DNA of 26,177 nt from a virus. Below are positions 1 through 26,177 of this stretch, piece by piece. The notes beneath the pieces were generated by a model. It ran no database searches and had not been told where the DNA came from. It saw only the letters and a list, made by a program, of their open reading frames with translations. Both the position numbers and the translations under genes were made by a program. Position 1 is the first letter of the stretch; the number at the start of each line of letters is the position of its first letter. The DNA lies in the IMG/VR virus record IMGVR_UViG_3300027736_000222, positions 1 to 26,177 of that record, one strand, 5' to 3'.

Positions 1-979
1 TGACATTGGTTGTTGGTATTTCTTGAGGTTTGACAACATTGACTTCCTTGTTAAAGCGAGGGAACTTTGTAGCGTGAGACTTTACTGGTACTCCGTATGC
101 TCGGATAAGTATCTCTTCCCTTGATCTGCCCATCAAAGTTTCCTTGATACGCTCGTAGCCACCAAAAGGATTATCCTTGGAGTGAAAGTAATGGACACTA
201 GCATTACGCTTCTTGCTGCGTTGGACGTATGGAACGATTTCGTCGTTTAGCAACTCAGCTTTGACGTTCTCGATGGTTGTTGCACCGTCTAAATACTCCT
301 TGATTACTTCTGTCCATCCGTCAATCGGAGTGAAAGTAAGTAGCAACTTTGAATTTCTAGTCGCAAGTCGAAATCGAAGCGTGTCAATCAGCTCATTTCC
401 CAACAAGTATTCATCAAGCCATACTCCAATATTGTGCCATTTAGGGTCTTTGCTGCCAAGTTCAGCACCTTCTAGAATTGTTGGATTATTCTGATACTGT
501 GAGTACGTCTTGAAGATAATCTGCGAACCATTGGGAAAGATCAACGAATTGTCAGTAAATCCGTTCTTCTTGGTATACGAGATGTATGCATTTGCTGATG
601 TTTGCTTTGTACGCAACTCATTTGGAATCCAGTTCCATACTGCACTTTGTTGCTGGCGTATGCTAACCTCTGACGTTTGTGAGAAGCAGAATATTTCAGA
701 CTTAGGATTTTCGATTGCGGCTTTGACTACGCAGTACGAACCCCAGGCAGTTTTTCCACTGCGATTACCGCCAAGTGCCAGAACCTCAGAGACTTGTGAC
801 AATTGCTCTTCTGCCTTTTCCCAATGCGGCAATCTGAATCCATATCTGTACGGATCTCTTTCGGCGTTATCAATGGCTTCGTGATAAACCTTATGGATGT
901 CCATAAGTTCATCTGGTTCCATTGCACAAATCTCGTCGTCTGACGGAGGTTGCAATATTGCATGATTACGCCATTGCAT
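1..979 (-). CDS. terL: Terminase large subunit (packaging ATPase/nuclease), C-terminus off the left edge
   Basis: This is the motor ATPase that pumps DNA into the prohead and carries the headful/end-cutting nuclease. The reading frame is open from the ATG at 979 to the window edge (about 326 codons). It shows a Walker A motif GGNRSGKT about 58 residues in, a Walker B-like NIGVWLDEY, and a motif III-like LLLTFTP after it. The sequence continues through RAYGVPVKSHATKFPRF, typical of the linker before the nuclease domain; the nuclease domain itself is mostly outside the window. The start ATG shares one base with the stop codon of the upstream gene (TAATG), so translation is probably coupled. The frame upstream of the ATG is closed by TGA. 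Overlapping short frames in this stretch are shadows. Family assignment is secure from motif order and context; the exact terminase subfamily is not. Confidence 0.95.
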   Translation of the reverse strand, partial: MQWRNHAILQPPSDDEICAMEPDELMDIHKVYHEAIDNAERDPYRYGFRLPHWEKAEEQLSQVSEVLALGGNRSGKTAWGSYCVVKAAIENPKSEIFCFSQTSEVSIRQQQSAVWNWIPNELRTKQTSANAYISYTKKNGFTDNSLIFPNGSQIIFKTYSQYQNNPTILEGAELGSKDPKWHNIGVWLDEYLLGNELIDTLRFRLATRNSKLLLTFTPIDGWTEVIKEYLDGATTIENVKAELLNDEIVPYVQRSKKRNASVHYFHSKDNPFGGYERIKETLMGRSREEILIRAYGVPVKSHATKFPRFNKEVNVVKPQEIPTTNV

Positions 980-1530
980 TATTCAATAACTTCAACTTCA
1001 ATTGCTTGTTCCTTGATTTTATTGGCAATGCGAGACTTTGCTTCAGCAATCATTTTGGCAGCATCGTCAATGCTTGCACCCTTACGATGTTCCACGATTG
1101 TGCTTGCCATGCCAGAGAGTTGCCCAGCTTTGTCTGTCATAATGCCGATAGTCAACGCAAGACGGTCTGGCGAGATCATCTTTAATTGCTCTGGATCGTT
1201 GGATAATTGTTCTGCTTTCTCGAACAATAGATCAGTGTACTCAGCCGCAGCAATAGCGTAGCGTTTAGAGAACTCTTTACGCTTTGACTCAAGCGTGTCA
1301 TTATGCCGCCATTCTAGCGACCTTACTAGCTCATGCGATACTTTACACTTCTTAGCAATCACGCTGATACGTCCACCCTGTGCAAGCATCCATAGAATCT
1401 GTGCAGCTACATTAGGATTGTAATGCTCGATTGAGTTGCGCGGGAATAGCTTCGCACGTTCTTTAACCTCAAGAAAGAACTCCTTAATTGCCTGTTTACT
1501 GTCAATCTCAAGAAGTTCATTATCACTCAT
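979..1530 (-). CDS. terS: Probable terminase small subunit (HTH DNA-recognition protein)
   Basis: This 183-aa protein sits directly upstream of terL and overlaps it by one base, the usual place for the small subunit that recognises phage DNA and loads the large subunit. Residues about 43-80 (NPNVAAQILWMLAQGG through VSHELVRSLEWRH) look like a helix-turn-helix, with a segment resembling the recognition of non-permissive steps (ISVIAKKCKVSHELVRSLE). The remainder is predicted largely helical and charged, fitting the oligomerisation region of TerS proteins. TerS sequences diverge strongly, so the call rests on size, HTH and gene order rather than a specific signature. An alternative is a generic phage HTH protein. 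Confidence 0.7.
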   Translation of the reverse strand: MSDNELLEIDSKQAIKEFFLEVKERAKLFPRNSIEHYNPNVAAQILWMLAQGGRISVIAKKCKVSHELVRSLEWRHNDTLESKRKEFSKRYAIAAAEYTDLLFEKAEQLSNDPEQLKMISPDRLALTIGIMTDKAGQLSGMASTIVEHRKGASIDDAAKMIAEAKSRIANKIKEQAIEVEVIE

Positions 1531-1537
1531 ATTGTTT

Positions 1538-4500
1538 TTACTTATTGCTTAAAGAACTACTTATAGCTGACGATATGCTTCTGGCAAGTGCAGGATTGTT
1601 ATATTTTTTACTAGCTTGACCAAAAGTTTCAGATTTCAATTTTGGCAATACAATACCAACCAAGTCATAAACAGGATGCTCGCGACCACGAATCGAGATT
1701 GTTGCAACTTCATTACCAATTTGCATTTCACCAACAGCAGTTGGTCTAAGTCTTGGTTCACTTCTTTTTTCAGAATATCGAGTCAAATGGACTCCATTTT
1801 CAAAGTTTGCTTTAAGAGCATAAACGTGTTTTCCTTTGCCTTCAATTGAAACAATAGTAGATGTGCTTGGTGGATTTTCAGATGTCCACTTCCATCCAGC
1901 ACTTTGTTTGAAAAGGTTTGTTTTAAATTTTGATCCTTTAAGGTTGGGTTTTGCTTCTCCATCAACAAAAAGAGATGGTTTTCCAGTCGATACATTTATT
2001 GATCCTGTTCCATATCCTTTTCCTGTTAAATCAACACCTGTTTCCGCATCAAAAAATTTTCCACCACGCTCATATGATTCTATATTAAATTTCTTAAAGA
2101 AGTTTGGAGGTTCAACATATTTCCCCCGTCGTTGCGCATCTTTTTTTGATCCAGTAAATCTTTCAGGAACTACGGCAATCTTCGGCATATACTGCTTGGT
2201 AGATTGATCTAGGATAAGTTCTCCATTACGGTTGAACCTGGGAGACTGCGGCAACAAGTTATCACGGATTGCGTAGTAAGAATTAGCACCAAATGGGATG
2301 CTTACATTACTGTTTGTTTGGATTGCACTTTGTAAGCGATCAAAAGCAAATGTTCTAAATATGCCAGATTCCAAGTCTGGAGACACTTTGCCAATCAATG
2401 GATTTATTGTAAGTTGCTTCTTTGTTTGTAATCCAAGAACTGAGTTAATAAAGTTTTTACGCCGCTCCCAATTTTTAAGATCTTTGCTTTTATAGTAAGC
2501 ATTCGTAGACTGACCTTTGTTTTGTATCGCAACTGATTCTTGGATGTCATCAAGAATTTGCTGTCTATTCAAGTTAAGTTTTTTTGCAATAGGATTCTTA
2601 ACTGCACGTTGCACGTTCTTCTCCAACTGCTTTAGATCCATGGCCTCTAAATACAACCTTCCATTACGAGAAACCCATCCAGTTGGCACAACAAGACCTT
2701 CTGCCAATCCTTCAACTTGAACTGATCTTCCTTGTTCAATTGGCTTGTTTACCGTATTTACGGCAAACTTGTTTTCACTATTGATTTGCTCTTGAAGCAT
2801 TGTAGCCATTCCAAATGTGCCATTATCAATAACGCCACGCTCTTCAAGATCTTTAAAGTGATCAATACTAAGTTGCCCTCGTCCATTGCCACTTGAGTCA
2901 ACTACCATTACATTTTCTGGCAACTTTTCTCCTGCATCAACAATCCTCTTATTGGTTGTGTTGATTGTTTCCTTTGCTTCGTAGTGGCTAGGATTAGTAG
3001 ATTTTACATCTGGAACCCTGTTGTTGACTTGTTTCAATGGTTTACCAGCAGTATCCTTGTAGGCCTGTCTAAGCATCTCCTTGACCTGTGGCAGTTCTCT
3101 CATGCCGTCTGCAAGCAGGCCTGTACCCATCACCATACGTCCACCCGCATCCGTTGCTCCACCAAACTTAAAGTGTAGGTTTTTAACAATCGGTGCAGAG
3201 GCAAACAAGTTTTTGAAGCTATTTTCAATATTCCGTCTTAATGTGGTCTTTCTTGATTGTTGGAATAACTTACCGCTTGATACGTCTTCAACCAATGCCC
3301 TAACGCCATTATCGGTATAGAACTCAATAGCTAGTTCTTCAAGACCTGCTGGAGCAATGTCATTATCCCTTCTAAGATTATTGTATTCGTCGCCCCATGC
3401 TTTGAACTCTGGATCTAGTGTTCCATCTACGTTCCTTACAAGACCACTTTGTGTTTCATCCCCAAGCATTCTTGAGACAATCATGTCATTGTTATTGTGC
3501 CTGAATTGGATCATGTGTCCAACTTCATGTGCCGCAACTGCTTCCAAAAATCCAGCTCGATCATTTAAATTTACAACTGCTTTTCTTGATGCTGGGTCAA
3601 AAAAGTTATTTCCGCTATTTTTAAATTCCCATTCAAAGAACCCTGGGTATGCTGCATCAAGAGACGAAACAAATGTCCTCATTCCGCGATCTTTGATACC
3701 ATCGTATATTGCAAGATTTTCTGGGGTAAGTTTATTGCGGTAATTGACCATTTCGTCGATGTTGGTCTGACTAAAGTCTTTTCTGCCTCCAACAAGTCTG
3801 CCCAGACCGCCAAATACTAATGCATCTCTACCAGCAAGTGCTAGAGTCTCCTCATCAATACCTTTGCTATTAATGGCATTGTAAGCAAGCGTTGCTGGTG
3901 CTGCTATAGCTGTTCCAACTGTCGCTCTAGCAAATCCTCTTGCAAGCGGTGAGGAATAGTCACCAAGAGTTGCTAATGCACCACCCAGTCCCCCAACCCT
4001 TTCGTTAGTAGCAACCCGTCTAAAAAATGGAGTTGAACTGGTACGCTCAACCATTTCTTCGCTCATAACTGAGGCGAATTTAGCTATTCCTTTAAGCACC
4101 TTAGGTGCAACTGCAATTCCAATTCTTGCTCCAAAATATGGCATAGCAACTTGTGAATATGGAACAGAAAGAATAGCTTTTCCTAACCAAGGTATCTTAT
4201 TAAATCCAACTTTTCTTTCTATTACTTTTATAAAACTATTAAGACTTGCAGCTTTATTGCCAATAGAATCCAATGCACTTGCAGCATTGCCAATAGTTGC
4301 TGCACCTGCACCGCGAACAACGTCTTGAACAGTTCTTGCACTATCTAATCCTATCTCAACCTTGTTTGCAAATGTTGAGGCATTAGCAATACCTTCATTA
4401 ATAGTTGTAAGTCTTGAACTTAATTCGCTTGTGCTTGCAGTAACTCCATCAAGACGAGTAGTTAGTTCGGTTGCTTTCTCAGTTGCTCCAATTTTCAAAG

Positions 4501-5707
4501 CATCATCAAGTTGTCCTTGGATAACCGCAGATTCTTTTTGCAAACCAGAAGCAACACTAGATAATTTAGCTTGTTCTTTGATTAGCAGTTGTCCTCTATT
4601 CACCGCTTCCATACCTTGTGCTATCTTGGTCGCGTTTCTTGCAGCATTGGCATATTTAATTAAGCCCATAGCTGTTCCAACACCTTCACCAATAACAATA
4701 GCTATTGGATCTCCCGCAACAGTTCCTACAGAACCATAATTGTTTAATGCTTTCTGAAATTCTTCTGTGCCTTTTTCACCATACTGAGCATCGTATTGTT
4801 TTTTTGTTTCAAAAACAGCGTTACTAACCTGTTCGCCAAGTCCAATTGTTGAAGCAAACTCTGCTGCATTAATACCAGCATAGGTTCGCTTAAACATTTC
4901 TGTTTTATAGGATGCTTGCTCCTTACCTGCTTTTGCTTCTTCTGGGGAGTATAGTCCTAGTGCTTCGCCAACATTCGCTCCTAAGTTTTGGAGTATTTCA
5001 GCACCTTTTACGATACCAGTTGCAGATCCACCTACAAACTTACTTGCAGCTTCCGCATTTGCTGTTGTTACTTCTTCTTTAGATTTACCGCTACCGCTTG
5101 TCATTAAGCTAGTTGCGGTTTCTAGCATAGATGCACCTTTAGGTATTTTTACTTTTGCTACATCTCCTGCGTTTGGTAACGTACCTCGAAAAATTGTATC
5201 AGCACCAGCGGCCAATCCCTTAATTCCATTCCAAAGATCAGCAAACATACCATTTTCTGATATCATGCTTTCTTTATTTAGCCCTGCTTCTTCACGAATT
5301 GAGTGCAACTTAGCTTCTTGAGCAAATTGACTAGCATCCATGTTTTTTCCAACAAAATTCGTAGTATCATATATTTTATCTCCAGATGTAAAGGCGATAC
5401 CTTTTTCCGTAAGTTCCCCATCCTTGAAAAGACCACGATCTTCCAATAGTAAGTAATCTTTACCAAGTTGTGTTGCTTCACCCTTAGCATCCAGAATGCC
5501 GCGAGCTTTCATTCCTTCCTCAGTTGTGAATGGTTGCAACTTAAATGGTGCAGCAGTTATTCTTGGATCATTTAGATCAAGATTCTGCCAATTTGGGGGG
5601 AGATAGTTGTTTTTTGTTAATTCAATATTCTTTGCTTCTCCAGCAAAGTATTCATTTAACGCGCCAACTTCAAGTTTACTAACTTCTGGATCAACTTTTT
5701 CAGTCAT
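1538..5707 (-). CDS. 1389-aa internal virion/ejection protein with HEVGH metallopeptidase motif
   Basis: This very large protein lies two bases downstream of the lysozyme ejection protein and upstream of terS. That position and size match the long internal core proteins of podoviruses that are ejected into the host to form the DNA conduit. The first half has Gly/Ala-rich hydrophobic stretches (around residues 325-350, 510-545 and 590-610) and a probable coiled coil (around 365-441). A zinc-binding HEVGH motif occurs at residues 727-731 within FLEAVAAHEVGHMIQF, with Glu-rich EELAIEF at about 790-796 as a plausible third ligand, gluzincin style. Residues flanking it (NDRAGFLEAVAAHEVGH, EFYTDNG) look like a genuine protease fold rather than a chance HExxH. 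The C-terminal third has no motif I recognise and ends in a Ser-rich tail. Role is inferred from context; the peptidase activity is predicted only. Confidence 0.75.
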   Translation of the reverse strand: MTEKVDPEVSKLEVGALNEYFAGEAKNIELTKNNYLPPNWQNLDLNDPRITAAPFKLQPFTTEEGMKARGILDAKGEATQLGKDYLLLEDRGLFKDGELTEKGIAFTSGDKIYDTTNFVGKNMDASQFAQEAKLHSIREEAGLNKESMISENGMFADLWNGIKGLAAGADTIFRGTLPNAGDVAKVKIPKGASMLETATSLMTSGSGKSKEEVTTANAEAASKFVGGSATGIVKGAEILQNLGANVGEALGLYSPEEAKAGKEQASYKTEMFKRTYAGINAAEFASTIGLGEQVSNAVFETKKQYDAQYGEKGTEEFQKALNNYGSVGTVAGDPIAIVIGEGVGTAMGLIKYANAARNATKIAQGMEAVNRGQLLIKEQAKLSSVASGLQKESAVIQGQLDDALKIGATEKATELTTRLDGVTASTSELSSRLTTINEGIANASTFANKVEIGLDSARTVQDVVRGAGAATIGNAASALDSIGNKAASLNSFIKVIERKVGFNKIPWLGKAILSVPYSQVAMPYFGARIGIAVAPKVLKGIAKFASVMSEEMVERTSSTPFFRRVATNERVGGLGGALATLGDYSSPLARGFARATVGTAIAAPATLAYNAINSKGIDEETLALAGRDALVFGGLGRLVGGRKDFSQTNIDEMVNYRNKLTPENLAIYDGIKDRGMRTFVSSLDAAYPGFFEWEFKNSGNNFFDPASRKAVVNLNDRAGFLEAVAAHEVGHMIQFRHNNNDMIVSRMLGDETQSGLVRNVDGTLDPEFKAWGDEYNNLRRDNDIAPAGLEELAIEFYTDNGVRALVEDVSSGKLFQQSRKTTLRRNIENSFKNLFASAPIVKNLHFKFGGATDAGGRMVMGTGLLADGMRELPQVKEMLRQAYKDTAGKPLKQVNNRVPDVKSTNPSHYEAKETINTTNKRIVDAGEKLPENVMVVDSSGNGRGQLSIDHFKDLEERGVIDNGTFGMATMLQEQINSENKFAVNTVNKPIEQGRSVQVEGLAEGLVVPTGWVSRNGRLYLEAMDLKQLEKNVQRAVKNPIAKKLNLNRQQILDDIQESVAIQNKGQSTNAYYKSKDLKNWERRKNFINSVLGLQTKKQLTINPLIGKVSPDLESGIFRTFAFDRLQSAIQTNSNVSIPFGANSYYAIRDNLLPQSPRFNRNGELILDQSTKQYMPKIAVVPERFTGSKKDAQRRGKYVEPPNFFKKFNIESYERGGKFFDAETGVDLTGKGYGTGSINVSTGKPSLFVDGEAKPNLKGSKFKTNLFKQSAGWKWTSENPPSTSTIVSIEGKGKHVYALKANFENGVHLTRYSEKRSEPRLRPTAVGEMQIGNEVATISIRGREHPVYDLVGIVLPKLKSETFGQASKKYNNPALARSISSAISSSLSNK

Positions 5708-5708
5708 A

Positions 5709-7349
5709 TCAATATCCTAATTTCATTCTTAATTGTTCAGTAGAATTCAATGGATTCTTTATTTTACCATCACTAGTTTTGTTTATTCCGGCCATTGCTT
5801 CACTAATCATTTTATCAGAAGTTCCCTTGGGAATGCGGCCTAGTTCTTCTGCTCGCTTAATTGAAGTAGAGAAATAATTCCTAAGTCTATTTAACTCTTC
5901 TGCTGCTTTTGTTTCAGAAATTCCACCCTCCGAAATTTGTGTTGCTGCTGATCTAGCAACAGAAAATTCAGCATCAGACATTGAGCCTAATCCTTGGAAT
6001 TTTCTCATTGAATCAGTGGTAGCTAGTGCAACTATTGCTTTTCTTGATACATCAGCATCAAATCCAGCAGTCCCAGGCACATGCTTTAATCCAATACCTA
6101 CTCCAAAAACATCAGAGAAACCAGGTGAAGAAGTTAATTCATTTACTGTTTTAATTGCATACGCAGCATCTGATGCAGCTCTTAAAGATGCCTCATTAGC
6201 TTTTTCCGCATCAGCAGTTGGTATTGCAGCTTTATCCAATACAGTATAACCAGTAGGTTCTCCGTTTACAAATTTAGCTTCGTAAGTATTTTCTGGTTTA
6301 AGTCCAAGAGCTTTGGCTTCTTCGCCAGTTACAATTTTAACTGCTTCTTGAGGCTTATTTGGTGTGAAGCCGACAGAGGATTCAACAGGGGTCAGGAATA
6401 AAGCAGATTCCATTCTTCTGCGATTAACAAGTCCTGGAAGATCTTCCCCTCCAGCTTTTGTATATTCTTGCATTTTTGCAACCAATTCGTTAGGCTTATC
6501 ACCAAATCTTTCAATTAGACCTACTCCTTGACCTGTATTAAAATCAAACGAGGCAAGAGCGTTAAATTGGTTTTCATTCAAACTGACTCCTTTAAGTTCA
6601 GCAGCATCCTTAATTCTTTTAGCATGTACTGAAAGTTCAGTATTCAATCTTTCAGTTGCCTGTGATTCAGTTAGAACTTCACCTTCTTTACCCCTTGTTC
6701 CATATCCAACACTTGTTTGTTTATAATCACTATAAGCGTTTGGATTAAAACCTTCAAAACTTTTTACAATATCTACAAGACCACCACTTATTCTGGGTTT
6801 TTCCCAAGACTGAGTATCAGCATTCCATACCATATCTTGTTCTCCACCTTGAACACCAAATTTTTGAGTAGTTGGAGCTTTTCTTGATTCAGCTCGCATT
6901 GCGGCTTTTTGATCAGCAATAAGTTGATTCATTTGCAATGTAGCTTGTTGATCCAACCTGTTTTGTTCTGTATCAAACTTTCTTCCTTCCATTCCAAAAT
7001 TCAAAACATTGCTAATGGAATTTGACGCTTCTTTAGCGTAAGCTGCTGCTTCAATAGGAGAGATATTAGGATCGTTTATCTTTTGTAGATACGGAGACAA
7101 ACTTGATTCAATATCAATACCAAGGCTTTTGCCCATTTTGATGGCACTCTCAATACCCGTGACACTTGCTTTGATACTAGCATCAAGTTTTTTACGGTTT
7201 TGCTTTTCTTCTCCATATCTCTCAATTCCTCCAGCAATAGTCTGCCCTAGCCCTGCAATTGCGTTAGCGTTGGTGTTCGCTGCGTTTACAAACCCAGAGT
7301 AGTCCTGTCTAAACAGGCTGGGGTCAATTGATGATCCTAGTAGTGCCAT
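5709..7349 (-). CDS. Internal virion protein with GH24-type lysozyme domain
   Basis: This 546-aa protein combines a helical N-terminal region (1-185), a lysozyme domain (about 188-322) and a helical C-terminal region. The domain begins GGLVDIVKSFEGF and contains the T4-type/P21-endolysin layout: catalytic Glu199, Asp208 nine residues later, the SVGYGT strand, FNALASFDFNTGQG, and LPGLVNRRRMESALF near its end. The residue at the usual Thr position before (I/V)GYG is Ser213, and the Asp-to-Ser spacing is one shorter than the common E-x8-D-x5-T pattern. Placed among ejection proteins and far from the real lysis cassette, it is best read as a virion-carried muralytic enzyme that opens peptidoglycan during DNA entry, not as the endolysin. 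The start ATG lacks a clear Shine-Dalgarno. It is followed after one base by the 1389-aa gene. Confidence 0.85.
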   Translation of the reverse strand: MALLGSSIDPSLFRQDYSGFVNAANTNANAIAGLGQTIAGGIERYGEEKQNRKKLDASIKASVTGIESAIKMGKSLGIDIESSLSPYLQKINDPNISPIEAAAYAKEASNSISNVLNFGMEGRKFDTEQNRLDQQATLQMNQLIADQKAAMRAESRKAPTTQKFGVQGGEQDMVWNADTQSWEKPRISGGLVDIVKSFEGFNPNAYSDYKQTSVGYGTRGKEGEVLTESQATERLNTELSVHAKRIKDAAELKGVSLNENQFNALASFDFNTGQGVGLIERFGDKPNELVAKMQEYTKAGGEDLPGLVNRRRMESALFLTPVESSVGFTPNKPQEAVKIVTGEEAKALGLKPENTYEAKFVNGEPTGYTVLDKAAIPTADAEKANEASLRAASDAAYAIKTVNELTSSPGFSDVFGVGIGLKHVPGTAGFDADVSRKAIVALATTDSMRKFQGLGSMSDAEFSVARSAATQISEGGISETKAAEELNRLRNYFSTSIKRAEELGRIPKGTSDKMISEAMAGINKTSDGKIKNPLNSTEQLRMKLGY

Positions 7350-7376
7350 GATATGAAATTCTTTCTATCTATCTTA

Positions 7377-8417
7377 TTATACAACTTTAGCCCGTGGTGG
7401 TGAAAGCAAACCAACAAGTGAGTTACCAGCAAGTGACGCACCACCCGTAAATGCAGCACCGCCAATTTGTCCAATAGCACTCATAATGCCAGCGTTTTGC
7501 TGCGCTTGCATCTGTGCGTTTGCCTGTTGTGCCGCTAGTTGGTTGCTACGTTCAGTTGCACCAAGGTTGAGTGCCTGTCCTGCGTCGAATAGCCCAGGTG
7601 TGCCGCGACCGATTTGTTGCAAGCCTACTCCTAAGTTTTGCTGACCTGCTTGGTAGCTTAGTGGTGTTGACCCTAGTAGTTGTAAGCCAGGTTGTGAGTA
7701 AAACTGCTGACCCATGTTGTAAGCACCGAGGTTGGCGTTCTGCGCCTCACCGCGAAGGTTGCCCATCGTGCCTTGTTGTGCTTGGAACTGATTGAAGGCA
7801 TTTAGACCTGCTGTAGCTGCCTCTCCTCGCCGTGTTGCTTGTGCGCCCTCACGGTTTAGTATCTCTTGGGCTATACCTAGGTTGCCACCGATACGTCCTG
7901 CTGCCTGTGCGCCTGCACGGGCTTGTTGATCGGCGTTACGCATCTGCTCTGGGGATAAATACCCACGGCGAGCGAATGCCTCGTTGCCTAGCGTGTTGGC
8001 TTGGTTGACGTATCCTTGGCTTTGACCTTGGTATAGCCCAGCCAGACCCTGCGCCTGTAGTGCTTGCTCCTGAGATTGCTGTACCCGTGCTGCTGCTTCT
8101 GGCGACATTGCTTGCAGTAGACCCCGTGCCTGACCTGCTTGACCAGTCATCTGACCGAGTTCCGCGGATCGAGCGTCACCTAGTTGCCGTGCAGCCTCTT
8201 GCGTAGCACCCTGCATCTGACCATAGTAACCTTGCTGCCCATTTACACCTTGCGTAAACGCTGAAATGTCACCCAGATTCAGTCCTTGGAACTGTGGACG
8301 GTACTGACCCTCAAACGCCATTGTGCTGGGCATCGATTGCTGGTATGCACCAAGCAACTTATTGATATCAGCACCGTAATTAGCCTTGGGAGCTTTGATT
8401 TTTTTAACTTTACCCAT
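7377..8417 (-). CDS. Gln/Ala/Gly-rich internal virion (DNA ejection) protein
   Basis: A 346-aa protein with strongly biased composition: long helical runs rich in Gln, Ala and Gly (for example QGLAGLYQGQSQGYVNQ), a basic N-terminus (MGKVKKIKAPK) and a glycine-rich hydrophobic C-terminal segment (IMSAIGQIGGAAFTGGASL) that could insert in membrane. Such composition is common for the smallest of the ejected core proteins of T7-like and related podoviruses (gp14 role). It is followed 27 bases later by the lysozyme ejection protein, giving an ejection-protein cluster in order of increasing size (346, 546, 1389 aa). The DNA is visibly richer in G+C than the genes on either side. No enzymatic motif seen. 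Function is inferred from context and composition. Confidence 0.65.
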   Translation of the reverse strand: MGKVKKIKAPKANYGADINKLLGAYQQSMPSTMAFEGQYRPQFQGLNLGDISAFTQGVNGQQGYYGQMQGATQEAARQLGDARSAELGQMTGQAGQARGLLQAMSPEAAARVQQSQEQALQAQGLAGLYQGQSQGYVNQANTLGNEAFARRGYLSPEQMRNADQQARAGAQAAGRIGGNLGIAQEILNREGAQATRRGEAATAGLNAFNQFQAQQGTMGNLRGEAQNANLGAYNMGQQFYSQPGLQLLGSTPLSYQAGQQNLGVGLQQIGRGTPGLFDAGQALNLGATERSNQLAAQQANAQMQAQQNAGIMSAIGQIGGAAFTGGASLAGNSLVGLLSPPRAKVV

Positions 8418-8424
8418 GATCGTC

Positions 8425-8757
8425 TTATTTGAGTTTTTTGTAGAATTTTAGAATGTCGTAGACCCTGACATGGGGAGATTGTTTGAAGTCTCGTTGAAAT
8501 GATATGTAATCGAAATCGGGGACGAACTTTGCGAGTGCGTTCCGCATATTTCCCGTGCAGATGGTGACAAACAACGTGTTGGAATCATGGTGTTCCCGTG
8601 CTTCTTCGGGGTTGTTTGAGTCAGAGTAGTAGCACAACGCGAAAGAATGGTTGTCGCAAATAACCACACCGTGGCAAAGATGCCATGTGATAAGTTCTTG
8701 CAAGTCGAGCTTGTTTCTTTCATATAGTTCTATTGTACCTGCTAGGTGCTTGTTCAC
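8425..8757 (-). CDS. Hypothetical protein between tail fibre and ejection proteins
   Basis: A 110-aa protein with two short strands (GVVICDNHSFALCYY and TLFVTICTG) followed by a helix and a basic C-terminus (DILKFYKKLK). It starts four bases after the fibre gene stop and ends seven bases before the ejection protein gene, so it belongs to the same leftward operon. Position and size recall the small gp13-type internal virion or assembly proteins of T7-like phages, which have an acetyltransferase-like fold, but I see no decisive motif. A second minus-strand frame across 8448-8723 is a shadow. Confidence 0.6.
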   Translation of the reverse strand: MNKHLAGTIELYERNKLDLQELITWHLCHGVVICDNHSFALCYYSDSNNPEEAREHHDSNTLFVTICTGNMRNALAKFVPDFDYISFQRDFKQSPHVRVYDILKFYKKLK

Positions 8758-8761
8758 TTTT

Positions 8762-9403
8762 TTATTGAAACACTACAAAATTAACATTTGCTGAATTGTA
8801 TGCTCCACTATTACTACTACTACCATATGATGTTGAAATTTCAAATTCTGTACTACTAATGATACTTACTGAACAATTTGTAGTAAAAACCACACCTTGA
8901 TAGTAAGTTGCATTTGCAACAACGCAATAACTGCTGTTTTGCATTGCTGTTGTCATAATAACTCTATATGCACCAGTTGCAATTCTTGTGATTGACGTGA
9001 TGTTACCAGCATTAATTGGAGTTATCGGTGATGTTGCAGTTCCATCAAACGAACCATATGCCCTAGCGCCAAAAATCGGAGCTGATCCAGATTGAGAACC
9101 GCTAAGTTTTGCTGCCGTGACATTTGAATTCAGAATCTTTGCGGTAGTAACATTAGCATCAAGAATTTTTGCGGTAGTAACATTATTATCTAAAATCTTT
9201 GCAGTGATAACAGAATTATCAGCTAGCTCAAGTTGAGTAATCCCGCTTGTATTTACTCTTAATTGTCCAGATGAATTGATTGCAAGTGTTGTATTACTAA
9301 AAGCACTACTCGTAAACGTAGTCTGGTCGATCACGTTATTGAGCTTCGCACTTGTGACAACGTCCGTGGCAGTAAATGTGTATGTAGTGTCTAGTACTCC
9401 CAT
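8762..9403 (-). CDS. Tail fibre protein with decapeptide repeats
   Basis: A 213-aa Ser/Thr/Asn-rich protein. The N-terminus (MGVLDTTYTFTATDVVTSAKLN) is of the kind used by phage fibres for virion attachment. Residues about 62-100 hold four tandem ten-residue repeats of the form xxNVTTAKIL, which are typical of trimeric fibre shafts. The C-terminal half (from GARAYGSFDG) is beta-rich and resembles a receptor-binding tip with phrases such as YCVVANATYY. The gene follows the tail nozzle gene by four bases. The DNA is AT-rich compared with the nozzle gene. The role as adsorption fibre is an inference from composition, repeats and order; the ligand is unknown. Confidence 0.75.
   Translation of the reverse strand: MGVLDTTYTFTATDVVTSAKLNNVIDQTTFTSSAFSNTTLAINSSGQLRVNTSGITQLELADNSVITAKILDNNVTTAKILDANVTTAKILNSNVTAAKLSGSQSGSAPIFGARAYGSFDGTATSPITPINAGNITSITRIATGAYRVIMTTAMQNSSYCVVANATYYQGVVFTTNCSVSIISSTEFEISTSYGSSSNSGAYNSANVNFVVFQ
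9101..9220 (-). repeat. Four 30-bp tandem repeats inside the tail fibre gene
   Basis: Units lie at 9101-9130, 9131-9160, 9161-9190 and 9191-9220. The two central copies share the string gcggtagtaacatta in the same phase, and the outer copies are degenerate. Each unit encodes a ten-residue peptide ending TAKIL or AAKLS. Unit number could vary by slippage and alter shaft length. Confidence 0.85.
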
Positions 9404-9407
9404 ATTA

Positions 9408-12095
9408 TTATTTTTGTGAAATGATTTGTCTGTTGGTTACGGAACCCGCGACCATGATTGAGTGAACCTTTGGACTGCCTTGAGTCCTGTTAAGTAGTAA
9501 CGTGCCAGTAAACCCGCGTACACCACCAATACGGCAACGGATAGTCGCAGTCTCAGCCTCGTTAGTGGTACTAGGCGTAAGCATGCCACCGAGGAAGGTA
9601 GAAGTAGTACCAATAGTGGACGCAAAGTCTGGGTCTTCGGCGGAAAACGAGATGCCATACTCGCCAGTCTCGCCAGCAAGGTTCTGCATTTGGATTTGCG
9701 TGTCGGTAAAGCGTTTCCGCTCTAGAGAATTAAAGTTGTAGCCTCTAGATGTCAACGATGCGGCAATCTGCGGTGTAACGATAGTATTATCAAGGTTGGA
9801 CACGCTTAATCTGTCTTGGATCGACTCGGCAAACTCCATCTGGTGCAGACCACCGTTGCTTGTGACCGTGTATAAGTTATTTCTTACCCCGCCAGAGGCA
9901 GTAATGTAGTCCGTGATGATAAACTGGTTGTTTCCGTAGGTATCAATCGACTCCCAACCTTTATTTAGGAAGTTATACACCAATACCGCGTTGTTACCAA
10001 TGGCATCGTTAGCACCAGCAACGCTATCAAGCGGCACGGCAAGGAAATATCGGTTGTCGAAGTACACCGCTACGGCCTTATCCGCCTTGTCAGGGTTAAT
10101 CCTGTCAATGTACGGCTGGATATTCTTGGAAAGCGGTTGATCCATGCCCCGTAGGTTGTAGTCATTGAGGAACTCAAGACCGTACACCCCGTTGTCAGAC
10201 AGGAAATACATGGTGTTACCACGCATCAGAACCGTTTTACGGGCAAGGCATCCAACTTCGCCAGTAAGTTCGCGTACAACCGTATCTGTGAGGTTGCCAG
10301 ACGTATTACTAATCGAGTGGATGCTATTGCGGTTCAACACAATCATCGTGTCATCGAAGAATCCGTGCATTGCCACCACTCGATCTGCTGTGCCACCAGA
10401 AATACGGAACTGGTTGTAGATCTGATCGTAGGTATTTTCGTCAAGGATGTCGCTAATGGCTACCTCGTCACGGATATTCCTGTCTGTAAATGTAACGGTG
10501 CTAGTGCCAGATTGATCGTAGTAGTATGGCACAAACAAGCGTCTCTGGAAATACGTACCCCACGGTGCGCCTGGCAGGTGCATAAACCCGCCACCACTGC
10601 TCTGGGGTTTTGTGAAAGTTATTGAATGGCTTGCGTGATTTTCCCAATTGACGTATATTGTAAAACTAGATGTTGTCGGTACGCTTGCAACGTAGTATTG
10701 CTGACCAATAGCTGGGCCTGCTGGTGGCGAACCTGCAATATCAATAATCTCAACAAGGTCACCTTCAACCAAATTGTGAATAGCTGAAGCAGCATTTACA
10801 ACAGTTGCAATACCTCCTGCTATTGCCGTATTTCCCACAATAATCACAGGCTGGGTGTAATTACCACCTGCCATTACCGTAAACGCAGCACTAGTACCAT
10901 CCCATACAAGTGGTTGTTTCCTGTCACGGAACAAGATCACCTTGTCAAAGCATTGCTGCATATCCGTAAACGCATCTACCGTCTGTGAAGCTGGGTAATC
11001 AATTGTTGTGACCAAATAGGTATCAAGGTCGATCTTCTTGGCAACGGTATCCAACGCTACGATAACGTACTCCTTGGATTGCTCGTTAGGGTTACTAAAC
11101 AAGCAGGACGCACGGACGTTGCCAGCAGCAGAGTCGTTGACAAGGATTTGTGTAACTCTAGGCGTTGTTCCTACTATTGAAGCAGCCGTAACCCCTGCCG
11201 TCACAAATGTAAAAGTAGTACTTGTAGCGGCAGTCAACGAAACAACCCCGTTGTAGTCAACCCCAGTAAATGTAATGCCGCTAATAATTGCATTGCCTGT
11301 TTGTCCTACCACAACGCCATGTGTAGCAACAGTAAGCGTAACAAGATTACTAGCATAAGCAACAGCAGTAATTGCAGTAGATAGCTTGTTAGCCAAAGCG
11401 TTAACAACCGTATATGATCCTGCACCAGATGCTAGGGCATATGTAAACTGTGTTGTATTTGTAACCGTTATCTGGAACTTGCCATTTGGGTTTGTGCCAG
11501 TAGTAAACACAACATCTTGGATTGATACAAAGTCACCAGTAGTCAAACCGTGTGCCTCAAATATTGTAATTGTCACAACGCCACTAGTAACCGTAGCAGC
11601 AGAAATCTTTTTTGACGTAGTGGTCAACACGGAGGTTGCACTTGTAGTGTAGGAACCAGCAGCACCCGTTACTGTATAAGTAATCGTTGAACTAGATGTT
11701 GGAGCAATCGCAACAAATAACCCATTAGGGTTAGTCCCAGAAGTATAACCAATACCCTCGATTGACAACCTAGAACCAGTAGTTAATCCATGTGCTGACG
11801 CAGTAGTAAGCGTAATGGTATCACCACTTCTTGTGGCATTAGTAATTGCAATACTTGTGCCAACAATAAGGAACGGCAACTGCAATGGGTTACCACCAGA
11901 TACCAGCGCACCAGTCCTGCTCTCGACGCTCTTCCTTGGCTTCCAGTACCCCTCCATGCGCCCGTTAACGCTCTCCCGTACCTCGGTAAGTAGCAACTGG
12001 TTTAACTGGTCACGCAGGTTAACACTATTAAACGCCTTGTCACCATCACTGGCAATCGCGTCATCCAACCCACCCGTTGACCTGTATTGACTCAT
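9408..12095 (-). CDS. Tail tubular/nozzle protein B-like, with Ig-like repeat insertions
   Basis: This 895-aa protein has the outline of podovirus tail tube protein B (T7 gp12-like nozzle): an N-terminal MSQYRSTGGLDDAIASDGD with ESVNGRMEGYWKPR, a central VILFRDRKQPLVWDG, and a long C-terminal beta-propeller-like region with YFQRRLFVPYY, VVAMHGFFDDTMIVLNRNSI, LSDNGVYGLEF and VYNFLNKGWESIDTYG. Between these are four related beta-rich modules of about 70-80 residues (roughly 82-160, 164-240, 243-312, 416-495). The first two carry identical AHGLTTG and TNPNG landmarks. The modules look like decorations inserted into the conserved core. The partner would be the tail adaptor (tail tube A) and portal, which lie outside the window. 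The start has no obvious Shine-Dalgarno. Confidence 0.8.
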   Translation of the reverse strand: MSQYRSTGGLDDAIASDGDKAFNSVNLRDQLNQLLLTEVRESVNGRMEGYWKPRKSVESRTGALVSGGNPLQLPFLIVGTSIAITNATRSGDTITLTTASAHGLTTGSRLSIEGIGYTSGTNPNGLFVAIAPTSSSTITYTVTGAAGSYTTSATSVLTTTSKKISAATVTSGVVTITIFEAHGLTTGDFVSIQDVVFTTGTNPNGKFQITVTNTTQFTYALASGAGSYTVVNALANKLSTAITAVAYASNLVTLTVATHGVVVGQTGNAIISGITFTGVDYNGVVSLTAATSTTFTFVTAGVTAASIVGTTPRVTQILVNDSAAGNVRASCLFSNPNEQSKEYVIVALDTVAKKIDLDTYLVTTIDYPASQTVDAFTDMQQCFDKVILFRDRKQPLVWDGTSAAFTVMAGGNYTQPVIIVGNTAIAGGIATVVNAASAIHNLVEGDLVEIIDIAGSPPAGPAIGQQYYVASVPTTSSFTIYVNWENHASHSITFTKPQSSGGGFMHLPGAPWGTYFQRRLFVPYYYDQSGTSTVTFTDRNIRDEVAISDILDENTYDQIYNQFRISGGTADRVVAMHGFFDDTMIVLNRNSIHSISNTSGNLTDTVVRELTGEVGCLARKTVLMRGNTMYFLSDNGVYGLEFLNDYNLRGMDQPLSKNIQPYIDRINPDKADKAVAVYFDNRYFLAVPLDSVAGANDAIGNNAVLVYNFLNKGWESIDTYGNNQFIITDYITASGGVRNNLYTVTSNGGLHQMEFAESIQDRLSVSNLDNTIVTPQIAASLTSRGYNFNSLERKRFTDTQIQMQNLAGETGEYGISFSAEDPDFASTIGTTSTFLGGMLTPSTTNEAETATIRCRIGGVRGFTGTLLLNRTQGSPKVHSIMVAGSVTNRQIISQK

Positions 12096-12151
12096 TCTTA
12101 AATAGCTATAGAACCAACATTAGCCATACGTCCTGTACGGCATACCGCACA

Positions 12152-12415
12152 TTATGCGTAGTAACCAATAACAACGCCAGTGGTTCCACTTGAAATTGTA
12201 AACCCAGTAACCAAGCCACCAATACCCGTACCCGCATTGTGCGTTATCGTAATCAGCTTTGTACCACTGTCTTCCAAGTTAGAAGCAAACGCACTAAACG
12301 TAGCGTCATTAACAATTTGTAGCCACCGAAACGAACCCGTGACAGCACCGTTTGCAGCCGTAAACACCTTGCCGCCTTGTTGACCTTGTAGCTGGTATGA
12401 ATCTCCTCTTGCCAT
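12152..12415 (-). CDS. Small virion-associated-like protein (87 aa), first gene of the leftward operon
   Basis: The protein MARGDSYQLQGQQGGKVF onward is 87 residues, Gly/Ser/Thr-rich and beta-predicted, ending GFTISSGTTGVVIGYYA. I chose the ATG at 12415 with an AGG eight to ten bases upstream over a TTG at 12433 that would add six residues. It is the first gene of the leftward virion operon, 56 bases before the nozzle gene. Composition resembles small phage head- or tail-decoration proteins. No specific family recognised. Confidence 0.7.
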   Translation of the reverse strand: MARGDSYQLQGQQGGKVFTAANGAVTGSFRWLQIVNDATFSAFASNLEDSGTKLITITHNAGTGIGGLVTGFTISSGTTGVVIGYYA

Positions 12416-12680
12416 GCACAAACCTACGCACAATTACGACAACCTGTCAAGCTAATCATAACAAGTATGCATTGGAGAAACTTCTAATGCTAACTAAGCG
12501 AATCATAATAACCCCGTTGTAGCATTTTTTAAAAGGCTGATTGATGGTACAGGAATTTCCAAGCCAAGCCGATGCCAACCCCCGCCCCCCCTATTGCACA
12601 TTGTATGCGCTTGCATAGTCCAGGCGTTTGCTTATTGCTTGCATTTGCATACTGCTTGCGTCATGCGTAATTTAAACGAT

Positions 12681-12734
12681 CGTTTGAAACGTGCGCTTGT
12701 TTGAAACGCTTGTTTGAATCGAACGTGCGCTTGT
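12681..12734. repeat. TTTGAA iteron cluster
   Basis: The word TTTGAA recurs at 12683, 12700 and 12713. Two copies of CGCTTGTTTGAA (12694-12705 and 12707-12718) are spaced 13 bp apart. The longer word AACGTGCGCTTGT also repeats (12688-12700 and 12722-12734). The spacing is close to a helical turn and the cluster lies directly beside the parS-like palindrome, so a common protein-binding array is plausible. Confidence 0.6.
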
Positions 12735-12738
12735 CGTT

Positions 12739-12754
12739 TGTTCCACGTGGAACA
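12739..12754. promoter_or_regulatory. Perfect parS-like palindrome
   Basis: The 16 bases TGTTCCACGTGGAACA are a perfect inverted repeat and fit the general bacterial chromosomal parS form TGTTNCACGTGNAACA recognised by ParB; as I recall, this exact variant is the one used by Pseudomonas parS sites. No ParA or ParB gene is present here. It could be a decoy or tether for host ParB, the centromere of a phage-encoded system elsewhere in the genome, or an operator that resembles parS by chance. Confidence 0.7.
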
Positions 12755-12813
12755 TTATCGCGTCAACCCGTGATGAAACGACACGCTTTACTTTATGCAT
12801 ACATTGCCAATAT

Positions 12814-12891
12814 CCGTGGAACATTACCGTGGAACATCACACAACGTACCATTGCCAAGCCGTGTGTGTTCCACGCGATCTCTGTGGAACA
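12814..12891. repeat. Additional GTGGAACA half-sites beside the parS-like palindrome
   Basis: Two direct copies of CCGTGGAACAT lie at 12814-12824 and 12827-12837, 13 bp apart. An inverted pair follows: TGTTCCAC at 12867-12874 and GTGGAACA at 12884-12891, with a 9-bp spacer. With the palindrome at 12739 this makes six copies of the same half-site within about 150 bp, far beyond chance and in a gene-free region. Confidence 0.85.
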
Positions 12892-12983
12892 TTAAACGCC
12901 GGCACGAAATGACCAGGTGAGCGGCTGATTTGCTCCAGGTTGAAAGTTTCCAACGCATTTACTTGCTTCCGAAAAATTAAACA

Positions 12984-13013
12984 TTGACCGATTTAGAATA
13001 ACGTGAGTATTCT
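12984..13013 (+). promoter_or_regulatory. Candidate sigma70-like promoter overlapped by a dyad
   Basis: TTGACC at 12984-12989 and TATTCT at 13008-13013 are separated by 18 bases. The same segment holds the inverted repeat AGAATA (12995-13000) / TATTCT (13008-13013) with a 7-base centre, so an operator could overlap the -10 element. It points toward the early operon, but lies about 460 bp upstream of the first gene. Pattern-based only. Confidence 0.35.
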
Positions 13014-13201
13014 TTACTCCGTAAGAAGCATTATAACGTTAGATTTGCGTAGCTTCGGGCATCACGTTTGATTCTGGCGTGTGATGATTACGCTACCGTA
13101 ATAATAACGGGATAAGCTTGAAACGCGTATTGCGTTAAAGTTTGTTCGTGGGAGATGGATTTCAGCGGCATGATTCTGACGGCAATTTGATTATCTGCTA
13201 G

Positions 13202-13233
13202 TCTAACGATCTAACCATCTAACGATCTAACTA
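13202..13233. repeat. Four tandem 8-bp repeats, TCTAACNA
   Basis: The copies tctaacga, tctaacca, tctaacga and tctaacta follow each other without gaps, differing only at the seventh base. An inverted copy of the core (GTTAGA) lies at 13038-13043. An operator array or a replication-initiator binding array upstream of the early genes is plausible; the register of 8 bp puts successive sites on different DNA faces. Confidence 0.85.
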
Positions 13234-13251
13234 ATCACTTCTCTACTCAAT

Positions 13252-13268
13252 AACAAAGCAACTTTGTT
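13252..13268. other. AACAAAG/CTTTGTT hairpin
   Basis: A 7-bp perfect inverted repeat with a three-base loop (AACAAAG-CAA-CTTTGTT), followed by two further T residues. AT-rich, so it is a weak terminator at best; it could equally be a protein-binding dyad. Confidence 0.4.
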
Positions 13269-13387
13269 TTCACGGTTCGTCGAATTCAAACGTGCAGCGT
13301 AATAAATGCTACGTTATTATTACGTGCAAATCGCTGATTTAGAGCGTAAAGCGTTTCGAAGTGAATTATTTTCAATTTGTTTGCAGT

Positions 13388-13417
13388 TTTTTGTTGGCAA
13401 TGGGGGAAACGTATTAT
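13388..13417 (+). promoter_or_regulatory. Candidate early promoter just upstream of the first early gene
   Basis: TTTTTG (13388-13393) and TATTAT (13412-13417) are 18 bases apart; TTGTTG at 13391 with 15-base spacing is the alternative. The initiation point would fall near 13424, giving a leader of about 50 bases that contains GTTGAG/CTCAAC arms (13430-13435 and 13446-13451). The match is modest and no experimental support is available. Confidence 0.35.
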
Positions 13418-13473
13418 AGAGTATTGGCAGTTGAGAGAGTAACAACTCAACACAAAACAAACCAAACCAAACA

Positions 13474-13704
13474 ATGACAACGACTACCATCACAACCACA
13501 GCCGCCGAAGGGTTAATCACCGTCACCGATGGTGGTGATTATCCTGCGAGCTTCGGCCCTTACCGTCCATCGACGGCGAAAGTAATCGCCGCAGACCACG
13601 GCGATTTTTTCGCAGCAGCCATGCGTTTCCCTGGCGGAATTGGATCACCGAATTTCAGAGATATGATCGACAAACTAGCCTACGATATGGGGGGCATGGA
13701 GTAA
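13474..13704 (+). CDS. First early gene, hypothetical 76-aa protein
   Basis: The product starts with a Thr-rich low-complexity stretch (MTTTTITTTAAEG) followed by ITVTDGGDYPASFGPYRPSTAKV and a short helical C-terminus. The start is preceded by an A/C-rich leader without Shine-Dalgarno (AACCAAACCAAACA). It is the first gene of the rightward early operon, and its stop codon is followed after one base by a hammerhead ribozyme. No family recognised. The GC and codon pattern are like the neighbouring early genes, so I take it as real. Confidence 0.6.
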   Translation: MTTTTITTTAAEGLITVTDGGDYPASFGPYRPSTAKVIAADHGDFFAAAMRFPGGIGSPNFRDMIDKLAYDMGGME

Positions 13705-13705
13705 A

Positions 13706-13755
13706 GGTCGAAACGGGGCAACCCGTCTTGTGGTGATGCCACAACTGATGAGACT
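13706..13755 (+). ncRNA. Type II hammerhead self-cleaving ribozyme
   Basis: All elements of a hammerhead appear in the type II circular permutation (stem II open). Stem II: GGUC 13706-13709 pairs with GACU 13752-13755 (three Watson-Crick pairs and one G-U). Core GAAA is at 13710-13713. Stem III is CGGG 13714-13717 with CCCG 13722-13725, capped by the GNRA tetraloop GCAA. The A13713-U13726 pair and the cleavage triplet GUC (13725-13727) follow. Stem I is UUGUGG 13728-13733 with CCACAA 13739-13744, loop UGAUG. Core CUGAUGA is at 13745-13751. The predicted cut is after C13727, separating the first early gene (stop at 13702-13704) from the leader of the next gene (ATG at 13779). Core bases all match the consensus; activity is predicted, not shown. 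Confidence 0.93.
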
Positions 13756-13778
13756 ACAACAAACGACAAACAAACGAC

Positions 13779-14150
13779 ATGAAAAAGACACTTACAAACT
13801 ACGAAATTGCGCACGAATTACTACAAGATAACAACGCAGCATGGTCACGTTCCGGTGCTCTCGCCCTCGCTGAATACCTTGAACAATACGAACAAGACAT
13901 AGGCGAGGAGCTAGAGCTTGACGTTGTGGCCATCCGATGCGATTTCACGGAATATGCGAGCCTTGAAGAATGGGCTGGAATTCACTTTGCTTCTCACGTT
14001 GACGCTGTGAACGAGCTAGGGTTGACCATTGGAGACGGTGGAGCATTGGAGGAATCAAGCGAAGAACAAGACGAAGCCATCCGCGATTTTATTCAAGAAA
14101 ATGGGAGACTGATCGAATTTGACGGTGGGATCATTGTTTCATCATTCTAA
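13779..14150 (+). CDS. Conserved acidic phage protein of unknown function (123 aa)
   Basis: A strongly acidic protein: an N-terminal helix (MKKTLTNYEIAHELLQD), SRSGALALAEYLEQYEQDIGEE, then ELDVVAIRCDFTEYASLEEW, an acidic linker and a C-terminal LIEFDGGIIVSSF. I recognise this arrangement (aromatic-acidic centre and terminal FDGG-hydrophobic motif) from many phage hypothetical proteins, with no assigned role that I know. An acidic DNA mimic such as an antirestriction protein is possible but not shown. It is the first gene after the ribozyme cut, behind a leader of CAAACAAACGAC type without Shine-Dalgarno. Confidence 0.75.
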   Translation: MKKTLTNYEIAHELLQDNNAAWSRSGALALAEYLEQYEQDIGEELELDVVAIRCDFTEYASLEEWAGIHFASHVDAVNELGLTIGDGGALEESSEEQDEAIRDFIQENGRLIEFDGGIIVSSF

Positions 14151-14161
14151 ACAATAAACAC

Positions 14162-14180
14162 GCAAGGTTCAAACCCTTGC
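14162..14180 (+). other. GCAAGG/CCTTGC hairpin in intergenic leader
   Basis: A 6-bp perfect stem with a seven-base loop right after the stop of the 123-aa gene and 20 bases before the next ATG. It has no U-tract, so it is more likely an mRNA-stability or translation element than a terminator. Confidence 0.4.
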
Positions 14181-14200
14181 AAACCTTAAACATTAAAAAT

Positions 14201-14419
14201 ATGAGAAGTAATCACTATTCAAATGACCCAAAATGGATTTCCGCCAAATTCGATTCAACGTGCGCTTGCTGTAAAGACAAGGTCAGGCGCGGGGACCAGG
14301 TGTTTTATAGTCCATCCTCACGGTCTATTTCTTGCTCGAAAGATAATTGTGGCAAACAAGAAAGCCGTGACTTTGACGCTGCTAAATTTGATGAATGCGT
14401 TTATGGGGGGAATTTCTAA
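14201..14419 (+). CDS. Small zinc-ribbon-like protein (72 aa)
   Basis: The protein begins MRSNHYSNDPKWISAKFDS and carries CACC near residue 21-24 and CSKDNC near 45-50, a four-cysteine arrangement that could bind one zinc ion as a small ribbon. I chose the ATG at 14201, preceded by TTAAACATTAAAAAT, over an in-frame ATG at 14177 inside the leader. The same leader word precedes the next gene. A DNA- or protein-binding role is a guess from the cysteines. Confidence 0.65.
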   Translation: MRSNHYSNDPKWISAKFDSTCACCKDKVRRGDQVFYSPSSRSISCSKDNCGKQESRDFDAAKFDECVYGGNF

Positions 14420-14430
14420 ACATTAAAAAC

Positions 14431-14628
14431 ATGACTATTAAAATGACAAGGGAGTTTGACCCACTAACCCATCAAATGGGGTTTTCCGCAAGATTGCCAG
14501 ATGACGGCTGCTTTGCATTTAGTGAACGAGAGGCTGCTTATAAACTGGCCTCGCGATATAATTGTCACTTATGCATTGAATGGCTTAATGGCGGCTTAAC
14601 GGTGCTTTATCCTTATCTGACCCGCTAA
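14431..14628 (+). CDS. Hypothetical protein (65 aa)
   Basis: MTIKMTREFDPLTHQMGFSA onward; a small alpha/beta-looking protein with CFAFSEREAAYKLA and a hydrophobic end LTVLYPYLTR. The start at 14431 is chosen because it follows the leader CTAAACATTAAAAAC, a near copy of that before the previous gene; the longer frame from 14395 would overlap the previous coding region. No family recognised. Confidence 0.6.
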   Translation: MTIKMTREFDPLTHQMGFSARLPDDGCFAFSEREAAYKLASRYNCHLCIEWLNGGLTVLYPYLTR

Positions 14629-14715
14629 CCCTACGGGGCAATCTAGCCAGGCATGCCACCTGATCGTCACAAGCCGATTAAATAGAGAGTGACCCACAAC
14701 AAACACGACGAAACT
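14629..14715 (+). other. Structured 87-base intergenic leader
   Basis: Directly after a stop codon there is CCC-UACG-GGG (14629-14638), a stem with a UNCG tetraloop. It is followed by the palindrome GGCATGCC (14650-14657) and the arms GUCAC / GUGAC bracketing about 19 bases. It superficially recalls the leader of the hammerhead region (GGGGCAA, GCAUGCCACCUGAU) but lacks the GAAA and CUGAUGA cores. Function unknown. Confidence 0.4.
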
Positions 14716-14850
14716 ATGAAACAAACACGCAAACTTACAATCTGGGAAGTTTTACAATTAAAACTTGGGAGGAATCCAACAAATGCCGAATGTGAAATCG
14801 AATGCAAACGCATCATGGCGGAAGCGAGAACGGAAAGGATCAAACCATGA
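14716..14850 (+). CDS. Tiny hypothetical protein (44 aa)
   Basis: MKQTRKLTIWEVLQLKLGRN is followed by a Glu/Lys-rich helix ending ERIKP. The start has an A/C-rich leader (AACAAACACGACGAAACT). The stop overlaps the next ATG (ATGA), which argues that both frames are used. Basic and helical; role unknown. Confidence 0.6.
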   Translation: MKQTRKLTIWEVLQLKLGRNPTNAECEIECKRIMAEARTERIKP

Positions 14851-14957
14851 AAACCACCTTAGAAGTGTTCGCTTGTTGTTTGATCGGCGCGGGAATCGTT
14901 CCGCTTGTCGTCGAACTGAAGCACCTGCTTCACGCATTTTACCACTATTTTAATTAA
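14847..14957 (+). CDS. Tiny membrane protein (36 aa)
   Basis: MKTTLEVFACCLIGAGIVPL and then VVELKHLLHAFYHYFN: one hydrophobic segment (residues about 5-22) with an aromatic, weakly charged tail. It overlaps the upstream gene by four bases and has an AAGGA Shine-Dalgarno 9 bases upstream within it. Likely an inner-membrane peptide expressed early; function unknown. Confidence 0.55.
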   Translation: MKTTLEVFACCLIGAGIVPLVVELKHLLHAFYHYFN

Positions 14958-14968
14958 CAAACACAAAC

Positions 14969-15112
14969 ATGAAAGCAAACCTTAACCCTGTTTATTTCTC
15001 GGAAAATATTACCGAGCAAGACTTAACCTTATGGGAGGAAAACCACGAAAAAGCCAAGGTGGAACACTATAAGCAAAAAGAAACACTCTCAGAAGATGAA
15101 AGGGGAATTTAG
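14969..15112 (+). CDS. Tiny acidic/charged hypothetical protein (47 aa)
   Basis: MKANLNPVYFSENITEQDLT followed by a charged helix (EENHEKAKVEHYKQKETL). The start follows ATTAACAAACACAAAC. It ends three bases before the next gene. No family recognised. Confidence 0.55.
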   Translation: MKANLNPVYFSENITEQDLTLWEENHEKAKVEHYKQKETLSEDERGI

Positions 15113-15115
15113 CCC

Positions 15116-15409
15116 ATGAACCACGACAACCAGGCTTTAAACCTGCTTGTGGACGGCGGCGCAACGCCAGAAGATGCGATCTTTATCCTTGAAGACCTAA
15201 AGCACGTTATAAACTACGCTGAAGATCACCTTGGAGAACAGGAAATGGTGAACGAGCTAACTAAGCACTGGCAACGAAACCAATCAACAGACAATCACTA
15301 CGGGTTCCCGAATTGGGAACAATTCCAATCCTTACTAAATCACTTAGGATTCGATTTGGAGCATATGCAACAACAATTAAACGAAAACTTTAGACATGAT
15401 GACCATTGA
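15116..15409 (+). CDS. Hypothetical helical protein (97 aa)
   Basis: Helical, acidic protein beginning MNHDNQALNLLVDGGATPED and ending HMQQQLNENFRHDDH. A weak purine-rich site (GGGGAA) lies upstream. The 3' end overlaps the next gene by 14 bases. No recognised domain. Confidence 0.6.
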   Translation: MNHDNQALNLLVDGGATPEDAIFILEDLKHVINYAEDHLGEQEMVNELTKHWQRNQSTDNHYGFPNWEQFQSLLNHLGFDLEHMQQQLNENFRHDDH

Positions 15410-15635
15410 AAAACAAAAATGGCTGGCAAATGATAATTACAAAAATTATCTGATTAAATGTAGCGTCACCAATTCCACAACGCGATTTCACACCCGCCAC
15501 GGCAAAGAATCTTGGCAAAAATACGCTGTTTTAATCTTGGGCTTAGAGGCCATGGAAGTAGATAGGAAAAGATTTGCCTTGATGCTTTCACGAATCCGAA
15601 ACGACAACAGAATTGAAGCTAGGAGAAAGGCATGA
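15396..15635 (+). CDS. Hypothetical basic protein (79 aa)
   Basis: Starts MMTIEKQKWLANDNYKNYLI; basic, with a C-terminal helix rich in Arg (RFALMLSRIRNDNRIEARRK). Overlaps neighbours at both ends (14 bases upstream, ATGA downstream), consistent with a translationally coupled set. Possibly nucleic-acid binding from charge; no family recognised. Confidence 0.55.
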   Translation: MMTIEKQKWLANDNYKNYLIKCSVTNSTTRFHTRHGKESWQKYAVLILGLEAMEVDRKRFALMLSRIRNDNRIEARRKA

Positions 15636-15976
15636 AAACACGATTTGAGCCAGAAAATGACGAAGACGCAAGCCGTTTTGAAGAATTGCTGGATTGCGTA
15701 GCGCACGTGTTCTCTGTACCCAAGGAGGGAATCTTGAGCGATTCCAAGCTCGGCATGTACTGCACACCAAGACACCTCCTTGCGACTATCTGGAGCGAGA
15801 CTCACTCTCTCCAAGATACAGGCTGGCGAATAGGAAGAAGGCATCACGGAACGATCATGCATAGCCGTGAACGGGTTCAGTACCTGGTCGAGCATGACCC
15901 CAGATTTGCGGATGCTGCCCAGACGGTGCTTGACCTTATAAACCAGAATTTAGAGATAACTGAAAATTTGTCTTGA
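15632..15976 (+). CDS. DnaA domain IV-like DNA-binding protein (114 aa)
   Basis: After an acidic N-terminus (MKTRFEPENDEDASRFEELL) the segment from about residue 23 to 86 resembles the C-terminal DNA-binding domain of DnaA: a helix with VAHVFSVPKEGILSD, CTPRHLLATIWSE, and GWRIGRRHHGTIMHSRERV, where GRRHHGTIMHS corresponds to the DnaA signature of the type GGRDHTTVLHA. There is no AAA+ domain, so it cannot act as DnaA itself. It may bind DnaA-box-like sites in the phage origin or regulate host initiation. A Shine-Dalgarno AGGAG lies upstream and the start overlaps the previous stop by ATGA. It precedes the recombination genes. Confidence 0.75.
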   Translation: MKTRFEPENDEDASRFEELLDCVAHVFSVPKEGILSDSKLGMYCTPRHLLATIWSETHSLQDTGWRIGRRHHGTIMHSRERVQYLVEHDPRFADAAQTVLDLINQNLEITENLS

Positions 15977-16009
15977 TAAGCTAAATAAAAACGATAAAAC
16001 ACGAAAGCA

Positions 16010-16192
16010 ATGGAAACACAACAACATAAAACAGACTACGAAATTACAGTCTTACTGGGGCCAAGAGAAGAAATGATTATTGACCTCAATGACAAGACAA
16101 TCGAGCAACTGAAGCAATTTATCGATAAGACGAAAGCAAGATACCCAGAAGCACGGATTATGATTGACCGGAAAAAGAACACTTTTTATTAA
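16010..16192 (+). CDS. Hypothetical protein (60 aa)
   Basis: METQQHKTDYEITVLLGPRE with a helix LNDKTIEQLKQFIDKTKARY and a basic end IDRKKNTFY: a beta-alpha-beta pattern. It sits five bases upstream of recT, with A-rich leaders before both genes. No family recognised. Confidence 0.6.
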   Translation: METQQHKTDYEITVLLGPREEMIIDLNDKTIEQLKQFIDKTKARYPEARIMIDRKKNTFY

Positions 16193-16197
16193 AAACA

Positions 16198-16986
16198 ATG
16201 GAAACTGAAACAACAACAAAAAATGAAGCGATTGTGGCGCACGAACCACAGAATTACGTTATGCTGAGAGTACAGGCTGAGACGCAGGCATTTGAGCTAA
16301 TTCAGCGGCAAGCTATGATGCTTTCAAAATCCACGCTAGTCCCCAAGGATTTTGCTGGCAATGTCGCCAACTGCGCGATTGCGCTCAACGTGGCCAAGAG
16401 GACGAGACTCGACCCGTTGATGGTCTGTCAGAATCTCGCAATCATTCACGGACGGCCTTCATGGTCAGCAACAGCACTTATCGGCATGATCAACGCAAGC
16501 GGTAAATTCTCGCCTTTGCGCTTTATCATGGACGACGACGATAACCCGACATCATGTTATGCTGTTTCACGGGAACGTGAAAGCGGTGAGGAACTCAAAG
16601 GCGAGAAGATCACCTTAGACATGGCGAAACGTGAAGGATGGAGTACCAAGAACGGGTCTAAGTGGCTGACAATGCCTGGGCAAATGCTACGCTACCGTGC
16701 AGCGAGTTTCTGGAGCCGCGCCTACGCTTCGGATATGTCGCTTGGAATGTATACGCAAGACGAAGTGAGAGACTTCGCTGAACCGCCTAGGAACGTCACA
16801 CCTAAAGCTAACCCGTTCATCATGCCAGACCCCGAACCAGAAATAGAAACGGAGGAACCCGCTAAGGAACCAGAAGCAACCACCATTGAAGCGGAGATTG
16901 TACCTGAAAAGAAAGCACCTGCTAAGAAGGCGGGATTTGCGCTAGATGAGATGATTAAGGAACTCGAAAAGGAGGTAAACCCATGA
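16198..16986 (+). CDS. recT: RecT-family single-strand annealing protein
   Basis: A 262-aa protein matching RecT-type phage annealing proteins. Residues about 20-75 hold AFELIQRQAMMLSKSTLVP and ANCAIALNVAKRTRLDPLMV, followed by the NLAIIHGRPSWSATALIGMI strand, and the C-terminal core has WLTMPGQMLRYRAASFWSRA then LGMYTQDEVRDFAEP, a hallmark of the family. The tail (about 200-262) is Pro/Glu/Lys-rich and probably disordered. It would coat ssDNA produced by the adjacent nuclease and anneal it to homologous strands, giving recombination-dependent replication, repair or concatemer formation. Four-base overlap with the nuclease gene downstream indicates coupled translation. Confidence 0.92.
   Translation: METETTTKNEAIVAHEPQNYVMLRVQAETQAFELIQRQAMMLSKSTLVPKDFAGNVANCAIALNVAKRTRLDPLMVCQNLAIIHGRPSWSATALIGMINASGKFSPLRFIMDDDDNPTSCYAVSRERESGEELKGEKITLDMAKREGWSTKNGSKWLTMPGQMLRYRAASFWSRAYASDMSLGMYTQDEVRDFAEPPRNVTPKANPFIMPDPEPEIETEEPAKEPEATTIEAEIVPEKKAPAKKAGFALDEMIKELEKEVNP
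16969..16976 (+). promoter_or_regulatory. Strong Shine-Dalgarno for the nuclease gene
   Basis: AAGGAGGT lies inside the 3' end of recT, seven bases before the ATG at 16983. It is the clearest Shine-Dalgarno in the window and decides the nuclease start. It also shows that the host ribosome uses a conventional anti-SD. Confidence 0.8.
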
Positions 16987-17789
16987 GACTAGAGCATGAC
17001 TTAGGCAGGAAATACTACGAAGGTGGTGCTACACCCTCAAGCCTTGGTGGATATGTCTCAAAATCCATGCTGTTTGACTTCGCAAAGAGTCCTTGGGGAT
17101 GGAAGCACTCAAAAGCCAAGGAAAGCACCCCTGCTATGGCTTTAGGCAGTCTCGTTCATTGTCTAGCACTCACGCCTAAAAAGTGGCAAGAGGACTACGC
17201 AATCAGCGAATTTGACTCGTATAGGACGAAGGCAGCGCAGGAATGGCGGGACGACATGATCGCCAAGGGGATCACGCCCATAACGAATGAACAATACGAG
17301 CAAGCCTCGATCATTGCGGATTCAGTAATTAGTGACGATGATTTGCAACCGTTGCTTGTTGCTGGCTACGATACCGAGGTTGCCATGTATTCCGAATCGG
17401 ACGAGATTAAAGTTAGGGGCATGGTTGACATTGCACCTAAATCTGGGGATTGCTTGATTGACCTTAAAACCATTAGCTCGATCACTAGCGAGGCGAATCT
17501 AGTCAATGTGGTGCTTAATCGCGGCTACCATTGGCAAGCGGCCATGTACCTCGATTTGTGGAACGCCATTACAGGGGAAAACCGTTATAGCTTTATCCTA
17601 GCATTCGTTGAATCTTCAGCACCATACGAAACCGCTATCGTTGACATTAGCGAATTTATCGAATTAGGGCGGGATGGCTATACTAAAGCAATTTCACTCT
17701 GGAAGAAATGCGTAAGCGAGAACGCATGGACTAAGACAATCTCAGCAAATACCAAACTAAAACTCCCACATTGGGCTATAAAACAATGA
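16983..17789 (+). CDS. PD-(D/E)XK exonuclease, RecE-like (RecT partner)
   Basis: This 268-aa protein shows the order of motifs of RecE C-terminal/lambda-Exo-like nucleases: YVSKSMLFDFAKSPWGWKH, AMALGSLVHCLAL (His59 region), GYDTEVAM (Glu132), VRGMVDIAP (Asp149) and CLIDLKTI (Asp160-x-Lys162), then YHWQAAMYLDLW (Gln185 and Tyr189). The last motifs are the catalytic D...DxK and the QxxxY helix. It would degrade one strand from DNA ends to expose ssDNA for RecT. It overlaps recT by ATGA, has a strong SD, and overlaps the SSB gene downstream by four bases, forming a compact recombination operon. Confidence 0.9.
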   Translation: MRLEHDLGRKYYEGGATPSSLGGYVSKSMLFDFAKSPWGWKHSKAKESTPAMALGSLVHCLALTPKKWQEDYAISEFDSYRTKAAQEWRDDMIAKGITPITNEQYEQASIIADSVISDDDLQPLLVAGYDTEVAMYSESDEIKVRGMVDIAPKSGDCLIDLKTISSITSEANLVNVVLNRGYHWQAAMYLDLWNAITGENRYSFILAFVESSAPYETAIVDISEFIELGRDGYTKAISLWKKCVSENAWTKTISANTKLKLPHWAIKQ

Positions 17790-18094
17790 AACAAGACATA
17801 TCACTAAGCATCAACCTAGACAAGATCGACAAGAGTTTGATCTATGAATCGCCAAAAACTGGCAAGAAGTACCTAAACCTTAATCTCGTCCTCACGGGCG
17901 AGAAAGGACAATACGGTGACGATGGTTTTATCAAGCAAGTTGTCACGAAAGAGCGCAAGTTGAGTGGTGAGCGGGATATCATCGTCGGTAACGCTAAGAT
18001 TACTGACTGGGAGGCGTACCACCAAGCAAAGAACATCAAGGCAGACGTACAAGCGGCAGTTGAGGATGATGACGATAGTCTGATACCCTTTTGA
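17786..18094 (+). CDS. Single-stranded DNA-binding protein
   Basis: A 102-aa protein (MKQDISLSINLDKIDKSLIY onward) with a compact beta-rich core (KYLNLNLVLTGEKGQYG, RDIIVGNAKI) and an acidic C-terminus ending VEDDDDSLIPF. An acidic tail ending in xIPF is the signature by which bacterial and phage SSBs recruit partner proteins. I place the start at the ATG overlapping the nuclease stop (ATGA) rather than 15 bases earlier. The neighbouring nuclease and RecT make a consistent end-processing and annealing set. The core is too diverged to name a subfamily. Confidence 0.8.
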   Translation: MKQDISLSINLDKIDKSLIYESPKTGKKYLNLNLVLTGEKGQYGDDGFIKQVVTKERKLSGERDIIVGNAKITDWEAYHQAKNIKADVQAAVEDDDDSLIPF

Positions 18095-18166
18095 TGTTAG
18101 ATTCCGAGTTGCAACGGCATACAAAATACTGTGACCCGCAGAATTGCAGCAGGGTTTATTTACTAA

Positions 18167-18373
18167 ATGATTACCATAATTACACCAGAAGAAGCCGCCA
18201 AACTTGGACATACCTCGATCACCATGCCGTACAACGAGAAATGCGAAACGGAAATGACATGGCTTAGAACCGTCTTGCGTGACATGGCGGGATGCCGATC
18301 TTCGTTGGTGGAAACACCAAAAGGACTTGAAGTCTGGAGACACAAAAACGAAATCAACACACTAACACAATGA
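18167..18373 (+). CDS. Hypothetical protein (68 aa)
   Basis: MITIITPEEAAKLGHTSITM then a Glu/Trp-rich helix and GLEVWRHKNEINTLTQ. The 72 bases before it contain no gene; the start codon follows TTTATTTACTAA with no SD. It overlaps the next gene by four bases. No family recognised. Confidence 0.6.
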   Translation: MITIITPEEAAKLGHTSITMPYNEKCETEMTWLRTVLRDMAGCRSSLVETPKGLEVWRHKNEINTLTQ

Positions 18374-18525
18374 GACTTAAATCAATTTATAAACCAATCA
18401 GAGCAATCGGGAGCGATCCTGTTTTGACCCTAGCAATCATCAAGGCAATTAGCCAACCTAAGAAGCAAACTGGGTGGTTAAACATCCTCAAAAATATAGC
18501 AAAACGAAATGGAGTTTCTCTTTGA
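18370..18525 (+). CDS. Tiny basic hypothetical protein (51 aa)
   Basis: MRLKSIYKPIRAIGSDPVLT followed by LAIIKAISQPKKQTGWLNIL and KNIAKRNGVSL. It starts within the stop of the previous gene (ATGA) and runs 17 bases into the next one. Basic and helical. Reality rests on the overlaps and codon flow; I do not recognise a family. Confidence 0.5.
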   Translation: MRLKSIYKPIRAIGSDPVLTLAIIKAISQPKKQTGWLNILKNIAKRNGVSL

Positions 18526-18715
18526 TGAGCTACCCGAAGAGTTATCCCCTAGGCTAAAATGGATGCGTAAGCACCAGATTCACGTTGAGCAGTCGAAAGA
18601 CGGAACTTGGATCGCTTACAAGGAGAAAACTAAGCATTTTCATCGAGATACCGAGGAGAAACACGCAGTCGCTGGGTTAGCCAGCAAGATTAAAATCAAA
18701 CTTTGGAACGAATAA
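18509..18715 (+). CDS. Hypothetical protein (68 aa)
   Basis: MEFLFDELPEELSPRLKWMR with a basic centre and WIAYKEKTKHFHRDTEEKHA, ending IKIKLWNE. A mixed alpha/beta small protein of the early-gene type. No motif recognised. Confidence 0.6.
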   Translation: MEFLFDELPEELSPRLKWMRKHQIHVEQSKDGTWIAYKEKTKHFHRDTEEKHAVAGLASKIKIKLWNE

Positions 18716-18729
18716 ACAACACAAACACA

Positions 18730-18930
18730 ATGAAAACCAGTATAATAGACAAATTACATGAGCATTTAGTGAACGGTAATTGTATCACGGCCATCGAAGC
18801 ACTTAAAAAATGGGGATGCTTCAGACTTAGCGCAAGGATTAACGAACTACGCAAGTTCGGGATGCCAATCGTAACCGAAACCATTAGGAAAAACGGCAAG
18901 TCATTTGCCAATTACTTCATAGCACAATGA
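18730..18930 (+). CDS. Small helix-turn-helix protein (66 aa)
   Basis: MKTSIIDKLHEHLVNGNCIT then AIEALKKWGCFRLSARINEL and RKFGMPIVTETIRKNGKSFA. The segment resembles a known phage winged-helix family (AIEA...G..RLSARI.ELR..G..I), used as DNA-binding regulators or adaptors. I chose the ATG at 18730, preceded by AAACAACACAAACACA, instead of an in-frame ATG at 18703 inside the previous gene. It overlaps the next gene by ATGA. Confidence 0.75.
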   Translation: MKTSIIDKLHEHLVNGNCITAIEALKKWGCFRLSARINELRKFGMPIVTETIRKNGKSFANYFIAQ

Positions 18931-19163
18931 TTACTAGACTTGACGATATTTATTACGGCGATCCCGTTGCACCTGGGCAAGTGATTGTCGAAGGTCAACG
19001 ATTGATGACAACAGCGAGAGCTAAGAAAATCCCTTATGGGTTGGTTAGTGACAAGCTAATCTACCGAAAAACACACGGTATCGTGATCGAGCAGAAGAAC
19101 CTTAAAACCTTAACAGAGGCAATCGAAGAAAAATGCAAGCGCAAACTGAACGAGTCAAAATAA
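18927..19163 (+). CDS. Hypothetical basic protein (78 aa)
   Basis: MITRLDDIYYGDPVAPGQVI with VEGQRLMTTARAKKIPYGLV and a Lys/Glu-rich helical C-terminus. It overlaps the preceding HTH gene by four bases and the following gene by 31 bases. The first half could be a small beta domain with a DNA-binding extension; not recognised. Confidence 0.55.
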   Translation: MITRLDDIYYGDPVAPGQVIVEGQRLMTTARAKKIPYGLVSDKLIYRKTHGIVIEQKNLKTLTEAIEEKCKRKLNESK

Positions 19164-19453
19164 AGCACCGCAAGTTCTCATTCGGCTCTGGACGCAAACG
19201 CAACCAGATACAGGACAAGAAGGTCAACACTAGGGTTAGCTTCTCAGTTGAGACGTTTAGACGGGTTACGAGCCTGTCAGAAAGGCTTGATTGCTCGTTC
19301 TCATCCGCTGTTGAAAGATTGATTAGGACGGCAGAATCTGAGGCTATTGAACCAACGCCTGTGGTTGACTGGAACGAATTCAAGAAAAAGCGTAATTTTT
19401 ATTGCTTAACCAACGTGCTGGACGCATCCTTCAAGAAAAGAGGCTTAAAATGA
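19133..19453 (+). CDS. Ribbon-helix-helix-like DNA-binding protein (106 aa)
   Basis: A very basic N-terminal arm (MQAQTERVKIKHRKFSFGSG, RKRNQIQDKK) is followed by VNTRVSFSVETFRRVTSLSE and RLDCSFSSAVERLIRTAES, which has the strand-helix-helix outline of the Arc/MetJ/CopG family (residues about 31-68). Such proteins bind operators as dimers of dimers, a good match to tandem short repeats such as those at 13202-13233, though the link is only a suggestion. The stop overlaps the ATG of the helicase loader (ATGA). Confidence 0.7.
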   Translation: MQAQTERVKIKHRKFSFGSGRKRNQIQDKKVNTRVSFSVETFRRVTSLSERLDCSFSSAVERLIRTAESEAIEPTPVVDWNEFKKKRNFYCLTNVLDASFKKRGLK

Positions 19454-20034
19454 ACTACCTTAAAGGATTCCCAAAGCGTTACAAGCTAGCTGAATTGCCA
19501 ACTGGCGAGTTATGGTGGGACGGGTACAATAAGACATTGGAAACGATCAACAATGGCGGGATTGCATTGCTTTATGGCAAACACGGTACAGGAAAAACAC
19601 GCATGGGTTACGAACTAGCTAAGGTCTGCACCCCGCCGAATAATCAAACGACTGTTGGGCGCGGATCTGGCATGGTAAAACGTGATTTGCCTTGCGTATA
19701 CACGACCGCCGTGAACTTGTTCATGGAGATTAGGGAAACGTACAAGAAAGAGTCTGAGCGCACCGAGAGAGGCATCATAAACGATTACAGCAATGCTGCC
19801 TTCCTGGTCATCGACGAGATACAAGATCGAGGTGAGACGGCATTTGAAGATCAGAAGTTAACGGCTATTATCGACGCACGTTACATGGACAACAAGCCTA
19901 CATTGCTAATCTCAAACCATGACAGGAAGCGGTTCGCTGAGTCGCTATCCCCTGCTGTGCTGGATCGGATTCGTGAAAACGGATGCGGCGTACACTTTAG
20001 TTGGGAATCATACAGAAAAGGAGACATATTATGA
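19450..20034 (+). CDS. DnaC-like helicase loader ATPase
   Basis: A 194-aa AAA+ protein (MNYLKGFPKRYKLAELPTGE onward). Walker A GKHGTGKT is at residues 43-50, Walker B LVIDE at 119-123, sensor I in LLISNHD (Asn156) and an arginine-finger candidate in AVLDRIRE (Arg173), with a closing ESYR. The order and size match DnaC/IstB-type loaders that place the replicative helicase on DNA. No helicase is encoded here, so it would load the host DnaB or one outside the window. The start at 19450 overlaps the previous stop; a longer frame from 19402 would lie inside the RHH gene. Confidence 0.88.
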   Translation: MNYLKGFPKRYKLAELPTGELWWDGYNKTLETINNGGIALLYGKHGTGKTRMGYELAKVCTPPNNQTTVGRGSGMVKRDLPCVYTTAVNLFMEIRETYKKESERTERGIINDYSNAAFLVIDEIQDRGETAFEDQKLTAIIDARYMDNKPTLLISNHDRKRFAESLSPAVLDRIRENGCGVHFSWESYRKGDIL

Positions 20035-20279
20035 GCTTAAAAAACATAAAACTACCGAAACACCACGCCGAGAGCTTACCGTTACTTTGTATGTTGAAAG
20101 TCTATTTCGACCAACTACACTTCAAATCGACGGGTAAATCTCGACCAACCCTGCCAATGGAGGAGGAAGAGATCGACGGACTGGAGGAGGATATTGCTAC
20201 CTATAAGATGTTTCTGGATGAGGTCAAGAAGCATGAAGAAAACGAGCAACTGGAAACCAAGGAGAAATTATCAAGATGA
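20031..20279 (+). CDS. Hypothetical protein with C-terminal coiled coil (82 aa)
   Basis: MSLKNIKLPKHHAESLPLLC then a Glu-rich C-terminal helix with EEEIDGLEEDIATYKMFLDE, likely coiled-coil. Overlaps the helicase loader by four bases and has a GGAG sequence 8-10 bases upstream. Could be an accessory of replication, but not recognised. Confidence 0.6.
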   Translation: MSLKNIKLPKHHAESLPLLCMLKVYFDQLHFKSTGKSRPTLPMEEEEIDGLEEDIATYKMFLDEVKKHEENEQLETKEKLSR

Positions 20280-20497
20280 GTGCTGGCAAGGGTAGCACCC
20301 CACGCAAGGTTGATTGCGGTAAATACGCAGTGAACTACGAGCGGATATTTAAAAAGCCTGTGGCACACCTGTGTCACAAATGCGGTAAAGAAAAGGAGTG
20401 GCATTACATTTACGGAATGACATGCGAGGAATGTGATTTCAAACACGATCTGGTTACAAATTGTAACCATCTCAAATCAACTACTAACGACAACTAA
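20276..20497 (+). CDS. Small zinc-finger phage protein (73 aa)
   Basis: The N-terminus MSAGKGSTPRKVDCGKYAVN is a form I recognise from many phage hypothetical proteins (MSxGKGxTPR). Two pairs of cysteines, CHKC and CEEC, with other Cys/His residues nearby, suggest a zinc finger. It overlaps the upstream gene by ATGA and carries a GGAG further upstream. Function not known; a role in nucleotide metabolism or host takeover is possible. Confidence 0.7.
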   Translation: MSAGKGSTPRKVDCGKYAVNYERIFKKPVAHLCHKCGKEKEWHYIYGMTCEECDFKHDLVTNCNHLKSTTNDN

Positions 20498-20506
20498 ATC
20501 AGTAAT

Positions 20507-20776
20507 ATGAACAGACTAAACGCACACTTATTCCTACCACTCATCCAAGCGCTAATTGATGGTAAGCAACTACAATATAACTACAATCGCACAAGTTGGG
20601 AGGACTTTGAAAAGGACGAGGAGATAGGGTTCAACGACGACTTAGAAAATTACCGCATCAAGCCAGAACCTCGCACGTTTGTAATATACGTCAATCAATA
20701 CACCCACCAAATTCATAACCAGATGTATGGCGATTCCGACTGGGAACGAATCACCGTGCAGGAGGTGCTGAAGTGA
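20507..20776 (+). CDS. Hypothetical protein, conserved phage small protein (89 aa)
   Basis: MNRLNAHLFLPLIQALIDGK with QYNYNRTSWEDF and ENYRIKPEPRTFVIYVN, ending ERITVQEVLK. The segment YRIKPEPR recurs in phage proteins I have seen, with no function assigned. A GTGA overlap links it to the next gene. Confidence 0.6.
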   Translation: MNRLNAHLFLPLIQALIDGKQLQYNYNRTSWEDFEKDEEIGFNDDLENYRIKPEPRTFVIYVNQYTHQIHNQMYGDSDWERITVQEVLK

Positions 20777-21027
20777 CTGACACACCAGAAACGGACGACC
20801 TTGCGCGGGGAAACCATGTCGTTCCAACGGAGTTTGCGGAACAGCTAGAACGCGAGCGGGACGAAGCCATCCGTAGCTGCCACATCTGGCAGAAAGGTCA
20901 CGCTGAGTTAGTTGCGGAACGGGATTATTTACTAAATCAATTGCAGGTTAACCAACCAGAACGCAAGCACATAGGCCGATGGGGTCACAACAAAGAAGAA
21001 TTCACATCACCTTACATAAACCAATGA
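20773..21027 (+). CDS. Coiled-coil protein with GTG start (84 aa)
   Basis: GTG-started (overlap GTGA with the previous stop; a GGAGG lies upstream). MTDTPETDDLARGNHVVPTE then an EQLERERDEAIRSCH coiled-coil helix and LVAERDYLLNQLQ. A common type of short phage protein with an N-terminal MTDTPETD segment; role unknown. Confidence 0.6.
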   Translation: MTDTPETDDLARGNHVVPTEFAEQLERERDEAIRSCHIWQKGHAELVAERDYLLNQLQVNQPERKHIGRWGHNKEEFTSPYINQ

Positions 21028-21251
21028 GCAAATACATAACGAGCGTTGTAAGTACTGTTGTACACATGGACGACCGAAACCCTATATTCGGCGAGGATAT
21101 TACTACCATAACCATCGACGATGAGGCTTGTGGTGGCTTCATCGTGCTTACTCAAAACGAGCAAACCATAAGACTCGATCCAGAAGAACTACAATTGATT
21201 GCAAAAACTGCAATGAAAATGCTAGCACAATACAAAAAGCATGAGGAGTAA
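21024..21251 (+). CDS. Hypothetical protein (75 aa)
   Basis: MSKYITSVVSTVVHMDDRNP then ITTITIDDEACGGFIVLTQN and a C-terminal helix. Start is chosen at 21024, overlapping the previous stop by ATGA; a longer frame from 20979 lies within the previous gene. Beta-rich front, helical end; not recognised. Confidence 0.6.
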   Translation: MSKYITSVVSTVVHMDDRNPIFGEDITTITIDDEACGGFIVLTQNEQTIRLDPEELQLIAKTAMKMLAQYKKHEE

Positions 21252-21525
21252 AACCGAAACAATCATTGGCGCGTTGCGTGTGTTAGCTAACGACATCCAA
21301 AGCGGAGATGGTGTAGCTAACGCCGCCATATCGGAAGCAGCAGATCGGATGGAGGAACTATGTGCTGAGTTGCTATTTCAGAAACGACTTGCTGAACGGT
21401 ACGTTGGGGCAGGTGAAATCTGCGCTAAAATTTACATAGCCAGAAACATAAGCCTTTCGGAAAAAGATGTGATTTCAGCACTTGTTGAAATCGACAAACT
21501 TTACCGCGAAGAAAACTACAACTAG
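21241..21525 (+). CDS. Hypothetical helical protein (94 aa)
   Basis: MRSKTETIIGALRVLANDIQ with SGDGVANAAISEAADRMEEL, a phrase I recognise as shared by many phage hypothetical proteins. The remainder continues helical (AEICAKIYIARNISLS). It overlaps the previous gene by 11 bases, and 67 bases of leader separate it from the resolvase gene. Role unknown. Confidence 0.65.
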   Translation: MRSKTETIIGALRVLANDIQSGDGVANAAISEAADRMEELCAELLFQKRLAERYVGAGEICAKIYIARNISLSEKDVISALVEIDKLYREENYN

Positions 21526-21592
21526 GTGCCAATCTGTCCCTAACTCAAACCGTGACAAATCGTAACGGGTTGAAACTAAATTGTATCGTTAA

Positions 21593-22126
21593 ATGATAAC
21601 TATCGGCATTGACTCAGGCATTTCAGGCGGAATTTGCGCCATCTCATCACACAACGGTGCTGTGATTAGCTCAATACCCATGCCAACGATCAAGCACAAC
21701 AGCAAGACCGAGGTGGACGTGTTGGCGGTACTGCGTTACGTCCGAGGGTTTCTGCCACAGGATGTATCCGTAGCGATTGAAGAACCCCTGGCACACGCTA
21801 AATCCTCACAAGCCATCCGTTCGATGGCGTTGGCGTTCGGTATGCTGTACGGGGCTTGCCTAGCACACGGGTTGCCAGTTGCGCGTATCGCGGTACGACC
21901 TTGGCAGGACGCTATGCTTGGTAAGAAGCGGGAAGCAGGGATGACGAAAGTTCTTGCATTGGCTAAGGCTAAAGAGTTAGCTCCAGACGAGACATGGCTA
22001 GCTAGCAAACGCTGCACAACACCGCATGACGGCATGGTTGACGCATTTCTAATCGCGAGATATTTTCTGAATAACGACAAAACATCCAATACGGATACTT
22101 CAACAGACTCTCAATTACTACCATGA
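21593..22126 (+). CDS. RuvC-like Holliday junction resolvase
   Basis: A 177-aa protein with the RNase H-fold acidic residues of RuvC: ITIGIDSGISGG (Asp7), VAIEEPLAH (Glu63/64) and PHDGMVDAFLIARYF (Asp146 and Asp150), plus the helix of the PWQDAMLG region. It would cut four-way junctions in phage DNA before packaging, which suits a phage with RecT-type recombination. The start follows a leader with TTGAAACTAAATTG and no SD. The next gene overlaps by ATGA. The last 20 residues are Thr/Asp-rich and probably disordered. Confidence 0.88.
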   Translation: MITIGIDSGISGGICAISSHNGAVISSIPMPTIKHNSKTEVDVLAVLRYVRGFLPQDVSVAIEEPLAHAKSSQAIRSMALAFGMLYGACLAHGLPVARIAVRPWQDAMLGKKREAGMTKVLALAKAKELAPDETWLASKRCTTPHDGMVDAFLIARYFLNNDKTSNTDTSTDSQLLP

Positions 22127-22305
22127 AACCAAATATATACAATATAATCAGAGACGCGATTGAATCAGGAACCGTAAAGGGAATCCGCAGGGCGCACAAA
22201 TACAACGACGATCCTGAACATGATGCTCTTGAGGCAGAGGTTGTGGCTGCAATTTTGTTGGAGCTAGATCATTATTTTACCTTTGACATACCAGCACTAG
22301 ACTAA
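22123..22305 (+). CDS. Small acidic hypothetical protein, last early gene (60 aa)
   Basis: MKPNIYNIIRDAIESGTVKG then acidic DALEAEVVAAILLELDHYFT. It is translationally coupled to the resolvase (ATGA) and ends the rightward operon. Its stop overlaps the stop of the convergent gene by four bases. No family recognised. Confidence 0.65.
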   Translation: MKPNIYNIIRDAIESGTVKGIRRAHKYNDDPEHDALEAEVVAAILLELDHYFTFDIPALD

Positions 22306-22538
22306 GCCTTGGAGTAAAGCCTAGAATACCGTCCATCGTGTAATCCTTTGCGGAAAACAAGCAACTTGTCCTTAACCATTCCGTCTAAAAGTCTGCGTGA
22401 GACTGACTCAGTAACACCTTTTTTTGCCATGAAATCTGCTATTGTAAACTCGTTATCGCGTTTGTACTCAGGTGCTTGCGATAAGGCAAAATCAAGGTCT
22501 GTTAGCGTCTTCTTTAGTGTTGTCGATTTTTTCATCAT
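22302..22538 (-). CDS. Small winged-helix-like protein (78 aa)
   Basis: MMKKSTTLKKTLTDLDFALS followed by FTIADFMAKKGVTESVSRRL, LDGMVKDKLLVFRKG and SRLYSKA: a helix-turn-helix followed by a basic wing-like strand pair. The start at 22538 follows AACCAAACAACAA, the same A/C-rich leader type as the early genes; a longer frame to 22601 would overlap the phosphoesterase gene. Regulator or adaptor role is an inference. Confidence 0.65.
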   Translation of the reverse strand: MMKKSTTLKKTLTDLDFALSQAPEYKRDNEFTIADFMAKKGVTESVSRRLLDGMVKDKLLVFRKGLHDGRYSRLYSKA

Positions 22539-22573
22539 TTGTTGTTTGGTTAAAATGTACGGTGTACGGAGGT

Positions 22574-23302
22574 TTATAAAATCCCTTGTGGCGAGATCCA
22601 ATCGCTACCTTCTTTTGTCACGTTCCATGCGTTCCAAGCCCCAGTTTTATCGTTAATTAGTCCGTAGAGAAAGCCATTTCTCCATGAGAGCTTCGCGGCA
22701 TGGCGGTCTGCGTAGGTCAGTGCGTCGATATTAGCCATGCAACCTAGGCTAAACGCCTGTGAGCCGTCAATGTGCCTTGCCGAGTATATGTCTGGCTTGT
22801 GGACATGACCTACTAAGCAACTACCCCAGTTCTCGTAGTGGGATTTGGCTGGGTACATTGTAGCGCGGAATCCGTGTAGCAGTTTAGGGCCGCCCTCTGG
22901 CATTTGTAGGTACTTTGAAACGTGGTACGGACACCATGTTATTTTACGCTTCTTGAATTGCTCCTCAGAGTGTTTCACCAACTCCGCGCAACGCTCTTGT
23001 AAGATACCGTCACCGCTGTGCATACCCAGCCAGATACGATCATCATGGTTACCGAGGGTTAGGTAGTTTGGTTTAAACGCATCAAGGAACTTCATACCGG
23101 CAAGGTAGTCCCTAGATATACCTTCAGCACGATCTTCTGGTGAAGCACCTTTCCGTAATGGCGAGAAATCCCACAGGTCACCTAGATGGATGCGGTAGTG
23201 CGGCTTCCAGCTATCAGCAAATGCCATCAGCTTGATCATAGCATCAGCATCGACCAAATGACCGTGATTATCGGCGCACACTAGGAATCTTTTATATGCC
23301 AT
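22574..23302 (-). CDS. Calcineurin-like metallophosphoesterase
   Basis: A 242-aa protein with all five metal-binding motifs in order: DNH (Asp11, His13), GDLWD (Asp42), GNHDD (Asn85, His86), HGF (His143) and GHVH (His166, His168). Such enzymes hydrolyse phosphodiesters or phosphomonoesters using two metal ions; phages carry them, but the substrate (nucleotide, DNA end or cyclic nucleotide) cannot be read from sequence. It begins 11 bases inside the small HExxH gene and follows the endolysin cassette in the leftward block. Confidence 0.9.
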   Translation of the reverse strand: MAYKRFLVCADNHGHLVDADAMIKLMAFADSWKPHYRIHLGDLWDFSPLRKGASPEDRAEGISRDYLAGMKFLDAFKPNYLTLGNHDDRIWLGMHSGDGILQERCAELVKHSEEQFKKRKITWCPYHVSKYLQMPEGGPKLLHGFRATMYPAKSHYENWGSCLVGHVHKPDIYSARHIDGSQAFSLGCMANIDALTYADRHAAKLSWRNGFLYGLINDKTGAWNAWNVTKEGSDWISPQGIL

Positions 23303-23582
23303 ATTTTTTAGTTAGGTTGTCCCACGCTGGGAAGAACATATTCTCAAGACACCGTATAAGTGCCTCCTCGTCGTAGTTTTCAGCCCAAGAATGTCCCGCT
23401 AGTGCGAGTGTGGCATGGATCATTTCGTGCCGTAAAGTTTCAATGGCGACTAGGTTGTCCTTGATGTGAGACGAAATGGTTATCTCGCGGATCTCGAAAT
23501 CCATCTCGCCATACGCCTCAATTTTGGTACGTTTTACCCTGAAAGTAACGCCTCCAATCGTTACCTTTTTTGGAAGTACCAT
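23292..23582 (-). CDS. Small HExxH metallopeptidase-like protein (96 aa)
   Basis: A 96-aa protein with HEMIH at residues 52-56 in ETLRHEMIHATLALAG, preceded by two strands (VTFRVKRTK, EITISSHI) and followed by a DEEALIRCLENMF helix that supplies a possible third Glu ligand. The layout resembles the SprT/ImmA/wss-type minimal zinc-peptidase fold seen in phages. The start shares a base with the endolysin stop (TAATG). Possible roles are virion maturation or cleavage of a host protein; unknown. It is unlikely to be chance, because the helix context is right. Confidence 0.75.
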   Translation of the reverse strand: MVLPKKVTIGGVTFRVKRTKIEAYGEMDFEIREITISSHIKDNLVAIETLRHEMIHATLALAGHSWAENYDEEALIRCLENMFFPAWDNLTKKYGI

Positions 23583-24142
23583 TAAGTTGTTGCTTGGAAA
23601 TGCATACTGTCCCTAGACCAGAAAGCACCTGCTGATAGGAATCCTTCGCGGGAAAAAGCCTCAATCACCTTGAACGGCATATCAGCAGATACAGGCCAAT
23701 GCTGGTAGTTAGCGTTGGTATCTGCACGAAAGTCCACAGCAGCACCGTAGGCGTGTAAGGAAGGCTTATTAAGCCCCCTCATAGGGCGGTTGTTGTACGC
23801 GCCACAGTATTCCCGTAAAGTTTCTGGCGAGACGATGGCGACCTCTTCTAGTACCCTTCTGAGGGCAGCAGCGATCCTATTGTGTACGCGCACAGTTTTA
23901 ACTTTGCTGCCTTCATACTGCACATCCAAGTCACCAACATACAAGTTGACCAACCTATCCTCGTTACCGTGCATACCAAAGAATCCAATCAATGCCGCTT
24001 CAGATTGTGCTGGCCACGGGTTAGGTATTGGCATGAGTCTACGGCAATGACGCTGACATGCCTCGATTGATTTAACGCCCCAGAAACCATCTGGGACAAC
24101 GCCAATCCTGTGCTGTATCTCAATGATGTCTTCGCGTCTCAT
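23582..24142 (-). CDS. Endolysin: M15-type peptidoglycan peptidase
   Basis: A 186-aa protein. The N-terminus (1-37, IIEIQHRIGVVPDGFWGVKS) looks like a peptidoglycan-binding module. The C-terminal half has the VanY/M15 zinc site: SLHAYGAAVDFRAD (His130, Asp137) and WSRDSMHFQ (His181), with GAYNNRPMRGLNKPS before it. It would cleave peptide cross-links or stems of host peptidoglycan at the end of infection. No signal peptide, so it depends on a holin or pinholin, and three short membrane proteins lie directly upstream. Start is 14 bases after the preceding stop. Confidence 0.88.
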   Translation of the reverse strand: MRREDIIEIQHRIGVVPDGFWGVKSIEACQRHCRRLMPIPNPWPAQSEAALIGFFGMHGNEDRLVNLYVGDLDVQYEGSKVKTVRVHNRIAAALRRVLEEVAIVSPETLREYCGAYNNRPMRGLNKPSLHAYGAAVDFRADTNANYQHWPVSADMPFKVIEAFSREGFLSAGAFWSRDSMHFQATT

Positions 24143-24156
24143 GGCGACTTTAGAGC

Positions 24157-24333
24157 TTACTTGCTCGACTTGAACTGTACGTCAAACTGCCCCGTGGATG
24201 GGGTGTAGCCAAACTCTCCACGGAATGGGAAAGCCTCGTTCACGGCACATGACGAGCAGGTCACAGCAAAGATTGCAATGCCCGCCAAGGCAAGCAACAT
24301 AAATATACCTGGTAGTGCTGAGTCCGATCTCAT
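24157..24333 (-). CDS. Small membrane/lipoprotein-like lysis accessory (58 aa)
   Basis: MRSDSALPGIFMLLALAGIA then IFAVTCSSCAVNEAF: a hydrophobic segment ending in a Cys pair, then a beta-like GEFGYTPSTGQFDVQF tail. The Cys after a signal-like segment suggests a lipoprotein, but the lipobox is imperfect. The start at 24333 overlaps the upstream stop by ATGA; a longer frame to 24405 overlaps the previous gene. Spanin-like or other lysis accessory by position. Confidence 0.6.
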   Translation of the reverse strand: MRSDSALPGIFMLLALAGIAIFAVTCSSCAVNEAFPFRGEFGYTPSTGQFDVQFKSSK

Positions 24334-24488
24334 GCCGTTGGTTTTTGGTCTTGAGCTAGGAAACCTAATGCCGCTAGTGCTGCTGGTAATGCCCATGTTT
24401 TCCAATCATCAATGCTATGCCCTTGTTGCACGATACTTTGGATTGCGGCAAATACCGCTGCGAGTAAGCCTACGATTGTCGTATTCAT
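24330..24488 (-). CDS. Small one-TM membrane protein, holin-like (52 aa)
   Basis: MNTTIVGLLAAVFAAIQSIV, a short polar link (QQGHSIDDWKTW), then ALPAALAALGFLA. Two hydrophobic segments joined by a short loop, or one long one with a turn, sit immediately upstream of the lipoprotein-like gene with ATGA overlap. By size and position a holin or pinholin is plausible. Confidence 0.6.
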   Translation of the reverse strand: MNTTIVGLLAAVFAAIQSIVQQGHSIDDWKTWALPAALAALGFLAQDQKPTA

Positions 24489-24523
24489 AGTTATGATTTA
24501 GTGTATTTTGAAATTATTGTCAA

Positions 24524-24712
24524 CTACTTAAGATTTTGCCGAATAATCGACATTGCCGAAAGCACCGAGACGATGATAGCAGCTACGAATGCAATGCTCT
24601 GTAGCCACGGGTTAATCTCCGCTGGCACTAAGTCAGTCATCATGCTCGCAATGGGCGCGAAGATACCAGCAAACGTCTTTACTGGCAAACTGGTGTTGTC
24701 GAACGGATTCAT
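24524..24712 (-). CDS. Small membrane protein, holin candidate (62 aa)
   Basis: MNPFDNTSLPVKTFAGIFAP then PWLQSIAFVAAIIVSVLSAM and SIIRQNLK. One clear transmembrane helix (about residues 37-55) with an upstream amphipathic or hydrophobic stretch. The start at 24712 is chosen because the frame upstream (to 24814) runs through the FN3 gene and is a shadow. It is the first of three small membrane genes before the endolysin. Confidence 0.65.
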   Translation of the reverse strand: MNPFDNTSLPVKTFAGIFAPIASMMTDLVPAEINPWLQSIAFVAAIIVSVLSAMSIIRQNLK

Positions 24713-24734
24713 TTGCAAATGTAGGTTGACGGAT

Positions 24735-25052
24735 TCATTTAGGAGTAGCGGTAGTGGTACGGACGATCTTAGAAATACGAAATCCTTTTGGGATAGTAGG
24801 GGCTGGCGGCACACTTAGCGTTGCTGATGGTTCGCTTTCGCCAGCGATGTTCACGCCCGTTACATTGACGTTGGTTCTGCCGTCTGGTATCTGTACGGTG
24901 ATTTGCGTTTCGGTAGTTGATGCTACAGGCGTACCGTTGACGTATAGCGTGTATGAGTCCGCATCCCCCGTTGGGTCCCATGCAAAGGTCACTGTGCGTT
25001 CGGCTAGTGCAGAGGTGGCTAGGGCTAAGTATATGAATAATGCTTTAATCAT
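24735..25052 (-). CDS. Secreted fibronectin type III domain protein (105 aa)
   Basis: MIKALFIYLALATSALA is a classic signal peptide with an AxA cleavage site after residue 17. The mature part (about 18-82) has an FN3-like pattern: VTFAWDPTGDADSYTLYVNG, AQITVQIPDGRT-like strands and VNIAGESEPSATLSV, then a Pro-rich linker (PPAPTIPKGF) and a basic tail. A signal peptide on a phage FN3 protein is unusual; it would be exported and might act on the cell surface or attach to the virion. The start is two bases after the tail-spike stop. Confidence 0.75.
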   Translation of the reverse strand: MIKALFIYLALATSALAERTVTFAWDPTGDADSYTLYVNGTPVASTTETQITVQIPDGRTNVNVTGVNIAGESEPSATLSVPPAPTIPKGFRISKIVRTTTATPK

Positions 25053-25054
25053 TA

Positions 25055-26177
25055 TTAGAAATCTTTTGTCACATTTAGTTGGGAATAATTTACTTTTCCA
25101 AAAAAGTAATCAGACCATCCATTTGCTGAAGTTCCAACGTATACTGCTGGAGCAGCAAAAACTCCATTCAAAGCACTCGTTGATGTTGCAAACGCTTGTG
25201 CAAGGCTAGCACCACCACTAGCTTGATCTCTACGAACTGTCAGGATTAAACCATTAGCACCTCCAGTCCTATTGGTCACGATCACTTCACAAATACCAGT
25301 AAATGATGTGGCTAAGATCCCAGTTGATGTGGTAGTCGAAACACCACCTTTTATGGATTCCAGCATTAAAAACGTGTCACCCAAACTAGTATCAAACCTT
25401 AGACCTAAACCGTCTGTTGGTTTAACTGTAGAATCCAAAGAATACATTCCCGCACGGAAAATTGTTACACCAAAATTAAATGTCTGGCTACGAACTAAAA
25501 ATCTAACTTCAAATGGGTTTTGTAAATAATGATGGGTTGCGACTTGAGCGAATCTAAAACCTTGACCTACTGGGTTTGTGCCTTTGGTAATGTTGATAAA
25601 TCCATCAACATAAGACGGGGTATAACTGCCACCGTTTAATTGGGTAAGTGCAAACTGCTTTGCTCCATACGGAGATGATGAGTTAAAGGATGAAAAGTCC
25701 TCCTCCCATCTGCGGTTTCCAGATACTTTCCCATCTGCTTGATATGCTCTTGTTGCGTTTTCTGTTTCTAAAAGCGTTGTCCAACTATTGTCCGCATAAC
25801 GTGCAATAATTGCTCCTTTGGGTAATAGATTGGGGTAAGTATTTGTTGATGTGGTTTTATATGTCTGACCATTCGCAGAGTCTCCGTTGAACATAGAAAC
25901 TTGAGTAAGTCCGTCTGAGTCAGCAATTAAAGAACCACCACTACCAGCGGTGCGTATTGAACAGATCGTCAATTGTGACTGAGTTGAAATTTCAAAATGA
26001 TCACCAGAACAATTTTCAACATTCATTCCAATAACGGTAAGTCTTGCACCATTTTTCAGTTTTGCAACGTGAGTGGAATTAGTAAAATCTCCACCAATTA
26101 TGTTAATGTTTTTTGATCCACTTGAATAAACATAATAACCGTTAATGTAATTACCGTAACAACCAATCAAGGTAATT
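25055..26177 (-). CDS. Tail spike/fibre, C-terminal part (N-terminus off the right edge)
   Basis: Open to the window edge and about 373 codons long. The visible upstream part has strand repeats such as NINIIGGDFTNSTHVAKL and GARLTVIGMNVENCSGDHF, as in right-handed beta-helix spikes, followed by a separate beta-rich domain (from about YGAKQFALTQ) resembling a carbohydrate-binding or lectin-like fold, ending FFGKVNYSQLNVTKDF. The likely role is receptor binding or polysaccharide depolymerisation. The DNA is AT-rich like the tail-fibre gene on the left. Which spike family is present cannot be decided without the N-terminus. Confidence 0.75.
   Translation of the reverse strand, partial: ITLIGCYGNYINGYYVYSSGSKNINIIGGDFTNSTHVAKLKNGARLTVIGMNVENCSGDHFEISTQSQLTICSIRTAGSGGSLIADSDGLTQVSMFNGDSANGQTYKTTSTNTYPNLLPKGAIIARYADNSWTTLLETENATRAYQADGKVSGNRRWEEDFSSFNSSSPYGAKQFALTQLNGGSYTPSYVDGFINITKGTNPVGQGFRFAQVATHHYLQNPFEVRFLVRSQTFNFGVTIFRAGMYSLDSTVKPTDGLGLRFDTSLGDTFLMLESIKGGVSTTTSTGILATSFTGICEVIVTNRTGGANGLILTVRRDQASGGASLAQAFATSTSALNGVFAAPAVYVGTSANGWSDYFFGKVNYSQLNVTKDF

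Follow-up and report, generated by a model that had tools for sequence, protein, structure and literature searches.

A compact type II hammerhead ribozyme directly behind the first stop codon of a phage early operon

We identify a complete type II hammerhead ribozyme, read directly from the sequence, at positions 13706-13755 (+) of a 26,177-nucleotide viral DNA (IMG/VR record IMGVR_UViG_3300027736_000222; "the window" denotes this whole stretch). With a probability of roughly 0.77, judged from sequence, this hammerhead cuts the early polycistronic phage mRNA once in cis, giving the first gene a fate separate from that of the genes after it. Comparison with relatives confirms 13706-13755 as a real, well-conserved type II hammerhead. 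The type II hammerhead is a known kind of ribozyme (Rfam RF02276, Perreault 2011, PMC3088659); what appears new here is a further example, from a compact group that Rfam does not report. The features of the window on which the argument draws are as follows.

9408-12095 (-): virion protein, 895 aa; in phage records its relatives carry the annotation head closure or phage stabilization protein
13394-13422 (+): weak promoter-like candidate, TTGGCA-17-TAGAGT, ahead of the early operon; its 9 of 12 matches do not exceed chance in this region
13474-13704 (+): ORF1, 76 aa, opens the rightward (early) operon and belongs to no known family; homologue in L246
13705 (+): A directly 5' of stem II; A in all 150 compact-group copies among the matches listed, at a base the search pattern left free
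13706-13709 (+): stem II 5' strand, GGUC; sequence and fold, pairs covary
13710-13712 (+): catalytic core GAA (G12, A13, A14); sequence and covariance model
13713-13726 (+): stem III, ACGGG (13713-13717) with CCCGU (13722-13726), GCAA tetraloop (13718-13721); sequence, fold and covariation
13727-13728 (+): C17 and the predicted cleavage site between these two bases; homology with the hammerhead core
13728-13744 (+): stem I, UUGUGG (13728-13733) with CCACAA (13739-13744), loop UGAUG (13734-13738); sequence, fold and covariation
13745-13751 (+): catalytic core CUGAUGA; sequence and covariance model
13752-13755 (+): stem II 3' strand, GACU; sequence, fold and covariation
13756-13778 (+): CA-rich leader of the next gene, without a Shine-Dalgarno motif; sequence
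13779-14150 (+): ORF2, 123 aa, second in the operon, phrog_9974 of unknown function; family match

The hammerhead core, CUGANGA and GAAA with an NUH cleavage triplet (here GUC), is present in the correct connectivity. Stem III has five base pairs and is preceded by GAA-A15.1, and stem I has six and carries a loop of the UNANG type. Stem II consists of three Watson-Crick pairs and one G-U pair, with A13756 directly 3' of it; its end is open and stems I and III are closed by loops, the arrangement of type II. The original prediction had given this identity, and its coordinates prove exact to the base, as do its three stems (GGUC/GACU, a GCAA-capped stem III and a six-pair stem I), which read and fold as it described. 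The minimum-free-energy fold of 13700-13765 is the hammerhead structure, at -17.7 kcal/mol; folding energy by itself is not decisive, because its z score is only -1.8.

A search of the whole window with Rfam at gathering score gave no match for the hammerhead at 13706-13755. When only a 70-nt stretch was searched, Hammerhead_II (RF02276) aligned over its full length at 21.7 bits (E 0.0076), against a gathering score of 37. This miss is a property of the compact group and not of the window copy: the 37-bit cut-off was passed by none of the 25 compact copies counted (17 copies in 17 loci and 8 in a second set), and 12 long-loop type II copies passed Rfam in the same run that missed the 8 compact ones. 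Because the Rfam model is based on a pseudoknot, the compact group escapes it. A generic type II descriptor matched once in the window and nowhere in 10.5 Mb of sequence simulated to the same dinucleotide composition. We also built a covariance model (R1) from 46 phage copies, leaving out the window and its nearest relative, and R1 scored the hammerhead at 63.8 bits (E 4e-16), compared to 9.3 bits for the next best place in the window. The covariance-model check proposed with the original prediction thus fails with Rfam at gathering score and succeeds with R1. Since the search pattern was modelled on the core of the window copy, relatives found through a protein provide a more independent test than R1.

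Some 290 loci in IMG/VR carry the virion protein at 9408-12095 and represent a widespread group of uncultured phages. From these, 80 loci were recruited via the 895-aa protein and then scanned with R1, which found nine hammerheads in 8 of them (L243, L246, L273, L274, L280, L294, L309 with two, and L320). Each of the eight loci repeats the arrangement of the window, with one hammerhead in the early operon, upstream of the virion gene and oriented divergently to it. L309 carries its second hammerhead at 1256-1307 (+), in the same early region and on the strand opposite to the first. Across the window and the eight loci, 99.3% of cells are paired, and 12 of the 15 pairs show compensatory change, in all three stems, so that each helix is backed by covariation; none of 500 shuffles of the nine early operons reached as high a value. 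The genes around the ribozyme differ. L246 has an ORF1 homologue, 73% identical, with the hammerhead directly after it and a TAG stop that overlaps the ribozyme; an ORF2 homologue lies downstream of the hammerhead in L320 and upstream of it in L294; and L243 has other genes on both sides. The hammerhead is therefore kept in the early operon while the neighboring genes change. The predicted place between the first two early genes holds for this phage but not for its relatives. By R1, 13 relatives with about 3-5 kb of flank have no hammerhead, and they contain no other Rfam ribozyme, so the hammerhead is dispensable in this phage group; of the roughly 21 related early regions whose flank is long enough, 8 have it. 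A DNA similarity search of annotated phages gave no match to the window, nor did tblastn of ORF1 in phages.

To describe the compact group more widely, IMG/VR was scanned twice, by core spacing and by the loop GTNANGC; each scan gave at least 120 stretches, and the counts are lower bounds. Once the stems were required, at least 150 non-redundant compact copies were obtained. Invariance of the core, of the closing pairs and of the loop consensus was built into the search pattern, which left free the other stem pairs and the base preceding stem II. In the 46 phage copies, the 15 pairs are formed in 99.9% of cells, with a covariation of 0.867 versus 0.182 in shuffles. Among the matches listed, the base preceding stem II is A in 150 of 150 compact copies, in 58 of 75 copies with a 3-bp stem II and in 36 of 46 other 4-bp copies. 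Judged from sequence, the compact group, with its UNANG stem I loop and 4-bp stem II, is abundant in phage contigs and comprises at least hundreds of phage ribozymes alike. Compact hammerheads also occur as single copies in many phyla and in multiple copies in bacterial genomes (L331, L334, L380 and L385; Phycicoccus, Streptomyces and a Pyrinomonadaceae MAG). Several contigs (L051, L119, L009, L117 and L113) carry several hammerheads each, with a maximum of nine in 8.5 kb, resembling a system that processes RNA gene by gene.

The group differs from the published consensus in tertiary structure, as far as pairing potential can tell. Among the matches listed, the longest Watson-Crick run between loop I and the tail is 1-3 in 144 of 150 UNANG copies, while 67 of 85 long-loop copies reach at least 4; with tails swapped, about 25% reach this length. 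At the group level, the pairing that marks pseudoknotted type II hammerheads (loop I with the tail 3' of stem II, at least 4 bp in a majority) was not found, and the compact group has no evident loop I-tail pseudoknot of the published kind. Because the 2011 study, in which the pseudoknot is used by about 40% of hammerheads, allows that others use other contacts (PMC3088659), a pseudoknot-free type II hammerhead is not new in itself. Mutual information between the N positions of loop I and the nucleotides flanking stem II gave no signal pointing to a tertiary contact. We also considered a reverse Hoogsteen A-U pair between loops I and II. The A preceding stem II is present in all nine relatives as well as in the 150 compact copies among the matches listed, and the U of loop I is invariant in the nine relatives too, although in the wider set that U belonged to the search pattern. 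We infer that A13705 may be a partner of the stem I loop.

The stop codon of ORF1 (TAA, 13702-13704) ends one nucleotide ahead of stem II, which bears out the expectation that the ribozyme sits right after the first early gene's stop. Distances between hammerheads and genes were measured with a simple ORF rule. A start -1 to +4 nt from the upstream stop was found for 103 of 139 compact viral copies and 91 of 131 other viral type II copies among the matches listed, and for 37 of 63 compact copies in bacterial genome contigs, many of which are MAG contigs and may be phage. This amounts to about 70% of the phage type II hammerheads examined, and 59-74% across sets. Among the matches listed, 30 of 139 compact viral copies start at distance -1, where stem II opens with the final base of the stop codon. 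For the compact viral set among the matches listed, 88 such starts were observed versus 27 expected with random placement in the gap; if the 15 nt before the next gene are reserved, 59 are expected, a 1.5-fold excess. Group members lie on the sense strand, with the next ATG about 22 nt past the hammerhead. In openly accessible papers we found no report of this stop-codon spacing or of the UNANG loop group, and the main text of PMC3088659 does not mention stop codons.

A sense-strand position between a stop codon and the next ATG supports punctuation between genes, and the variation of the genes on both sides among relatives argues against regulation of one particular gene. We propose that the early transcript would be cut between C13727 and U13728. 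The ORF1-containing upstream product would run a few nucleotides past the stop codon and terminate in the stem III hairpin, its 3' end being a 2',3'-cyclic phosphate. ORF2 would become the first gene of the downstream product, whose 5'-OH would sit immediately at the 6-bp stem I hairpin, with the CA-rich leader coming next. A hairpin would cap each new end, and the chemistry of the ends would suit neither the usual exonucleases nor decay that depends on a 5'-monophosphate. RNase E and RNase J prefer 5'-monophosphate and free 5' ends, and 3' exonucleases need free 3' ends; given these preferences, both products should be protected. The likely effect would be to uncouple the stability and translation of the first gene from those of the remaining genes. 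Cleavage, the chemistry of the ends (from the known hammerhead reaction), end protection and the benefit to the phage are inferred steps of this proposal, and stability of the leader gene and protection of the 5' end, the functions offered by the original prediction, can reasonably be suggested. The cutting of long polycistronic phage transcripts by hammerheads has been proposed before, and tandem hammerheads of bacteria and prophages (arrays) cleave both in vitro and inside E. coli; of 18 consensus-like hammerheads, 4 were inactive in vitro (PMC3088659).

Other features of these genomes were observed in passing. The early-gene leaders of the window (13449-13473, 13756-13778 and 14694-14715) are CA-rich (e.g. 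caacaaacgacaaacaaacgac) and have no Shine-Dalgarno motif, and L243, L274 and L320 have runs such as (CAA)n between ribozyme and start codon; such leaders may be the translation signal of an unusual host. A 1389-aa virion-region protein at 1538-5707 (-) has a HEVGH motif typical of zinc metallopeptidases and no Pfam or PHROG match, and a 114-aa early protein at 15632-15976 (+) matches the DnaA C-terminal DNA-binding domain (PF08299).

One alternative or addition to mRNA processing, a reasonable possibility that we nonetheless regard as unlikely, is that translation controls the ribozyme. A ribosome terminating at 13702-13704 would cover stem II and the GAAA strand, restricting cleavage to times when translation of ORF1 is poor or the ribosomes have moved off; the ribozyme would report on translation of the upstream gene. 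The stop-proximal starts of 59-74% of hammerheads, in excess of both the uniform and the reserved expectation for the compact viral set, are consistent with this, as is the observation that the ribosome's shield reaches about 10 nt beyond the A site and that terminators a few base pairs after a stop codon are repressed by ribosomes (PMC4824070). The same spacing, however, is expected from simple compactness (the shortest possible 3' end), and the excess over the reserved expectation is small. The broader proposal, that a large pseudoknot-free compact group is fused to stop codons and would couple cleavage and the fate of the downstream mRNA to upstream termination, strikes us as similarly doubtful. 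It is quite improbable that the hammerhead is a relic or a selfish or neutral passenger, spread by phage recombination with little effect on expression: its patchy presence in the related early regions and the different neighbors each time would fit, but compensatory evolution is strong in all stems, the core is unbroken, and orientation and place relative to stop codons are constant. Release of a short or circular RNA instead of mRNA processing, as with viroid and retrozyme hammerheads and as the arrays in L009, L051 and L119 might suggest, is highly improbable, as a single ribozyme is unable to excise a unit and this record has only one copy. Chance resemblance, which the missing Rfam match at gathering score might suggest, has a negligible probability given the empty simulated search and the R1 E value, and is refuted by the syntenic, covarying relatives.

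Why phages carry hammerheads is a question that has stood since 2011. Because a very common compact group falls below the Rfam cut-off, hammerhead use in phages is undercounted. The window contributes one ribozyme whose homologues in related phages form a covarying set, and the usual place after stop codons suggests a function that can be tested directly: processing of the mRNA gene by gene, perhaps under the control of termination.

Among known systems, the closest are the hammerheads of RF02276, with which the window hammerhead shares the open stem II, the catalytic core, the GUC triplet and the intergenic setting in phages or prophages; RF02276 hammerheads, too, often occur several per genome and flank genes. 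The RF02276 (2011) consensus has a pseudoknot between loop I and the 3' tail; its stem II is short and its stem I loop larger. In the window hammerhead, by contrast, stem II has 4 bp, stem I has 6 bp and ends in a UNANG pentaloop, the A preceding stem II is invariant and no pseudoknot is evident. A 4-bp stem II is shared with type III hammerheads of the loop-loop class such as sTRSV, in which loops I and II are in non-canonical contact. As a lead only, we take the A preceding stem II to occupy the position of the last A in the sTRSV stem II loop. Unlike type III hammerheads, in which stem III is open, the window hammerhead has stem III closed and stem II open. In its early-region setting it resembles HHphage of haloviruses HF1 and HF2, which lies just upstream of an early gene and whose cleavage site is within 3 nt of a mapped early transcript 5' end (PMC3088659). 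HHphage differs in that it has a variant core, belongs to an archaeal virus and precedes the first ORF of its transcript, whereas the window hammerhead follows the first ORF of its operon.
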